Assembly: GCF_002257665.1 (NCBI RefSeq)
Contig: NZ_MQWB01000001.1
Span: 2,767,100 to 2,831,099, forward strand
From: Rubricoccus marinus
Lineage (GTDB): Bacteria; Bacteroidota; Rhodothermia; Rhodothermales; Rubricoccaceae
Direction: 5' to 3'
DNA length: 64,000 bases
Shown here: positions 1-64,000 of the stretch, in pieces
Numbering within the stretch: the stretch's first letter is position 1
Layout of the letters: every line of letters begins with the position of its first letter
Made by a program: the position numbers and the translations under genes
Notes under the pieces: model-generated
Told to the model about the DNA's origin: nothing
The model's database searches: none
Seen by the model: only the letters and a program-made list of their open reading frames with translations

Positions 1-32
1 CTGGGGACTGGGGACTGGGGACTGGGGACTGG
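1..32. repeat. Heptamer tandem repeat CTGGGGA
   Basis: Four perfect copies of the 7-base unit CTGGGGA plus CTGG stand at the window edge, so the array probably continues to the left. It is intergenic, about 80 bases beyond the stop of the serine hydrolase gene. A 7-base unit can change copy number by slippage, but no coding frame is evident here. Confidence 0.9.
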
Positions 33-49
33 AAGCAAACCGGCTCGAT

Positions 50-65
50 CCTCTGGCGCCAGAGG
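50..65. repeat. Palindromic pair of the iterated element
   Basis: CCTCTGGCGCCAGAGG is a perfect 16-base palindrome made of two overlapping head-to-head copies. It lies about 45 bases beyond the stop of the minus-strand serine hydrolase gene, where it could form a hairpin in the transcript. Confidence 0.85.
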
Positions 66-109
66 TACCCACGCCGCATCGCCAGCAGTCCGCGCCTCGC
101 CAGAGGCCC

Positions 110-1501
110 TTACTCCCCTGGCGGCGTGTCGCTCACGCGCTGGCCGAGCGTCTCCGGGTTGCCCTGGAGTTGGAGGCCCGTCGTCCGGCCGCTGGCGTCT
201 TGGACGAACTCCCACGTGAGGTCCTGGCCGCCGAAGTAGAAAACGGTTTCGGACGCCGGGAGTAGCGGCTCGCTGCCACCGGCGCCCTCTGGCTCCAGCC
301 GAAGCTGGCCGTCCTCCAGCGTGATGTGGAGAAGACCCATGCCGGAGCTGTAGCTGCCGACGTGACGCGCGAGCACCTCTGGCGCCACCTCGGCGACCGG
401 CCGCGCCTGAGGAAGCTCGAACGGCTCGCCGTTCCAGATCGCCATGATGGCCGTGAAGATGGCCGTCCGGTGGATGCCCGGTGGGCTCATCACGAGCGCG
501 TACGTCGTCCCCGGCGACGTACCGCCTTCCCGCTCGCGGTACAGCGCCGTCTTGCTCGTGCCGTCGCCGAAGTGCCCGATAAGCGGACGCGGAGACGTCT
601 CGACAAAGCGGCCGAACACGTAGCGGCTAGTGGAGCCGTCCGCGAGCGTCGGCGGCTCGGCCGCAGCGCGGACCCATGCCTCAGGCACGATCTCGCCGCT
701 CCAGAACGCGTGGTCGAACGCGAGCAGGTCCTCAGCCGATGCGTTGATGGCGTCGCCGCCGCCGCCCGCCCAGGCGGCCCACGGGATCTCGCCAGAGGCG
801 CCCGTCGTGGCGTCGCGCATGCCGGCCGGCTCGGTCACGCGCTCGCGCACCGCCTCGGCGTAGCGCTTCCCGGTCACGGCTTCCAGCAGCGCCGCGAGGG
901 TCTCGTAGTTCGCGTTGTCGTAGTCGAACTGCGCGCCCGGTTCGAAGCCCAGCCCCGGCCTCTGGCGCGCAACGATGCCGAGGAGGTCAGCCGTCGTGAC
1001 GCGCCGCGTGGTGTCGCGATGGGCCGTGACGGCGGTCAGAAAGTGGAGTCCGCTGGTCTGGTTGAGGAGGTGGCGAACGGTCACGTCCCTGTACGGCCAC
1101 GGATCGAGGTAGGTCTGCACGGGCGCGTCCAGGTCCACGCGGCCCTCGGCGGCAAGCGTGAGGACCGCGGCGGCGGTCATGGCCTTGCTCACGCTCGCGA
1201 GGTAGAACGGCGTGCGCGTCGTCGCGAGATCGCCCTCGTACGCGCCAGAGGCGTAGCGGTAGACGACGCGGCCGCTGGCGTCCGAAATGGCGAGCGCGCC
1301 GTCGAAGAGGCCGTCAGCGTGGAGCGCAGCGAGGGCGGAGTCCAGGCGCGCGGCGCGGTACGGGCGCATAGCCTCTGGCGGCGCGGCCTCACGCGTGGCG
1401 GCTTCTAGCGAAACGCGCTCTGAGGCCGGTGCCTCTGGCGCCAGAGGCGCGGCGGCGCAGCCGCATAGAATGAGGAGCGGGAGGAGTCGCGTCGGAGTCA
1501 T
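110..1501 (-). CDS. Serine hydrolase, class C beta-lactamase family, lipoprotein
   Basis: This 463-residue protein has the serine beta-lactamase / DD-peptidase fold. The catalytic SxxK motif is SVSK at residues 103-106, the YxN motif is YDN at 194-196, and a late HFGDG matches the third (H/K)xG box. The N-terminus is hydrophobic with cysteines at 13 and 15 (LLILCGC), so it is probably an exported lipoprotein. Members of this family include esterases, D-aminopeptidases and penicillin-binding-protein-like enzymes; the substrate cannot be told from sequence. The last 90 residues form a separate domain of the sort often appended to this family. The ATG start gives a clean signal sequence. Several iterated elements lie in frame. 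Confidence 0.85.
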   Translation of the reverse strand: MTPTRLLPLLILCGCAAAPLAPEAPASERVSLEAATREAAPPEAMRPYRAARLDSALAALHADGLFDGALAISDASGRVVYRYASGAYEGDLATTRTPFYLASVSKAMTAAAVLTLAAEGRVDLDAPVQTYLDPWPYRDVTVRHLLNQTSGLHFLTAVTAHRDTTRRVTTADLLGIVARQRPGLGFEPGAQFDYDNANYETLAALLEAVTGKRYAEAVRERVTEPAGMRDATTGASGEIPWAAWAGGGGDAINASAEDLLAFDHAFWSGEIVPEAWVRAAAEPPTLADGSTSRYVFGRFVETSPRPLIGHFGDGTSKTALYREREGGTSPGTTYALVMSPPGIHRTAIFTAIMAIWNGEPFELPQARPVAEVAPEVLARHVGSYSSGMGLLHITLEDGQLRLEPEGAGGSEPLLPASETVFYFGGQDLTWEFVQDASGRTTGLQLQGNPETLGQRVSDTPPGE

Positions 1502-1627
1502 ACGAGTGAACAGCGAGAGAGGTAATCAGGATCGCGCCGGCGCGCGCGAGTTGCTCCCCTGGTAGCCGCCCGCACGGCTCGTAGTGCCAGTCGCTCCTCT
1601 CGCGATGCAGACGACGGAGGCATAGAA

Positions 1628-1647
1628 GCGCCAGAGGCCTCTGGCGC
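1628..1647. repeat. 20-bp palindrome of two iterated elements
   Basis: GCGCCAGAGGCCTCTGGCGC is a perfect tail-to-tail pair of the element. It lies 18 bases beyond the stop of the four-PEGA gene, which ends the kinase/phosphatase operon, and upstream of the serine hydrolase start. It may act as a terminator hairpin for the operon. The identical 20-mer occurs at 62744. Confidence 0.85.
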
Positions 1648-1665
1648 GCGTGATTTCCGAACCGC

Positions 1666-3009
1666 TTATGGCCTACGTGGCGGAACCGCGCCAGAGGCGG
1701 ACAGGCTCTCCTCGCCGCCGGCGAAGACCTCCACGCGGCGCTCCAGGACCGTCTGCCCCGCGTCGCGGACCTCCACGTTGTACTCGCCCGCCATGAGCCG
1801 CAGCGACTGCGAGCCGCGGCCTACGAACACGCCGTCGATGCGGACCGAGGCCTCTGGCGGGGCGCCGACGAAGACCCAGCCCACGGCGGGCTCCAGGCCG
1901 ACGACGAACTCCGCCACCTCGTCGGGCTGCGCGACGACGAAGTCCGAGGCCGTCTGGTAGCCGTCGGCTTCGACGGTGACCTCGAAACGGCCCGGCGCGT
2001 ACGGGATGATGAGCGGCGTCGTGCCGATCTCCACGCCGGACAGCTTGACGCGGGCGCCCGTCGGCACGCTGTTGACCGAGATGGCGGCCGAGGCCTCGAC
2101 GAGGTCGAAGCGGAGCGCTTGCTCCGCCTTCGCGCCGACGGTCACCTGCTGCGCGACGGCGTAGTAGCCGCCCTTGTACACCGCGATGTCGTACGTGCCG
2201 GGCACGACGTTGACCGTCGCCTGCGTCTCCCCACGTATGCGGAGGACGGGCAGCCCGTTGATGACGAGGTCCACGTCGTCCTGGTTGACGTAGACCGTCA
2301 GCGCGGCGTCGTCTTCCGGCGGCGGCGGCGTGCCGGGGGGTGGCACCCGGGCGGGCGCGGGGGCGAGGCGCTGCACCGTTTCTGGCGCCGGTGCGGGCTC
2401 GGCGCCGAGCGTGTCGGCCCGGGCCTCTGGCGTCGGGGCCGGCGCGGGGGCCACAGGCCGGGGCACCTCGCGGAGGGTCACCTCGCGCCGCGTGGTCTCG
2501 CCCGCGAGGATGTCCACGACCACGCGCTCGGTCTCGTAGCCCGGCTTCTGGATGTAGAACGTCGCGTTGCGCGGCGAGAACCGCTGGCTGTACGCCGTGC
2601 GGCCCATCCGCACGCCGCCAGAGGTCACGAGCGCCTCGCGCACGTTGGCGTCCAGCACGATGGTACCCGGCGGTGGCGGCGCGACCGGCTCGGCCGGCGG
2701 TGGCGGCGTTACAGTCGCGCTAAACGCGACGGTGTGTCCGGGCTGGATGCGGAGCGCCGTCCGCGTCACCTCGCAGGTCCACACGTTGCCAGCCTTCCGC
2801 GCCGACTGGATGCGCGCAATGATGCCCTGCCGCCCGCGCACGTTGCCGTAGATCGTCCCGCGCACGCCCGGTTTCACGTCCAGGTCCGGCGACATCCGCA
2901 CCTGGACGGTGTTGCCGCGGATGCCCACCACGCGGCCGTGCACGCGCTGAGCCTGCGCCACCGAAACGGCACACAGCATCACCAGGAGCAGAGAGAGGGC
3001 GCGGGTCAT
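1666..3009 (-). CDS. Secreted protein with four PEGA domains
   Basis: The start is taken as the ATG at 3009, which makes a 4-base ATGA overlap with the preceding gene and gives a clear signal peptide (MTRALSLLLVMLCAVSVAQA). The 447-residue product has a small beta domain (about 25-100) followed by four PEGA-like units, around 115-185, 245-305, 310-375 and 380-440. A Pro/Ala-rich linker separates the first two. PEGA domains are extracytoplasmic beta modules thought to bind surface polysaccharide or partner proteins. As last gene of the kinase-phosphatase operon, it may be an envelope partner of the kinase's own PEGA sensor; that is inference. Confidence 0.85.
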   Translation of the reverse strand: MTRALSLLLVMLCAVSVAQAQRVHGRVVGIRGNTVQVRMSPDLDVKPGVRGTIYGNVRGRQGIIARIQSARKAGNVWTCEVTRTALRIQPGHTVAFSATVTPPPPAEPVAPPPPGTIVLDANVREALVTSGGVRMGRTAYSQRFSPRNATFYIQKPGYETERVVVDILAGETTRREVTLREVPRPVAPAPAPTPEARADTLGAEPAPAPETVQRLAPAPARVPPPGTPPPPEDDAALTVYVNQDDVDLVINGLPVLRIRGETQATVNVVPGTYDIAVYKGGYYAVAQQVTVGAKAEQALRFDLVEASAAISVNSVPTGARVKLSGVEIGTTPLIIPYAPGRFEVTVEADGYQTASDFVVAQPDEVAEFVVGLEPAVGWVFVGAPPEASVRIDGVFVGRGSQSLRLMAGEYNVEVRDAGQTVLERRVEVFAGGEESLSASGAVPPRRP

Positions 3010-3905
3010 CCGGGGCACTTCTGGCGCACGAGGGGATCATCAGGGAGCGCGCGGCGGAGGTCGTCGCACGCGAGGTTGCGCGTCACGCCGTCGCCAGCGG
3101 CCTCGGCCTTGACGAAGAGGTGGAGCGCGGAGCCGGCGTCGCACACGTCGCTTTCCTTGGCGCGTTGCGCGCGGGCGCGCTCGGCAGCGGGCGCGATCTG
3201 GCGCATGGCCTCGAACAGAATAAACGCCTCGTCCTGCTCCTCGCCGGAGAGCCCGGCGGAGATGGCCTCACTCGCGAGGTCTCGGGCGCGGGCGAAGTCG
3301 CACGCGGCGAATTTGGCCTTGGCGGAGTTGTAGAGCACGTCGCCGCCAGCGGCCTGGTCCAGCGAGATGGACTCCTGGCGGATCTGCCCGATGGGCACCT
3401 CGAAATCGAACGTGGAGGGCTCGTAGTCGGCCCGCTCAAAGGTGAAGGAGTACGGGCCGGGGGCAACCGTGAGCGTGTCGCCCGTCATGCCGAGCAGGTG
3501 GCCGTTCCAAGAAATGCGCGCGTCCGCGGGATCGCTCACGATGATGATCTCGCTGGGATCGCCGGGCGTCTCCAAGGCCACGCGGTCGCCGCGGTCCGCT
3601 CCGGGGAGGTCGCCGCTGGCGTCGGCGTCCGGGATCGCGCGGAGCCGGGGCCACTCGACGCGGACCACGCGGTACACGCCCGTCAGCACGCCGACCTCGC
3701 GCCCGCCGATGTCGACGACGCGGGTGGTCAGCAGCCGCGCGCCGATCGCCGCTTCGGCGGCGCCGTCCAGGTCCACCTCAATCTGCTCGCCCACGAGCGT
3801 GACCGTGCCCTCGGCAGGCAGCGCCACCTGGGCCGCAGCGGCGCTCGCGGCGAGAAGCGCGGCGCACGCCAACAGGGCGAAACGGGGCAGGGCCAAAACG
3901 GTCAT
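3006..3905 (-). CDS. Secreted PEGA-domain protein with C-terminal helical region
   Basis: This 299-residue protein has a signal peptide (cleavage near residue 25, ASAAAAQ) and a beta-rich N-terminal half. A PEGA domain spans about 125-185 (motif SDPADARISWNGHLLG). The C-terminal 100 residues are helical and TPR-like, with four cysteines that may pair in the periplasm (FAACDF, SDVCD, NLACD, QKCPG). It overlaps the next gene by ATGA and follows the PP2C gene by 34 bases, so all are likely co-transcribed. No enzymatic motif is visible. It is probably an envelope component read by the upstream kinase. Confidence 0.8.
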   Translation of the reverse strand: MTVLALPRFALLACAALLAASAAAAQVALPAEGTVTLVGEQIEVDLDGAAEAAIGARLLTTRVVDIGGREVGVLTGVYRVVRVEWPRLRAIPDADASGDLPGADRGDRVALETPGDPSEIIIVSDPADARISWNGHLLGMTGDTLTVAPGPYSFTFERADYEPSTFDFEVPIGQIRQESISLDQAAGGDVLYNSAKAKFAACDFARARDLASEAISAGLSGEEQDEAFILFEAMRQIAPAAERARAQRAKESDVCDAGSALHLFVKAEAAGDGVTRNLACDDLRRALPDDPLVRQKCPG

Positions 3906-3939
3906 GGCGCGAGGGGGCGCCTCTGGCGTGCCGACGCGG

Positions 3940-5307
3940 TCAGCCGCCCGAGGCGTAGACGGGCTCGTCTAGGATAAGGGGCGCCGGGCCGCTGCGGAGC
4001 CGGGAGCCGGAAAGAGATCGCGCCTCCACCTTCCACACGTAGTCGCCGCGCGCGAGCACGCCGCCGGGCCACGCGCTCGCGACCTCCGCCAGAGGCAATG
4101 AGGCGCCGACGACCTCGACGGTCCGCGTAAGGGTATCGGCGGGGAACGAGACGGTGACGCGCACGGAGTCGCTCCGCGTGGCGACGCCGGAGATCCGCCA
4201 CGTCAGCGCCGTACGGTCGCGAGAGAGCTCGAACGCCGACGGCACGGCGCGGGCTGGTCCACGCACGGCAGGCACGCGCGCTGGCGGCGGGGGCGCCTCG
4301 GCGCGCCGCAGCCAGAGAAACGCAGCGATAATGAGCAGCACGAGAGCCAGAGCGCCCAGCATCCATGGCGACCGCCCTAGCGTTTCTCTCGCGCGCACCT
4401 CGTGGGCCGGCGCCGCGGCCTCTGGCGCCAGAGGCTCGGCGGGGCGCGCGGGCTCCGCCTCGGCCAGCAGCGCGTCCACGCGCTCGGTCGCCAGAGGCGG
4501 CCCGCCCGCCCGCGCAAGCGTGCCGACTTCGATAAGCGCGACCGTGACGTTGTCCGGCGAGCCGCGGTCTAGGGCGCTGGCAGTGAGGGCGCGGGCGGCG
4601 CTCGTGAGGTCGGGCGTGCGCGTGAGGTGCGTGTGCAAGTCGGCGGGCTCCATCACGCCCGAGAGGCCGTCCGAGCACAACAGCAAGACCGCGGCGGGGC
4701 CGAGGCGGATGCAGCCGCTGGCGGGGTACAGGTCGGGGTCGGCGTCGCCGGAGCCGTCGAGCGCGCGCGTGAGGGCGTGCTGGAACGGGCTTTTCTCGGC
4801 CTCCTCTGGCGTGAGCGCCCCTTGCCGCACGGCGTCCGCAACGACGCTGTGATCGTCGGTGAGGAGTTCGGCGCTCGTGTCACGGACGAGGTAGGCGCGG
4901 CTGTCGCCGATGTTGGCGAGCACGGCGCATTCCCCGTAGACGAGCGCGGCGACCAGCGTCGTGCCCATGCCGTTGCCCTCGCCCTCCACCCCGATCTTGC
5001 GCTCGGCCTCGGCGTAGGCCGCGCGCAAAAAGCCACGCGCGACGGCCTCGGAGTCCGCCTCTGGCGCGTCGAGCGCGGCGAGGAGGCGGCGCCAGAGGCC
5101 TTCGAGCGCGTCGGCGGCGAGGCGCGAGGCGACCTCACCGTGGGCGTGCCCGCCCATGCCGTCGGCGACGAGGAGCAGGGTGACGGGCATGCCGGCAGCC
5201 TCGCCCTGGAGCACGCGGCCCACGTCCTCGTTGTGGCCCCGCCGCCCCGTCACGCTGACGACGTCGGTGGGCGGGAGCGCCCCTGGCGATGAGCTCCGGA
5301 CCTTCAC
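3940..5307 (-). CDS. PP2C-family Ser/Thr phosphatase with membrane anchor
   Basis: The N-terminal 265 residues form a PP2C (PPM) phosphatase. Metal-binding signatures are VADGMGGH at 47-54, NIGDSRAYL at 132-140, LCSDGLSG at 210-217 and the terminal RGSPDN at 248-253. An Ala/Pro-rich linker leads to one transmembrane helix (about 315-333) and a roughly 115-residue extracytoplasmic beta domain. The enzyme is therefore cytoplasmic with an outside sensory or docking tail. Its GTG start follows the kinase stop codon directly (TAG-GTG), so the two are translationally coupled. It should remove phosphates added by the adjacent kinase. The tail domain resembles no family I can name. Confidence 0.92.
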   Translation of the reverse strand: MKVRSSSPGALPPTDVVSVTGRRGHNEDVGRVLQGEAAGMPVTLLLVADGMGGHAHGEVASRLAADALEGLWRRLLAALDAPEADSEAVARGFLRAAYAEAERKIGVEGEGNGMGTTLVAALVYGECAVLANIGDSRAYLVRDTSAELLTDDHSVVADAVRQGALTPEEAEKSPFQHALTRALDGSGDADPDLYPASGCIRLGPAAVLLLCSDGLSGVMEPADLHTHLTRTPDLTSAARALTASALDRGSPDNVTVALIEVGTLARAGGPPLATERVDALLAEAEPARPAEPLAPEAAAPAHEVRARETLGRSPWMLGALALVLLIIAAFLWLRRAEAPPPPARVPAVRGPARAVPSAFELSRDRTALTWRISGVATRSDSVRVTVSFPADTLTRTVEVVGASLPLAEVASAWPGGVLARGDYVWKVEARSLSGSRLRSGPAPLILDEPVYASGG

Positions 5308-6597
5308 CTAGTTCGTGCGCGCCAGCGCCGAGAGTTCCGCTGCCACGTCGCCTGCCGTCGCGGGGCGGTCGGCGCGGTCCTTTTTGAGGAGCCGCATTAC
5401 GAGGTCGGAGACCGCTACAGGAACGTCGTCCGGCAGCGGGGGGACGGGAGCGGTCTCGTGCAAGCGCATGACCAGCAGCGGGTTGGTGTCGGTAAACGGC
5501 GGGTGCCCCGCCAGCATCGTGTACATCATCACGCCGACCGAGTACAGGTCCGAGCGCCCGTCGATGTTCTCGCCGCGGCACTGCTCGGGCGACATAAAGG
5601 GCGGCTTGCCAGAGATGGACCCGTCGAGCGTTTTGGCCTGCGTGTACTCGTTTTTCGCCACGCCGAAGTCGATGAGTTTGACCGCCAGAGGCGCGTCGCC
5701 GCTGGCGCCGGCCTCTTCGAGGAGCACGTTGTCCGGGCTCACGTCGCGGTGCCACACGCCCTGATCGTGGGCGGCGGCGAGGCCTTCGCAGACTTGCCGC
5801 GCCACGCCGAGCACCTGAACGGCCGGCATCCGCCCGGCGTCGCGGCAGAACGTGAGCAGCGTGTCCCCCGGCACGTACTCCAGCGCGACGAACGGGCGGC
5901 CGCTCTCCTCATCGTTCTCGCGGCCGTAGCGCAACGCGCGCACCACCGGAGCCGCTGGCGCCATCTGCGCGATGGTCTGGAGCACCTCGCCTTCCTTCAG
6001 GAACTTGCGGACCAACTCCTTATCGCCGAGCAGCGACGAATCCATGACCTTGAGCGCCACCTCGTCGTCGCCGTCCTTGGCCAGGAAAACCGTCGCCATG
6101 CCGCCGCGGCCGAGCGTGCGGAGAACGGTGTAGCGGTCGAAGGTGCTCTCGTGCTTGCGCTTGCGCGTGACAGCGTAGGCGAGGGCCGCCGCCAGGAGCC
6201 CGCACACGGCCAGGAGCCCGGCGAAGAGCACGTGGTTGCCCTCGCTCGGCGGCGGGGCCTCTGGCGCCGGGGGCGGCTCGGGGTCCAGCGTAACCGGAAT
6301 AAAGTTCGTGACCGCGTCTGCGGGCTGCTCGTAGGACAGCTCGCCGGTCAGGAACCCCTCTTTCTCTGCCCGGATGCGGTACGTCCCGGGCGCCAGGTCC
6401 ACGTCGAGCTGGCCCGTGGAATCGGTCAGGCCCTCGAACTCGCCGTTGATGTACACCGCGGCGCTATCGCGGCCCTGGCCCGTCGAGATGATCATGTACA
6501 CCTCCTCTTGCGCGGCCACAGGGGGGCCGAGCGCTGCCAGCGCGAGCAGCGCCAAGAGGCTCCATCTGCGGGCGAATAGACGAGGGGGAAACGGCAT
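5308..6597 (-). CDS. Receptor Ser/Thr kinase with N-terminal extracytoplasmic PEGA domain
   Basis: The start is set at the ATG at 6597, which begins a clear signal peptide (cleavage near VAAQ, residue 30); the frame stays open upstream without one. The 429-residue product has a PEGA domain (about 45-105), a Pro-rich linker, a transmembrane helix (123-143) and a PknB-like kinase (155-429). Kinase motifs are the G-loop LGRGGMATVF, Lys183, catalytic HRDVSPDN with Asp285, DFG at 310-312, and SPEQ. Bacterial PknB-type kinases usually place the kinase first and sensor last, so this order is inverted, as in eukaryotic receptor kinases. It heads an operon with a PP2C phosphatase and two PEGA proteins. 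Confidence 0.92.
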   Translation of the reverse strand: MPFPPRLFARRWSLLALLALAALGPPVAAQEEVYMIISTGQGRDSAAVYINGEFEGLTDSTGQLDVDLAPGTYRIRAEKEGFLTGELSYEQPADAVTNFIPVTLDPEPPPAPEAPPPSEGNHVLFAGLLAVCGLLAAALAYAVTRKRKHESTFDRYTVLRTLGRGGMATVFLAKDGDDEVALKVMDSSLLGDKELVRKFLKEGEVLQTIAQMAPAAPVVRALRYGRENDEESGRPFVALEYVPGDTLLTFCRDAGRMPAVQVLGVARQVCEGLAAAHDQGVWHRDVSPDNVLLEEAGASGDAPLAVKLIDFGVAKNEYTQAKTLDGSISGKPPFMSPEQCRGENIDGRSDLYSVGVMMYTMLAGHPPFTDTNPLLVMRLHETAPVPPLPDDVPVAVSDLVMRLLKKDRADRPATAGDVAAELSALARTN

Positions 6598-6726
6598 AGA
6601 TGGGAGGGGCCTACGAAGGTAGGGCTCCGGCGCTGAACGGGGTCCTCGTCCATCTCTACCGGCTCCGAGCGTGCGGGCGGTCACGCCGGCGCCTTTGGCT
6701 CATGTGTCCCCTTTTCCGCCGGCCAA

Positions 6727-6746
6727 GGCCTCTGGCGCCAGAGGCC
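6727..6746. repeat. 20-bp palindrome of two iterated elements
   Basis: GGCCTCTGGCGCCAGAGGCC is a perfect palindrome in the gap between the kinase start and the Spy-like gene end. It sits next to a stronger hairpin at 6755-6789. Confidence 0.85.
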
Positions 6747-6754
6747 AGACACGG

Positions 6755-6789
6755 CTCCGCCTCCCGCGAGTTGTTCGCGGGAGGCGGAG
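6755..6789 (-). terminator. Terminator-like hairpin after the Spy-like gene
   Basis: A perfect 15-base-pair stem (CTCCGCCTCCCGCGA against TCGCGGGAGGCGGAG) with a 5-base loop begins 20 bases beyond the minus-strand stop. No U-run follows, so this is a hairpin-only terminator candidate or RNA 3'-end stabiliser. Confidence 0.6.
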
Positions 6790-6808
6790 AGAACGGCGCG
6801 AGAAGGAT

Positions 6809-7423
6809 CTAGCGACGGCCGCCGCGGCGCATGCCGCGCCCGCCCTTGCCACCACGCGCTCCGCGGGGTCCGGAGATTGCGCGGTGAACGAGGAGGACGG
6901 CCTCCTGGTCGTCCGTCAGCACGTCGGCCATGCCGGAGGGCAGCGCCTGACGCTCAGAACGGGCGGACTCCAGCGCCTGCTTCTGCGCGGCGCTCAGGCC
7001 GAGGGCGGCGTCACGGGCGGCCTGGCTTTCGGCCCGGCGCGTCTCGCGCTCCTGCCGGCGCTCGGCGCGCTCGCCAGAGGCCTCGCCGTTCTGCGCGCGC
7101 TCGCCTCTGACGCCGCGCTCACCGCGCTGGCGAGGAGCCTTGAGGGCTTCCATCTGCGCGGCGGAAAGCGTGGGCGCGAGGCGCGCGGCGAGGTCCCAGG
7201 ACGAGCCGGCCGTGCGCTCGCCGCTCATGGAGGCCTTGACCATCGCGACCTGCGAGTCGGTGAGGCTCAGGCGCTCGGTGAGGCGTTCGAGGTGCCGCTC
7301 GGCGCGGTCTTCGGGGCTGCGTTCGGCGCGGTCGCTGCGCTCGCCAGCGGCGCGCTGGGCGGAGGCCGAGAGGGGGAGGACAAAGAGAGCGGCCAGGGCC
7401 GCGAATCGGAGAAAGCGTGTCAT
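6809..7423 (-). CDS. Spy/CpxP-like periplasmic protein
   Basis: The chosen ATG at 7423 gives a 204-residue product with a signal peptide (MTRFLRFAALAALFVLPLSASAQ). The open frame upstream looks non-coding. The mature protein is highly charged, rich in Arg, Glu and Ala, and almost wholly helical. It has LTERLSLTDSQVAMVKASM and related LS-AAQ segments like the LTxxQ repeats of the Spy/CpxP family. Such proteins act as periplasmic chaperones or envelope-stress and metal sensors. The tail ends in a Gly/Arg-rich stretch (GPRGARGGKGGRGMRRGGRR). The function is inferred from composition and repeats, so it is tentative. Confidence 0.7.
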   Translation of the reverse strand: MTRFLRFAALAALFVLPLSASAQRAAGERSDRAERSPEDRAERHLERLTERLSLTDSQVAMVKASMSGERTAGSSWDLAARLAPTLSAAQMEALKAPRQRGERGVRGERAQNGEASGERAERRQERETRRAESQAARDAALGLSAAQKQALESARSERQALPSGMADVLTDDQEAVLLVHRAISGPRGARGGKGGRGMRRGGRR

Positions 7424-7530
7424 CGGAATGCGTGGTTGAGTGGTACGGGGGCGAGCCTGGCACGAGGCCTCTTGCGCCGGGCTCGGAGCTAGAATCGAAC
7501 GAGAGCCGCCCTTTGGTTCGGCCTCTGGCG

Positions 7531-7582
7531 CGAGATGCACTCGTGTGTCACCGGCTGCACGGGCGCCGACACGAACCCTTCG
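7531..7582. repeat. 52-bp direct repeat, copy 1
   Basis: It begins CGAGATGCAC and ends ACGAACCCTTCG. By eye it matches copy 2 at 41 of 52 positions without gaps, with an exact offset of 120 bases. An iterated element stands immediately before it. Confidence 0.8.
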
Positions 7583-7650
7583 GCGCGAACCAAACCGCCT
7601 CACAGAGCGCGCCTGGGCCGATTTGGACGCCCCACGCCAGGCCCTCAGCA

Positions 7651-7702
7651 CGAGATGCACGACCGTGTCACCAACGGCACGCGCGCAGGCACGAGCCCTT
7701 CG
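7651..7702. repeat. 52-bp direct repeat, copy 2
   Basis: It begins CGAGATGCAC and ends ACGAGCCCTTCG. It ends 33 bases before the histidine kinase start, and an inverted iterated element overlaps its last two bases. Confidence 0.8.
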
Positions 7703-7735
7703 CCAGAGGCGCTCCCCGCGCGATAGGTTGCGCAG

Positions 7736-8921
<1,186 letters not shown>

Positions 8922-8929
<8 letters not shown>

Positions 8930-9716
8930 TTCCCTCCGCGTCCTCGTGGTCGACGACGAGCCCCTGGCGCGGCAGCGCCTTCTCGACCTCCTCGCGCCAG
9001 AGGCCGACATCACCGTTGTCGGCACGGCCTCTACCGGCCGCGAGGCCGTGGCCGCGCTCGCCGAGCACGCGCCCGACGTAGTCTTCCTCGACGTGCAGAT
9101 GCCCGGCCTCACCGGCCTCGACGTCGTCCGCGAGGTCGGCGCCGCGAACATGCCCGCGACGGTGTTCGTGACCGCCTACGACCAGCACGCGCTCGAAGCG
9201 TTCGACGTGCACGCGCTGGACTACCTGCTGAAACCCTTCGAGGATGATCGCTTCCGCGAGACGCTCCGCCGCGTCCGCGACCGCGTGCGCCTGCGCGAGG
9301 TCGACGGCCTGCGCCAGAAGCTGCTCGGCCTGCTCGGCGGCGCGCCCCCCGCGCCAGAGGCCCAGCCCCCCGCGCCGAAGTACCTGGAGCGCCTCGCCGT
9401 CGAGATGCGCGGCCAGATCCGCGTCGTCCCGCTCACCGAGGTGGACTTTATCCAGGCCGACGGCGCCTACGCCGAGATCCACGCCGGCGAGGACGTGCAC
9501 GTGGTTCGCGAGAGGATGCAAACCCTGGAGGAGCGCCTGGACCCGGCGCTGTTCATGCGCATCCACCGCTCCACGATCGTTCGCCTGGACCGCGTGGCGG
9601 CGCTGCTCACCGCCGCCGGCGGGGACTACGCCGTGCGCCTCCACGACGGTCGCCGCCTCAAGGTCAGCCGCAGCCGCCGCGATGACCTCGCGCGAGGGCT
9701 GGGCATGGAGGTCTAG
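8922..9716 (+). CDS. LytTR-family response regulator
   Basis: The start is the ATG at 8922, overlapping the kinase stop. The 264-residue product has a receiver domain (1-125) with acidic Asp11/Asp12, phosphoacceptor Asp57 (FLDVQMPG) and Lys104 (LLKPF). An Ala/Pro linker leads to a LytTR DNA-binding domain (about 155-258; VDFIQADGAYAEIH, FMRIHRSTIVRLDRV, LKVSRSRRDDL). With the upstream kinase it forms a complete two-component system. LytTR regulators bind pairs of direct repeats; the 52-base duplication ahead of the kinase gene is therefore an autoregulation candidate (inference). Confidence 0.94.
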
Positions 9717-9733
9717 CCTCTGGCGCCAGAGGC
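9716..9733. repeat. Palindromic pair fused to a TAG stop
   Basis: GCCTCTGGCGCCAGAGGC begins on the G of the response-regulator stop codon, giving TAGCCTCTGGCGCCAGAGGC. The same 20-base arrangement recurs at 28624, 63785 and, on the minus strand, 42481-42500. Confidence 0.85.
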
Positions 9734-9783
9734 GGCGGGAGCGGTCACCGGACCCACCACGAACCCGGAACTCCGCTCCCGCC
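9734..9783. terminator. Bidirectional terminator-like stem between convergent genes
   Basis: GGCGGGAGCGG (9734-9744) pairs perfectly with CCGCTCCCGCC (9773-9783) across a 28-base loop. It lies between the converging stops of the response regulator and the FG-GAP protein, and can form in transcripts from either strand. No U-run is seen. Confidence 0.5.
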
Positions 9784-9797
9784 CGAGGCCTCTGGCG

Positions 9798-11972
9798 CTA
9801 CCGAACGACGGTAAGCCGCCGCGTGACCGTCGCCTCCGGCGTGGTCACCCGAAGCATGTACACGCCCGGCGACAGCGTCCGGGCGTCGAGCGGCAGAAGC
9901 TGCTCGCCTGCCGCCAGAGGCCCGTCGTGCAGGAGCGCCACCTCGCGGCCGAGCGCGTCGTGGACCGTCGCGCGGACCACGCCTGCCTCTGGCGCCATGA
10001 CGGCGACCGTCATCGCGTCCGAACCGGGGTTGGGGAAGGCGCGGACCGCCACGCCAGAGGCCCCGGCGCCGGGCTCGCCGGGCAGTGGGTTCGTGTCACT
10101 GGCGAAGGCGAACTCACCGAGCGTGGTGAACCCCGTCGCCACGATCTGGCCGCTGGCGGCGTCGTAGCTCGTCGGGAGCGCCTCGAACGCGCCGCCGCCG
10201 ATGGACGCGCGGTGGTAGACGACGATGCCGCCGGGGTCGACGACCTGCGAGTTGGGGATCTCGGAGAGCTGGAACCGGGCCTCGCTCGTGGTGCCGAACG
10301 AGAGCGGGCCGTCGCTCGTGAACGTCCAGCGGTAGCCCGCCACCTCCGCCTCCGCGATGCCCTCGGTTCCGTTGGGCGGGCTGGCGTGCCGCCGGACGCG
10401 GATCGACGTGCCGTTGCCCGCCGCGAGCGTTTCCGCAGCCTCGTCCCCACGCAGCGTCGAGACGGTGTTCAACACCAAGCTCGCGGCCGTGCTGGCGAAT
10501 CCGTACGTGCCGTCGCCGCCGATGGGCTGCTCGTCCTCGGCAGACACGTCGACGTCCGAGATCGCGAGGATGCTGGCGCCGGAGAACACCCCGACGAAGC
10601 CGATGTTGGTCCCCTGGTTGGGAGCGCCCACGGCGATCTCCGGCAGACCGTCGCCATCGGTGTCACCGAGCGCGGCGAAGGTCTCCCCGAAGCGCCAGCG
10701 GAACTGCGTGGGGAAGTCCGGGAGGGTCGGGTAGACCTCCGCGATGTCCTCGGCGGAGGCCATTCCGATGTCGGACCCGCTCGTGATGAAGAGCGCGCCC
10801 GCGAACGGGTCGGCGAAGATGCCGCCGCGGTCCTGGTAGGCGCTGAACTGGCTCGGCGCGCTCACGCCGATCTCGGGCACGCCGTCGCCGTTGAGGTCGC
10901 CGATCTCCCGCACCGTCCACCCGAACAGGCGCTCGGCCTGCCGCTCTTCCTCGAAGTAGGTGCCGAAGCTCGCGCCAGAGGCCCCGCTGAAGAACGACAC
11001 GCTGCCGTCCCGCACGTGCGTCCCGGCCACGCCCTCGTACGGCGCGCCGACGCCGATGTCGCGGACGCCGTCGCCGTCCAGGTCCGTGAGGCCCGTGATG
11101 CTCCAGCCGAAGCCGCCAAAGTTGTTGAACGCGGCGTTGCCGGATTCCATCTGGTAGAGGATGCTCCCGTCGGAGCCGCTCACGGCGTAGGCCAGGCCGG
11201 TCTGAAGCCCGACCGAACTGGTCGCCTGCACGGCGCTCGTGATGAGGTCCGGTGTGCCGTCGCCGTTGAGGTCGCCGCCGACCGAGGCCACGCGGCCGTA
11301 GAAGATCGAGGCCTCTTGCGTCTGCGGCGTCGAGGTCCAGAGCAGCGAGCCGTCGGCGCCGCTGTAGGCGTACGCCACGCCGTGATCCACGACGGTGTTG
11401 CCCCCGACCACGACGTCCTCGCTCGGGGCCCCGATCACGTAGTCGCCGATGCCGTCGCCGTCCAGATCGCCGGGAGCGGCGACGTTGAAGCTGTAGAAGC
11501 CGTCCCGCTCCGGGTCCGGCGACTCGAACGAGCGGAGCGTGGCGCCGTCCGCTCCGCTGATGAGGTACGCCCGGCCTGCTACGGTCAGGCCGTTTACGGT
11601 GTGGTAGCTCCCAGCCAGGAAGTCCGGCGTGCCATCGCCGTTCACGTCCCCTGCCGCTGCCGCCGAGACGGCGAAGAAGCCGCTGGCCTGCGCGTTCGGC
11701 GAGTCGAAGGTGCGGATAACGGAGCCATCCGCCCCACTGAAGTAGTAGGCCCGGCCGATGTTGTTGAGCGAGCCGGTCGGATCCTCGTTGTACGCGCCGA
11801 CGAGGAAGTCCTGCACGCCGTCGCCATCGGCGTCCCCGATGGTCTCGATAACGCGGCCGAAGAAGCCGTTGGGCTGGCTGTTGGGACTCCGCACGGAGTA
11901 GCGCGAGAGGAGCGGCTGAGCGGCGAGCGGCACGCTCACCAAGAGGAGAGCGAGAAGGGCAGCAATGCGCAT
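9798..11972 (-). CDS. Secreted FG-GAP (integrin-alpha-like) repeat protein, T9SS cargo
   Basis: This 724-residue protein has a signal peptide (MRIAALLALLLVSVPLAAQP) and seven FG-GAP/integrin-alpha repeats across the first 450 residues. Each carries a calcium-loop DxDxDG motif (DADGDGVQD, DVNGDGTPD, DLDGDGIGD, DLNGDGTPD, DLDGDGVRD, DLNGDGVPE, DTDGDGLPE). These should fold as a beta propeller. A beta region follows, and the last 75 residues are a type A T9SS sorting domain (FPNPGSDAMTV, DALGREVALLHD, SPGVYMLRV, RLTVVR). It is therefore expected on the cell surface or in the medium. Its ligand is unknown. Confidence 0.9.
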   Translation of the reverse strand: MRIAALLALLLVSVPLAAQPLLSRYSVRSPNSQPNGFFGRVIETIGDADGDGVQDFLVGAYNEDPTGSLNNIGRAYYFSGADGSVIRTFDSPNAQASGFFAVSAAAAGDVNGDGTPDFLAGSYHTVNGLTVAGRAYLISGADGATLRSFESPDPERDGFYSFNVAAPGDLDGDGIGDYVIGAPSEDVVVGGNTVVDHGVAYAYSGADGSLLWTSTPQTQEASIFYGRVASVGGDLNGDGTPDLITSAVQATSSVGLQTGLAYAVSGSDGSILYQMESGNAAFNNFGGFGWSITGLTDLDGDGVRDIGVGAPYEGVAGTHVRDGSVSFFSGASGASFGTYFEEERQAERLFGWTVREIGDLNGDGVPEIGVSAPSQFSAYQDRGGIFADPFAGALFITSGSDIGMASAEDIAEVYPTLPDFPTQFRWRFGETFAALGDTDGDGLPEIAVGAPNQGTNIGFVGVFSGASILAISDVDVSAEDEQPIGGDGTYGFASTAASLVLNTVSTLRGDEAAETLAAGNGTSIRVRRHASPPNGTEGIAEAEVAGYRWTFTSDGPLSFGTTSEARFQLSEIPNSQVVDPGGIVVYHRASIGGGAFEALPTSYDAASGQIVATGFTTLGEFAFASDTNPLPGEPGAGASGVAVRAFPNPGSDAMTVAVMAPEAGVVRATVHDALGREVALLHDGPLAAGEQLLPLDARTLSPGVYMLRVTTPEATVTRRLTVVR

Positions 11973-12041
11973 CGGGTTGGGGTCCGGGGAACAGGAAGTC
12001 TGCCTTTCAATCGAGATCGGCCTCTGGATCGGCTCATCCCG

Positions 12042-12077
12042 GCACGCGTCGCCTCTGGCGCCAGAGGCGACGCGTGC
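12042..12077. terminator. 36-bp perfect palindrome after the 1448-residue surface protein gene
   Basis: The iterated-element palindrome here is extended on both sides by GCACGCGTC/GACGCGTGC, giving a perfect 36-base palindrome centred at 12059/12060. It begins 4 bases beyond the stop of the minus-strand gene at 12082 and lies upstream of the FG-GAP gene start. In RNA it would give a very stable hairpin of up to 16 pairs, so a terminator role is likely. As DNA it is also a possible dimer binding site. Confidence 0.65.
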
Positions 12078-12081
12078 GGCG

Positions 12082-15000
12082 CTACCGCACGACCGTCAGG
12101 CGACGCACCTGCACCGCGTCGCCCGCGCGCAGCTCCACCACGTACACGCCAGAGGCCACGTCTGGCTGCCACTCGGCGACGTGCCAGCCCGCCGCTGCCT
12201 CGCCAGCGGCCAGCACGGCAACCTCGCGGCCGAGGGCGTCCAGCACGCGCATGCTCGCGGCCCCTGCGCTCGGCAGGCCGAAGCGGAGCCGCACGAGGCC
12301 TCTGGCGGGGTTGGGCCGCGGCGCCTCCAGCGTTAGCGCCAGAGGCCCGGCAGGGGCGCCGTCGCTCGCCACGGCCACCATCGTGGTCGCCTCCGCTTCG
12401 GTCTTCGGGCCTTCGGTGTTCGCCACGAAGTCCTGCGCGACCGAGAAGAAGCCGTAACGGCTCCCGTTCTCGCCCTCGAACTCGAACGTGCCGTTCGTGC
12501 TCACACCGGCGAGCCGGAACGGGCCGCCGTCCTTGGAGGCGTAGACGTTGTAAAACTCAACGCCTGAACCGGAGTCGCTGCCGTTGAGCGTGAGAGTGAG
12601 AGGGCTGGACTCCGTTCCCGCCAGAGGCTGCACGCTCGAGACGGGCTCCACGCGGTCCAGCGTGTTGCTCCAGACCGGCGTCACGATAGGCTCGTTGACA
12701 TCGAAGACGATCTCCGCGCGGTTCTCCACCGTCGCGCCAGAGGCCAGGTCGTCGCGCACCTGCACCGTGAAGCCGACGCTGCCTTCGCCCTCTGGCGAGG
12801 TGACGTTGGGCGGAAGGAAGCCGACCAGCCCGTCTTCCGGAAGGTCGCCTGTCGTGACATCCAGCGTCGCGAAGTGCCACTCCACACGGCCTGTGGCCTC
12901 GTCCAGTGCCGCTGTAATCAGGAGAGTCGCGTTGAAATCCGGCATGAGGTTGACCTCCGTCTCAAAGCTCTTCGTGCCCGGCGGGGGCGTGACCACGCCA
13001 GAGGCTCCCCAGCGGATCGGACCGAAGGAGAAGGTGGACAGGTCAAAGGCGTTCACGTCCAGCGAGTCCACAATCACGACTTCCTGTGCCGGGAAGCTGG
13101 TCGTCGCCAGGTTCTCGAACGCGATGGTGTAGGCCGAGGGCTCGGTGGGATTGTAGTAGCGCTGCCCGCCCTCGCCGATGGGACCGTACTTGTCGTTCGG
13201 GTCGCGAGAGCCCCCGGCCTTGCCGCCGGCGAACGGCGTCTCGAAGCCGGTGTTGGGATCGTAGGTGATGCCCTGGCTCGCGAGGTACTCGATGCACTCT
13301 TCTGGCAGCGGGATGCCGCGGCTACACAGAATCTGGTGGGCCTTGAGCCCGTAGCTGCGAATGGTCCACGCGGTCAGCACACCCGAGACGATGATGGCCG
13401 AACCCGCGACGAGGGAGTAGCCTTTGGCAATCGCCGCCTCCTGTGCAATGGGCGCGACGGCCCACCCCGCGTAGTTCTCTACGGTCGTCTGCGTTTGTGG
13501 CTCAACGTCGTTTCCGTACCACTCGTTGAACCGCCCGGCCGTGTCGTACTCGTCGAAGATCTGCTCGTCCGTGTAGTCCTCGATGGGCTTATCGCGGTCC
13601 CAGTAGGGTCCAAAGCTGTCGTCTCGCTTGGCTGCGCCAGAGGCCCACGGCGCACCGGACGGGGCCAGGGTCCGCGGGTTGCCATCTGGCGGGGGAAACT
13701 CGAACGTCATGACCTCGAAGGCGCCTGCGAGGAGGCCGAAGTTGTACGGCAGTTCGTTCGTGTCCAGAACGCCTGTGTAGGTGGAGGCGCGCGTCAGGTC
13801 CGGCGGGTACAGCTCGGCCGCCACGCCCACGCCGTCGCCGTCCGTCACCGGTGGCGCCGCGAGGACGCGGACGCGGAACGATCCCGAGGACCGCGCCGGG
13901 AGCTTGTGGAAGTAGAGCGGCACCACCTGCGCGTCGTCCACGTCGATGGCGACGTCCAGTTCGGAGGCTGGCGTGCCGTTGTAGTCCCGGATGCCTTCCA
14001 GGAACTCGAACGGGATGCCCGCGGTGATCCGGACGAGGAGGCCGATGTCGTAGAGGTCCACGTCGGCGTCGTTGCCCATGTGGATCGTGTAGGTGCTCCA
14101 GCGGCCCACGCGCGGCGTGGGCGTCCCGGTCACCTCCACCCAGACCGGCGCGGCGCGGACGCCTTCTACCACTTGAAACGCGTTGGGAAGCGTCTCGGTG
14201 CTGCCACCGCTCGTCACCTCCAGATCGTACGTCCCCGGCGCGACGCCCGCGAGGTCGAACTGGCCGCTGGCGCCAGAAGCCCCAGTTGCGACAGCCACGC
14301 CAGAGGCCTCGATGCTCGTCCCGCCACGCACGAGCCGCAGCGTGGCGTCGGGTCCGAAGCCGGTGCCGAAGACGGTCGGCGTGACGCTGCCGATGTTTCC
14401 GCCTCGGGCGGGCGTGATGGCATCGAGCGCCAGGGCCGTGTTGGACGGGCCGTCCGTGATGGTGACGGAGGCCTCTGGCGAGGCGCCCGGCGCCGCGTCC
14501 AGGCCCTGCACGATGCGAAGCGTCACGATTTCATCGCCCTCCGAGGCATTGGCATCGCGGCGCGGGAAGACTTGGACGGTCGTCTGCGTCGTGTTGGGCC
14601 GCGCGCGGACTGTTCCGCGCGTGGCGCTGAGCGTGTAGTCCTCAAAGAGCGTCGCCGTGCCGCCGGTCTCGACGTTGATGGTGAAGGCCTCTGGCGAAGC
14701 GGGGTGCGTGAGCACGAACGCCAGAGGCGTGCCCTCGGGCGCTGAGGCCACCGGCGCGCTCACCGAGGCGCTCGCGACAGCGCGCAAGAAGGCGGAGCCG
14801 GGCTGGGACGTGTCCACAACGAAGGAGAGTTCGGGCGGGCCGCCCTCTATCTCCACGCTACTGAACGCGCCAGTTACCGTGCTCCCCTGGTTGACGACGA
14901 TCGGCCACACATCTCCGATGGCGGGCCTAAATCCTGGCTGCACGCGGACGCGCAGCGTTCCGCCGAACGTGATGCTCGCCGGGAAATCGAGCGCATTGAA

Positions 15001-16428
15001 GATCCGATCACTCACTCCGTTCGCCGCCACGTCGAGGATCGTGATGGCCTCGGGGGCGAACACGAAGGTGTCAGAGCCTCGGGGCCTCAGCATCCCAATG
15101 GGATTGGCCTCCGTGCCCGGACTGTAGGTGCTGCGGATGGGCAAACCGGCCAGCCGAAGCATTCCGTTGCCCGTCAGCGTCATGCCCGGTGGGAGCGTGT
15201 CGGCGTTCGGTCCGCTTGCCAGGTCCAAGTAGTTGCCGAGCACGCGGATTTCCGAGCCCGGCAGGCTCTCCAGTGTCACGCTGACGAAGCGGGCGGACGC
15301 TTCGTTTGGCCCGGTGTCCTCGCGCACGAGCAGTCCCGCGTTCTCCACCCGTACCACACTGTTGTTGGGGTTCTGGAAGAACTGCGTTTCATACATCCGG
15401 ATGACCCCGCCCGGGCGGTTGCGGATGACTGCGCCATCGGCCAATCCGGCGTCGCCCTCCAACTCGAGCGTGCCCTCGTTGGTGAGCGTCGTACCTCGGA
15501 TGCGGCTAAAAAAGTTGGGTTGAGCGAACACGAGCCGGCCGGTGTTCAGGACGGGCCCGCCCGTTAGGATCGTCGTGAAGTTCGCGCCACTAGCGAGACC
15601 GAACCGCAGGCCGGTCCCGGTCATGTTCAGCGTCACGCCAGAGGCCTCGGCCGTGAGCGTGGATCGGAAGAAGTACACCTCCCCATCGGGGCTGCCGGAG
15701 AGCGTGCCTTCGACGTCGTAATTGCCGCTCGCTATGAGCGTCGCACCAGAAGCCGCGTCCAGCGTCGCGTTCTGCAGGATGCCTCCGCCAGTAACGAAGA
15801 GTTGGCCTTCTCCGCTGGTGACGCGGACGGTCCCGCCGAGCACCTCCGTCCGGGCGTCGATGCGGGCGTTATCCGCAAGCTCAAGCGTGCCCCGGATGGT
15901 GAACGTCCCGTTCGGGCCACCGAGGCGCGCGGCGTTCGTGCCACGCAGTGTGCCGCCAGAGGCCACCTCCAGCGAGCCCCGGTTGGTCAGGAACACGCGG
16001 TTGTGGTTCATGCTCAAGAACCCCTCTACCAGGACGATCCCGCTGGCATCGAGCCCCCCGAACGCCCCCGCAACTGTCCGCGGGATGATTTCCATACGGC
16101 CTCTGGCGCGGATGGTCACGTCGGTCGTGCGGATGTAGCCGCCCATGACGAACGTCTGCGTGCCGCTGGCGCCACCGACGGTCAGCGTGGAGAGAATGGG
16201 GTTGGCCCGGTCGTCTGGCCGAAGGGTGACGGTGTAGGTGCCGGGGACCGTGATGCAGGGATCTGCGCCGCCGGGACTCGTGGAGCCGGTAGGGACACCG
16301 TTCGTCCACTTGGTCTGGTCATCCCAGTCGCCATCGACGGGGTTCTCCCACTCGGTGGAGCAGGTCTGGGCGTGGGCGCCAGAGGCGAGGGCGAGGCAGG
16401 CGAGGGCGAGAAACAGAAGTCGAGACAT
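12082..16428 (-). CDS. Very large secreted surface protein with Calx-beta and IPT-like domains, T9SS cargo
   Basis: The ATG at 16428 gives a signal peptide (MSRLLFLALACLALASGAHA) and a 1448-residue product. The frame stays open upstream only because it runs antisense to the sigma gene. Order: a parallel-beta, autotransporter-like region to about 560; a Calx-beta domain (about 580-690, with EDYTLSA and DANASEGDEIVTL); an IPT/TIG-like domain (AITPARGGNIGSVTPTVFG); a region with the common SRDPNDKYGP signature; a fibronectin-like domain; and a C-terminal T9SS type A domain (PNPARGLVRLRF, DALGREVAVL, RLTVVR). It is probably an adhesin or sheath protein. It is divergent from the adjacent sigma factor and could be a target of it (inference). 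Confidence 0.88.
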   Translation of the reverse strand: MSRLLFLALACLALASGAHAQTCSTEWENPVDGDWDDQTKWTNGVPTGSTSPGGADPCITVPGTYTVTLRPDDRANPILSTLTVGGASGTQTFVMGGYIRTTDVTIRARGRMEIIPRTVAGAFGGLDASGIVLVEGFLSMNHNRVFLTNRGSLEVASGGTLRGTNAARLGGPNGTFTIRGTLELADNARIDARTEVLGGTVRVTSGEGQLFVTGGGILQNATLDAASGATLIASGNYDVEGTLSGSPDGEVYFFRSTLTAEASGVTLNMTGTGLRFGLASGANFTTILTGGPVLNTGRLVFAQPNFFSRIRGTTLTNEGTLELEGDAGLADGAVIRNRPGGVIRMYETQFFQNPNNSVVRVENAGLLVREDTGPNEASARFVSVTLESLPGSEIRVLGNYLDLASGPNADTLPPGMTLTGNGMLRLAGLPIRSTYSPGTEANPIGMLRPRGSDTFVFAPEAITILDVAANGVSDRIFNALDFPASITFGGTLRVRVQPGFRPAIGDVWPIVVNQGSTVTGAFSSVEIEGGPPELSFVVDTSQPGSAFLRAVASASVSAPVASAPEGTPLAFVLTHPASPEAFTINVETGGTATLFEDYTLSATRGTVRARPNTTQTTVQVFPRRDANASEGDEIVTLRIVQGLDAAPGASPEASVTITDGPSNTALALDAITPARGGNIGSVTPTVFGTGFGPDATLRLVRGGTSIEASGVAVATGASGASGQFDLAGVAPGTYDLEVTSGGSTETLPNAFQVVEGVRAAPVWVEVTGTPTPRVGRWSTYTIHMGNDADVDLYDIGLLVRITAGIPFEFLEGIRDYNGTPASELDVAIDVDDAQVVPLYFHKLPARSSGSFRVRVLAAPPVTDGDGVGVAAELYPPDLTRASTYTGVLDTNELPYNFGLLAGAFEVMTFEFPPPDGNPRTLAPSGAPWASGAAKRDDSFGPYWDRDKPIEDYTDEQIFDEYDTAGRFNEWYGNDVEPQTQTTVENYAGWAVAPIAQEAAIAKGYSLVAGSAIIVSGVLTAWTIRSYGLKAHQILCSRGIPLPEECIEYLASQGITYDPNTGFETPFAGGKAGGSRDPNDKYGPIGEGGQRYYNPTEPSAYTIAFENLATTSFPAQEVVIVDSLDVNAFDLSTFSFGPIRWGASGVVTPPPGTKSFETEVNLMPDFNATLLITAALDEATGRVEWHFATLDVTTGDLPEDGLVGFLPPNVTSPEGEGSVGFTVQVRDDLASGATVENRAEIVFDVNEPIVTPVWSNTLDRVEPVSSVQPLAGTESSPLTLTLNGSDSGSGVEFYNVYASKDGGPFRLAGVSTNGTFEFEGENGSRYGFFSVAQDFVANTEGPKTEAEATTMVAVASDGAPAGPLALTLEAPRPNPARGLVRLRFGLPSAGAASMRVLDALGREVAVLAAGEAAAGWHVAEWQPDVASGVYVVELRAGDAVQVRRLTVVR

Positions 16429-16590
16429 GCGTCTGGAGGAGGCGGGGAAAGGGCCACGTCCTCTAGTCCGTATTCCCAGGCCGGATCGCCTCACGGCCCT
16501 GACGTTTTTCTGCATCGCGCCAGAGGTGGCAGATCGCGGTCCCGCCGCCCGAGGCCGCTGGCGTGAGCCGGTCTTTTCCCCCGCACCGTT

Positions 16591-17181
16591 ATGATGGGAC
16601 GCCCCTCCCTCTCCTCTGTGCGCGACGTCACACTTTTGCTCCACCAGGCCCAGGCGGGCGACGAGGGCGCGCTGCGCGACCTGATCCCGCTCGTCTATGA
16701 CCAGCTCCGCACGCTCGCGCGCCAGCAGCGGCGGTACCGCGCCTCTGGCGAGACGGTCAACACGACGGCGCTGGTCCACGAGGCTTACGAGAAGCTCGCC
16801 AGAGGCAGCAGCGCTGCGCAGAGCCACGGGTTTGCCGACCGGCAGCACTTCTTCCGTGTGGCGGCGCGCGCCATGCGTGAGGTGCTGGTGGACCACGCGC
16901 GCAAGCAGAACAGCGAAAAGCGCGGCGGCGGGCTTCAGCCTCTGGCGCTGAACGAGGCCCTGGTCGCCGCGCCCGAGATGGCCGCGCCGCTCATCGCGCT
17001 GGACGAGGCGCTGACCCGGCTCGCCACCCTGAACGGACGGCAGGCGCAGGTGGTGGAGCTTCGCTACTTCGTCGGCCTCACCATCCCGGAGACAGCCGAT
17101 ATCCTCGGGCTGTCCCACGCCACCGTGGAGCGGGACTGGACGTCCGCCCGCGCCTGGCTCCACCTCGCGTTGGCGTCGTAG
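16591..17181 (+). CDS. ECF-type RNA polymerase sigma factor (TIGR02999-like)
   Basis: This 196-residue protein belongs to the ECF-like sigma group found in Planctomycetota, Acidobacteriota and Bacteroidota beside Ser/Thr kinases. Region 2 runs VTLLLHQAQAGDEGALRDLI through TTALVHEAYEKLARG. The family-typical segment ADRQHFFRVAARAMREVLVD follows, and region 4 (LNGRQAQVVELRYFVGLTIP, TADILGLSHATVERDW) ends it. No anti-sigma gene is adjacent; instead a kinase gene follows 188 bases downstream. Kinase control of such sigma factors is known from Vibrio EcfP/PknT, so a similar logic is plausible. Three iterated elements lie in frame. Two ATG codons overlap at the start (ATGATG); I used the first. Confidence 0.92.
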   Translation: MMGRPSLSSVRDVTLLLHQAQAGDEGALRDLIPLVYDQLRTLARQQRRYRASGETVNTTALVHEAYEKLARGSSAAQSHGFADRQHFFRVAARAMREVLVDHARKQNSEKRGGGLQPLALNEALVAAPEMAAPLIALDEALTRLATLNGRQAQVVELRYFVGLTIPETADILGLSHATVERDWTSARAWLHLALAS

Positions 17182-17369
17182 TGGACGGCACCCGTCGCCA
17201 GAGGCCAGCCCCAACATGAGGGTGGCGCGTGCTCACTTCTGCTCGCGCGGCTGGCAGATCGGACACCGTTCGGTATTTAGCGAGGTCACGATTCCAGGAG
17301 GTCCCCGGACCCTCCCCACACATCCAAACGCGGGCGGACGGTGGCACGCGTGGTTGCCCCCCCTCCCCT

Positions 17370-19934
17370 ATGACCGAGGCCGAACGCCACAGCCGCGCCA
17401 CCGATCTGTTTCTTGAACTGGTTGCGCGTAGCGAGGAGGAGCGCGGCGCGGCCCTCCTCGCGGAACCCGATCCGCTCGTCCGAGGCGCGGCCTCTGCGCT
17501 TCTCCGCTCCCACGGCCCCGCGAACCAGCCGAGCGGCGGCTTTCTCGACACGCCCGTCCTAGAAGGGCCCTTCCGGCGCCCGCATGCTCCAGGGCAATCC
17601 GTCGGCCCCTGGCGCATCGTCAAGCAGATCGGCGAAGGGGGCATGGGCGCGGTCTACCACGCCGCGCGAGCGGACGGCGCCTACGCGCGCGATGTGGCGC
17701 TCAAGCTTCTCTCGCCAGCGGCCGTGCTCACGGAGAGCGAGAGCCTCGCGGACCGTCTGAATGCCGAGCGGCAGATCCTGGCGCGCCTGGAGCACCCCGG
17801 GATCTCGCGGCTCTACGACGGCGGCGTCACGCCCGACGGCATCCCCTACCTCGCGATGGAGCTCGTCGACGGAGCACCCATCACCGAGGCGGCGCGCGAC
17901 CTGCCGGTGCGGGAACGGGTGCGCCTGGTCATCGACGCCTGCTCGGCAGTGGCCTACGCGCACGGTCGGCTCGTCATCCACCGCGATATCAAGCCGTCCA
18001 ACCTGCACGTGGCAGCGGACGGGCAGGTAAAGCTGCTCGACTTCGGCGTCGCGTCTCTGCTCGAACGGGACGGAGGCGAAGCCCTCCTCACGGCGCCTCG
18101 CGCCCTCACGCCCGCCTACGCCGCGCCGGAGCAGCTAAACGGCGCCGACATCACCACGGCCACGGACGTGTACTCGCTGGGCGTCCTCCTCTTCGAAGTG
18201 CTGGCGCGCCAGAGGCCGTACGACCTTTCCGGCGTGACGGCGGCCGAGGCCGAGCGGATCGTCTGCGAGACCCCGGCGCCTCTGGCGTCGAGCGTCGCGC
18301 CCGCCTCGGACCGTCGCGCGATTGTGGGCGATTTGGACACGATCGTGGCGAAGGCGCTCGAAAAGGATCCGGCGCGCCGGTACGCGTCCGCGGCGGCGCT
18401 CGGCGAGGACCTCCAGCGGCACCTCGACGGCATCCCGATCACGGCGCGCCCCGCCTCTCGGGCCTATCGCGCGCGCCTCTTTGTTCGCCGCCACCGCGTC
18501 GGCGTGGTCGGTACGGTAGCGGTGGCGGTGGCGCTCATCGGCGGCCTGGCGGGGACGGCATGGCAGGCCAACGCGGCGCGAACGGAGGCCGCGACGGCCG
18601 AAGCCGTGAGCGACTTCCTCGTGGGCCTCATCGAAGCCGCAGACCCCCGCGAAGAGGGCGTCGATGCCCGGGTGGTGCCTCTTCTGGAAAAGGCGATTGC
18701 CGACCTGGACTCCGGGCTCGTTGAGCGGCCCGAGGTGGAGGCGACGCTGCGCCTGACGCTCGGCGTCACGTTCCGCCAACTCGGCGTGTTCGACAAGGCG
18801 AAACTGCAGATCGAGCGTGCGATCGCGCTCCGCATGGGTCGGTTTGGAGCGGCGGCCGACGAGACGCTTCTGGCGCAGAACGAGTTGGGGATGCTCGCCC
18901 TGTTCGAGGGGGACTACGCGAGCGCAGACTCCATCCTCAGCGTTGTGCTCGCAGGCGCTGAGCGGAATGGCACGCTCAGAGCAGACGACCTGAGCAGCAT
19001 CCTCGGCAACGTCGGGTACGTCCGGTACCTCGATGGCGACCTCGACGAGTCGCTGGCGCTCCACCAGCGGGCCGTCGACGTGTGGCGCTCGGCAGACGAG
19101 CCTGACCGCGTCGAGATGGCGGCCTCGATGGGCAACGTGGCGGTGGTCCTCGCCGACCTCGGCCGGTTGGACGAGTCCGCGCAGAGCATGGAAGAGCAGG
19201 TGGCGGTCTACCGCGAGGAACTCGGCTCCTCGAACACGAGAGTCGTCGTGGCGCTGAACAACCTCGGCTCGGTGTACTACGACCTGAACCGCTTCGACGC
19301 CGCCGCGCGCGTCTTCCGCGAAGCCGCGAGCACCGCGCGCGTGGCCGCTGGCGACTCGTCGGAGTACGAAGCGACGGCGCTCGGCGGGCTCGGCGCGGCG
19401 CTGACCGGCCTCGGGCGCCTGGACGACGCGGACCGCGCCGTGGTCCGCTCCATGGACCTCTTCCGCTCGCTTCTCGGCCCCGACCACCCACGCGTGATGA
19501 GCGCCACGCTGCGCGTCACCCGCCTCCGGCTGAAGCAGAACCGCCTGCCCGAGGCCGAGCAGATGGCGCGCGAAACCCTCCGGATCGCCCGCGTGGCGGA
19601 GCTGGGAGACGACCACCCGCGGGTCGCAGACGCTCGGTCGGCGCTGGGCGAGATCCTTCTCGCCAGAGGCCGCGCACCCGAGGCCGCGCGCGAGCTTCGG
19701 ACAGCCCTCGCGGGCGCGGAGGCATCCCTACCCGAGGATCACCCGGACCGCGCGTCGATCCAGAGCTTGCTCGGCTCGGCGCTGGTCCGCGCGGGGCGAA
19801 CCGAGGAAGGCATCCGGCTGATGCGCACAGGTCTCGCGCAGTTGCAGACGAAGCCGGGTCCAGCCGCCGAGGAGACGCGGGCGGCGCGCGAGCGCCTGCG
19901 CAACGCCCTGTCAAGCCGCGCAACTGCGGGGTAA
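17370..19934 (+). CDS. Transmembrane Ser/Thr protein kinase with TPR tail
   Basis: The ATG at 17370 gives 854 residues; the frame is open further upstream but codon use there looks non-coding. A helical lead (1-75) precedes a PknB-type kinase with IGEGGMGAVYH, Lys112, catalytic HRDIKPSN (Asp206), DFG at 224-226 and AAPEQ. One transmembrane helix lies at 377-396. The rest is about ten TPR-like helical repeats, placed on the far side of the membrane, with the typical kinesin-light-chain-like LGSVYYDLNRFDAAARVF pattern. This architecture typically accompanies TIGR02999-type sigma factors, and one lies directly upstream on the same strand. The pair probably forms a signalling module. Confidence 0.92.
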   Translation: MTEAERHSRATDLFLELVARSEEERGAALLAEPDPLVRGAASALLRSHGPANQPSGGFLDTPVLEGPFRRPHAPGQSVGPWRIVKQIGEGGMGAVYHAARADGAYARDVALKLLSPAAVLTESESLADRLNAERQILARLEHPGISRLYDGGVTPDGIPYLAMELVDGAPITEAARDLPVRERVRLVIDACSAVAYAHGRLVIHRDIKPSNLHVAADGQVKLLDFGVASLLERDGGEALLTAPRALTPAYAAPEQLNGADITTATDVYSLGVLLFEVLARQRPYDLSGVTAAEAERIVCETPAPLASSVAPASDRRAIVGDLDTIVAKALEKDPARRYASAAALGEDLQRHLDGIPITARPASRAYRARLFVRRHRVGVVGTVAVAVALIGGLAGTAWQANAARTEAATAEAVSDFLVGLIEAADPREEGVDARVVPLLEKAIADLDSGLVERPEVEATLRLTLGVTFRQLGVFDKAKLQIERAIALRMGRFGAAADETLLAQNELGMLALFEGDYASADSILSVVLAGAERNGTLRADDLSSILGNVGYVRYLDGDLDESLALHQRAVDVWRSADEPDRVEMAASMGNVAVVLADLGRLDESAQSMEEQVAVYREELGSSNTRVVVALNNLGSVYYDLNRFDAAARVFREAASTARVAAGDSSEYEATALGGLGAALTGLGRLDDADRAVVRSMDLFRSLLGPDHPRVMSATLRVTRLRLKQNRLPEAEQMARETLRIARVAELGDDHPRVADARSALGEILLARGRAPEAARELRTALAGAEASLPEDHPDRASIQSLLGSALVRAGRTEEGIRLMRTGLAQLQTKPGPAAEETRAARERLRNALSSRATAG

Positions 19935-20176
19935 TCCCCAAGCCTCTGGCGGTCCCGGTCCGGCGCCTCGGTCCAGAGGCCGACTTCAGAGGCGGACCCG
20001 CGATGCCGCTGGTGAGGCCAGCCGTGCCGCCCGCACCGGCTCCATCAGGGCCTCTGGCGGCAACGGCGGCGCCGGAATCGTCGACCGCTGCGCCAGAGGC
20101 GACGGGCCACCAGGCGATTTCCAGTAGGTAGAGGTGCACCCTTCCCCGGTGCGCCTGTTCTCCTTCCCTGCTTGCC

Positions 20177-22732
20177 ATGCGCGCTCTCTGCCTCGCCTGC
20201 GGCCTCCTGTTCTCAGCATCGGCCGCCGCCCAGCCTCAGCTCCTCCCTCTAGGTACCTGGTACAGCCAGACCCGTACGGATCACTTCACGTCGAGCGACC
20301 CGTCGCGCGGCACCACCGTCGGCACGAGGAACCGCGACGGCGGCGGCTCGGGCTACGAGCTCGTCCGCATTGAGGGGCAGGTCTTCAACCCGGACCGGCC
20401 CCAGCCGCCGGGCACCGTCCCACTCTACAGCTTCTGGCACCCGGGCCGGACCGACAACTTCCAGACGACCGACCCGCAGTACACGGCCGTGGCGGAGCGT
20501 GGCGGCTACCGCCGCTTCCGCCTCGAGGGCTACATCTTCGACCAGCCGCGCGTGGGCACGATCCCGCTGGTCAGCCTCTGGAACCCGGCCGCGAGCGACA
20601 ACGCGGTCACCACGGACCCTCGCGTGCCTCTGGCGCTGCGTGGCACGCCCGGCGCCGCGGTGCCGTCGCTTGCCCAGCACCGCGTCTACCGTGTGGAAGG
20701 CTACGTCTACCCGCCAGAGGCCGACGGGACGGAGGCAAGCCGCGCCCACGTCGCCTCTCTCGCGGGCATCGGCTACGGCGCGTGGCGGCCGCTCCAGCCC
20801 AGCGAGCGAGGAACGCGCCCGGACGACGTGCTCGCCCGCGCCCGCCCGCGCTTCACGACGCCGCTCGTCCTCGCGCCGATCGCGTTCGCGGACATGGACT
20901 TCGGGCCGGAGGACCTCGCGCGCTACGCCGCCTTCGCGAACCCGCGTGACCCGCTCAGCCTGGAGGCCGCCATGCGCCGCGTCAGTGACAACAAGTTTGC
21001 GTGGGTGCCCGAGTTCACGCCCGTCGTCCGAGACCGCGTCACGTTCCAGCAGCTCGTCAACGGCAACGACGCCCTCCGCGCGCTGCGCGACAACGACGCC
21101 AGAGGCTTCCAGGATGAGTACGGGTACTCGCTGGACGTGTACGACGTGGACGGCGACGGCGTGGACGCGGCAGATATTTACGGCCGCACGCGCGTGCTCA
21201 AGCTCATCGACCGCACCGTCCGGTTCAACCGCTACGACGCCAACGGCGACGGCCGCGTGGACAGCTCCGAGCTCGTCATCATGCGCTTCGGTGCCGACCC
21301 TGGCATCGGAGGGCAGATGGGTACCACCAGCGGCTACTGGCTGGACGGGCAGTACAACGCCATCGGCGCGCTCCGCCTCGACGGCGTCGACGTGGAGCTC
21401 GCGGTGCTGATGGTGGCCAAGAACACCACGCTCGCCGGGCTCATGCACGAGATGCTCCACACCTGGGGCGGCATCGACGTGTACGGCCCGTGCTACGGCT
21501 GCCACAACCAGAACGCCACCATCATGGCCGCGATGCGAGGCGACGACGGACTCATGCAGCTCGACCCGTGGCACCGCGCCCGCTTCGGATGGGCACAGCC
21601 TCTTTTCGTGCCGCTCTCGGACGCCCAGCGCCAGGCCGGAGGCATGCGGGGCTTCACGGCGCAGGGCGTAAGCGTGGCCGAACTCCAGCGGCCTCTGGCG
21701 TTCTACGACCCCGCCAGAGGCTTGCAGGAGTACTTCCTCGTCGAGTTCCGCACGCCGTTCCCCTCGTGCCCCGGGTCCGGGCTACCCAACAACGCCTGCC
21801 CCCGCAACCCTGACGGGTCGGTCTCCGACATGGGCTTCGCCGTCTGGCACGTCACCACCGACGCCAACAACGTGCTGACGACGGTGACCAAAGCCGGCGA
21901 CCGCGCCGGCCGCTACCTGTGGGCGGAGGACCACGCGCCAGAGGCCGCCACGCGCGGACTAGGCGTCATCGACCCCACGACGGGCCTTATTGGCAGGCCG
22001 CGGTTTCTCCGCCCCGGCGACGGCGAAATGACGCTCCGCTGGATGGACGGCACCGACACCGGCCTCCGTTTGCAGTCCGGCCCCACGTCTCGTACCTCCA
22101 ACGGCGCGCTCCTCCAGTGGCGCGACGCCTCCACCCCGCTCGCCTACCGCCTCGACCGGCTCCGCGTCCCCGGTTTCCTCACCGAGGAGTACCCGACCGT
22201 CGCCGCCGGCTCCGCGCTCGGCGTGGACGGCTCGTTCGGCGTGGCCTCTGGCGCCGAGGCCGCCCTCGTCGCCGCCGACGGCAGCGTCCGCCCCGTCACC
22301 ATGACGGCCTGGGCGCCGAGCCGGGCGGTCCTCACGATCCCCGCCGGTACGCCCGCGGGGCGCTACGAGCTCGTCGTCGCCCCCCGCGGCGCCACGCGCT
22401 CCGCCGCGCAGCGGAGCAACGGGCTCCGCCTCCAGATCCCGGCCGCGCAGGTGAACCTCCCACCGCTGGTACTCGATCCGCGCCGCCTCGGCCCGCTCGT
22501 CCTCGACGGCCTCTCCCTCGACGGCGTGACCCTTTCGGAGTCCGCCCCGGCGGTGCCCGAAGGGGCGCTCCCCGGCGCCTCTGGCGCCGTCCCGACCGAC
22601 CGGTACATGGAGCTCCCGCCCTCGCAACACACGCCGCTGCTGCAGGTGGACCCGCGGGTGCTCCAACGCGTGCCGGTGCGCCCACGGGTGCCAGTGCGCC
22701 CTCCGGTCCGCCGTGGGCAGAAGCAGAACTAA
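20177..22732 (+). CDS. Secreted M6-like zinc metalloprotease with DUF5648-like and EF-hand-like segments
   Basis: This 851-residue protein has a signal peptide (MRALCLACGLLFSASAAAQP). The first 180 residues carry three DUF5648-like repeats (GTWYSQTRTDHFTSSDP, SFWHPGRTDNFQTTDP, SLWNPAASDNAVTTDP), seen elsewhere on secreted hydrolases. Two calcium-loop-like segments follow (DVDGDGVDAADI, DANGDGRVDSSE). The zinc site HEMLHTWGGID begins at His424 and fits the HExxHxxGxxD pattern of M6 (immune inhibitor A-like) peptidases. The C-terminal part is beta-rich and ends in a Pro/Arg/Val repeat (RVPVRPRVPVRPPVRRG) rather than a T9SS tail, so its export beyond the periplasm is uncertain. Confidence 0.85.
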   Translation: MRALCLACGLLFSASAAAQPQLLPLGTWYSQTRTDHFTSSDPSRGTTVGTRNRDGGGSGYELVRIEGQVFNPDRPQPPGTVPLYSFWHPGRTDNFQTTDPQYTAVAERGGYRRFRLEGYIFDQPRVGTIPLVSLWNPAASDNAVTTDPRVPLALRGTPGAAVPSLAQHRVYRVEGYVYPPEADGTEASRAHVASLAGIGYGAWRPLQPSERGTRPDDVLARARPRFTTPLVLAPIAFADMDFGPEDLARYAAFANPRDPLSLEAAMRRVSDNKFAWVPEFTPVVRDRVTFQQLVNGNDALRALRDNDARGFQDEYGYSLDVYDVDGDGVDAADIYGRTRVLKLIDRTVRFNRYDANGDGRVDSSELVIMRFGADPGIGGQMGTTSGYWLDGQYNAIGALRLDGVDVELAVLMVAKNTTLAGLMHEMLHTWGGIDVYGPCYGCHNQNATIMAAMRGDDGLMQLDPWHRARFGWAQPLFVPLSDAQRQAGGMRGFTAQGVSVAELQRPLAFYDPARGLQEYFLVEFRTPFPSCPGSGLPNNACPRNPDGSVSDMGFAVWHVTTDANNVLTTVTKAGDRAGRYLWAEDHAPEAATRGLGVIDPTTGLIGRPRFLRPGDGEMTLRWMDGTDTGLRLQSGPTSRTSNGALLQWRDASTPLAYRLDRLRVPGFLTEEYPTVAAGSALGVDGSFGVASGAEAALVAADGSVRPVTMTAWAPSRAVLTIPAGTPAGRYELVVAPRGATRSAAQRSNGLRLQIPAAQVNLPPLVLDPRRLGPLVLDGLSLDGVTLSESAPAVPEGALPGASGAVPTDRYMELPPSQHTPLLQVDPRVLQRVPVRPRVPVRPPVRRGQKQN

Positions 22733-22744
22733 GGCTCGGCTCCC

Positions 22745-22809
22745 GCCAGAGGCCTACCCCGCCAGAGGCCTACCCCGCCAGAGGCCTACCCCGCCAGAGG
22801 CCTCTGGCG
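22745..22809. repeat. 16-bp tandem repeat built on the iterated element
   Basis: The unit GCCAGAGGCCTACCCC is repeated three times and a fourth partial copy ends in CCTCTGGCG. Every unit carries one CGCCAGAGG core across its junction, so the tract is a local amplification of the element plus TAC. It lies 12 bases after the metalloprotease stop. Confidence 0.9.
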
Positions 22810-22887
22810 AATCCGCAGTGAGGACGCCGCAGCGCGGCAACCGGGCCGCCTCTGGCGCATAGGTCGGGCGCACCACCGCCCGTACCC

Positions 22888-24066
22888 ATGCCCCGCATCC
22901 TCCTCTTCACCGGCAAAGGCGGCGTCGGCAAGACGACTTGCGCCGCCGCCACGGCGCTCGCCTGCGCCGCCAGAGGCCAGAAAACGCTCGTGATGAGCAC
23001 CGACCCCGCGCACTCGCTCGCGGACGCGCTGGACCGCCCGCTCGGGCCGGAGCCCGTCGAGATCACGGAGAACCTGTGGGCGCAAGAGGTGGACATGTAC
23101 TACTCCATGCGGAAGTACTGGGGCAACATGCGCGAGCTGGTGCGGACCGTCCTCCGCTGGCAGGGCGCCGACGCCGTGGCGGCCGAGGAAATGGCGGCGC
23201 TGCCTGGCATGGGCGAGGGCTCGGCGCTGCTCTGGCTGGAGAAGTTCTACCGCGAGGGCGACTACGACGTGATCGTGCTGGACGCGGCGCCGACCGGCGA
23301 GACGCTGACGCTGCTCACGCTCCCGCAGGTCACGCAGTGGTGGCTCCAGAAGGCGTTCCCGTTTCAGAAGACGGCCTTTAAGACCGTCGGCTTCGCGCTC
23401 CGCAAAACGACCGGAATCCCGCTCGATAAGGGCTACGAGGAACTGGACTGGCTCTTCGGCAAGCTGGCCGAGATCCAGGAAGTCTTGCAAGACACGTCCA
23501 TTACGAGCGCGCGCCTGGTGATGAACCCGGAGAAGATGGTGATCCAGGAGGCCCGCCGCGCCTACACCTACCTCCAGCTCTACGGCTACGGCGTGGACGC
23601 GGCCATCGTTAACCGGATCATCCCCGAGGACGAGGGCGGCGTGATGGAGCGCTACGTCGAGGCCCAGACGGGCTACCTGGAAGAGATCGAAACCACGTTC
23701 GCGCCGTTGCCCGTAATGCGCGTGCCGCACCTCGGCCGTGAGGTCTTCGGCCTGGACCTCTTGCGCGAGATCGGCGAGGGGCTCTATGCCGACCGCGACC
23801 CCGCGGCCGTCTACCACGCCGAGCCCGCCTACAAAGTGGAGGCCTCTGGCGACGCGTACCGCGTGGAGGTGCACGTGCCGGGCGCCGATCCGGGAAGCGT
23901 CGAGGCCGAGCACTTTGGCGACACGCTCGTCGTGCAGATCGCCAACCAGCGGCGCAATGTGACGCTGCCCGCGTTTTTGAGCTACTACAAGTTCGCGGGC
24001 GCCGAGGTGGAGGACGGCTGGCTCAAAGCGCACTTCGCGCCAGAGGCCGTCGGGAGCGAGGCGTAG
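22888..24066 (+). CDS. ArsA/GET3-type ATPase with C-terminal HSP20-like domain
   Basis: This 392-residue protein opens with a deviant Walker A (FTGKGGVGKTTCAAATA) and has the A-loop STDPAHSLADAL, plus VIVLDAAPTGETLTLL. It is thus in the ArsA/Get3 anion-transporting ATPase family. Residues about 315-390 form an ArsA_HSP20-type beta-sandwich (YRVEVHVPGADPGSVEAEHF). No ars operon genes are near, and the metal-binding cysteines of true ArsA are not evident. A Get3-like role in handling hydrophobic proteins or in stress is more likely than arsenic export. An in-frame iterated element encodes Ala-Arg-Gly beside the first ATPase helix. Confidence 0.9.
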   Translation: MPRILLFTGKGGVGKTTCAAATALACAARGQKTLVMSTDPAHSLADALDRPLGPEPVEITENLWAQEVDMYYSMRKYWGNMRELVRTVLRWQGADAVAAEEMAALPGMGEGSALLWLEKFYREGDYDVIVLDAAPTGETLTLLTLPQVTQWWLQKAFPFQKTAFKTVGFALRKTTGIPLDKGYEELDWLFGKLAEIQEVLQDTSITSARLVMNPEKMVIQEARRAYTYLQLYGYGVDAAIVNRIIPEDEGGVMERYVEAQTGYLEEIETTFAPLPVMRVPHLGREVFGLDLLREIGEGLYADRDPAAVYHAEPAYKVEASGDAYRVEVHVPGADPGSVEAEHFGDTLVVQIANQRRNVTLPAFLSYYKFAGAEVEDGWLKAHFAPEAVGSEA

Positions 24067-24206
24067 GGCCAGAGGGGCGTCGGCCGCAGCTAAGCCTCTG
24101 GCGCCGGCGCGATCCCCGGGCCGCGGACAAAGCCTCTCGGCAGGAGAACAAGGGTGGGACGACCGCTCGCCCCGTTCCCTCTTCCTCGCGCCAGAAGCCT
24201 CTTGCG

Positions 24207-26687
24207 CTACCCGATCACGCGGAGGCGTGCAAACTTCAGCTTGAGCTTTTTCTGCCCCACGCGCGGGAAGTGGACGGTCGCAGCGGCGCGCTCGCCCTTG
24301 CCCTCGATGGCGATGACCTTGCCCTCGCCGAACGTGCCGTGGACCACCTTCACGCCGGGGACCACGTCGCTGCCGGCCGCCTCTGGCGCCACGCCGGGCT
24401 CGTACTCCACGCTGCGCTCGCCGCCAGAGGCCTTCTTCTTGCGCGCGGGCTTCGCGGCGTCCGGCCGGAGGCTGGTGCGGTAGTAGTGCGGGTCCATCTG
24501 CTCATAGCCGCTTTTGGCGGCCCGGCGCTGGGCGGGCGTGGACTCGTAGGAGTAGCCGCCGTCGGCGTCGTACTCCACGCGGTAGCCGCCCTGCGCACCG
24601 TCGTCATCGGGCAGTTGGAAGCGGTCCTTGCGCGGCGCGAAGCGGGCGCCGGACTCGGTGCGCATGAGGTCGTCGCCGTCTAGCTCGTCCAGGAAGCGGG
24701 AGCGGACGGCGGACGTGGACTCTCCGTAACGGTAGCGCGTACGGGCGTAGGAGAGGTACAGGATCTCCTCGGCGCGCGTGGCGCCGACGTAGAACAGGCG
24801 CCGCTCCTCTTCCAGTTCGGTCGGGTCCTGCGCGGCTTTCGCCAGAGGAAACAGCCCCTCCTCCATGCCGGTCACGAAGACGACCTTGAACTCCAGGCCT
24901 TTGCTCGCGTGGAGCGTCATCAGCGTGACGCGGTTCTCCTCCTCGCCCAGCCGGTCCACGTCGGAGACGAGGGAGACCTCTTGGAGGAACTCGCTGAGCG
25001 TGCGGGGCGCGTCGCTGTCGGCCTGCGCGAACTCGGCGACGGCGTTGAGCAGCTCGTGGATGTTCTCCAGCCGGACCAGGCTCTCGGGCGTGTTCTCGTC
25101 GCGCAGGGACTGGAGCAGGCCGGTTTCCTGGATGTACTCCCGCGCGAGCTCGTCGGCGGGCGTGTGCGGCGCTTTGCTCGCAAAGCGCGCGACCAAGAAC
25201 GCGAACTTCTCGACGGCGCCGGCGGCGCGGGAGCTGAGCCCGGCATCCGACGGCTCCTGCGCGGCCTGCCACAGCGAGAGGCCGTGCTCGGCGGCGTAGC
25301 GCCGGAGCCCGTCCACGGTCTTGCCGCCGATCCCGCGCGTGGGCGTGTTGATCACGCGCAAGAGGCTCGCGTCGTCTGACGGGTTGACGGCCAGGCGGAG
25401 GTATGCCAGCGCGTCCTTGATCTCCTTGCGCTGGTAGAAGCTCGTGCCGCCCACCATGCGGTAGGGGATGCCGCCGCGGCGCAGCGACTCCTCCATGGAG
25501 CGGCTCTGCGCGTTCGTGCGGTAGAGGACGGCGAACTGTTTCCACGGAATCCCGCCCCGGACGTGGAGATCGCGGATGGTGCGCTCGATCTTTTGCGACT
25601 CGTCGCGCTCGCTCAGCGCCTCCATGAGCCGGACCGGCTCGCCCTCGTCGTTCTCGGTCCAGAGCTTTTTGTCCAACTGCTTCGTGTTGCCCTTGATGAT
25701 GGCGTCGGCGAAGCGGACGATTTTCTGCGTGCTGCGGTAGTTCTGCTCCAGGCGGATGGTCGTCGCCTCCGGGTAGTCGTTCTGGAACGAGAGGATGTTG
25801 CCGATATCGGCGCCTCGGAAGGCGTAGATGGACTGGGCGTCGTCGCCCACGACGCAGATGTTCTGGTGCTCGGCCGCGAGCAGTTTCGCGAGGAGGTACT
25901 GCGCCTTGTTGGTGTCCTGGTACTCGTCGATGTGGATGTACCGCCAGCGCCTCTGGTAGTCCGCGAGCACGTCCGGGTGCTGCTCGAACAGCCGGATGGG
26001 CCACGCGAGCAGGTCGTCGAAGTCCATCGCGTTGGCCTTGCGGAGCCGCTGGTTGTACGGCCCGTAGAGGCGCGCCGTGACCTCCATGTACGGGTCGTTG
26101 GCGAGCGCCGCGTAGGCCTCTGGCGTCATCATCTGGTTTTTGGCGCTGGAGATGCGCCCCCGGATGCTTCGCGGCGTGTACTTCTTGGCGTCGACGCCCT
26201 GGCGCAGCATGAGCTCGCGCAAGAGGCGCTCCTGGTCGTCGGTGTCGTAGATCGAGAAGTCGCGCGAGAAGCCGATCTTGTCGGCCTCGCGGCGGAGCAC
26301 GCGGGAGAACACGCTGTGGAAGGTGCCCATCCACATGCCTTTTGCGTCCGGCCCGACGAGGTCGGTCACGCGGGTCCGCATCTCGCGTGCGGCCTTGTTG
26401 GTGAACGTCAGCGCGAGGATCTGCGAGGGCCACGCCTTCCGCGCGGCGATGAGGTACGCGATGCGGTGCGTGAGCGTGCGCGTCTTGCCCGAGCCCGGCC
26501 CGGCGATGATCATGACCGCGCCTTCGCTTGCGCGGACGGCCTCCTGCTGCACCGGGTTGAGCCCTTCCAGCAGCTCATCGGCCCGCTTTTCGTCGGCGCC
26601 AGAGGCCGCCTCTGGCGAGAACAGGCCGCCGGGGCCGGGGTCGCCGTCTTCGGGCGGGGGGACGGACGAAAGGGCGAACGAGCGCAT
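24207..26687 (-). CDS. pcrA: ATP-dependent DNA helicase PcrA/UvrD
   Basis: The ATG at 26687 gives 826 residues; the upstream open frame lacks helicase sequence. All SF1A motifs are present: Q-motif NPVQQEA, Walker A AGPGSGKTRTLTHR, motif Ia TFTNKAAREM, motif II HIDEYQDTN, motif III VGDDAQSIYAFRGA, motif IV QNYRSTQKI, motif V TLHASKGLEF and motif VI YVGATRAEE. The C-terminal 55 residues form the Tudor-like domain that binds RNA polymerase in PcrA (VVHGTFGEGKVIAIEGKGE). It unwinds DNA 3' to 5' in excision repair, mismatch repair and transcription-replication conflict resolution. The 40-residue N-terminal extension carries iterated elements. Confidence 0.95.
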   Translation of the reverse strand: MRSFALSSVPPPEDGDPGPGGLFSPEAASGADEKRADELLEGLNPVQQEAVRASEGAVMIIAGPGSGKTRTLTHRIAYLIAARKAWPSQILALTFTNKAAREMRTRVTDLVGPDAKGMWMGTFHSVFSRVLRREADKIGFSRDFSIYDTDDQERLLRELMLRQGVDAKKYTPRSIRGRISSAKNQMMTPEAYAALANDPYMEVTARLYGPYNQRLRKANAMDFDDLLAWPIRLFEQHPDVLADYQRRWRYIHIDEYQDTNKAQYLLAKLLAAEHQNICVVGDDAQSIYAFRGADIGNILSFQNDYPEATTIRLEQNYRSTQKIVRFADAIIKGNTKQLDKKLWTENDEGEPVRLMEALSERDESQKIERTIRDLHVRGGIPWKQFAVLYRTNAQSRSMEESLRRGGIPYRMVGGTSFYQRKEIKDALAYLRLAVNPSDDASLLRVINTPTRGIGGKTVDGLRRYAAEHGLSLWQAAQEPSDAGLSSRAAGAVEKFAFLVARFASKAPHTPADELAREYIQETGLLQSLRDENTPESLVRLENIHELLNAVAEFAQADSDAPRTLSEFLQEVSLVSDVDRLGEEENRVTLMTLHASKGLEFKVVFVTGMEEGLFPLAKAAQDPTELEEERRLFYVGATRAEEILYLSYARTRYRYGESTSAVRSRFLDELDGDDLMRTESGARFAPRKDRFQLPDDDGAQGGYRVEYDADGGYSYESTPAQRRAAKSGYEQMDPHYYRTSLRPDAAKPARKKKASGGERSVEYEPGVAPEAAGSDVVPGVKVVHGTFGEGKVIAIEGKGERAAATVHFPRVGQKKLKLKFARLRVIG

Positions 26688-26800
26688 GGTGTCGGGGGGA
26701 GTCTGTGGACGGAACCTAGCCCGGCGGCCGAGCCTCTGGCGTTGAAATCCCGGCCCGCGCGCGCCACCAGAGGCGCTGGCGCGCCCGCTAGCTTGCGCAC

Positions 26801-27394
26801 ATGCCTGCACCGCCTCCGCCCTGGGATGACGCCACTGCCGCGTTCGACGGCGAGCTCCGCGCGTGGGACGCCTACGCCCCTCGGATCCGGCTGTGGACCG
26901 ACGCGCTGGACATCCGCCTCGACGCGGGCCACGCGCCCTCCGAGGAGCACCGCCGCGTGATCGGCGACATCGCGCCCCAGGCCATGCGGGAGCAGGCCGA
27001 GTGGGTGGCCTCTGGCGCCGAGCGCACGGCGCGCCTTCTGCGCGAGCACCTGGCCGCTGGCGAGATCGCGGCGGCGCTCCTGCTCGCGCTTCGCCCCGAG
27101 CCTTCCGCCAGAGGCTTCGACTACCGCGCGCCCGGCTTCTGGCGCGGACCGCTGAAGCCCGGCGACCTCCCGCCGACGTGGAGCGTTTCGGACCGCGCAC
27201 GCTGCGACCGGCTCCGCCGAGCGCTTCTGCCCGAGGCGCCGCCCGCGTGGTTTCTGCGCACGCTCCAGCCGTGGGCAAGGCCCCTCTCCCGCCTGCTGTG
27301 GACGGACGCCTACAGCCTCGATACCATCCCAGGGCTCTACGCCGCGCACCTCGAGAACACGGGCAACCCGTGGGCTAGTCCCAACGCGGCGTGA
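26801..27394 (+). CDS. Uncharacterised 197-residue cytoplasmic protein
   Basis: I do not recognise this family. The product is soluble, rich in Ala, Arg, Trp and Pro, and mostly helical in the first 110 residues (WTDALDIRLDAGHAPSEEH, EQAEWVASGAERTARLL). A Trp/Pro-rich C-terminal part follows (PGFWRGPLKPGDLPPTW). There is no signal peptide or transmembrane segment. It is divergent from pcrA and starts 113 bases from it. Codon use fits the neighbours, and in-frame iterated elements are tolerated (Ala-Ser-Gly, Ala-Arg-Gly), so it is very likely a real gene. Confidence 0.75.
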   Translation: MPAPPPPWDDATAAFDGELRAWDAYAPRIRLWTDALDIRLDAGHAPSEEHRRVIGDIAPQAMREQAEWVASGAERTARLLREHLAAGEIAAALLLALRPEPSARGFDYRAPGFWRGPLKPGDLPPTWSVSDRARCDRLRRALLPEAPPAWFLRTLQPWARPLSRLLWTDAYSLDTIPGLYAAHLENTGNPWASPNAA

Positions 27395-27443
27395 CGCCAG
27401 AGGCGGGTCCGGCGGCTATCTCCCCACACGCCTGCTCTGGCCC

Positions 27444-27779
27444 ATGCCCCGTTTCTACGCCCCCGTGTTTCTCGCCGCGCTCGTCTTCGCCGGGTGCAGC
27501 GGCCCTTCCGTCGAGGTGACGCCTCTGGCGCCGGAGACCTCGGAGCTCGGCGGAGCGATCCCCGTTACGACGGGAGACATCGACGCGCCACACGAGGAGA
27601 TCGCGATCCTGACCGTCGGCTCGTTCGACACCACGCGGGAGCTGATCGCCGCTCTCCGCAACGCCGCGCGAGAGGCCGGGGCCGACGCCGTCGTCCGCGT
27701 CAGCTTCGAGGCGTACGGCGGCGGGGAATCCGGCAACCTCCGCCGCGTGGCAACGGGGACCGCCGTGCGGTACCGGTAG
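27444..27779 (+). CDS. Small lipoprotein, YbjQ/DUF4156-like
   Basis: This 111-residue protein has a lipoprotein signal (FLAALVFAGCSG) with acylated Cys19. The mature part ends in a compact alpha/beta segment (LIAALRNAAREAGADAVV, ATGTAVRYR) like the GADAVV...GTAVR pattern of DUF4156/YbjQ-type small envelope proteins. No enzymatic motif is present. It precedes another small lipoprotein gene on the same strand. Confidence 0.75.
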   Translation: MPRFYAPVFLAALVFAGCSGPSVEVTPLAPETSELGGAIPVTTGDIDAPHEEIAILTVGSFDTTRELIAALRNAAREAGADAVVRVSFEAYGGGESGNLRRVATGTAVRYR

Positions 27780-27848
27780 GAAGCCCGTCCGCTGCGCGTG
27801 GTTTGCGCTGTGAAGAGCATCTTATTCGGGACGCCACCCCCGCTGCTC

Positions 27849-28337
27849 ATGTCGCTACGTCTCGCCCTTTTCCTCGCGCTGCCTCTGGCGGCCTGCGCCA
27901 GTGGCCCCACGCGGCTATCACCTGAGCACTCGGCGCCAGAGGCCCCGCTCACGGGCACCTACACGCACGACCACGAGGTCGGCATCTTCGACGGTGAGAC
28001 GTTCGTGCCGACGCCGGTCACTGACGAGCTCGTGCTCATCGAGCGCGGCAAGCGCTTGTTCGTCGCGGCCAACCTTGTCCGGGCAAACGCGCACCTGTGC
28101 GGGGTCGGGGGCATGTTTGAGCGCGAGAACGGCCGGTGGGTCCGGCGCGAGGCGCTGGACCTCTACCGCGGCGAGGACACGTGCACGCTCGCGCTCACGG
28201 TCACCGCCGACACGTTGGCGCTGAGCGACTCGGCCAACGTCTGCCGGCAGCATTACTGCGGCGCCCGCGCCGCCCTGGACGGCGCGCGGTTCGCCAGAGG
28301 CACGCGTACGCCAGACACGACGCTCTCCGAGTGGTAG
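27849..28337 (+). CDS. Small lipoprotein of unknown function
   Basis: The ATG at 27849 puts the signal first (MSLRLALFLALPLAACASG, acylated Cys16); the frame opens 51 bases earlier without one. The 162-residue product has a short linker and a small domain with four cysteines late in the sequence (HLCGVGG, DTCTLAL, NVCRQHYCGA), which may form disulphides. I recognise no family. It follows the YbjQ-like lipoprotein gene by 69 bases and may be co-transcribed with it. Confidence 0.75.
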   Translation: MSLRLALFLALPLAACASGPTRLSPEHSAPEAPLTGTYTHDHEVGIFDGETFVPTPVTDELVLIERGKRLFVAANLVRANAHLCGVGGMFERENGRWVRREALDLYRGEDTCTLALTVTADTLALSDSANVCRQHYCGARAALDGARFARGTRTPDTTLSEW

Positions 28338-28392
28338 CGCAACCCACAGGGGGGACGGCCCCGTAGAGCGCGCTCCCCCTCCTTTCCGCAGC

Positions 28393-28626
28393 ATGTCCCC
28401 GCGCTCCCAGTCCGTCTCCGACGCCATCACCTACGCCGCCAAAGTCTGGATCGCAGGCCTGGCCGCCACCATCCTCGTGCCTCTGGCGCTCGTCGCTGCC
28501 GCACTCGACGTTCTGGGCGTCGGCGAGCGCCTGGTGCCGCGCGTGCTCCGCGCGAGCGCCCGCCTGGAAGCGGCCGTGGACGTGCACGGCGACTGGACGC
28601 ACATCGAGGTCCGCGAGCGCGTCTAG
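28393..28626 (+). CDS. Small single-span membrane protein
   Basis: This is a 77-residue protein with one hydrophobic helix (about 18-42, VWIAGLAATILVPLALVAAAL) followed by an amphipathic tail ending in DWTHIEVRERV. I recognise no family. Its stop codon is the TAG fused to an iterated-element palindrome, and it converges on the AI-2E permease gene. Confidence 0.65.
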   Translation: MSPRSQSVSDAITYAAKVWIAGLAATILVPLALVAAALDVLGVGERLVPRVLRASARLEAAVDVHGDWTHIEVRERV

Positions 28627-28643
28627 CCTCTGGCGCCAGAGGC
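28626..28643. repeat. Palindromic pair fused to a TAG stop between convergent genes
   Basis: GCCTCTGGCGCCAGAGGC starts on the G of the small membrane protein stop. It lies 12 bases from the stop of the converging permease gene, so it could serve both transcripts. Confidence 0.85.
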
Positions 28644-28655
28644 GGGCCGGCGTCG

Positions 28656-29747
28656 TTAGTCGTCGCCAGAGGCCTCGCCGTACGCGTCTGCCTCTGGCGG
28701 CGCCTCGTGCGTCTCCGGGTCCGCGCCTTCGCCCTCGACAAAGGGGCCGATGTACAGCTCTTGCATCAGCACGAGCGCCACGCCCGCCACGGGCACGGCG
28801 AGCAAGATGCCGAGAAAGCCCGCGAGCGAGCCCAGCACGATCTGCGCCGCGATGATGGCCGCTGGCGGGACCGAGACCATGCGGCCCTGGACTTTGGGCG
28901 TGATAAAGCTTCCTTCCACCTGCTGCGCCACCACCGCAAGGCCGAGCGTCCACAGCCCGGTCGTCGTGCCCGAGGCGAAGCCGACGGCGACGGCGGGGGC
29001 CCAGCCGACAAGGGGGCCGAACGTGGGGATCGCCGTCATGGCGCCGGCGAAAACGGCCAGCGCCAGCGCGCCCGGCACGCCGATCACGCTCAGGCCGATG
29101 GCGCCGATGATCGTCAGCAGCGTGACGGCGATGCCGACGCCGCGCGTCCAACCGAGCAGCGTGCGCCCCATGCGGTGCAGAATCCGCCGCACGAACGCTT
29201 GGTGCTCGCGGTCCACGAGCCGCACGAACCCCTCGGTGTAGGTCGAAGGCGACGCCGCGGTATACACCGCGACGACCAGGATCACGATCACGCCGGTCAC
29301 GATGCCCGCGAGGCTCGAAAAGATGCCCAGCGCGCGGCCGGTCAGGCCCTCAAACGCTTTGGGGATGGAGAGCGCGCTATCGGGCAACCCGAGCCGCCGC
29401 TCGGTAGCGCTCAGCACGTCGGGCGCAGCGTCCAAAAGCCCGCGCGCCTGTGTCAGCAGGTTGGGCGCCCCCAGGATCACCGCGAGGCCGAACGCGCCGA
29501 GCATCAGCGTGACCAGCACACCCAGCCAGAGGCCTCTGGCGCCGCCAACGCGCTCCGCGAGCCACTCGCTGGCGTAGTAGAACAGCGCGCCGAGCGAGAC
29601 GCCTGTAAAGACGAGCAGGACCGCCTGCCGCGTCGCCCACAGCACCAGCAGGCCCACCACCACGGCGGTTATGAGCGCGACGACGTACCTCGCGCGGCGC
29701 CGGAAGGCGAGGGTCGTTTTCAGGGGCGCGGCGGACGTCAGGGACAT
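28656..29747 (-). CDS. AI-2E/PerM-family permease
   Basis: This 363-residue protein has about seven to eight transmembrane helices and the family pattern of two N-terminal helix pairs, a long charged amphipathic middle, and a helical bundle with the conserved stretch PTFGPLVGWAPAVAVG and FITPKVQGRMVSVPPA. PerM/YhhT/TqsA proteins export small molecules or act as Na+/H+ antiporters; the substrate is not predictable. The C-terminal 30 residues are acidic and carry iterated elements. It is the last gene of a minus-strand cluster after hpt, with a 107-base gap. Confidence 0.88.
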   Translation of the reverse strand: MSLTSAAPLKTTLAFRRRARYVVALITAVVVGLLVLWATRQAVLLVFTGVSLGALFYYASEWLAERVGGARGLWLGVLVTLMLGAFGLAVILGAPNLLTQARGLLDAAPDVLSATERRLGLPDSALSIPKAFEGLTGRALGIFSSLAGIVTGVIVILVVAVYTAASPSTYTEGFVRLVDREHQAFVRRILHRMGRTLLGWTRGVGIAVTLLTIIGAIGLSVIGVPGALALAVFAGAMTAIPTFGPLVGWAPAVAVGFASGTTTGLWTLGLAVVAQQVEGSFITPKVQGRMVSVPPAAIIAAQIVLGSLAGFLGILLAVPVAGVALVLMQELYIGPFVEGEGADPETHEAPPEADAYGEASGDD

Positions 29748-29832
29748 GATGGGAGTCGGAGAGGGGCACGCCTAGTATCCCCTGCCCTCCCGTCTGATCC
29801 CTCGCCTCCATGCGCGAACAGAGCCGCGCGGG

Positions 29833-29850
29833 CGCCAGAGGCCTCTGGCG
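29833..29850. repeat. Tail-to-tail pair of the iterated element
   Basis: CGCCAGAGGCCTCTGGCG lies 4 bases beyond the hpt stop codon on the minus strand. It may form a hairpin separating hpt from the permease gene. Confidence 0.85.
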
Positions 29851-29854
29851 AGGG

Positions 29855-30430
29855 CTACTCGCCCTCTTCTTCGTCCAGGATGTAGACCGCCGGCAGGTTG
29901 CGCGCGATCTGACCGTAATCCAGGCCGTAGCCGATCACGAACAGGTTGTCGATGTCGAAGCCGAGGTAGTCCACCGGCGCGTCCACCTTGAGCGCGTCCG
30001 GCTTGCGGAGCAGCGCTGCGGAGCGGAGCGAGGCCGGGTTCTTCTCGCTGATCTGGTCCAGCACGTAGCGCATGGAGAGGCCCGTGTCCACGATGTCCTC
30101 CACGACGATCACGTGGCGGCCTTCGAGATCAGCGTCGATGCCTTTGCGCTCCGTCACGGTTCCGCTGGAGACCTTGGCCTCGCCATAGCTGGAGAGCTTG
30201 TAGAAGTCCACCTCGCAATCCACCGTGACGGCCCGCATGAGGTCGGCGGTGAAGATGTAGGCGCCGTTGAGCACGCCGATAAAGATCGGTGGCGTGTCCG
30301 TCTCGGCGTAGTCCTCGTCGATCTGGGCGCCCAGCTCCGCGATGCGGTTCGAGATGGCCTCTTCGTCGAGGTAGAGCCGAAAGCGCTCGTCACGGCAGGT
30401 GACGGTTTCGGGGGCGGCGGCGACGGGCAT
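29855..30430 (-). CDS. hpt: Hypoxanthine phosphoribosyltransferase
   Basis: This 191-residue enzyme matches type I phosphoribosyltransferases of the Hpt/HGPRT group. The PRPP loop is VIVVEDIVDTGLSM, the pyrophosphate loop region is VLNGAYIF, the flexible loop is KLSSYGEAKVSSGT, and the purine-binding end is VDYLGFDIDNLFVIGYGLD. It makes IMP or GMP from hypoxanthine or guanine and PRPP in purine salvage. It follows tilS by 94 bases on the same strand; a tilS-hpt linkage is also common in Firmicutes. Confidence 0.95.
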   Translation of the reverse strand: MPVAAAPETVTCRDERFRLYLDEEAISNRIAELGAQIDEDYAETDTPPIFIGVLNGAYIFTADLMRAVTVDCEVDFYKLSSYGEAKVSSGTVTERKGIDADLEGRHVIVVEDIVDTGLSMRYVLDQISEKNPASLRSAALLRKPDALKVDAPVDYLGFDIDNLFVIGYGLDYGQIARNLPAVYILDEEEGE

Positions 30431-30524
30431 GGCGGGGGCCGGAGGGAGTCGGCGAAGCTACGCGGGCCAAGTGTGAGCGTTCAAGCAAACCGCCGCTGGC
30501 GAAGGAGGAATCCGCCCTCGGCGC

Positions 30525-31940
30525 TCACGCCGTCGGCGCGTGCTCGTTCGGGGCCCACGTCATCTCCACGGCCTCCTCGGTCTCGGGCGTAAGCCGCGCC
30601 TCGTGCGCCAGCCGCAGCCCTACGACCCAGAGAACCGTCTCGCCAGAGGTGAGCACGAGCCTCTGGCGCCGCTCCGACGACGGCACGCGGGCGTCGGTGA
30701 GTACGTCGGAGACGAGCTTGGTGCCGCGCATGCCGAGCGGGCGGATCCGGTCGCCCTCGCACCAGAGGCGCAGTGTGAGAGGGGTGGAGGGATACGCGAT
30801 ACGGGATGCGGGGGCCTCTGGCGCGAACGCGCGCGCATCCACCACCTCGCGGTTGGGGTCGGGATCGTACGCATCCGCCACCTCCGCCAGAGGCGTGAGC
30901 GCGAGCGTGCCGTACGGCGTCTCGACGGCCTCGCCGACGCGGACGGAAGCGCCGAGCCACGCCGACTGGGCGCGCGTGACCGTCAAGCTCTCGCGGTCCC
31001 GCCACACCTCCGTTCCCGGCGCGACCCCGGCGCGCGTGCCCGCCTGGGCGTCCAAGAGCTTCTCGATGGCCTCCAGCATCGCGCGGCCGATGGAGGCCTG
31101 GGGCGCGTAGGCGCGCATCATCTCGGCGAGAAGCGCGAGGCGGTCGGGGCCGTCCAGCGCGCGGAGCGCCGCCAGCGGCACGCGGCCACCGTCCGGGCGG
31201 CTCTCGCCCACACGCGCGAGGCGGTCGGCGGCGTCGCCAGAGGCGCGGCGGGCGGCCTGCGCCGAGGCAGCGATGCGGAGCACGGTCTTGGGGCCGCCCT
31301 CCTCCTCCAGCAATGGCAGCACGTGGTGGCGGATGCGGTTGCGTCGGTAGGCATCGGTCGCGTTGCTGGCGTCCTCCCGCCACGCCCATCCTCTGGCGCG
31401 CGCCTCGGCCTCCACCTCGCGCCGCGCGAATCCGAGCAGCGGGCGGACCAGCCGAATCCCGCGCGACCACTTCTGAGCCGCGCCCGCCTCTGGCGCCGTC
31501 GCCAGAGGCCCCTCGTCGGCCATGCCCGCGAGGCCAGAGAGGCCCGCGCCTCGGATGAGGTTCATCAGAACAGTCTCCGCCTGGTCGTCGGCGGTGTGGC
31601 CCACGGCGACAGTCTGGGCGCCCGAGCCTTCGGCCACCTCGCGGAAAAACCGGTACCGCGCGCCTCTGGCGAGGGCCTGCCGGTTGCCCGGTCCCAGCGT
31701 CACCTCGCGGACGTGGACCGGCACGCCGAGTTCGGCGCCGAGCGCACGCACGAACGCGGCGTCTTCGCCAGAGGCCTCGCGCAGGCCGTAATCGACGTGC
31801 GCCGCGACGGTCGGCACGCCGGCTTCGTGCAGCGAGCGCCAGAGAACCGTGGAGTCCACGCCGCCGGAGACGCCGACGACGACGGGGCCGTCGCTGGCGC
31901 GAAGGCGATCTAGTTCTGACTGAAAGCGGGCGCGGAACAC
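30525..31940 (-). CDS. tilS: tRNA(Ile)-lysidine synthetase
   Basis: This 471-residue protein has the N-type ATP-pyrophosphatase P-loop GVSGGVDSTVLWRSL near the N-terminus, the family signature VGHTADDQAETVLMNLIRG, and LLGFARREVEAEARARGWAW. A substrate-binding domain follows, with the TilS C-terminal domain at about 370-455 (LRLWCEGDRIRPLGMRGTKL). It converts C34 of the AUA-reading tRNA to lysidine, an essential step. The start is GTG. Many iterated elements are tolerated in loops, including one at LATAPEAGAAQKW. It is probably co-transcribed with trmH, 30 bases upstream. Confidence 0.94.
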   Translation of the reverse strand: MFRARFQSELDRLRASDGPVVVGVSGGVDSTVLWRSLHEAGVPTVAAHVDYGLREASGEDAAFVRALGAELGVPVHVREVTLGPGNRQALARGARYRFFREVAEGSGAQTVAVGHTADDQAETVLMNLIRGAGLSGLAGMADEGPLATAPEAGAAQKWSRGIRLVRPLLGFARREVEAEARARGWAWREDASNATDAYRRNRIRHHVLPLLEEEGGPKTVLRIAASAQAARRASGDAADRLARVGESRPDGGRVPLAALRALDGPDRLALLAEMMRAYAPQASIGRAMLEAIEKLLDAQAGTRAGVAPGTEVWRDRESLTVTRAQSAWLGASVRVGEAVETPYGTLALTPLAEVADAYDPDPNREVVDARAFAPEAPASRIAYPSTPLTLRLWCEGDRIRPLGMRGTKLVSDVLTDARVPSSERRQRLVLTSGETVLWVVGLRLAHEARLTPETEEAVEMTWAPNEHAPTA

Positions 31941-31953
31941 GCCGCAAGATCGG

Positions 31954-31971
31954 GCCTCTGGCGGCAGAGGC
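31954..31971. repeat. Imperfect palindrome at the trmH stop
   Basis: GCCTCTGGCGGCAGAGGC differs from the standard palindrome by one central base, giving a 7-pair stem with loop GCGG. It starts on the G of the minus-strand TAG stop of trmH, just ahead of tilS. Confidence 0.75.
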
Positions 31972-32738
31972 TAGCGCGCCGCCTGCCGCAGCAGCGGCGC
32001 CGCCAGAGGCACCCCGCGCGCTACGTAGTGCGCGGTGAGGAGCTGCCGCTCCTCTGGCGTGAGGTCGCCGTGGGCGCCCAGCCGCGCGATGCGGTCCTGC
32101 CGCGCGTGGTAGAGCGCCAGCGCCGCGGCGACGGACACGTTGTAGCTCTGCACGAACCCGTCGAGCGGGAGCAGCACGGCCTCGTCTGCGAGGTCCAGCA
32201 TGGCGCCAGAGGCCCCGTCCTTCTCCGCGCCGAAGACGATCGCGGTGGGCACGCTGAAGTCCAGGTCTCCGATGGGCACCGCGTCCTCACGCAGGGCGGT
32301 AACCGCGATGCGGTAGCCTCTGGCGCGGGCGCTCTCGGCAAAGGCCGCGGCCGTTGCGTGCGTTTCGACGTGGAGCCACTTGTGCGCGCCCTGGCTCTGA
32401 CGCCGCCGGATGGGGCGCTCGCTGGCGAGCGAGGCGTCGTCGGCGCCGTCCTCGTACTGCTCCACGAGCGCGCCGGCGTCGCCCTGCAGGTCCACGAGCG
32501 CGGCGGCGCCGTAGCCCAGCCCCTCGGCGCTGCGGAACACGGCGTTGACGTTGCCCGGATCGTGCACGCGCTCCAGAACGGGCAGGACCGAGAACGTCCG
32601 AGCCGCGATCACCCGCTCGATGGTCGCCATGCGGGCCTCGGTGACGTACGGCGCGAGCGTCTCCAGCACGGCCTCTGGCGCGTAGGCGGCGCCGTCCACG
32701 GTGACGGTAGCGGGGAGCGGAAAGCGGGAGACAGACAC
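31971..32738 (-). CDS. trmH: SpoU-family tRNA 2'-O-methyltransferase, TrmH-like
   Basis: The start is taken as GTG at 32738 (product begins VSVSRFPLPATVTVDG); the frame is open further up, but that part overlaps the divergent promoter region. The 255-residue product has the three SPOUT motifs: VHDPGNVNAVFRSAEGLGYG, IVFGAEKDGASG and LPLDGFVQSYNVSVAAALAL. Similarity to E. coli TrmH in IERVIAARTFSVLPVLERVH and QGAHKWLHVETH suggests Gm18 methylation of tRNA. It uses AdoMet bound in the C-terminal knot. It is the first gene of the trmH-tilS-hpt cluster. Confidence 0.88.
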   Translation of the reverse strand: MSVSRFPLPATVTVDGAAYAPEAVLETLAPYVTEARMATIERVIAARTFSVLPVLERVHDPGNVNAVFRSAEGLGYGAAALVDLQGDAGALVEQYEDGADDASLASERPIRRRQSQGAHKWLHVETHATAAAFAESARARGYRIAVTALREDAVPIGDLDFSVPTAIVFGAEKDGASGAMLDLADEAVLLPLDGFVQSYNVSVAAALALYHARQDRIARLGAHGDLTPEERQLLTAHYVARGVPLAAPLLRQAAR

Positions 32739-32814
32739 GGGCGCGACGGGATCGAGACGGGCGACGCTTGCAAGATCCGACGCAGAACACGGAGCGCCCG
32801 TGGATCCGCACGAG

Positions 32815-32834
32815 CGCCTCTGGCGCCAGAGGCG
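32815..32834. repeat. 20-bp palindrome in a divergent promoter gap
   Basis: CGCCTCTGGCGCCAGAGGCG lies between the divergent starts of trmH and a lipoprotein gene. Because no gene ends here, this copy cannot be a terminator for either neighbour. Confidence 0.85.
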
Positions 32835-32907
32835 GCGTCCCCTCCGTATCCCCTCTCCCTCCACCGCGGCCCCGCGTAGCTTTCGCGCCCGCTTCCGCCT
32901 TGCTCCT

Positions 32908-33723
32908 GTGCGCGCACTCGTCCTCTTTTCTGTCCTCGCCCTCGCGGCCTGCACCTCCGGCACCTCTGGCGACCCGCTCCCCGAGGGCGAGGCCAGCCCG
33001 GAAACCGTCGCCAGCCGTCTCGGCGAGGCCTACGCCAGCGGCCTGGGCTCCCTGGAGTCCTTCGAGGTTTTCGCTATGGGCACCTCCGTCCGCTACGAGG
33101 CGACCGAGGACTCCGCCAGAGGCCGCGTCTTTTCGCTCGTGCGCAACCCCACGGCGCCCGCCCCTACCGACCCGGAGGCCGCGAACCTCTTCGTTTTCTA
33201 CCCACCCGTCGGCGGCTACCTCGCGGAGACGCTCGGCGACGCCCGCCTGACCGGCCCGGTAGAGCGCGAGGGCGTGCGCTCCTACGTGCTGGAAACCACG
33301 GACCCGACCGACGTGGGCTTCCCCGTCGCCGAGGGCACCCGCGAGCACCTCGCCCGCGCCTACCTCGACGTCGAGACGCTGGAGGTCCGTGAGCTTTTCC
33401 ACCGCTTCAAGGCCGACACGCTCGACATCCCCTTTGTCCAACGCGTGATCTACGACGATTACCGCGAGGTGGCCCCGGGCATCCGCGTGCCGTTCCGCGT
33501 GCGCCAGCGGCAAGAGGGGCTCCTGCAGCTCATCCCCCAGAAGGTCCGCATTTTCCGCGGCGGCCAGATGGGCGTCAAGGAGCGCCAGATCAGCCTCCTC
33601 CCTCCCACCGCCCGCCGCGAGGCAATGGTCGAGTTGGAGCGCGAGCGGCAGCTTCTCAACGAAGGCGTGAAAGAGCTCGAGTTCACCGTCGACTCCCTTC
33701 GCGTGTCGCCTCTAGCGCGGTGA
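32908..33723 (+). CDS. Lipoprotein with LolA-like fold (tentative)
   Basis: A GTG start at 32908 places a lipoprotein signal first (VRALVLFSVLALAACTSG, acylated Cys near 16), giving 271 residues. The body reads as repeated beta strands with the pattern LDVETLEVRELFHRFKAD and IRVPFRVRQRQEG. This recalls LolA/LolB-like lipid-binding sheets, but I am unsure of the family. The C-terminal 60 residues are helical. It overlaps the next gene by GTGA, so the two are translationally coupled and may work together in the envelope. Confidence 0.7.
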   Translation: MRALVLFSVLALAACTSGTSGDPLPEGEASPETVASRLGEAYASGLGSLESFEVFAMGTSVRYEATEDSARGRVFSLVRNPTAPAPTDPEAANLFVFYPPVGGYLAETLGDARLTGPVEREGVRSYVLETTDPTDVGFPVAEGTREHLARAYLDVETLEVRELFHRFKADTLDIPFVQRVIYDDYREVAPGIRVPFRVRQRQEGLLQLIPQKVRIFRGGQMGVKERQISLLPPTARREAMVELERERQLLNEGVKELEFTVDSLRVSPLAR

Positions 33724-34625
33724 GGGCGGCCGCGTTCGGGCTCTTCCTGGCCGCGCTGAGCGCGGTCGGCGCTGGCGCGCAGCCGCTGCCGGCGGCCCCG
33801 GCCTCTGGCGCCACGTCCGTACAGGGCGGCTCTGTGGACCGCTTCGCGGACGCGCTCCTGTTCGCCGCCGCCGACCGGGAGGCCGACCGCCTCCGGCGCA
33901 TCCAAACACTGACCGTAGAACTAGACGGCGGCGTGGTCTTCTGGCGCGTCACCCCGCCAGAGGCCTCGGCACCCGAGGAGTGGCCCCTGGCGGACTGCCG
34001 AGTTGTGGGACCGGAGTTGTTCGTGGACCGCGACACGTTTTGCTCGTCCATGCTGGGCTTTCTCTCCGCCGGTAGCGGGGGCGGCGGCGAAGAAGGGGGC
34101 GGCATCGGCCCGTACGAGATCACGTACCACGCGCGCACCTGGGGCGGACGCGAGGCACACGGCCTCACCATCGCGGGCGTGCGCGGGCGGCCTCTGGCGC
34201 CGGGCATGGACACCTACGAGATGTGGATCGACGCCGAGACGCTCACGCTGGTGCTCATGCGCACGACCGGCAGCGAAACGCCCGACGAGGCGCCGGTGAC
34301 GTTCTCCTTCGAGCGCAGCGACCTCCGCCAGGTCAAAGGCCTCACCGTCCCGCACCACTACCGCGCCACGCTCTACGGCGCCGCGCCGTCCATCCGCGAG
34401 GGCTTTACCGAAGAGGAGCAAAGCGCGCTCGCCCTCGTCCGCGACGCGCTCGACGCCCCAGACCCCGACCTCGCCATCGACGCGTTGCCGGAGGACGTGC
34501 GCGAGGCCGTCGGGTTTTACGAGGCCATCCTGACCAACGGGTCACTGGAGTGGGAGTACGTGGTGCGCAGCGTGCGCGTCAACCAGCCGCTCCCGTCGGG
34601 GGTCTTCGGAGGGTTCGGGCGGTAG
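33720..34625 (+). CDS. Exported LolA-like protein partner (tentative)
   Basis: The GTG start overlaps the stop of the preceding gene (GTGA). The 301-residue product has a signal peptide (RAAAFGLFLAALSAVGAGAQ) and strands such as DTYEMWIDAETLTLVLMRT and FSFERSDLRQVKGLTVPH. These resemble the preceding lipoprotein in pattern, suggesting two related envelope proteins of a LolA-like fold. No catalytic motif is visible and the assignment is weak. Confidence 0.7.
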   Translation: MRAAAFGLFLAALSAVGAGAQPLPAAPASGATSVQGGSVDRFADALLFAAADREADRLRRIQTLTVELDGGVVFWRVTPPEASAPEEWPLADCRVVGPELFVDRDTFCSSMLGFLSAGSGGGGEEGGGIGPYEITYHARTWGGREAHGLTIAGVRGRPLAPGMDTYEMWIDAETLTLVLMRTTGSETPDEAPVTFSFERSDLRQVKGLTVPHHYRATLYGAAPSIREGFTEEEQSALALVRDALDAPDPDLAIDALPEDVREAVGFYEAILTNGSLEWEYVVRSVRVNQPLPSGVFGGFGR

Positions 34626-34786
34626 GCCTCTGGCGGGCGCTGCCGCAAGATCTGCGCACAGGTGTGCGGTGGAATGCCTTGGTCGTTCCGGCCTGCGGGC
34701 GTTATGATCCCAGCAGAGCGAGGGCGCCCGCAGCGGTCCCGCCGGCCTCGCCAGAGGCCGGGCTCCGCCCCCCGACCCGCCCGACT

Positions 34787-37582
34787 ATGCCCCGCTTGTC
34801 CTCTTCCCCCTTGCGCCCGGTGGCGCTGTGGTGCGCGCTTTTCTGCCTCTGCGGCCTCGCCTCCGCCGCGGACGCTCAGACGCCCGATCCGGCGGTCGCC
34901 CGCGCTTCGCCGGAGGTCGCGGCGGCGCTCGGGGCCTCTGGCGAGGCGCGCGTCATGGTGATGCTGGACTCGCCGGGATACAAGCAGGCCGACCCGTCCG
35001 ACCTCGCGGCGGTCAAGCGCGAGGTTGCCGTGCTGCAACGCGCCGTGCTGGGCGCGCTCGGCGCCAGCGGCTACACCGCGCACCACCAGTACGAGACCGT
35101 CCCCGCGCTCGCCCTGACGCTTACCTCGCCAGAGGCCCTCGCGGCCCTCGCGGCGCACCCGTCCGTGTTGCGGATCGACCTCGACGTAGGCGGCTCGGGC
35201 GGCCTCGCCGAAAGCGTCGCGCGGATCCGCGCCAACGAGCGCCACGCCGAGGGCAACGCCGGGAGTGGCGTCACCGTCGCCGTTCTCGACAGCGGCATCG
35301 ACACCGACCACCCCGACTTCGCCGGGCGCGTCGTCGACGAGGCGTGCTTTCTTGGCTACGGCGCCTCTGACGGCTCGGGGCAGTGCCCGGACGGCCGCTC
35401 CCGGCAACGGGGCGCCGGCTCGGGCGAGGACGACAACGGGCACGGCACGCACGTGGCGGGCATCGTGGCCTCTGGCGGGGCCGTCTCCGCCCCCGGCGTG
35501 GCCCCCGGCGCGGATCTCGTGATCGTGAAAGTGCTCAACGGCGACAACGGCTTCCGCTTTTTCTCCGAGATCGTGGCCGGGCTGGACTACGTCAGCGCGA
35601 ACCCGCAGCTCGGCGTCCGGCTGATCAACATGAGCCTGCTCACCGACGCGCAGTTCGCCGGCGAGTGCGACAACGCCACCTCGTACACGATGGCGGGCGC
35701 GTCGGTCGTCAACCGGCTCCGCGAGCGCGGCGTGCTCGCCTTCGCGAGCGCGGGCAACAACGGCTCCGGGACCACGATGGGCGCCCCGGCTTGCATCCGC
35801 AACGTGATTTCGGTCGGCGCGACGGACGACCAGGACAACGTGACCGGCTTCTCGCAGAGCAATGCCACCACGGACGTGTTCGCCCCCGGCGATGCCATCG
35901 TCTCCTCCTACCTCAACGGGGGCACGACCGCGATCTCGGGCACGAGCATGGCGAGCCCGCACGCCGCCGGGTGCGCCGCGCTCCTCCTCGAATCCGGCGA
36001 CGCCGTGACGCCCGACGACATCGAGGCCTTTCTCGAGAGCTCGCGCGTCCGCGTGACCGACGGCACGAACGGCCTCTCGTTTCCGCGGCTGGACTGCGCG
36101 CCCGCCGGACTCGTCGCCTCGCTGAGCGGCGCGGCCGGCTACCGTTCCCTCGCGCTCCCCACCGGGAGCACCTACGACGAGCTTCTCGGCCGCTTCTGGA
36201 CCCAGGGCTTCCCCGGCTCGGACGCGCCAGAGGCCGCGTGCTCGGCCTACACCTTTGGCGAGGCCTCGGGCGCCGTCGCCAGCGGCTATGCCTGCCTGCC
36301 CGGCCAGAACGCCGCCTTCACCAGAGGCCGCGGCGTGGTGGCGTACATCTACGCCGATGACGACCAGAACGCCTCTGGCGTCCAGGGCGGCTTCCCCAAG
36401 CTGCTCTCCGTGTCCGAGCCCGGCGCGGGTGCCCCGTTTTCTGCGTTCCCGCTGAGCTACGGCGGCCAAGCCGGCGCGCCGGCGCACGAGCGCGGCTGGA
36501 ATCTGCTCGGCAACCCGCTCGGCGAGGCCGTGGACTGGAACCGGACCGTCCGCACCGGCCTCAGCCCGACGGTTTACGTGCTGGACCCCAACTACCACGG
36601 CGGCGACTGGCGGACGTGGACGGCGGGCGTCGGCGGCGACCTACCTGGTGGCATCCTGCCGCCCTTCCAGGGCTTTTTTGCGAGGGCCGTCGCGCCCGCT
36701 CCTGCGCTGGAGGTGCCTCTGGCGGCGGTGGTGACCGGCCCGAGGGTGTACGGCGCCACGGCCTCTGGCGAGCCGCTGCCGCTTCGCTTCGAGGTCCGGC
36801 GGGGCAGCGAGGCGCTCACCTCGGCGTTTGTGGCCGTCGCGCCAGAGGCCGCGCTGGGACTGGACGCCGCCGACGCGCCGCGGCTGAGGCCGCTGGCGTG
36901 GCCCCAGGTCGTGCTCTCCACGCGCGCCCCTGGAGGGGCGCTCCCGCTCTCGCTCAACGCGCTCCCGCCAGAGGCGCAGGGCGAGATCGAGCTCCCGCTG
37001 GAGGTGGCTGCCAAGGGCTTCGCGCGCGTCGACCTCGCGCTCACGCTCGCGTGGAGCGGTGCGCTGCCCGAAGGCTGGGGCGCGGTCCTCGTCGACCGGC
37101 AGGCCAGCACGACGACGCCACTCGGCTCTCCCGGCACCTACGCGTTCACGCTTCCGCCCGTAGAGCTCGCCCTCAAGCGCGCCGAGGCGGCCCTCGGCCT
37201 CGACGGCGGCTTGCAGCGCGAGGAAACGCCCGCCACCGAGCCCGCCACGACCACGGGCGCCCGCTTCGTGCTCCGCGTCACGCCGGCGCCGTCCACCGGG
37301 ACGCCGCAGCCTGCGGGCGCCTCTGGCGCAGAGATCGGGCTCACGCGGCCCAACCCTGCCTCGCAGCGCTCCGCCGTACGGATCTCGCTGGCGTACCCGG
37401 AACGCGTGCGCGTGAGCGTTTTCGACGCGCTCGGCCGCGAGGTGGTCGTCGCGCACGACGGCGAGCTGGCGCCAGAGGCCACCGTCGCGCTGGACCTCGC
37501 GCCGCTGGCGGCGGGCGTCTACGCCGTGCGGATCGTGGGCGAGACGTTCCAGGCTGTGCGTTCGCTGACGGTCGTGCGCTAG
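34787..37582 (+). CDS. Subtilisin-like (S8) serine protease, T9SS cargo
   Basis: The ATG at 34787 gives a signal peptide and 931 residues. An I9-like propeptide (about 45-125, ARVMVMLDSPGYKQ) precedes the S8 domain with Asp168 (VLDSGIDTDHPD), His219 (NGHGTHVAGI) and Ser387 (SGTSMASPHAAG). From residue 452 a second module starts (YRSLALPTGSTYDELL, RGWNLLGNPL, VYVLDPNYHGGDWRTW). It is clearly homologous to the C-terminal third of the repeat protein at 43873-48246. The end is a T9SS type A domain (VFDALGREVVVAHD, SLTVVR). It is expected to be secreted and to degrade extracellular protein. Confidence 0.93.
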   Translation: MPRLSSSPLRPVALWCALFCLCGLASAADAQTPDPAVARASPEVAAALGASGEARVMVMLDSPGYKQADPSDLAAVKREVAVLQRAVLGALGASGYTAHHQYETVPALALTLTSPEALAALAAHPSVLRIDLDVGGSGGLAESVARIRANERHAEGNAGSGVTVAVLDSGIDTDHPDFAGRVVDEACFLGYGASDGSGQCPDGRSRQRGAGSGEDDNGHGTHVAGIVASGGAVSAPGVAPGADLVIVKVLNGDNGFRFFSEIVAGLDYVSANPQLGVRLINMSLLTDAQFAGECDNATSYTMAGASVVNRLRERGVLAFASAGNNGSGTTMGAPACIRNVISVGATDDQDNVTGFSQSNATTDVFAPGDAIVSSYLNGGTTAISGTSMASPHAAGCAALLLESGDAVTPDDIEAFLESSRVRVTDGTNGLSFPRLDCAPAGLVASLSGAAGYRSLALPTGSTYDELLGRFWTQGFPGSDAPEAACSAYTFGEASGAVASGYACLPGQNAAFTRGRGVVAYIYADDDQNASGVQGGFPKLLSVSEPGAGAPFSAFPLSYGGQAGAPAHERGWNLLGNPLGEAVDWNRTVRTGLSPTVYVLDPNYHGGDWRTWTAGVGGDLPGGILPPFQGFFARAVAPAPALEVPLAAVVTGPRVYGATASGEPLPLRFEVRRGSEALTSAFVAVAPEAALGLDAADAPRLRPLAWPQVVLSTRAPGGALPLSLNALPPEAQGEIELPLEVAAKGFARVDLALTLAWSGALPEGWGAVLVDRQASTTTPLGSPGTYAFTLPPVELALKRAEAALGLDGGLQREETPATEPATTTGARFVLRVTPAPSTGTPQPAGASGAEIGLTRPNPASQRSAVRISLAYPERVRVSVFDALGREVVVAHDGELAPEATVALDLAPLAAGVYAVRIVGETFQAVRSLTVVR

Positions 37583-37645
37583 GCGCCGGGCCTCTGGCGA
37601 GCCGAGACGGGCGCCCCTGCGGGGCTCGAGCGTACACCCCAGGAG

Positions 37646-37671
37646 CGGGCGGCCTCTGGCGGAACCGCCCG
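37646..37671 (+). terminator. Hairpin with the iterated element in its loop
   Basis: CGGGCGG (37646-37652) pairs with CCGCCCG (37665-37671) across a 12-base loop holding CCTCTGGCG. It lies 63 bases after the subtilase stop. No U-run follows; it is a weak terminator candidate. Confidence 0.35.
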
Positions 37672-37811
37672 TTGGCGCTCTAGAGGCGCGGGAGCAACGC
37701 CGACGCCCGCCGGCGGTCCCCACCAGAGGCGAACCCCCGGGCGCTTCACCGCGTCTGACACAACAGGGACACGCCCTCTCCGGTTACCTTCCCGTCCAGC
37801 CTCCCGACGCC

Positions 37812-38069
37812 ATGCTGACCATCGGCCGCCGCCAGGCGAAACCCCGCGGCTATCACTACGAGCCCCGGTTCCACGACCCCGAAGCGGACAAGCGCCGCCG
37901 CCGCTCGGTCCGCATCCAGCGGACCAACGCGAGCACGTTCCGCAAAACGAAGCAGCCGCAGTTTATCGCCATCGGCCTCGGGCTCGTTCTCGCGCTGTAC
38001 CTCTACATCAACGCCGACGCCGTCTTCGGCCGGGCTGTAGCAGGGGTCTCGGCGCTGTTCGGCGGCTAA
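37812..38069 (+). CDS. Small basic membrane protein upstream of mutL
   Basis: This is an 85-residue protein with a very basic N-terminal half (ADKRRRRSVRIQRTN, FRKTKQPQ) and one transmembrane helix (about 50-67, FIAIGLGLVLALYLYINAD). Charge distribution suggests the N-terminus is cytoplasmic. I recognise no family. It lies 125 bases upstream of mutL on the same strand. There are no iterated elements in its 258 bases. Confidence 0.7.
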   Translation: MLTIGRRQAKPRGYHYEPRFHDPEADKRRRRSVRIQRTNASTFRKTKQPQFIAIGLGLVLALYLYINADAVFGRAVAGVSALFGG

Positions 38070-38194
38070 GTAGCCACGTCAGCAGCGGCCTCTGGCGCCG
38101 CGTCAAGCCGTCAGGGCTGAGCTTTTTGCCGGCCTCGCCAGAGGCCCCGGCCCTCCGCCACCCCCACTGGCCACTCCCCACTGGCCCGCCTTCC

Positions 38195-40255
38195 GTGACC
38201 AACCCCTCCCCCGTTCCCGAAGCCTCTGGCGCCTACGATGGCGAGACGGATGAGACGGCGAGCGACGGCCTGATCCGCGCGCTGCCGGATACGCTCGCGA
38301 GCAAGATCGCAGCGGGTGAGGTCGTGCAGCGGCCCGCGAACGCGGTCAAGGAGCTGGTGGAAAACGCGCTCGACGCCGGGGCGGGCAGCATCGAACTCAC
38401 GGTCCAGCGGGCGGGCTCCGAGCTTATCCAGGTGGCCGACGACGGCTGCGGGATGGGCCCCGAGGACGCCAGAGGCTGCTTTGGTCGCCACGCGACGAGC
38501 AAGCTCCGCGCTTTCGAGGACCTGGAAACGCTGCGCACGCTGGGCTTCCGCGGCGAGGCGCTGGCCTCCATCGCGGCCGTCTCACGCGTGGAGCTCAAAA
38601 CGCGGCGCGCCCAGGACGAGGCGGGCACGTGCATCCGCGTCCACGGCGGCGACATCGTGGAGAGCACGCCCTGCGCCGCCCCGACCGGGACGACGATCTC
38701 GGTCCGCGACCTGTTCTACAACGTCCCCGCCCGCCGCGCCTTTCTGCGCACGCCCGCGACGGAGTTCAAGCACATCGTCGAGACGTTCCAGGCGCTCGCG
38801 CTCTCGCACCCCACCGTCGCCTTCTGCCTGGTCCACGACGGGACAGAGGTGTACCGCCTGCCCGCGGCTGGGGGCGCGGAGCCGCTGGCGCAGCGTGTGG
38901 CGGACCTCTTCGGGAGCCGCTATGAGGGCACGCTCGTGCCCGTCGCCGAGGCGACGAGCTACCTCTCTATCCGCGGCGTCGTGGGCGCGCCCGAGGTGGC
39001 GCGGCGCTCGCGCGGCGATCAGTACGTGTTCGCCAACGGGCGCTACGTCAAAAGCCGGAGCCTGGAGCACGCCGCCGCCCGCGCCTTTGGCGCCCTCCTG
39101 CCCGACGGCCGCTACCCGTTCCTCGCGCTTTTCCTGGACGTGGACCCGCGGCACCTGGACGTCAACGTCCACCCGACCAAGACCGAGGTGAAGTTCGACG
39201 ACGAGCGCGGCGTGTACAGCTTCGTCGGCGCCGTCGTCAAAAAGGGCCTCTCCGAGGCCGGGCTCGCGCTCGACCTCGCGCAGACCGCCCCCCAGGCGCA
39301 CTACGACGAGCCTCTGGCGGACGCCCCTTCGGGCGGCGACGGCAGCGCGCTGCCGCCCATGCCTGCCTTCGCGCCCGAGACCGGCGCTGTACCGGCATCG
39401 CTCCCGCCTCTCCCCACGCCAGAGGCCGGCTCCGAGATCGCCTCTGGCGATTGGGGCGCCTCGTTTACGGCGCTCCCGCGCGAGCCCGGTGGCCCGGTGC
39501 CATCCGGTGTCTCCATTCCCTCTGGGGCCTCGCTGCCGTCCAACGCCACGCTCCCCGGCGAGGCGCGGCCCGCCCCTTCGCCGCGGCCGTTCCGTCAGGC
39601 CACAGGCCCACTCGGCCCCATCCCCTCGCGCGCCGACGGCTCGCTGATGGAAGGCCTGGACTCGGCGACGTTCGAGGAGGTCGTAGAGTCGCCCGAGCGG
39701 ACAGTATGGCCGTTCCGCGGCCGCTACCTCCTCACGCCGGTCGCCAGCGGCCTGCTCGTCGTGGACCAGCGGGCGGCACACGAGCGCGTGCTTTACGAGG
39801 CCGCCATCGCGGCGCTCGAAGGCGGCATGGGCGCCACGCAGCAGCTCCTGTTTCCCTACACGCTGGACCTCCCGCCCGACGACCGCGCGCTCTTGGACGA
39901 ACTGCTCCCGGACCTGCAGGCGCTCGGCTTCGACGTTGCTCTGGGCTCCAAAGGCACCGTCGAGGTCCGCGGCGTCCCCGCCGATGTCTCGGTCGGCGAC
40001 GAGCGCGCGGCGCTGCCCGACCTGCTGGACCGCTACCGCAAAAGCGCGGGCGTGCTCCAGCTCTCCTCCCGCGAGACGCTCGCCCGCAGCCTCGCCCGCC
40101 GCTCCGCCTACCGCGAGGGCGACATCCTGGAGCCTCTGGCGGCGCGCGTGCTCATCGAAAAGCTGTTCACCTGCGGCGACCCGTTTACGGACCCCGCCGG
40201 GCGGCCCACGATGATCCGCATCGCGGAGAGCGAGATCGAGCGCCGCTTCGGCTGA
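38195..40255 (+). CDS. mutL: DNA mismatch repair protein MutL
   Basis: I chose the GTG at 38195 (686 residues); a TTG at 38126 is an alternative. The GHKL ATPase domain is typical: IAAGEVVQRPANAVKELVEN, ALDAGA, DDGCGM, GFRGEALASIAAV. A variable Pro/Ser-rich linker (about 365-500) holds iterated elements. In the C-terminal domain the usual endonuclease motif DQHA(X)2E(X)4E reads DQRAAHERVLYE, with Arg for the first His. The end reads DPAGRPTM where a zinc-binding CPHGRP is usual. Nicking activity may be absent or altered. Its partner would be MutS, not in this window. Confidence 0.95.
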   Translation: MTNPSPVPEASGAYDGETDETASDGLIRALPDTLASKIAAGEVVQRPANAVKELVENALDAGAGSIELTVQRAGSELIQVADDGCGMGPEDARGCFGRHATSKLRAFEDLETLRTLGFRGEALASIAAVSRVELKTRRAQDEAGTCIRVHGGDIVESTPCAAPTGTTISVRDLFYNVPARRAFLRTPATEFKHIVETFQALALSHPTVAFCLVHDGTEVYRLPAAGGAEPLAQRVADLFGSRYEGTLVPVAEATSYLSIRGVVGAPEVARRSRGDQYVFANGRYVKSRSLEHAAARAFGALLPDGRYPFLALFLDVDPRHLDVNVHPTKTEVKFDDERGVYSFVGAVVKKGLSEAGLALDLAQTAPQAHYDEPLADAPSGGDGSALPPMPAFAPETGAVPASLPPLPTPEAGSEIASGDWGASFTALPREPGGPVPSGVSIPSGASLPSNATLPGEARPAPSPRPFRQATGPLGPIPSRADGSLMEGLDSATFEEVVESPERTVWPFRGRYLLTPVASGLLVVDQRAAHERVLYEAAIAALEGGMGATQQLLFPYTLDLPPDDRALLDELLPDLQALGFDVALGSKGTVEVRGVPADVSVGDERAALPDLLDRYRKSAGVLQLSSRETLARSLARRSAYREGDILEPLAARVLIEKLFTCGDPFTDPAGRPTMIRIAESEIERRFG

Positions 40256-40328
40256 ACCTCTGGGCCAGCGGGGAGCGGCCGGTGGGGCCTCGCCTCTGGC
40301 GCCAGGGTGTAGCCGTCCCAAACCGAGT

Positions 40329-40346
40329 CGCCAGAGGCCTCTGGCG
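40329..40346. repeat. Tail-to-tail pair of the iterated element
   Basis: CGCCAGAGGCCTCTGGCG lies in the mutL-gpmI gap, 32 bases before the gpmI start. A degraded palindrome (CGCCTCTGGCGCCAGGG) stands at 40290-40306 in the same gap. Confidence 0.85.
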
Positions 40347-40378
40347 GGCGCGATCTTCCCGTCTCCCCCGCGCCACAC

Positions 40379-41887
40379 ATGTCCCAGAAGCACCTCCTCC
40401 TCATCCTCGACGGCTACGGCATCGCCGAGGACCCCAGCGTCTCCGCCATCGACGCCGCCGACACGCCGTTCCTGGACCGCCTCTTCGCCGAGCACCCGCA
40501 CGCGACGCTCCAAGCCTCTGGCCGCGCCGTTGGCTTGCCGACGGGCCTCATGGGCAACTCCGAGGTGGGCCACACCAACTTGGGTGCGGGGCGGATCGTG
40601 GACCAGGAGATCACACGGATCGACAAGAGCATTGAGGACGGGAGCTTTTTCGAGAACCCCGTGCTGACTGGCGCGGCACGCGCGGCCAAAGCCTCTGGCG
40701 GGCGGCTTCACCTCTTCGGGCTCGTGAGCGACGGCGGCGTGCACTCCAGCTTGGAGCACTTGCTGGCGCTGATCGAGCTGGCGCGGCGCGAGGGGCTCAG
40801 CGGCGACGACCTCGTGCTGCACGCGTTTACCGACGGACGCGACACCGCCCCAGAGGGCGGAACGGGCTACCTCCAAACCGTTCAGGACGCGATGCAGGCC
40901 GCGGGCGTCGGCGTCATCGGGACCGTGGTGGGGCGCTACTGGGCGATGGACCGCGACGAAAGGTGGGAGCGGACGGAAAAGGCCTACCGCGCGATCGTAG
41001 ACGGCGTCGGCGCGGCCTCTGGCGATCCCATCGCGGCGCTCGCGGCGCAGTACGCGGACGGCGTGACCGACGAGTTCGCCGAGCCCGTTGTCACCCTGGG
41101 CGCGCCGCGCGTGGCCGCGGGCGACGCCGTGCTGTTTTTCAACTTCCGCGCCGACCGCGCCCGGCAGCTCACGCGCGCCTTTATCGAGACGCCCTTCGGA
41201 GGTTTCGAGCGGACGCCGCCAGAGGTCCACTACGCCACGTTCGCGCCGTACCACAAGAGCTTCGACGTGCCGGTCGCGTTCCCGAAAGCGGACCTCACGG
41301 ACACTCTCGGCGACGTGATCGCGCGCGCCGGGAAAACGCAGCTCCGCGCCGCCGAGACCGAGAAGTACCCGCACGTCACGTTCTTCTTCAATGGGGGCCG
41401 CGAGGTGCAGTTCGAAGGCGAAACGCGGATCATGGAGCCCAGCCCGAAGGTGGCGACCTACGACCTCCAGCCGGAGATGAGCGCGCCGGCGCTGGCCTCT
41501 CGCGTGGCCGAGTCCATCCGAACCGATGCGCCGGACCTGGTCGTGCTCAACTTCGCGAACCCGGACATGGTGGGCCACACCGGCGTGTTCGAGGCGGCGG
41601 TCCGGGCCGTCGAGGCGGCCTCTCGCGGCGCCGAGGTCGTGATCACGGCGGCGCTGGAGCGCGGCTACTCCGTCGAGGTCATCGCCGACCACGGCAACGC
41701 GGACAAGATGCGCAACCCCGACGGCACGCCCCACACGGCGCACACGACGGTGCCCGTCCCGCACCTCGTGATCGCCCCGGGCGTTGCATCCGTGCGCGAT
41801 GGCGTGCTGGGAGACATCGCGCCGACGATCCTCAAGATCATGGGGCTCCGTGCGCCAGAGGCCATGACGGGCACGCCGCTCGTTTAG
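40379..41887 (+). CDS. gpmI: 2,3-bisphosphoglycerate-independent phosphoglycerate mutase
   Basis: This 502-residue protein has the full length and domains of the Mn-dependent enzyme: LLILDGYGIAEDPSVSAID at the start, the phosphoserine site MGNSEVGHTNLGAGR (Ser61), TDGRDTAP, FNFRADRARQLTRAF, and the metal end DHGNADKMRNPDGTPHTAHT. It interconverts 3- and 2-phosphoglycerate in glycolysis. Five iterated elements lie in frame. Confidence 0.96.
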   Translation: MSQKHLLLILDGYGIAEDPSVSAIDAADTPFLDRLFAEHPHATLQASGRAVGLPTGLMGNSEVGHTNLGAGRIVDQEITRIDKSIEDGSFFENPVLTGAARAAKASGGRLHLFGLVSDGGVHSSLEHLLALIELARREGLSGDDLVLHAFTDGRDTAPEGGTGYLQTVQDAMQAAGVGVIGTVVGRYWAMDRDERWERTEKAYRAIVDGVGAASGDPIAALAAQYADGVTDEFAEPVVTLGAPRVAAGDAVLFFNFRADRARQLTRAFIETPFGGFERTPPEVHYATFAPYHKSFDVPVAFPKADLTDTLGDVIARAGKTQLRAAETEKYPHVTFFFNGGREVQFEGETRIMEPSPKVATYDLQPEMSAPALASRVAESIRTDAPDLVVLNFANPDMVGHTGVFEAAVRAVEAASRGAEVVITAALERGYSVEVIADHGNADKMRNPDGTPHTAHTTVPVPHLVIAPGVASVRDGVLGDIAPTILKIMGLRAPEAMTGTPLV

Positions 41888-41919
41888 AAGCCCCGTGCGG
41901 ACCGGTCCCCCTCCCCATT

Positions 41920-41951
41920 CGCGCGCGGCGGGACCTTCCGCCTCGCGCGCG
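41920..41951 (+). terminator. Terminator-like hairpin after gpmI
   Basis: CGCGCGCG (41920-41927) pairs with CGCGCGCG (41944-41951), extended inward by GCGG with a one-base bulge. CCTTTC follows. It stands 32 bases beyond the gpmI stop. Confidence 0.45.
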
Positions 41952-41986
41952 CCTTTCAACGCGGAACCAGAACCCGGAACGCCACG

Positions 41987-42463
41987 ATGGACCTCCTGAC
42001 GCAGTACGAGATTCCTTACCTCCACCCGCTGGCGGTCCACTTCCCGCTTGTGCTCCTGCTGCTGGCGGGCGCGGCGGGCGCCGTCTACGCCGCCAGAGGC
42101 ACGGTCGTGTGGCGCAACGCGGTGATGATCTTTCTCGTCCTCGGCTCCGCGGGCGCCTACTGGGCGCAGGAAACCGGAGAGACGCTGGAGGACGACGTGC
42201 GCGGCGAGCCGATGGTAGAGGCCATCATCGAGACGCACGAGGCGTCTGCGGAGTGGACGCTGTGGGCAGCTCTCGGCGCCCTCGCGCTGTTCGCCGGCGC
42301 GAGCGTGTGGCTGCGAAAACTGCCCAAGCCAACCGACGTGGGCGAAAAAGACCCGATGGCGCTTCGCCTCGCACTAGCTGTAGTGGCCGCGGTCCCCGCC
42401 GTGCTGGTGGCCTACACCGCGCACCTCGGCGGGCTCATGGTCTGGGGCCGGCCGGTCGGGTAG
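41987..42463 (+). CDS. DUF2231-like four-helix membrane protein
   Basis: This 158-residue protein begins PYLHPLAVHFPLVLLLLAGA, the typical HPxxVHFP start of DUF2231 inner-membrane proteins, and has four transmembrane helices. A His in the first helix and another in YTAHLGG suggest possible haem or metal binding, as proposed for some relatives. The role is unknown. It follows gpmI by 99 bases and converges on the small membrane protein at 42498. Confidence 0.78.
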   Translation: MDLLTQYEIPYLHPLAVHFPLVLLLLAGAAGAVYAARGTVVWRNAVMIFLVLGSAGAYWAQETGETLEDDVRGEPMVEAIIETHEASAEWTLWAALGALALFAGASVWLRKLPKPTDVGEKDPMALRLALAVVAAVPAVLVAYTAHLGGLMVWGRPVG

Positions 42464-42480
42464 GCGCCCCGTGTACGCCG

Positions 42481-42498
42481 GCCTCTGGCGCCAGAGGC
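42481..42498. repeat. Palindromic pair fused to a minus-strand TAG stop
   Basis: GCCTCTGGCGCCAGAGGC overlaps the last base of the stop at 42498, giving TAGCCTCTGGCGCCAGAGGC on the minus strand, between two convergent genes. Confidence 0.85.
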
Positions 42499-42860
42499 TA
42501 CCGGTCCCCCAGCAGGTGCCAGACCAGCAGCGCCGCCACGCCCGCGAAGCCGACCCACCAGACCGCGCCCTCCAGCAACGGTCCCATCATGGAGGGCGAG
42601 ATGGCTCCGGCGCGGCTCACGGACTCGACGCCTCTGGCGACGAACGCGAGCGAGCACAGCGCCATGCACACCGCCGAGAGCAGCAGCCGGCGGCGCCAGA
42701 GGCCCCGGTCGGCGCCCTCGCGCCTGCGGACCCACACGGCCACCGCCACGATTGCGAGCGCGCCCACGACGGGAGCGACCTGGCCCAGTGGGCCGACGAG
42801 GCGCGGGACGAGTTCTGCAGCCTCGCCGGAGGCGGGGGTCTGAGCGAGGAAACCGATCAT
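42498..42860 (-). CDS. Three-helix membrane protein
   Basis: The ATG at 42860 overlaps the stop of the MtfA-like gene by ATGA and gives 120 residues. There are three hydrophobic helices (about 28-47, 58-78, 93-115) with basic residues between the first two (VWVRRREGADRGLWRRR). I recognise no family. Translational coupling suggests that it is made together with the peptidase. Confidence 0.7.
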   Translation of the reverse strand: MIGFLAQTPASGEAAELVPRLVGPLGQVAPVVGALAIVAVAVWVRRREGADRGLWRRRLLLSAVCMALCSLAFVARGVESVSRAGAISPSMMGPLLEGAVWWVGFAGVAALLVWHLLGDR

Positions 42861-43780
42861 GTGGAGTCCCATCGGCGAGACATGAGGCTCTCGCCAGAGG
42901 GTTGAGACGGCGCCTCGTCGGGCGGGGTCACGTTGTAGACGGCGCGGAGCGCCTCGAACAACTCCGGGTGGTGCTGGCGGAGACGCGCGGGGCGCTCGAA
43001 GAAGACCTCGGTCGAGACCGCGAACAGCTCGGCGGGGTTGGTGGCGGCGTAGGCGCGAAGGACGCCGTCGCCTCTGGCGGCGCGGCGCATCTCGCGATGC
43101 ACGAGGTCCTGCCACGCGTCGGCCGAGCGGGCGTCGAGGAAAGACGGCGCGCCGTCGGCACCATCGGGGCCGAAGTCGAACACGTGCGCCAGTTCGTGGA
43201 GGACCACGTTGTAGCCGTTCTGACGCGCCCACCCCGAGCGGACGGCGGGCGCGGAGAAGAGGACGGGGCCCTGCGCGTGCGCCATGCCGTCGAACGAGCC
43301 CGCGTCCTCCGTCCCGAACTCGTCGTCGAACGTGCCGGGGTAGAGCAGCATGGAGCGCCCGGTGGGCACGTCCCACTCGGGCCGGCCCCAGAGGAGCACG
43401 CCAGCGCCAGAGGCCACCATGAGCCGAAGCTCGTCAGTCATCTCCACGCCGTCCACGCCCTCGATGCTCCACCCGTCCAGCGCGACGAGCACGCGCGCCT
43501 CGAACAGCGCGCGCTCCTCGTCCGAGCCTCTGGCGTAGAGCGGCACGTGCGCCTCGGCCCACGCGCGCCACGCCTCAGGAAAGTCTCCGCTGGCGGCCCG
43601 AGCGCGGCGCATCGGCCCGCGGAGCCCCAGCAGCATGCCGAGCACGAACACACCCGCGCCGACGAGCACGCCCGCCATAGCCCCGGCACTCCGCGCCACG
43701 AGCGCGCCCGCGAGGGCGGCGCCCATCGCGCTCCAGAGCGCGGGGAGGAGCCAGTCGGAAGGTTTGGTGGCGCTCGGCAT
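42857..43780 (-). CDS. MtfA/M90-like zinc peptidase with N-terminal membrane helices
   Basis: This 307-residue protein has two N-terminal helices (about 8-30 and 33-50), then the MtfA-like domain. The zinc motif is VVLHELAHVFDF, and the family's later conserved part is TNPAELFAVSTEVFFERP with LFEALRAVYN. E. coli MtfA is a soluble aminopeptidase that binds the Mlc repressor; this one is membrane-anchored. The third zinc ligand is probably the Glu of STEVFFE. Its target is unknown. Confidence 0.88.
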   Translation of the reverse strand: MPSATKPSDWLLPALWSAMGAALAGALVARSAGAMAGVLVGAGVFVLGMLLGLRGPMRRARAASGDFPEAWRAWAEAHVPLYARGSDEERALFEARVLVALDGWSIEGVDGVEMTDELRLMVASGAGVLLWGRPEWDVPTGRSMLLYPGTFDDEFGTEDAGSFDGMAHAQGPVLFSAPAVRSGWARQNGYNVVLHELAHVFDFGPDGADGAPSFLDARSADAWQDLVHREMRRAARGDGVLRAYAATNPAELFAVSTEVFFERPARLRQHHPELFEALRAVYNVTPPDEAPSQPSGESLMSRRWDST

Positions 43781-43830
43781 CGGGGCGGTACGCTACAAAC
43801 GGCGTCCGCGGTTTCGACAGCCGGCAAAGC

Positions 43831-43867
43831 CGGGCCTCTGGCGAGGGCGTCCCACGCCAGAGGCCCG
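43831..43867 (-). terminator. 13-bp hairpin terminator built from two iterated elements
   Basis: CGGGCCTCTGGCG pairs perfectly with CGCCAGAGGCCCG across an 11-base loop, 5 bases beyond the stop of the minus-strand repeat protein gene. The two element copies are separated, unlike the overlapping palindromes, so they clearly form a stem. Confidence 0.65.
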
Positions 43868-43872
43868 CAGTT

Positions 43873-46800
43873 CTACCGAACGACGGTAAACCGCTGCACG
43901 CTCACCGCGTCGCCCGCGACCAGCCGGGCGACGTAGACCCCGGGCGCGAGCCCGTTCAGGTCCAGACGCGCCTCGTGGCGGCCGGCGGCGTGCGGGCCTC
44001 TGGCGAGCACGGCGACATCGCGGCCGAGGGCGTCGTAGACGGCGAGGGAGACGTCCGCCGCCAGAGGCACGGCGTAGCCGAGCGTCACGGCGCCTCGCGC
44101 GGGGTTGGGCGACGGCGCTAGGAGCGCGAGCGTCGTCGGCGTCGGCTCAGGGGCACCGGAGGTCGCGAAGCCCGGCGTGAGGCGGAGCGCGAAGCGCGAG
44201 CCGGTGCTGACGGCGTCGCCAGCGGCGGACTCTCCGCCGAACACCTGCGTGTCAGGCGTGGGGCCGAGAAGGCCGAGGCCCGCCGGGCGAAGACCGCTCG
44301 CGCCCTCGGGCACGATCACCTCGAAGGCGTACTCGCCGCCGTCGTTCAGCGCGAGGCTCGTCTGCCTCTGGCGGTCGAGAAGGGTGGCCGTCCAGCCCTC
44401 GGGCAGCGCGCCCGTCCAGCCGAGCCGGAGCGAGAGTGGGCCCGCGCCGTGGCCCTCGGCCGCGATCTCCAGCGGGATCTCGATCTCACCGTCCGTCTGG
44501 GGCAGCGCGTTCAGCGCCAGAGGCACATCAGACCCGACGCCGCGCGTGCTCAGCACCGTCCGCGGCCACGCCACCGGCGCGAGGCGGATGGCATCGAGCA
44601 CGTCCTCACCGAGAGAGGCCTCTGGCGAGACCGCGACAAACGTCGCCGAAACGGCCGAGCCGTCTAGCGAGAGCTCGAAGCGGAGCGGCGCGGGCTCGTC
44701 GGCCGCTTTCTCGGCGCCAGAGGCGCCCTTGCCGTACACGTCTGGACTCGGCTCCACGACCGAGGCCACCGGCGCCGTCAGCGTTGGGGAGCCGGCGACG
44801 GCCTTAGCGAAGAAACCCTGGAACGCCGGGACGACCCCACCGGGCAAGTCCCCCCCGATGTCCGCCGTCCACGTCCGGTAGTCCCCCCCGAAGTAGTTCG
44901 GGTCGAGGACGTAGATCGTCGGCGTGAGCCCGCCGCCGCGGACGGTCTCGTCCCAGTCCATGCCGGCCGTGAGAGGGTTCCCCAGCAGGTTCCACCCCTC
45001 CTGGTAGCTCGGCACGCCGGGGTTGTTCGTGTAGCTCAGAACGGACCCCGGGTAGGTAAACGGCGCCCCGGCGTTGGGGAGATCACGGCTGGGAACGGTG
45101 ATCGACTTGGGGAAGCCGCCCTGGATGCCAGTGACATCGAGGTTGTCGTCCTCGTACACGAACACGTAGACGCCCGTGCCGCGGGGCCACGTCGCGTCCT
45201 GATCGGTGAGGCACATGTAGCCGCCCTCGAAGCTCGCCGCGGTCTCGTCATAGGTGTACGCGGAGCAACCGCCAGAGGGCCGGTCGGAGCCGTCGAAGCC
45301 CTGGGTCCACAGCGGCGCGAGGAGTTGGTCGTAGGCGCTTCCGGTGGGGAGCGCGAGCGCGCGGTACGCCTGCTGTCCGGTCAGGAGCAGGTTCGGGCGC
45401 GTCACCGTCAGCGTCGCGCTGGCCGTGCCGCTCGTGCCGGCAGAGGAGGACAGCGCCCCGCTCGTGTTGTCGTAGACGCCCTCCGCGGCGGACGTGACAT
45501 CCACGCGTACCGTACAGCTTGCCGCAGCCGGAACGCTCGCGCCGCTGAGCGAGACCGTCCCCGCGCCGGCCACGGCCGTGAGCGTCCCGCCGGTGCAGGT
45601 CGTGCTCGCCGCTGGCGTGGCCGCGACGACCAGCCCCGCGGGGAAGTTGTCGGTAAAGGCGAGGGCCGTGGCCGCGGCGCCAGAGGCCGCGTTGTCGATC
45701 GTGAACGTGAGCGTGCTGCTCTCGTCGATCTCGATCGCCTCTGGCGAGAACGCCTTGGAGAACGCGGGTACGATCGCGGCCGGGTCGGTGACGACCAGCC
45801 GCGCGATGGCGGGCTGAGCAACGGCCCCGCCGCTGCCGTTGAGCGTGCTCGTGACGTTGGTGTACGTGTTCGGAGCGGCTCCAGCGGGGACGGCGAGCGT
45901 CACGTCGAAGGTGCAGCTCGCGCCCGGATTGAGCGTGCCGCCGGTAAAGATGAGGAAGGTGGTGCCAGTGATGCTGGACCCGCTTCCGCAGACGTCGTTG
46001 AGCGTCCCGCTCGTCGAGGCCAGGCCGCTCAGCATGGAGCCGAGGTTGTCCGTAAAGAAGAGGTTCGCCTGAGCCGCGGAGGCGCTGGCGTTCTCAATCG
46101 TGAACGCCAGCGTGACCGTACCGCCCGGCAGGACGGGGCCGTCGAACGCCTTCGAGAAGAGGACCGGCGAGACGAAGAGGTCGCCAGAGGCCGACGCCCC
46201 CGTAACGGCGGAGCCGCCGACCTGCGCGGTGACGGGGCCAGTGGTGTTGGTGTAGGTGCCGGTCGCAGCCCCGGCGGGCACGCTCACGTCCACGCGGAAC
46301 GTGCACTCCTCCCCTGCGGTGAGGGCGCCGCCAGAGTACGCGAGGGTGCTGCCTCCGTCGGCGGAGGAGAGCGTACCGCCGCATGCGGAAACGGGGAGGC
46401 CTGTGGCCACGAGGCCCGGCAGCGCAGCGCCGAGGTCATCGGTAAAGGCGATCGCGGTGGCACCGGCTGGGGCTTCTTCGCCGTAGCGGAGTGTGAACTG
46501 GAGCGGCGTCGAGGTCCCGGGCCGTGCTGGGCTGTCGGGGAAGCTTTTGGTGAGGACCGGCGTCTCGATGACCGCTAGGTCGTCGGCCGCTGGCGCGCCG
46601 CTCACGCTCGCGCCGCCCACCGTTCCCGTGATGCGGCTCGATACGACGGCGTAGCTCCCCCCCGGCAAGGTGTCCGGGAGTTCGATCCCCACATCGAACG
46701 TGCACGAGCCGCTGGCGGGAAGATTCGCCCCCGTCACGGCGAGTTGCAACGGACCAGAAGAGGGCGCCTGCTGGGGGAAGATCGTGGAGCCGGGCCCGCA

Positions 46801-48246
46801 GAAACCGTTCGGGGGAAGCGTGAGGCGCCCGGCATCGGATATCGCCAGGAATGGGAGCGGGTCGGTAAAGGCGAGGTCCGTCGCGCCAGAGGTGGCGCTA
46901 GTGTTGGTGATGCCGAACCGCAGCGTGACCGACGCGCCAGGCGAGGCGGGGTCGTTGATGAACGACTGCGTCAGGAGCGGGACCGACGAGACGATGAGGT
47001 CGTCCGACGCTTCGAGCCCGACGACGGGGCGAGACCCGGCGTCGCCCGTCACGGCGCTCGTGGAGATGGTGTACGTGCCCGGAGCGGCGCCGGCCGGAAT
47101 TTGGAGCGTAGCGCCGAACGTGCAGGTCCCTTCCGGAGCCAGGACGCCGCCCGTGAGCGTGAGCACGCCAGAGGCCTGGGTGAGTTGGGAGCCCGCGCCG
47201 CACACGTCGCTCTGCGGGAGGTCTACGGCCGCGAGGCCGGGCAACGCTGCGTCGAGGTCTTCCGTGAACGAGAGGTTCGTCACAGACTCGGTCCGGTTCA
47301 GGTTGCGCAGCGTGAACTGGAGCCCCACAGTGCCGCCGGGAGGCGTCGGGTCGTCCGTAAAGGACGCCGTAAGCGCCAGCGCGCCGGTGACAACAGTGAG
47401 GCGTGCGCCGGCCCTGCCGGAGGAGAGCGACTGAAACGTGGAGGCCGACGTAGTGGTGAGGTCGCTCGTGACGTTGTCCAGGCTGCCGACCGATCCGCCG
47501 ATCACGTCCACGCTGATCGTACACGTCGCGCCAGAGGCCAGGGCCTGGTTCGTGAAGTCAGCGTACGCGATGCGGCTCGCCCCTGGCGTTGCGTCCAACG
47601 GCGCGAGGCCCGAGGGGCACGTGGAGACCGCGTTTGAGGGGTCAGCGATCGTCATGCCCGATGGCAGGTCATCGCTGAAGTTCATGTTGAACACCTGCCC
47701 AGCGTTCGCGCTGTTGTCGATCGTGAACGTCAGGCGGCTGCGGCCCTGAAAGGGAACGGTTGCAGGCGAGAAGCTCTTGCTGAAGCCCGGCCGGTCCGTC
47801 GAGACGGTGAGGTCGTCGGACGCGGTCCCGCTGTTGCCCTCGCTTGACGTGAGGTCGCCGGAGATGTTGGTGTATGTGCTGGGCACCGAGGCCGTCACGT
47901 TGACCGTCACGGTGCACACGCTCCCTCCTGCCACCACGCCGCCCGAAAACGTGATGGTGCCCCCTCCTTCAGGCGCGGACAGTGAGGCCAGCGCCCGTCC
48001 ATCGGCACACGTCGTCGAGGCGGCCGCTGGCGTGGCGACCGAGACGCCGGCAGGTAGCACGTCCGTGAACGCGAGGTCCGTGACCGGGGTCGACGCGCTC
48101 ACGCCAGAGGCGTCGACGGTAAAGGTGAGCGTGCTGACGCTCCCCGGGCCAATCACGTCGGGGCTGAAGGCTTTGGAGAACGCCGGCTGCGCCTGCACGG
48201 CGGGGGCCAGCGCGACCATCGCGACAAAGAGGACGAGGGATCGCAT
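43873..48246 (-). CDS. Surface protein with seven DUF11-like repeats, T9SS cargo
   Basis: The ATG at 48246 gives a signal peptide (MRSLVLFVAMVALAPAVQAQ) and 1457 residues. Seven tandem beta-sandwich repeats of about 120-140 residues fill 20-950. Each opens with a phrase such as AFSKAFSPDVIGPGS, GFSKSFSPATVPFQG, LLTQSFINDPASPGA or VLTKSFPDSPARPGT and contains a TDLAFTD-like strand and a TCTISVDV-like strand, matching DUF11-type conserved repeats. From residue 961 a module homologous to the subtilase tail begins (YRALALPTGSAYDQLL, EGWNLLGNPL), ending in a T9SS type A domain (VYDALGRDVAVLAR, RFTVVR). It is probably an adhesin or surface layer fibre. Confidence 0.9.
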   Translation of the reverse strand: MRSLVLFVAMVALAPAVQAQPAFSKAFSPDVIGPGSVSTLTFTVDASGVSASTPVTDLAFTDVLPAGVSVATPAAASTTCADGRALASLSAPEGGGTITFSGGVVAGGSVCTVTVNVTASVPSTYTNISGDLTSSEGNSGTASDDLTVSTDRPGFSKSFSPATVPFQGRSRLTFTIDNSANAGQVFNMNFSDDLPSGMTIADPSNAVSTCPSGLAPLDATPGASRIAYADFTNQALASGATCTISVDVIGGSVGSLDNVTSDLTTTSASTFQSLSSGRAGARLTVVTGALALTASFTDDPTPPGGTVGLQFTLRNLNRTESVTNLSFTEDLDAALPGLAAVDLPQSDVCGAGSQLTQASGVLTLTGGVLAPEGTCTFGATLQIPAGAAPGTYTISTSAVTGDAGSRPVVGLEASDDLIVSSVPLLTQSFINDPASPGASVTLRFGITNTSATSGATDLAFTDPLPFLAISDAGRLTLPPNGFCGPGSTIFPQQAPSSGPLQLAVTGANLPASGSCTFDVGIELPDTLPGGSYAVVSSRITGTVGGASVSGAPAADDLAVIETPVLTKSFPDSPARPGTSTPLQFTLRYGEEAPAGATAIAFTDDLGAALPGLVATGLPVSACGGTLSSADGGSTLAYSGGALTAGEECTFRVDVSVPAGAATGTYTNTTGPVTAQVGGSAVTGASASGDLFVSPVLFSKAFDGPVLPGGTVTLAFTIENASASAAQANLFFTDNLGSMLSGLASTSGTLNDVCGSGSSITGTTFLIFTGGTLNPGASCTFDVTLAVPAGAAPNTYTNVTSTLNGSGGAVAQPAIARLVVTDPAAIVPAFSKAFSPEAIEIDESSTLTFTIDNAASGAAATALAFTDNFPAGLVVAATPAASTTCTGGTLTAVAGAGTVSLSGASVPAAASCTVRVDVTSAAEGVYDNTSGALSSSAGTSGTASATLTVTRPNLLLTGQQAYRALALPTGSAYDQLLAPLWTQGFDGSDRPSGGCSAYTYDETAASFEGGYMCLTDQDATWPRGTGVYVFVYEDDNLDVTGIQGGFPKSITVPSRDLPNAGAPFTYPGSVLSYTNNPGVPSYQEGWNLLGNPLTAGMDWDETVRGGGLTPTIYVLDPNYFGGDYRTWTADIGGDLPGGVVPAFQGFFAKAVAGSPTLTAPVASVVEPSPDVYGKGASGAEKAADEPAPLRFELSLDGSAVSATFVAVSPEASLGEDVLDAIRLAPVAWPRTVLSTRGVGSDVPLALNALPQTDGEIEIPLEIAAEGHGAGPLSLRLGWTGALPEGWTATLLDRQRQTSLALNDGGEYAFEVIVPEGASGLRPAGLGLLGPTPDTQVFGGESAAGDAVSTGSRFALRLTPGFATSGAPEPTPTTLALLAPSPNPARGAVTLGYAVPLAADVSLAVYDALGRDVAVLARGPHAAGRHEARLDLNGLAPGVYVARLVAGDAVSVQRFTVVR

Positions 48247-48370
48247 GAGACGCAGAGGGGTGAATCGGTCGCCGTCGGCGGAGCAGAAAGAGAACACAGA
48301 GGGCGGGATCAAGAGCGTGTGGGGGCCGGCGATACGGCGTGGCGGACCACGCGCGTACTACCTCGTCGTC

Positions 48371-49183
48371 TTAGCGCACAACCTGGAGTTGGCGGCTCAT
48401 CCGCTCCCCGTCCACGTCGAGCACGTAGACGTAGGTGCCGGGCGCGAGGCCGCTGGCGTCGACGGTGACGCGGTGCGTGCCCGCCGCCGCGACGCCCTCG
48501 TAGAGGGACGAGACCTCGCGTCCGCGCACGTCGTAGAGCGTGAGAACGGCCACGGCCTCTCGCGAGAGCGTGAACGTGATCCGCGCCGTCTGGCCCACGG
48601 GGTTCGGCATGGTGGCGCCGAGCACGGGCCGCTCGCCAGAGGCGGCGGGCGCCTCGTCGGTCTCGGCCTTCGCCAGAGGCGCCTCGGCGGCGGGCACGTC
48701 GGCGAGGGGCGTTCCAGGACGGGCGCTGAGATCGCGGCCGTCGGCGGTGACCGTAGCTGGACCGGCGTCCGCTTCTCGCTTGGAAGAGGCGACAGGCGCG
48801 TCACGGCCGTCAGGGAAGACGTTCACGGCCTGAAAGCGCGTGATGGTGGGCACGGCGCCATCGCGACCCATGTCCAACCCCGCGTCGTAGCTGACATAGA
48901 CGGCGCGTGGGTCGATGCTAGGCCCCGGGGCGGCCTTGTCCTGATCCGACACTCGCGAGCCAGTCAGTGTCCGGCCGTCGCGCGCCAGGGTGGGACGGAG
49001 GGGTGCAGCGCCCGGGACGTCCTGATCAGACGACGGTTTGGCTTCGAGGATCACGCGTTCGGCGGGGATGAGCTCTCCGGGGGCGTCGGCGTCGGAGGGT
49101 GCGCGCCTCTGGGCGTCGGCCGAGGGCGCGGCGGCAACCACGGCGAGGGCGAGGCCGGCAAGGGCGTATGTGAAGTGCTTCAT
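48371..49183 (-). CDS. Small T9SS cargo protein with disordered passenger
   Basis: The ATG at 49183 lies 5 bases after the stop of the S74 gene, so the two form an operon. The 270-residue product has a signal peptide (MKHFTYALAGLALAVVAAAP), a 165-residue low-complexity passenger rich in Asp, Ala and Pro, and a T9SS type A domain (MPNPVGQTARITFTL, LYDVRGREVSSLYE, GLAPGTYVYVLDVDG, QLQVVR). No enzyme domain is seen. It may be a small structural surface protein displayed with its operon partner. Confidence 0.82.
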   Translation of the reverse strand: MKHFTYALAGLALAVVAAAPSADAQRRAPSDADAPGELIPAERVILEAKPSSDQDVPGAAPLRPTLARDGRTLTGSRVSDQDKAAPGPSIDPRAVYVSYDAGLDMGRDGAVPTITRFQAVNVFPDGRDAPVASSKREADAGPATVTADGRDLSARPGTPLADVPAAEAPLAKAETDEAPAASGERPVLGATMPNPVGQTARITFTLSREAVAVLTLYDVRGREVSSLYEGVAAAGTHRVTVDASGLAPGTYVYVLDVDGERMSRQLQVVR

Positions 49184-49187
49184 ATGT

Positions 49188-50699
49188 CTACTGGTCGCGC
49201 GCGGCGAGTTCGGAGACGAGGCGCTCAAGCTCGGCGATGCGCTCGCGCAGTTCGTCGTTCTCCGCCGCGAGGGCCTGAATCGACGCCATCGCGACGCCGT
49301 CCGCGTCGGCCATAGAGATGGAGGTGTCGTTCACCCCCAGTCCGAAGGCGGCCCGGAAGTCCTGGGACATGGGGCCGAGGTGGCGCACGCTCTCGGCGTC
49401 GGCGCGGTAGCGCCAGGTGGTCAACGGGATCTCGCGGACGGCAGAGAGGATCTGCGCGTTGTCGACAGGCAGGAAGTCCGTTTTGAGGTGGACGCTGGAG
49501 CTCCCGTTCACCGTCCCCAGCGCGGTCAGGTTGCCTGCGTCGTCAAGGGTGAGGAGCGTCTCGTCATCGCCGGGGTCGCCCGCGGCGTTGGTATCCACTA
49601 CCTGGAACGGAGCGCTGCCCGCGTAGTCGGCCGAGAGCTCCAGGCGTCCACTTCCCAGGATGTCGCCGCCTGCGCTCAAGTCCCCGCTGGCGCTCACGCT
49701 AGAGGCGGCGAGCGTGCCGCTAAAGGCGCCGTTGCCCGCTACCGTGAGCCGCTCTGTGGGCGCCGCAGTGCCTAAGCCGATGTCGCCTCCCGAGGCGATG
49801 TAGAGCGTGTTGGTGGGCGCTCCGGGACGGATGCGGAACGGCAATGCCGAGCCGTTGGTGACATCGCGGACGAAGAAGTTGGACTCGTTGCCCGCCATGT
49901 CCCACGCCTGTGGAGACCAGCCCGCCGTGCCGTTCTGCTCCAACCGGATGCTCGGGGTGTCGCCGTCGGCGACGTGGAGTTCGAGAACGGGGGTGGCCGT
50001 TCCCAGGCCGACGTTGCCGCCCGAGCTCCCGATAACCAGGGCGTTCGCGCCCGCACCCGCGTCGATTCGGAAGGGCCTCGTCCCCGCCGTCGCGTCGTCG
50101 ATGCCGAAGTAGCTCGCGCCTCCGTTGGCGGAATCGTTGATCTGGATGCGCCAGTCGTTGCGGGGGAATGCGGCGGAGCTGCTCGTGTCGTCGAAGTGGA
50201 TCCGGAGGTTGTTCTCCTTGTACCGCTGCGTGTCGAACCCGAACGACTCGGCCGAGGCGCAGTCTACCCCAACGCAGAGGCTGCCCTGGATCGTGACGTC
50301 TTGCGCGTGGACGATCACCATCGCGGCGTCCTGAACGCTCGCGGCGCCCTCCACCCACGCGAACCGCCCTTCCTGGACGATGACCTCGTGCTCGTGGTCG
50401 AGTTCAGAGAGAACGGCCTGGTAGGCGTACTCGCCGTCTGGCAGCCCGAGTGACGCGAGGTCAAGCGACGGCGTCTCCGCGCCCGCGAATGCCCGCATCA
50501 CGACGATGCCCTCCGGCCCGGAGATCTCGAGCGTGAGGTGCCCCACGGTAACGAGTGGGGTCCACGCGATGCGGCCGTCCTCTACGCTGACGCGCAGCGG
50601 CGGCGGATCGTCGGAGAGGGGTGCAGCGGACGCGACCGATCCAGCGAAGACGACGATAGCCAGCGCAAGGGCGGAGGCCAGGGAAAACGGACGGGGCAT
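49188..50699 (-). CDS. Secreted beta-repeat protein with S74 chaperone tail
   Basis: The ATG at 50699 gives 503 residues (another ATG is three codons earlier). A signal peptide (cleavage near SVASAAP) leads to an Ig-like strand domain and a fibre region with repeats such as GSSGGNVGLGTATPVLELHV and ASGGDIGLGTAAPTERLTV. The C-terminal 100 residues form the intramolecular chaperone of endosialidase (S74; SSVHLKTDFLPVDNAQILSAV, LGPMSQDFRAAFG) and a coiled coil. Such tails trimerise fibres in phages, but Bacteroidota carry secreted homologues. It is notable for having no copy of the iterated element in 1.5 kb. Confidence 0.88.
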   Translation of the reverse strand: MPRPFSLASALALAIVVFAGSVASAAPLSDDPPPLRVSVEDGRIAWTPLVTVGHLTLEISGPEGIVVMRAFAGAETPSLDLASLGLPDGEYAYQAVLSELDHEHEVIVQEGRFAWVEGAASVQDAAMVIVHAQDVTIQGSLCVGVDCASAESFGFDTQRYKENNLRIHFDDTSSSAAFPRNDWRIQINDSANGGASYFGIDDATAGTRPFRIDAGAGANALVIGSSGGNVGLGTATPVLELHVADGDTPSIRLEQNGTAGWSPQAWDMAGNESNFFVRDVTNGSALPFRIRPGAPTNTLYIASGGDIGLGTAAPTERLTVAGNGAFSGTLAASSVSASGDLSAGGDILGSGRLELSADYAGSAPFQVVDTNAAGDPGDDETLLTLDDAGNLTALGTVNGSSSVHLKTDFLPVDNAQILSAVREIPLTTWRYRADAESVRHLGPMSQDFRAAFGLGVNDTSISMADADGVAMASIQALAAENDELRERIAELERLVSELAARDQ

Positions 50700-50784
50700 G
50701 ACAGGCATGGCTGGGGGAAGAAGCCGGGCGTCCCGGCATTCACACCTTACGAGCCAGGACGTTACCAAACCCCATTTTCTCACC

Positions 50785-50810
50785 TCTGCCTGCACATCGT
50801 TTCAGGCAGA
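50785..50810. promoter_or_regulatory. Hairpin inside an outer inverted repeat, S74 promoter side
   Basis: TCTGCCTG pairs with CAGGCAGA over a 10-base loop, enclosed by GTTACC (50761-50766) and GGTAAC (50819-50824). It lies 62-125 bases from the S74 start and is AT-richer than its surroundings. It could be an operator or a leader structure. Confidence 0.35.
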
Positions 50811-51053
50811 AGCCGTTCGGTAACAAGAGCCTGTGGCCAAGCCCGTCCTCCACAGCGGCGCCCACCCGGCCTCTGGCGAGCCGCGCGCCGCGCAAGAGGC
50901 CCTGACGCATGGGCCTGTAGAGCTCTGCCCAGGCCTCTGGCGCGGTAATCGGTCGCGCATCGGCGGCGCAACGCCTCGAGTGGGTCCCGCGCCAGAGGCC
51001 GAGTCAAGATGCCGTGGAGTTGAGATAGGAGGCGAAAAGCCCCCGGCGCTCTA

Positions 51054-51070
51054 TTTGGATCTAGTCTAAA
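51054..51070. promoter_or_regulatory. AT-rich dyad, possible metal-regulator operator
   Basis: TTTGGATCTAGTCTAAA has interrupted dyad symmetry (TTTnGA against TCnAAA), and ATTAAA follows. It stands 63 bases before the TonB receptor ATG. Such AT-rich dyads are rare in this GC-rich DNA. Fur or DtxR-type repressors commonly control TonB receptor genes, but the match to either consensus is loose. Confidence 0.35.
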
Positions 51071-51133
51071 TTAAAGCTCCCGCGCCTCCTCAGAGCTCAT
51101 CTGGAGGCCTTTGCTCACTCTGTCTCTTCGACG

Positions 51134-53434
51134 ATGCCGTTCCTGCGCCTCCCTCTCGGCCTGCTAGTCCTCTCTGCTTTCCTCACACTCAGCGCCTCCG
51201 CGCAGACCGGCTCTCTGGCGGGCCGTGTCGTTGACGGCAACGGGTTTGGCGTCGCCGACGCCGTTGTTCTCGCGACGGACCAGACGGGCGGCGTCAGCCG
51301 AAGCGGAGTGACCGCGCCGGATGGCGTCTATGAGATCGCGGACCTCGCTCCGGGAGCCTATGCCATTGAGGCCCACATTGACGGCGCGCCTAGCGGCTGG
51401 ACCAGCATCGCGACCATTGTCGCCGGTCAGGCCACGGCGCTCGATGTGCGCTTGGATCTCTACCTCCTCCGCGAGTCCGTGACCGTGACCGCGAGCGCGA
51501 CAAACGCCGACGTCGACGCCGAGGAGATCGAGCGCTGGCAGGCCAACGACCTCGCGGACGTGTTCCGAACGATCCCGTCGGTCTCGGTCGGCGGCTCGCT
51601 CGGGCTCGCGCAGAAGATCTACCTCCGGGGCCTGGAAGACACCCAGCTCAACGTCAACGTTGACGGCGCTCAGCTGACCGGGACGCTGTTCCACCACATC
51701 GGCCGCGTCCAGATCGAGCCCGAGCTCTTGGAAGAGGTCGAAGTCCAGGCCGGGGCCGGCGAGGCGACCGCCGGGTTCGGCGCCATCGGCGGGGCCATCC
51801 GGTTCCGCACAAAGGACGCCGACGACCTGCTCGCGCCGGGCCGCCGCGTGGGCGCTCTCGCGAAGGGAAGCGTGTTCACCAACGAGGGCTACAAAACGAG
51901 CCTGAGCGCGTTCGGCCGCGTGACCGACGGATGGAGCGTACTCGGATCGGCCATCTACGTCGACCGCGGCACGCTGACCGATGGCGGCGGCGCCGAACTG
52001 TTCGGGACAGCGGCCGACCAGTTCCTCGGCTTCGCCAAGGTCACCGGTGCCATCACGGCACGCCAGAGGCTCACGCTGAGCTACGAGCACCGCGACGAGG
52101 ATGGCGAGTTCGGCGCCCGTCCCAACTGGCCGGTCCTCGAGGGCGAGCCGCTCTTCGCCGGCGATGCCGGGCGGCGGACGGCCGTCGCCAACTACCTCGT
52201 GGACGCCGGGCCTCTGGCGTTTATCGAGGCGACCGCCTACGCCACCCGGGCCCAGTTCGAGCAGGACCGGAGCGACCGGTGGGGGCTCTACGGTGCCGAC
52301 ACCGACACGTACGGGTTCGACCTTCGCAACACGAGCTCATTCGGAGCCAACGAGCTGATCTACGGCGTCGAGGGCCGGTTCGACCGCGTCGCCAGCGAGT
52401 ACCGGGCAGATCCCGAGGTGTGGGCCGATTGGGCGTGGGACCCCGAGATCGGCCGTTTCGAGGAGGCCGGCGACCTGTTCGGCGCCTACCTCCAGGGGCA
52501 CGCTCGCCCCGTCGCGCCGGTCCTCCTGAGCGCCGGCGTCCGCTACGACTCGTACAGCCTCGACCAGGTCACGTACGGCAACCAAACGAGCAGCGACGGC
52601 TTCAGCGGGAACGTCGGCGTGCTGTACGAGCCGCACCCGTTTGTCGACCTCACCGCTGGCGTGGCGCAGGCGTTCCGCGGCAAAGAAGTCGGCGACGCCT
52701 TTACGCTTGAGCACCGCCCCGGCAGCATCTCCATCGACCCCAACCTGCAGCCGGAGCGCGTGACCAACGCCGAGGCGGGCGCCACGTTCGACAGCGGTCC
52801 GTGGTTCGCCTCCGCCGCGGTGTACCGGATGGCGATTGACGACGTGATCTTGGACCAGCTTGGCAACAACCGCGTCGAGGGCCAGGACGCCGTGTTCTAC
52901 GAGAACGTGGGTGAGCTCACGACCGACGGAATCGAACTCGGGATCGGCTTTGCGAGCGAGCGGTTCCGCGCCCGCCTCTTCTACACGACCTACGACGCCG
53001 AGCTCAACGACCACACCGTTGAGGGCTACGAGGAGATCGGCCTGGCGAACGCCTCTGGCGACACGTGGGACCTCTCGCTCCTCTTCGCGCCGACGCGGAC
53101 CGTCGAGCTGGGGTGGAACACCCGCGTCGTCCAGGACCTCGACGACATCACCGTGCTGTACCGGGCCGTCGAGATCGGCTGGATCGACGCGCTCCAGACC
53201 GTCGACAAGCCCGGCTACGCCGTTCACGACCTCGCCGCCCGCTGGTCGCCCCGCCTCGGCGGCGCACTGGGCCGACGCGTCGAACTCGGCCTGACCGTCC
53301 GGAACCTCTTCGACGTCCAGTACCGCGACCACGCCAGCGTGGCCGACTACAACGCGATCGCGGGCTGGGAAGGGGTCGCCGGGCTTTACGAGGCCGGCCG
53401 CGATATCAGGCTCTCGGTCTCGCTCGGCCTCTAG
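51134..53434 (+). CDS. TonB-dependent outer-membrane receptor
   Basis: This 766-residue protein has a signal peptide (cleavage near SASAQ) and a carboxypeptidase-regulatory-like lead domain (SLAGRVVDGNGFGVADAVV). The plug domain (about 120-230) has VNVDGAQLTG and VEVQAGAGEATAGFGAIGGA, and a 22-strand barrel follows, ending in LSVSLGL with a terminal Leu. Motifs of classical siderophore and haem receptors are not decisive, but the next gene encodes a PepSY-domain membrane protein often paired with iron-siderophore receptors. Ferric-chelate import is therefore the best guess. The gene has few iterated elements (three in 2.3 kb). Confidence 0.93.
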   Translation: MPFLRLPLGLLVLSAFLTLSASAQTGSLAGRVVDGNGFGVADAVVLATDQTGGVSRSGVTAPDGVYEIADLAPGAYAIEAHIDGAPSGWTSIATIVAGQATALDVRLDLYLLRESVTVTASATNADVDAEEIERWQANDLADVFRTIPSVSVGGSLGLAQKIYLRGLEDTQLNVNVDGAQLTGTLFHHIGRVQIEPELLEEVEVQAGAGEATAGFGAIGGAIRFRTKDADDLLAPGRRVGALAKGSVFTNEGYKTSLSAFGRVTDGWSVLGSAIYVDRGTLTDGGGAELFGTAADQFLGFAKVTGAITARQRLTLSYEHRDEDGEFGARPNWPVLEGEPLFAGDAGRRTAVANYLVDAGPLAFIEATAYATRAQFEQDRSDRWGLYGADTDTYGFDLRNTSSFGANELIYGVEGRFDRVASEYRADPEVWADWAWDPEIGRFEEAGDLFGAYLQGHARPVAPVLLSAGVRYDSYSLDQVTYGNQTSSDGFSGNVGVLYEPHPFVDLTAGVAQAFRGKEVGDAFTLEHRPGSISIDPNLQPERVTNAEAGATFDSGPWFASAAVYRMAIDDVILDQLGNNRVEGQDAVFYENVGELTTDGIELGIGFASERFRARLFYTTYDAELNDHTVEGYEEIGLANASGDTWDLSLLFAPTRTVELGWNTRVVQDLDDITVLYRAVEIGWIDALQTVDKPGYAVHDLAARWSPRLGGALGRRVELGLTVRNLFDVQYRDHASVADYNAIAGWEGVAGLYEAGRDIRLSVSLGL

Positions 53435-53485
53435 CCTGCTCAACCCGTCTGGGGCGGTCCCGTCGTGGGGCCGCTCCTGTGCGCC

Positions 53486-54634
53486 ATGAAGCTCCGCCCG
53501 GCTCTTCTGCTCTGGCACCGCTGGTTCGGCCTCTTGGCCGCGCTGTGGCTGACCCTGCTCGCGCTGACCGGCTCGGCGATCGTGTACTACGACGAGCTAG
53601 ACCGGCTCCTCGTCCCGGAGCAACGCACCGTCACTCCCGGCGGCGCGGCCGCCCCGCTGGATTCCGTCGCAGCGGCGGCGACGGCTGGGTACCCCGGCAC
53701 CTACGCGCGCTTTTTCGATCTCGCCAACCGGCCCGACGAGACCACGCGCGTGTTCCTCGCCGACCGGCCGGATAGCGCGACGCCTCTGGCGCACGAGACG
53801 CACGTCTTCGTCGATCCGTACTCCGCCGAGGTGGCCGGCGCGCGAGAAGTGGGGCAGGTCCGCCTCGACCGACAGCACGCCATGGACGTGGTGTACGGGC
53901 TCCACGTCGACCTCTTGATGGGACACACGGCGGCGTGGTTGCTCGGCCTGCTGGGGATCCTGTGGGCGCTCGATCACATCGCAGGAGCGGCCCTCGCGCT
54001 TCCTCGGTTGTCGAAGTGGAAGCGGAGCTTTGTGGTCAAGTGGAAGGCGGGCGGCTACCGCCGGGACTACGACCTCCACCGGGCGGTCGGCCTCTGGCTC
54101 CTGCCCGTCACGCTTATGCTCGCGCTGAGCGGGGCCTACTTCAACTGGTACGACTACGCCGAAGCGGCGGCCTCGACCGTCTCGGAGCTCACGCCGCGCT
54201 ACCCGTACACGCTTCCAGACCTCGACGCGCCACTTTACGACGCCCCGGTTCCGCTCGACCAGATCGTCGCAGCGGCTGCGGCAGAGGGCAACGGCCGCGG
54301 CGTCGACATGATCGGGTACATGCCAGCAAAGGGTGTCTACGAGGCCCGCGTGTTCTCGGTAGATGACATCGACTCGCACGGGCGCCAGCTCGTCACCGTC
54401 AGCGCGCAGACCGGCGCGGTGCTGGACAGCCGCCACCAATCGGAAGGGACCGCGGCGGACGCCGTTTTCGCGTGGCAGTACCCGCTCCACTCGGGGAAAG
54501 CGTTTGGAGGCATCGGCCGCTTTATCGTCTTCGTGTCGGGGATCGCGGTCGTCGCGCTCAACGTGACAGGGATCACGATCTGGTGGCGCAAGAGGCGATC
54601 CCGCAAACCGCGCCGGACCCGCCCCGCGGTCTGA
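53486..54634 (+). CDS. PepSY-associated membrane protein (iron uptake/reduction type)
   Basis: The ATG at 53486 gives 382 residues starting MKLRPALLLWHRWFGLLAAL, the typical WHRWxGL entry of PepSY_TM proteins. Four transmembrane helices surround two periplasmic PepSY-like regions (about 40-130 and 235-325), and His residues in the helices (LHVDLLMGH, YDLHRAVGLW) could ligate haem. Relatives beside TonB receptors are thought to reduce ferric siderophores. It follows the receptor by 51 bases in the same direction and is probably co-regulated. Confidence 0.88.
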   Translation: MKLRPALLLWHRWFGLLAALWLTLLALTGSAIVYYDELDRLLVPEQRTVTPGGAAAPLDSVAAAATAGYPGTYARFFDLANRPDETTRVFLADRPDSATPLAHETHVFVDPYSAEVAGAREVGQVRLDRQHAMDVVYGLHVDLLMGHTAAWLLGLLGILWALDHIAGAALALPRLSKWKRSFVVKWKAGGYRRDYDLHRAVGLWLLPVTLMLALSGAYFNWYDYAEAAASTVSELTPRYPYTLPDLDAPLYDAPVPLDQIVAAAAAEGNGRGVDMIGYMPAKGVYEARVFSVDDIDSHGRQLVTVSAQTGAVLDSRHQSEGTAADAVFAWQYPLHSGKAFGGIGRFIVFVSGIAVVALNVTGITIWWRKRRSRKPRRTRPAV

Positions 54635-54678
54635 CTGGAATCTCCCACGGCGTGAACCGGACAAACGACCTCGTGATA

Positions 54679-54696
54679 CGCCAGAGGCCTCTGGCG
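54679..54696. repeat. Tail-to-tail pair of the iterated element
   Basis: CGCCAGAGGCCTCTGGCG lies 44 bases after the PepSY gene stop and may end that transcript. Confidence 0.85.
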
Positions 54697-54938
54697 CAGT
54701 AGTCATTGGCGCCATTGGCGCGCGACCCGACATGGAGCGACTCCGGGACGTTCCGACAAGACCGATGCCTCTGGCACACCCACGGGCGACCAAGAGCTCG
54801 CATCTGATGCGCATATGTCCGACGCCTCTGGCGAGAGCAGAGGCCTTTCCAGTGGTGAGCCGTGCGTTTCCAACCGACTCCCGGTCGCGCCGGAACCCTC
54901 GCCACGTACGCGAGAACAACCCCGTCGGACGTCTGCGG

Positions 54939-54961
54939 AACCCGGCGCCAGAGGCCGGGTT
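54939..54961 (+). promoter_or_regulatory. Hairpin ahead of lon with the element in the loop
   Basis: AACCCGGC pairs with GCCGGGTT across the 7-base loop GCCAGAG. It ends 36 bases before the lon ATG. It may be an operator or, if transcription starts upstream, a leader hairpin. Neither CIRCE nor HAIR consensus is matched. Confidence 0.4.
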
Positions 54962-54997
54962 GACGGGCGGCTCTAATTTTTGGCAATAACGGATTTT

Positions 54998-57571
54998 ATG
55001 AACCCCATCTCCCCCTCGCTCTTCGCCGCCTCCGATCCCGAGCAGTCCATCCCGCTGCTCACGCCGGACGAGGAGCGCGAGATGCACACGTCCGAGCTCC
55101 CGGATGACCTCCCCATCCTCGCGCTCCGCAACACGGTCCTGTACCCGGGCGTCGTCCTGCCCATCACAGTCGGGCGCGACGCGAGCCTGAAGCTGGTCAA
55201 GGACGCGTATGGCGACGACCGGACGATCGGCGTGGTCGCGCAGAAAAGTGCCGAGACGGAGGACCCAGATCCTGCTGACCTCTACGAGGTGGGCACGGCG
55301 GCGACGATCCTCAAGCTGATCAAGATGCCCGACGGCTCCGTCAGCATCGTGATCCAGGGCAAGCGGCGGTTCGACCTCGGCGAGATCACCCAGACCGACC
55401 CCTACTTCCGCGCGAAGGTCTCCCCCATCGAAGAGGAAGACCCGGCCGAGGACGATGAGGCAGAGCTCTCCGCGCGCGTGCGGAGCATCAAGGAGCTCGC
55501 GGTGCAGATCGTCAACATGAGCCCCAACCTCCCCAGCGAGGCGGCCTACGCGATCCGCAACATCGAGAGCCCCGGCTTTCTCGTCCACTTTATCGCGAGC
55601 AACCTCCAGATCGACGTCGAGAAAAAGCAGGAGTTGCTGGAAACGCTGCCGCTCTTGGAGCGCGCGGCGCTCGTCCTGGAGCACCTGGAGCAGGAGATCC
55701 GCGTGCTGGAGATCAGCGAGGAGATCCGCTCCAAGGTCAAGACCGACGTGGACCAGCAGCAGCGGGAGTTTTTCCTGCGCCAGCAGCTCAAAGCCATCCA
55801 GGACGAACTGGGCGACGGCGAGGGCGGCGGCGTGGAGGCGGCCGAGCTGCGCCAGAGGCTGGACGAAAAGCGGGACGATCTACCAGAGACGGTGATCGAG
55901 GCCGTGGAAAAGGAGCTCACCAAGCTGGGCCGCACGAACCCCGCGAGCCCGGAATACTCGGTCGTCCGCAACTACGTGGAGACGATCCTGGACCTTCCGT
56001 GGCAGCACGTGTCCGAGGACTCGCTGGACATCGCGAAAGCGCGCGAAGTCCTCGACGAGGACCACTACGGGCTGGATGACGTCAAAAAGCGCATTCTGGA
56101 GTACCTCGCCGTTCTCAAGCTCAAGGGCGAGCGCGACGGCGAGAGCGTCAGCCGCGCTCCCATCCTCTGCTTCTACGGCCCTCCCGGAGTCGGCAAAACG
56201 TCGCTCGGCAAGAGCATCGCTCGCTCCCTCGGGCGCGAGTTCGTGCGCATGAGCCTGGGCGGTGTGCGTGACGAGGCCGAGATCCGCGGCCACAGGCGCA
56301 CCTACATCGGGTCCATGCCCGGCCGCATCCTGCAGAGCCTCAAGAAGGCCGGCACAAGCAACCCCGTGTTCATGCTGGACGAGGTGGACAAGCTGGGCTC
56401 CGACTTCCGCGGCGACCCCTCTTCCGCCCTGCTCGAAGTCCTCGACCCGGAGCAGAACGACGCGTTCAACGACCACTACATGGAGTTGGACTATGACCTC
56501 TCCAAGGTCATGTTCATCGCCACGGCCAACTACCTCGAGAACATCCCGGCGCCGCTGCGCGACCGGATGGAGATCATCGAAATCACCGGTTACACGCTGG
56601 GTGAGAAGCGCCAGATCGCGAAGCAGTACCTCGTCCCTCGCCAGACCGAACGCAACGGCCTAAACGACGATCAGCTCACGATTGAGACCGACGCCTTGGA
56701 CCTCCTGATCGAGGGTTACACCCGCGAGAGCGGCGTGCGCCAACTGGAGCGGACCATCGGCGGCGTGGCCCGCGGCGTGGCCGTCAAGGTGGCCTCTGGC
56801 GAGAGCGAGCACGAGACCGTGGAGGTGGACGATGTCAAGGAGTACCTCGGCGCGCGGAAGTTCTTCAATGAGACCGCCGAGCGGACCGAAGTCCCCGGCG
56901 TGGCCACAGGCCTGGCGTGGACGCCCGTCGGCGGCGACATCCTGTTCATCGAAGCCTCTGCCTCTCGCGGGAATGGCAAGATGACGCTCACCGGCAAGCT
57001 GGGCGACGTGATGCGCGAGAGCGCGCAAGCCGCTCAGTCCTGGGTCCGCGCCCACGCCGACGACCTGGGCATCCCGCCAGAGGCCTTCCGCTACTGGGAC
57101 CTCCACGTGCACGTGCCGGCGGGCGCCATCCCGAAGGACGGCCCGAGCGCGGGCGTGGCTATGGTGGCAGCGCTCACGAGCATCTACACGCAGCGCCGCG
57201 TGCGCCACGACGTAGCGATGACAGGCGAGATCACGCTTCGCGGACTCGTCCTGCCGGTCGGCGGGATCAAAGAAAAGGTCCTGGCCGCGCGTCGCGCGGG
57301 CATCGAGACCGTCGTCCTGCCGGAGAAAAACCAGAAAGACGTGGACGAGATCAAGGACGTGGCCGTCGAGGGCCTGGAGGTCAAGTACGTCTCGCGCATC
57401 ACGGACGCGCTGGACCTGATCCTAGAGCCCGAGGTCATGGAAGACCCCGAGACCCGCTTTGCCGTCTCCGAGCAGGACAAAGCGCTCGCCTCTGGCGCAG
57501 CGCCCTCCCCTGATCCCATTGTGATCGCCTCTGGCGAAGAGGAGGACGAAGAGCCCGCGATGGCGCTGTAA
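54998..57571 (+). CDS. lon: ATP-dependent protease Lon
   Basis: The ATG at 54998 gives 857 residues; a TTG six codons earlier is possible. The substrate-binding LON domain begins [20 protein letters not shown] coiled coil ([20 protein letters not shown]) leads to the AAA+ domain with Walker [15 protein letters not shown], Walker [12 protein letters not shown] and sensor [10 protein letters not shown]. The protease domain has catalytic Ser717 ([10 protein letters not shown]) and Lys760 (GGIKEKVL). It degrades misfolded and regulatory proteins in the cytoplasm. The acidic tail beyond residue 815 carries two iterated elements. An AT-rich stretch and a hairpin precede the gene. Confidence 0.97.
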
Positions 57572-57599
57572 GCAAGCCAGCCGTCTGATAGAACCCAAA

Positions 57600-57631
57600 G
57601 AGCCTCTGGCGCGACGATGCGCCAGAGGCTC
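57600..57631. terminator. 13-bp terminator-like hairpin after lon
   Basis: GAGCCTCTGGCGC pairs perfectly with GCGCCAGAGGCTC across a 6-base loop (GACGAT), 29 bases beyond the lon stop and 34 bases from the converging barrel gene. Two iterated elements form the stem. It is probably a bidirectional terminator. Confidence 0.65.
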
Positions 57632-57665
57632 GGTCATGTTTGGCGCGTCGCCAGCGGCCTCGCGG

Positions 57666-58238
57666 CTATCGGCCCAGCGCGTACCCGAGCCGGACAACGG
57701 GCGCGATGCTGGACCGCACGTCGGTGCCGCCCTGGCGCTCAAACGTCCTGATGGGATCCCAGTCCGAGTAGCGAACGGCCTGCACATCCACGCCGAGCGT
57801 GAGCGAAGACGACAGGTGCGTTGCCGCACCGACTTCGAAGCCGTACCGAACGCGCTCGTCGTAATACTGGCCCACGTGCAGCTGTCCGATGATCCCGACG
57901 TGCGCATCCGCCAGAGGCCCCGGCAACCACGCCTCTGGCGCGCGAGCCGTCAGCGCCGCACCCGCGGAGTACCCGAGGCGGGGGCTCGTCCGCCCCTCGA
58001 AGCAGTCGATGATGCCGCAGGAGGTGTAGTCATACGCCCCTTCGAGTCCGACGCCAAACGATGGCTCGATAGACACGACAGACGCTACAGGAATGCGGCC
58101 CCGTATCTCTGCAATGCCCGCCGAGCCTTCGAAGCCGCTAGAGGGCCCCACGCTCAGCGTGACGGCGTCGAACGGGATCGGAATCTGCGCCGTGGCGCCA
58201 GAGGCGAGCAACGCCGCGAGGAGTATCAGATAACGCAT
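57666..58238 (-). CDS. Small outer-membrane beta-barrel protein
   Basis: The ATG at 58238 gives a signal peptide (MRYLILLAALLASGATAQ) and 190 residues. Alternating strands (FDAVTLSVGPSSGFEGSAG, VSIEPSFGVGLEGAYDY, VRYGFEVGAATHLSSSLTL) and a C-terminal aromatic/arginine strand (VVRLGYALGR) fit an eight-stranded OmpA/OmpX-type barrel. Two cysteines (TSCGIIDCFEG) may bridge an outer loop. The role is unknown. It converges on lon. Confidence 0.78.
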   Translation of the reverse strand: MRYLILLAALLASGATAQIPIPFDAVTLSVGPSSGFEGSAGIAEIRGRIPVASVVSIEPSFGVGLEGAYDYTSCGIIDCFEGRTSPRLGYSAGAALTARAPEAWLPGPLADAHVGIIGQLHVGQYYDERVRYGFEVGAATHLSSSLTLGVDVQAVRYSDWDPIRTFERQGGTDVRSSIAPVVRLGYALGR

Positions 58239-58327
58239 GGGCCCGGGGTAGGTGACAGCCCAAAATGCGCCTCTGGCGGGACATTTCGCAATCCTCTCGT
58301 GTGTGCCCGGGTGCGGGCGCCAGAGGC

Positions 58328-58756
58328 TCAGTCGGCCAGCGCGGGGTGGCGGTACGTGGCCGCGGCGGCCAGGATGGCCGCGAGCGCGAGCATTCCCGGC
58401 GCCAGAAGCGGGCTCGCGCCGCTCACGGCGTCCCAGATCAGCGACGCCAGAGGCTCGTTGGGGGTCACCTCCAGCGCGAACTCGACGTTGCCCTTCGCGT
58501 GGAGGACGATGCCCGCCACGCTGCCGAGCACGACCGCGCCGGCGGTCCAGCGCACGGCTCGGATCGAGCGGAGTGAGGGCGCGCGCCACGCCCACGCGGT
58601 GGTGAGCAGGCCGAGCCCGATCATCACGAACGGGAGGACCTGGAGCCGGTCCGCGTAGTGCTCCACGAGGAGCAGTTCAGCGCCCGCGGCCCCGAAGGTC
58701 AGGGCCGCGGCGCCGAACAGGAAGCGCCGGTAGAAGTGTTCAACCGACGCGGCCAT
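58328..58756 (-). CDS. Four-helix inner-membrane protein
   Basis: This 142-residue protein has four predicted transmembrane helices (about 10-28, 40-57, 67-85, 112-132) and short loops. I recognise no family. Its start overlaps the stop of the HhH lipoprotein gene (TAATG), indicating coupled translation. Confidence 0.7.
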   Translation of the reverse strand: MAASVEHFYRRFLFGAAALTFGAAGAELLLVEHYADRLQVLPFVMIGLGLLTTAWAWRAPSLRSIRAVRWTAGAVVLGSVAGIVLHAKGNVEFALEVTPNEPLASLIWDAVSGASPLLAPGMLALAAILAAAATYRHPALAD

Positions 58757-59268
58757 TACTGCGCGAGGTAGACGGCGGCGGCAGTCGCATCGCCCTCGGT
58801 CACGACCTCAGCGTAGCGGGCCATAAAGGCCTCTTGCGTGCTGTAGGGCCGGCCCTCGATCAGCGCCGCAGCCTCGGCCTCGCCGACGCCCGGAAGCTGC
58901 ATCATCGTCTCGATGTCGCTCTCGTCGAAGGAGACGGGCACGTAGACGTAGGAGAGGTAGCCGTCCAGAATCGCGTCGTCGTTGTCGATGTACTTACCGA
59001 TCTCGCGGCGGAACTGGGCGACGCTCGTCCACGGGCGGTACTCCTCGAACTCGTGCGCCATGCGGTCGCCGACGTCGGGGATGGTCTTGAACTCCTCGTC
59101 AGTGGCGGTGTTGAGGTTGAGCGGGGCCGCCGGCGCGGCGGCGGGGGCCTCCATGCCGGGCTCGGCAGGAACGTCGGCGGTCGGGGCCTCTGGCGCGTCG
59201 GCGGGCTCAGAGGGCTCGCAGGCCGTCAGGGCGAGGCCGGCGACAAGGGTGAGGGCGAGGAAACGCAT
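58756..59268 (-). CDS. Lipoprotein with paired helix-hairpin-helix motifs (ComEA-like)
   Basis: This 170-residue protein has a lipoprotein signal (LTLVAGLALTACEP, acylated Cys16) and a Pro/Ala-rich linker. A ComEA-like region follows: PLNLNTATDEEFKTIPDVGD (about 50-69), then a second HhH (MMQLPGVGEAEAAALIEG). ComEA binds incoming DNA in the periplasm during natural transformation. The HhH signature here has an acidic setting (DESDIETM), so DNA binding is uncertain. It might equally be a structural envelope protein. Its presence is of interest given the uptake-sequence-like repeats. Confidence 0.75.
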   Translation of the reverse strand: MRFLALTLVAGLALTACEPSEPADAPEAPTADVPAEPGMEAPAAAPAAPLNLNTATDEEFKTIPDVGDRMAHEFEEYRPWTSVAQFRREIGKYIDNDDAILDGYLSYVYVPVSFDESDIETMMQLPGVGEAEAAALIEGRPYSTQEAFMARYAEVVTEGDATAAAVYLAQ

Positions 59269-59278
59269 AGCGGGTGGA

Positions 59279-60904
59279 TCAGGGGGTGATAAGAAGGTCG
59301 AGGATCAGGGCCGTCACGTCGAGCTGGGTCGGCTGCGGGCCGACCGCGCGGGTGACGCGCTCCCGAATCTCGTTGCCAGAGGCGGACGCGTTCGCGACGA
59401 TCAGAGGAATGATGGAGTCCGAGCGGCTGGCGCTGCCGTGGCCGCTGGCGCCGCCGTCGTGGAAAAAGAAGCGCTCCGCCAGAGGCTGCTCGGCGCCCGA
59501 ACGCGCGAGAAGGAGGATATCGCCTGCGCGGTGCCCCATCGGGCCATCGGTCAGCCACCCGAGGCGCTCTTCCACCGCGACGAGGTCCGGGCGCGGGTTG
59601 CGCGCGAAGTACGCCGTCAGAGACACCGGCTGCCCGTCCACGAGGACTTGGAACGGGACGCTCTCGCCACGGCGCGAGGCGCGAACGAGGACCAAATCGA
59701 GCGAGCCCGCGAGCGAGTCGGACGCGGCGAGGGCGCGGGCGACGGGCAGCACGTCGGCGTCCAGGCGCGGCGCGCGCGACCAGTCGCACACGGTGTCGCA
59801 CGCGGTCTGATCGGCGACGTAGAGGAACGCGGCCGCCTCGTTGACCGCCATCACCACGTCGAAGTCCTCGCCCTTGTCGCCCAGAGAGGGATCGCGCAGC
59901 CGGAGCCCGAGGCTGTCCAGCACGGCCGATGTCTTTTCGCGGAGCGACTGCCCCGGCTCCGGGAGCGTGTCCGTGTGCCCGTGGTCGGCCACGACAACGA
60001 CCCAGAGGTCCTGGAGTGCGCCTCTGGCGCGGTAGGCGTCCAGCACGTTCGCGAGGTCGTCCGCGGTCTCGTCGCGGAGGTAGGCGCGCTGCGCCTCCTC
60101 GCCGCCGCCGTGCGCCGCGAGGTCCGGCCCGCCGAAGTAGGCGACCTGGAGGTCCGGGATGCCGTGGCGTTTCATGGACGAGATCACGCCGTCGCTCGCG
60201 TCGTCATCCACTTCCTCGAAGACCTCCTCGCCGCCGCCGAAGATGGCCTCGATGGCGCCTTCGATGAGTTCGCCGATGTCGCCCAGGTCAGGCCGCGTGA
60301 GCACGTCGGCGCCGCGGTAGACGAAGGCGTTGGCGACGTGGGCGCGGACGTCCGCGCGGTCGTAGAGCGTCGGCGTCTGAATTTGCTCGCCCAGGAAGTC
60401 GTCGGTGTAGACGGCCAGGGTCTGCTCAAACGTGCCGACGCTGAGCGGGACCGGCGCGTAGATCCTCAGCGAGTCGCGGTCGAACCACTCGTTGCCGACG
60501 ACGCCGGTCTCGGCGGGCGGCTTGCCGGTAAAGACGGCCGTCCAGCCCGCGGCGGTCTCGGACGGGAAGACCGAGACCACGTCCTCCGCGCCGTACGCGT
60601 GCGCCCACAGCGCGCCTCTGGCGCCAGAGGCCGTCTCGCCAGAGGCCGCGCTGGCGCCGAACAACGCCGAGAGCGCCGGCAGGTCGCCCGCCTCCAGCGC
60701 GTCCGTCATCACGTCCGCGCCGACGCCGTCGAGCGCGAGGACGAGCACGCGCGGGCCGCCTCTGGCGGTGCGGAGCGTGTCGCGCAGAATCTCCTCGCTG
60801 CCCTCGGTGAACAGCTCGCCGACCTCGTCCAGCGTGCCGGGGCGCGTAAGCGCGCAGCCGGAGAGAAAGAGGGCGGCGAGAAAGAGCAGGGCAGAGTAGC
60901 GCAT
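59279..60904 (-). CDS. Alkaline phosphatase-superfamily phosphodiesterase, lipoprotein
   Basis: The ATG at 60904 gives 541 residues with a lipoprotein signal (MRYSALLFLAALFLSGCALT, Cys17). The type I phosphodiesterase/nucleotide pyrophosphatase pattern is clear: VLVLALDGVGADVM with the first metal Asp, a Thr nucleophile in VFTGKPPAETGVVGNEW, AYFGGPDLAAHGGG with Asp and His, and VVVADHGHTD. It would hydrolyse phosphodiesters or nucleotides outside the cytoplasm. An in-frame double element (Ala-Arg-Gly-Ala region near 60616) is visible. It is divergent from the P450 gene. Confidence 0.88.
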   Translation of the reverse strand: MRYSALLFLAALFLSGCALTRPGTLDEVGELFTEGSEEILRDTLRTARGGPRVLVLALDGVGADVMTDALEAGDLPALSALFGASAASGETASGARGALWAHAYGAEDVVSVFPSETAAGWTAVFTGKPPAETGVVGNEWFDRDSLRIYAPVPLSVGTFEQTLAVYTDDFLGEQIQTPTLYDRADVRAHVANAFVYRGADVLTRPDLGDIGELIEGAIEAIFGGGEEVFEEVDDDASDGVISSMKRHGIPDLQVAYFGGPDLAAHGGGEEAQRAYLRDETADDLANVLDAYRARGALQDLWVVVVADHGHTDTLPEPGQSLREKTSAVLDSLGLRLRDPSLGDKGEDFDVVMAVNEAAAFLYVADQTACDTVCDWSRAPRLDADVLPVARALAASDSLAGSLDLVLVRASRRGESVPFQVLVDGQPVSLTAYFARNPRPDLVAVEERLGWLTDGPMGHRAGDILLLARSGAEQPLAERFFFHDGGASGHGSASRSDSIIPLIVANASASGNEIRERVTRAVGPQPTQLDVTALILDLLITP

Positions 60905-60989
60905 GGGGGGTGGGACGCCAGAGGCCCCGGGTGGCTCCGCTTCCGGCGTCAAACTGTGGCGAGCTTCACGATCCCCCCTCTGGCGCCCC

Positions 60990-62369
60990 ATGCCCGCCGA
61001 CGTCCGCCGCTTCCGCCCGCGCTTCCCGCTCGACCTCGTCATCGCCTTCGCGCGGGACCTCATGGGCGGCTCGCGCCGCATGGACGCCGTCGGCGGCGAC
61101 GCCGTCTGGGCCGGGCGCGGCGCGACGGGCGTGCTGTGGCTCCGCCACCCGGACCTCGTCCGGGCGCTCCTGATCGAGAACAACGCCGACGTGACCAAGG
61201 CGCGCGGGATGCGCATCCTGAGCCTGCTCGTCGGCGACGGGCTGCTGGCCTCCGAGGTGCCCAAGCACACGCGCCAGAGGCGGCTCGTGCTGCCGGCCTT
61301 CCACCACGCGCGGCTCCGCGCCTACGGCGAGGTGATGACGCGGCGGAGCGCCGAGACCGCCGGCCTCTGGCGCGACGGCGAGGCCGTGGACGTGAGCGAA
61401 GCCATGAACCGGCTGGCCCTCGCGATTGCCGGCGAGACGCTATTCGGCTCCGGCCTGGAGGCCGACGCGGCGCAGATCTCCGACGCCCTCGAAGAGTCCA
61501 TGGCGGCGTTCGACAAGGCGCAGTTCCCCCTCGCGGACAAGCTCCTCGCGCTCCCGCTTCCCAACGTGCTCCGCGGCAAACGCGCCCGCGCCACGGTCGA
61601 CGAAGTGGTGTACCGCCTTATCCGCCAGAGGCGGGCCGAGGCCTCTGGCGCGATGGGCGACGGCGCGCCGCCAGAGGCAAACACGCCGGGAGGCACGCGG
61701 CAGGACCTGCTCCAGATGCTGCTCGACGCGCAGGACGAGGAGACCGGCGCGGGCATGACCGACGAGGAGGTCCGCGACGAGGCCGTGACGTTGCTCATGG
61801 CCGGGCACGAGACGACCGCCAACGCGCTCGCGTGGACGTGGACGCTTCTCGCCCTACACCCCGAGGCCGAGGCCGCGCTCCACGCCGAGGTCGACGCGCT
61901 AAACGCGGACCCGACGTTCGACGACCTCCGCGCGCTGCCGGTCACGCGCAACGTGTTCGCCGAGTCCATGCGGCTCATGCCGCCGGCGTGGATCTTCTCG
62001 CGAGAGGCCGCGCACGACTTCCGCCTTGCGGGCGAGGTCCCCGTCCCGAAGGGGACCATGATCCTCGTCGCGCCCTACTTCCTCCACCGCGATGCGCGCT
62101 TCTGGGACGAGCCTCTGGCGTTCCGCCCCGAGCGGTTCGCGCCAGAGGCCAAAAGCGGGCGCCACAAGTTCGCCTACCTCCCGTTCTCGTTCGGCAAGCG
62201 CGGGTGCATCGGCGAGCCGTTCGCGTGGGCCGAAGGCGTCCTCGCCCTCGCGACGATCGCGCGCCGCTGGCGGCTCGCGCTCCCGGGGCCGCCGCCCGCC
62301 CCGCACGCCTCGGTCACGCTCCGCGCCGCCGACCTCGAAATGATCGCTCACGCACGTTCTAGGGTGTGA
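60990..62369 (+). CDS. Cytochrome P450
   Basis: The ATG at 60990 gives 459 residues. The haem loop is FSFGKRGCIG with Cys406, the I-helix oxygen motif is MAGHETTANAL and the K-helix ExxR is ESMR. The stretch RLMPPAWIFSREA resembles that of CYP175-type carotenoid hydroxylases of Thermus (RLYPPAWILTR). A carotenoid or fatty-acid substrate is possible but unproved. No ferredoxin or reductase gene is adjacent. It is divergent from the phosphodiesterase, with starts 85 bases apart. Confidence 0.94.
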   Translation: MPADVRRFRPRFPLDLVIAFARDLMGGSRRMDAVGGDAVWAGRGATGVLWLRHPDLVRALLIENNADVTKARGMRILSLLVGDGLLASEVPKHTRQRRLVLPAFHHARLRAYGEVMTRRSAETAGLWRDGEAVDVSEAMNRLALAIAGETLFGSGLEADAAQISDALEESMAAFDKAQFPLADKLLALPLPNVLRGKRARATVDEVVYRLIRQRRAEASGAMGDGAPPEANTPGGTRQDLLQMLLDAQDEETGAGMTDEEVRDEAVTLLMAGHETTANALAWTWTLLALHPEAEAALHAEVDALNADPTFDDLRALPVTRNVFAESMRLMPPAWIFSREAAHDFRLAGEVPVPKGTMILVAPYFLHRDARFWDEPLAFRPERFAPEAKSGRHKFAYLPFSFGKRGCIGEPFAWAEGVLALATIARRWRLALPGPPPAPHASVTLRAADLEMIAHARSRV

Positions 62370-62426
62370 CACAGGGGTGACGGCTCGGGGCGCGATCCTG
62401 CCAGCAGCCCCCACCCCGCTGCCCCG

Positions 62427-62744
62427 ATGATCGACGTCTCCGCCCTTCGCCCCGACTCGACCTCCGCCGCCGACTTCGTGCTCGGCGTGCTCGCCGCCTC
62501 GTCGGAGGCGCCCTTCGGTACGCTCGGGTGGCCCGAGATCAACCGCCTCGCCGCCCGCTGGCTCCGCCCCACCGGCGAGGGCGCGGACACGACGCGCGTC
62601 GGGCACGCCCTCGTGTTGGAGATGGCCGCCGAGGGCTTGGTAGAGGCCGAGACGACGACCGCCGCCGACGGCTCCGAGATGGTGGAGCGCGTGGTGCACC
62701 CGCGCTTTTTCGGCGTTGAGGCCGCGCGGCGCTTAGCAGCCTAG
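62427..62744 (+). CDS. Small uncharacterised protein, possibly winged-helix
   Basis: This 105-residue soluble protein has a helix-rich first half (LGWPEINRLAARWLRPTG, GHALVLEMAAEGLVEAE) and a short beta hairpin (TTTAADGSEMVERVVHP), a layout like a small winged-helix domain. I recognise no family. There is no signal peptide and no iterated element within it. Its stop TAG is joined to an element pair. Confidence 0.65.
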   Translation: MIDVSALRPDSTSAADFVLGVLAASSEAPFGTLGWPEINRLAARWLRPTGEGADTTRVGHALVLEMAAEGLVEAETTTAADGSEMVERVVHPRFFGVEAARRLAA

Positions 62745-62763
62745 CGCCAGAGGCCTCTGGCGC
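62744..62763. repeat. 20-bp palindrome of two iterated elements
   Basis: GCGCCAGAGGCCTCTGGCGC starts on the G of the preceding TAG stop. It is identical to the palindrome at 1628-1647. Confidence 0.85.
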
Positions 62764-62812
62764 AACCTTTGGCCGTTCGTGCCGTGTGGAGGGGTTCACC
62801 CGTCCGTCCGCC

Positions 62813-63787
62813 GTGCTCGCGATCCAAACCCGGGGCCTCGCCAAGACCTACTCCGGCCGCCCCCCCGTCGTCGCCCTCCGCCCGCTGGACCTGGACGTGC
62901 AGCCCGGCGAGATCTTCGGCCTCCTCGGCCCCAACGGCGCGGGCAAGACCACGCTCGTCAAGCTGCTGCTCGGCATCGTGCACCCCACCGAGGGCGAGGC
63001 GTCGATGTTCGGCACGAGTGTCACCGAGCCTCTGGCGCGGAAGCCGGTGGGCTTCCTTCCCGAGAACCACCGCTTCCCGGACTACCTCACGGCGCGCCAG
63101 ACCCTGGACCTCTTCGCGCGCATGGCCGGCGCGGACAGCGCGCGCGCCCCGGCTCTGCTGGAAAAGGTGCGCCTCGCGGGTGCCGCGGACCGGAAGGTCA
63201 AGACGTTCTCCAAGGGCATGATGCAGCGGCTCGGCATTGCCCAGGCGCTTATGGCCGGCCCCAAGCTCGTCTTCCTAGATGAGCCCACCGACGGCGTGGA
63301 CCCGGTCGGCCGGCGCGAGATCCGGGACCTCCTGCTGGAGCTCGCCGCCGAGGGCGTGACGCTGTTTCTCAACTCGCACCTGCTCAGCGAGATCGAGCGC
63401 GTCTGCACGCGCGTCGCCATCATGAAAGAGGGTGAGATCGTGCGCGACGGGACCGTCGAGGCGCTGACCCAAACGGGCCGCCTCTGGCGCCTGCGCGCGA
63501 CGCCCATTCCCGAATCCGTGGCCCACACCATCGGCGGCACGCTGCAGCCCGACCCGGCGCCCATCCTCTCGCCAGAGGCCTCTGCGGCCGCCGCCTCTGG
63601 CGAGACGCCGCTGCGCGGCTACACCCTCGCCGCACCCGACCGCGCCGCCCTCAACACCGCGTTGGACGCGATGCGAGCCTCTGGCGTCGAGATCGAGGCC
63701 GTGGAGCCGCTTCGGCAATCGCTGGAAGACCTCTTCGTCGAGGTTGTGAGCGAGCCCTCCGGCGCGCCCGTAGCCGACTCCCTGTAG
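62813..63787 (+). CDS. ABC transporter ATP-binding protein (exporter type)
   Basis: I chose the GTG at 62813 (VLAIQTRGLAKTYSG, 324 residues); a GTG nine codons earlier is possible. The ATPase has Walker A LLGPNGAGKTTLVKLL, signature TFSKGMMQR (a variant of LSGGQ), Walker B LVFLDEPTDGVDP and the switch LFLNSHLLSEIERV. A C-terminal regulatory part (about 215-324) follows. It is the CcmA/NatA-like group that pairs with a separate permease, whose gene begins 70 bases downstream. The substrate is unknown. Iterated elements sit in the regulatory part. Confidence 0.93.
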   Translation: MLAIQTRGLAKTYSGRPPVVALRPLDLDVQPGEIFGLLGPNGAGKTTLVKLLLGIVHPTEGEASMFGTSVTEPLARKPVGFLPENHRFPDYLTARQTLDLFARMAGADSARAPALLEKVRLAGAADRKVKTFSKGMMQRLGIAQALMAGPKLVFLDEPTDGVDPVGRREIRDLLLELAAEGVTLFLNSHLLSEIERVCTRVAIMKEGEIVRDGTVEALTQTGRLWRLRATPIPESVAHTIGGTLQPDPAPILSPEASAAAASGETPLRGYTLAAPDRAALNTALDAMRASGVEIEAVEPLRQSLEDLFVEVVSEPSGAPVADSL

Positions 63788-63804
63788 CCTCTGGCGCCAG
63801 AGGC
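63787..63804. repeat. Palindromic pair fused to a TAG stop
   Basis: GCCTCTGGCGCCAGAGGC starts on the G of the ABC ATPase stop codon, in the short gap before the permease gene. If it terminated fully it would separate two genes of one transporter, so here it is more likely neutral or a partial attenuator. Confidence 0.85.
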
Positions 63805-63857
63805 CTCCTCTGTCCCACCGCTTTCGGACCATCAGCCTCTCTGGCTTCCCCTCCTCT

Positions 63858-64000
63858 ATGCTCGGCGTCCTCCTCCTCACCCTCCGCGAGCTCCGCGCCA
63901 AGTGGATCGTCGTGGGCCTGTTCGTCATCGCGACGGTGATCTGGGGCACGATGGCCCTCGCGCTGCAGTTGGATGTCGTGGACGGCTCGCTCGCGGGCGC
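63858..64000 (+). CDS. ABC-2 type permease, N-terminal fragment
   Basis: The frame runs off the window end. The visible 47 residues begin MLGVLLLTLRELRAKWIVV and continue into a hydrophobic helix (GLFVIATVIWGTMALALQL). The position behind an exporter-type ABC ATPase, with an RELRAKW lead-in typical of ABC-2 permeases, suggests the membrane partner of that ATPase. Confidence 0.7.
   Translation, partial: MLGVLLLTLRELRAKWIVVGLFVIATVIWGTMALALQLDVVDGSLAG

Follow-up and report, generated by a model that had tools for sequence, protein, structure and literature searches.

In the usual description of bacterial membrane Ser/Thr kinases, the kinase domain comes before the sensor. The stretch of Rubricoccus marinus DNA analysed here (the window, 64,000 nucleotides) encodes one that appears to read the other way round. 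This raises the question of whether the reversed order is real and conserved, and of what such a kinase might do together with the genes beside it. The kinase gene and its parts are listed below.

5308 to 6597, minus strand: Hanks-type Ser/Thr kinase of inverted topology, 429 residues, assigned from Pfam, hydropathy and charge, and an AlphaFold model.
6511 to 6597, minus strand: signal peptide or first hydrophobic segment of the kinase, residues 1-29, sequence MPFPPRLFARRWSLLALLALAALGPPVAA.
6244 to 6510, minus strand: predicted periplasmic PEGA-like ectodomain, residues 30-118, from a Pfam match (residues 46-83), a homologue and the model.
6175 to 6231, minus strand: transmembrane helix, residues 123-141, followed by TRKRKHES, from the AlphaFold model and charge.
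5320 to 6141, minus strand: predicted cytoplasmic kinase domain, residues 153-426, from Pfam, invariant residues and the PknB fold.

The open reading frame starts with an ATG at 6597 and its stop codon ends at 5308, giving 429 residues and exactly the coordinates of the initial annotation. From the N to the C terminus the product consists of a signal peptide, a PEGA-like ectodomain, one transmembrane helix and a Hanks kinase domain. This is the order that had been proposed, and it is borne out by Pfam, by charge, by AlphaFold and by a homologue in genome G194. The N terminus is a classical export signal (MPFPPRLFARRWSLLALLALAALGPPVAAQ) with Arg-Arg in its n-region and a hydrophobic core with a PPVAAQ end. 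The match to the Pfam PEGA family (PF08308) covers residues 46-83 and scores 17.1 bits, just below the 20.8-bit cut-off. At the same position the G194 kinase carries two clear PEGA domains (74.3 bits), and in an AlphaFold model built from six homologues the ectodomain is formed by seven strands over roughly 90 residues (pLDDT mostly 74-87). Because of the PEGA domains of the G194 homologue and the modelled beta fold, we treat the ectodomain as PEGA-like despite its sub-cut-off score.

The model contains a single transmembrane helix at residues 122-149. The 20 residues before the transmembrane segment contain no Lys or Arg and the 20 after it contain six, a bias that is strong in the two sister species and weak or absent in the G194, G080 and G211 homologues. 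PEGA would lie outside and the kinase inside whether the signal is cleaved or is retained as a signal anchor. From hydropathy, charge and models the PEGA side is predicted to be periplasmic and the enzyme cytoplasmic. The two sides differ in conservation between the sister species, with 59% identity in the ectodomain versus 85% in the kinase domain.

Pfam assigns residues 156-413 to the Pkinase family with 134 bits, above the cut-off, and the best PDB matches of the modelled domain are M. tuberculosis PknB. Its motifs are a GRGGMATVF loop, K183, E202, H283-R-D285, N290 and D310-F-G, and G165, G166, K183, E202, H283-R284-D285, N290 and D310-F311-G312 are invariant in the six homologues. A putative activation loop contains Thr and Ser residues (NEYTQAKTLDGSISG). 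The Lys of HRDxK is replaced by Ser in the window kinase, a variant that is also common in conventional relatives. A pseudokinase reading was rejected as every catalytic residue is retained. Judged from its sequence, the protein is a Hanks-type Ser/Thr kinase with an intact active site.

The initial annotation had called this domain order opposite to the usual one, and the window genome agrees. It has 20 Pkinase matches, and when the other kinase genes were classified by the position of the transmembrane helix, 17 of 18 had the kinase before the helix, one was soluble and none was inverted. We then compared 103 kinases taken from this class, from this phylum and from the best 80 GTDB loci. Only six were credibly inverted, all in the set described here; the automatic inverted call at locus L139 was a spurious long ORF. 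In a GTDB-wide scan with two peptide patterns, the inverted topology occurred among the matches listed solely in a Balneolaceae contig already in the set. Neither inverted Hanks kinases nor PEGA kinases were found described in an incomplete survey of the literature, which is weak evidence of novelty. The reversed order is the surprising feature of what is otherwise a variant of a known kinase type.

Full-length inverted homologues are present in six genomes from five families: the window genome (G000), the sister species G004, and G194, G080, G211 and G101. A class-wide search of 244 genomes yielded those of G004 and G194, and the other three were added from the loci of the next-best class matches. 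In a profile search of 394 genomes of the phylum, G000, G101, G194 and G211 scored 564-603 bits while the next kinase scored 219, and because of this gap we regard the inverted kinases as a discrete set. A quick maximum-likelihood search on the 103 kinases separated the six from the other labelled group by a branch with an SH-aLRT of 99; as a six-row set they received 96. The group covers two orders, since G080 matches a contig from a MAG of the Balneolaceae. The distribution is patchy, with six inverted kinases among the 244 class genomes and the four-PEGA protein described below in two of the nine genomes of the family.

Several other explanations were considered and rejected. Homologues across families exclude a curiosity of one genus, distant families keep the same arrangement and so exclude chance juxtaposition, and six homologues on separate assemblies exclude a gene fusion or assembly artefact. 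Plasmid-borne spread was likewise rejected: tblastn against plasmids returned partial kinase-domain matches, none of which covered at least 80% of the query.

The kinase is the first gene of a minus-strand operon (6597-1666) that also encodes a PP2C phosphatase, a protein with a PEGA domain and a helical part, and a four-PEGA protein.

3940 to 5307, minus strand: PP2C Ser/Thr phosphatase with a transmembrane helix and a C-terminal Fn3-like domain, 455 residues, from Pfam, NCBIfam and structure matches.
3943 to 4242, minus strand: Fn3-like C-terminal domain of the phosphatase, residues 356-455, from the model and its matches; probably outside.
3006 to 3905, minus strand: secreted protein of 299 residues with a signal peptide, one PEGA domain, a helical C terminus and, by eye, a beta domain at the N terminus.
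3414 to 3551, minus strand: PEGA domain of the 299-residue protein, Pfam 21.7 bits, above the 20.8-bit cut-off.
1666 to 3009, minus strand: secreted four-PEGA protein, 447 residues, Pfam 105 bits; its N terminus looks by eye like a beta domain.
2467 to 2667, minus strand: PEGA unit 1 of the four-PEGA protein, from PEGA profile matches.
2101 to 2301, minus strand: PEGA unit 2, likewise from profile matches.
1888 to 2085, minus strand: PEGA unit 3, 49.4 bits, the best PEGA score in the genome.
1708 to 1860, minus strand: PEGA unit 4, from profile matches.

The gaps between the four genes are 0, 34 and -4 nucleotides. The GTG start of the phosphatase gene is the base after the kinase stop, and the last overlap is ATGA. 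The same four genes in G004 are spaced by a 1-nucleotide overlap, 26 nucleotides and a 4-nucleotide overlap. Because the spacing is tight in both species, the kinase, the membrane PP2C and the two exported PEGA proteins are very probably co-transcribed. A promoter scan found no sigma-70-like site, and such a scan is uninformative for this phylum. The four proteins are 63-75% identical between the window and G004, and the dN/dS of their genes is 0.20-0.41, indicating purifying selection.

The phosphatase scores above the cut-off for two Pfam families (PF13672, 50.1 bits; PF00481, 39.9 bits), and its metal-binding motifs VADGMGG, GDSR, SDG and DN are invariant. Against the Stp1/IreP equivalog model NF033484 it reaches 177.5 bits, below the 230-bit cut-off. 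The catalytic domain is followed by a linker, a transmembrane helix (residues 315-333) and a 100-residue C-terminal domain. The latter is modelled, with modest confidence, as a beta sandwich (pLDDT 69), and FnIII domains dominate its top structural matches, the best with an E value of about 3e-3. It is 69% identical between the sister species versus 68% for the catalytic part. Since Arg residues occur on both sides of the helix, the orientation is assumed from the expected cytoplasmic role of PP2C, which would place the Fn3-like domain outside. The membrane phosphatase and the two secreted partners with up to four PEGA units foreseen in the initial annotation are thus found at the locus. The C-terminal part of the 299-residue protein is helical and by eye TPR-like. 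Six of the 23 PEGA matches in the 4.4-Mb genome lie within the 5 kb of the operon.

Directly upstream of the kinase, at 6809-7444 on the minus strand, is a gene for a small exported protein that has LTxxQ-like motifs and by eye resembles Spy/CpxP. It has no significant Pfam match, has a counterpart at the corresponding position in G004 (60% identity) and may be an envelope-stress partner. Divergent from the operon, at 7736-9716 on the plus strand, is a LytS-type histidine kinase (PF06580), followed by an ORF whose product resembles a LytTR-type response regulator by sequence.

The window is also rich in the 10-mer CGCCAGAGGC, with 224 exact copies versus 0.7 expected from shuffles. The copies are about equally divided between the strands, 173 of the 224 are within ORFs, and inverted pairs are common (examples of sites are 1431-1448, 4418-4435 and 6728-6745). 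Of its 18-bp palindrome, GCCTCTGGCGCCAGAGGC, the window genome has 873 copies, G004 of the same genus none and G006 four. The 10-mer looks like a species-specific uptake sequence or HIP1-type word of unusual density.

A search for the four genes in the same order elsewhere had been suggested at the outset. A TM-bearing PP2C accompanies the inverted kinase, with PEGA or PEGA-like proteins, at all six loci in the five families, and to this extent the synteny, whose absence would have counted against the initial interpretation, is conserved. However, the four genes do not make up an invariable set, since a membrane FHA protein is inserted between the kinase and the PP2C at four of the six loci (G194, G080, G211 and G101). 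This protein has a signal peptide, a periplasmic domain that by eye is OB-like, a transmembrane helix and a cytoplasmic FHA domain, and in two of the four relatives it contains PEGA. No FHA gene was found at the window and G004 loci, and the genus has no homologue of that FHA protein; the only FHA genes of the window genome are about 1.1 Mb away, beside a conventional kinase.

The flanking genes vary. In G194 the genes that follow encode a vWA protein and a secreted protein with five PEGA domains, to which the four-PEGA protein of the window is homologous over its whole length, including the N-terminal domain (E 3e-18). Directly upstream of the kinase in G211 are genes for a vWA protein and for an FGE-sulfatase-type protein, which scores 173 bits for FGE and matches PEGA weakly. 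The G080, G211 and G101 loci continue with lipoprotein-like and PD40/DUF5683-type proteins; the lipoprotein-like proteins of G080 and G101 match CarboxypepD/PEGA and TPR, and those of G211 match neither. The 299-residue protein corresponds weakly to the PEGA-TPR lipoproteins of other loci (hhalign probability 67). At L046:6400-12226 an FGE-sulfatase protein (weak PEGA), a large vWA protein and an inverted kinase form a TagR/vWA-like set without a type VI secretion system (T6SS).

Family f12 (L079-L087) contains a conserved cluster that we consider a sister module, consisting of a soluble kinase-WD40 protein, a membrane FHA protein and a soluble PP2C. The kinase-WD40 protein has an N terminus that by eye is zinc-ribbon-like, and its kinase is not inverted. 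The related membrane FHA protein is found with PP2C in many f12 genomes. Since f12 pairs the related FHA protein and PP2C with a soluble kinase-WD40 protein, the kinase appears to be the exchangeable part. As these relatives, identified via the FHA protein, have a different kinase (kinase plus WD40, soluble), we do not include them among the members.

With a probability of roughly 0.6, we read the operon as a trans-envelope Ser/Thr phospho-switch that has the topology of a receptor kinase and resembles in its logic the threonine phosphorylation pathway (TPP) of T6SS control. In such a switch the exported PEGA proteins would be ligands or co-receptors, contacting the ectodomain of the kinase, the cell wall or both. 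A change in the envelope would alter their engagement, and the kinase would dimerise, autophosphorylate and become active. The PP2C, kept in the membrane of the kinase through its helix and Fn3-like domain, would reset the kinase. In the relatives phospho-threonine would probably be read by the membrane FHA protein, in the way that Fha serves PpkA/PppA, and in the window lineage this reader may have been lost or replaced.

One alternative is that the kinase is a PknB-like growth kinase with swapped domains, which would sense peptidoglycan in order to control the cell wall or division. Among solved structures its fold is closest to that of PknB, and the best NCBIfam match is the PASTA-kinase model NF033483 (210.6 bits, kinase domain only). 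This score is far below the 450-bit cut-off, however, and neither Pfam nor NCBIfam detects PASTA repeats in the window kinase. The patchy distribution argues against a core growth role, and we consider this alternative unlikely.

PEGA has been linked to surface-layer proteins, and the PEGA proteins could instead be structural, surface-layer-like parts of the envelope whose export or assembly the kinase and phosphatase regulate. Their multi-PEGA chains resemble spacers, and PD40/DUF5683 proteins and TPR lipoproteins are encoded at other loci. However, the kinase itself and the FHA protein of two relatives carry PEGA, which favours direct PEGA contact and makes a purely structural role improbable. 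The recurrence of PEGA in the kinase, the FHA protein and the secreted partners is only suggestive as a pointer to the PEGA-PEGA contacts or shared glycan binding proposed in the initial annotation.

A T6SS-type pathway (PpkA/PppA/Fha/TagR) controlling a secretion machine would fit the kinase-FHA-PP2C order of the relatives, the vWA gene of G194, the FGE (a TagR-type domain) and vWA genes of G211 and the extracellular vWA domain of PpkA (PMC3224232), but it is largely refuted by the absence of TssC/VipB (PF05943) from all six genomes (an E. coli control was positive), the kinase is reversed with a PEGA-like rather than a vWA ectodomain, and FHA, FGE and vWA genes are all missing from the window locus, so that we regard this pathway as very improbable.

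The phospho-switch reading has a wider form that we put forward tentatively. In Rhodothermales and Balneolales the outside-first Hanks kinases may be a distinct lineage at the centre of a T6SS-independent pathway of envelope threonine phosphorylation, in which PEGA, present in the kinase, the FHA reader and the secreted proteins, would be the shared recognition module. To our knowledge PEGA is a widespread domain whose function is not settled, and the operon offers a compact system in which a function could be assigned to it. The conserved clade further suggests that the kinase-FHA-PP2C logic, known best from the control of the T6SS, also occurs where no T6SS is present.

In the TPP, PpkA receives its input from TagR in the periplasm and TagQ in the outer membrane; Fha1 becomes phosphorylated and is reset by PppA (PMC10482370, PMC3224232). 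Like the P. aeruginosa TPP (PpkA, PppA, Fha1, TagQRST), the loci described here cluster a membrane Ser/Thr kinase with a PP2C, joined by FHA in four relatives, and they share exported co-factors, envelope-sensing logic and, near some inverted-kinase loci, FGE and vWA domains. They differ in the inverted kinase order, in a PEGA-like ectodomain versus the C-terminal vWA of PpkA, and in the membrane anchoring of FHA and PP2C. Because the kinase is reversed and TssC is present in none of the six genomes, we do not file the operon as a TPP member.

The PASTA kinase/Stp pairs (PknB-PstP, PrkC-PrpC, Stk1-Stp1) likewise combine a PknB-fold kinase, one transmembrane helix and an extracytoplasmic sensor with an adjoining PP2C. 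Their sensor is C-terminal and made of PASTA, whereas here it is N-terminal and PEGA-like, and exported PEGA proteins are added. The helix and Fn3-like domain of the phosphatase are a further difference, although a transmembrane helix is also known in PstP. Given the NF033483 score and the lack of PASTA, the kinase is not filed as a PASTA kinase. The window genome's 17 conventional Hanks kinases with a transmembrane helix have a homologous kinase domain, but in them it lies N-terminal to the helix.

Eukaryotic receptor kinases, such as plant RLKs and those of animals, share with this protein a signal peptide, an N-terminal ectodomain, one transmembrane helix and a C-terminal kinase. They differ in that the ectodomain here is PEGA-like and the nearest relatives found are bacterial kinases. 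The conserved reverse-order clade suggests that the receptor-kinase layout is also present in bacteria.
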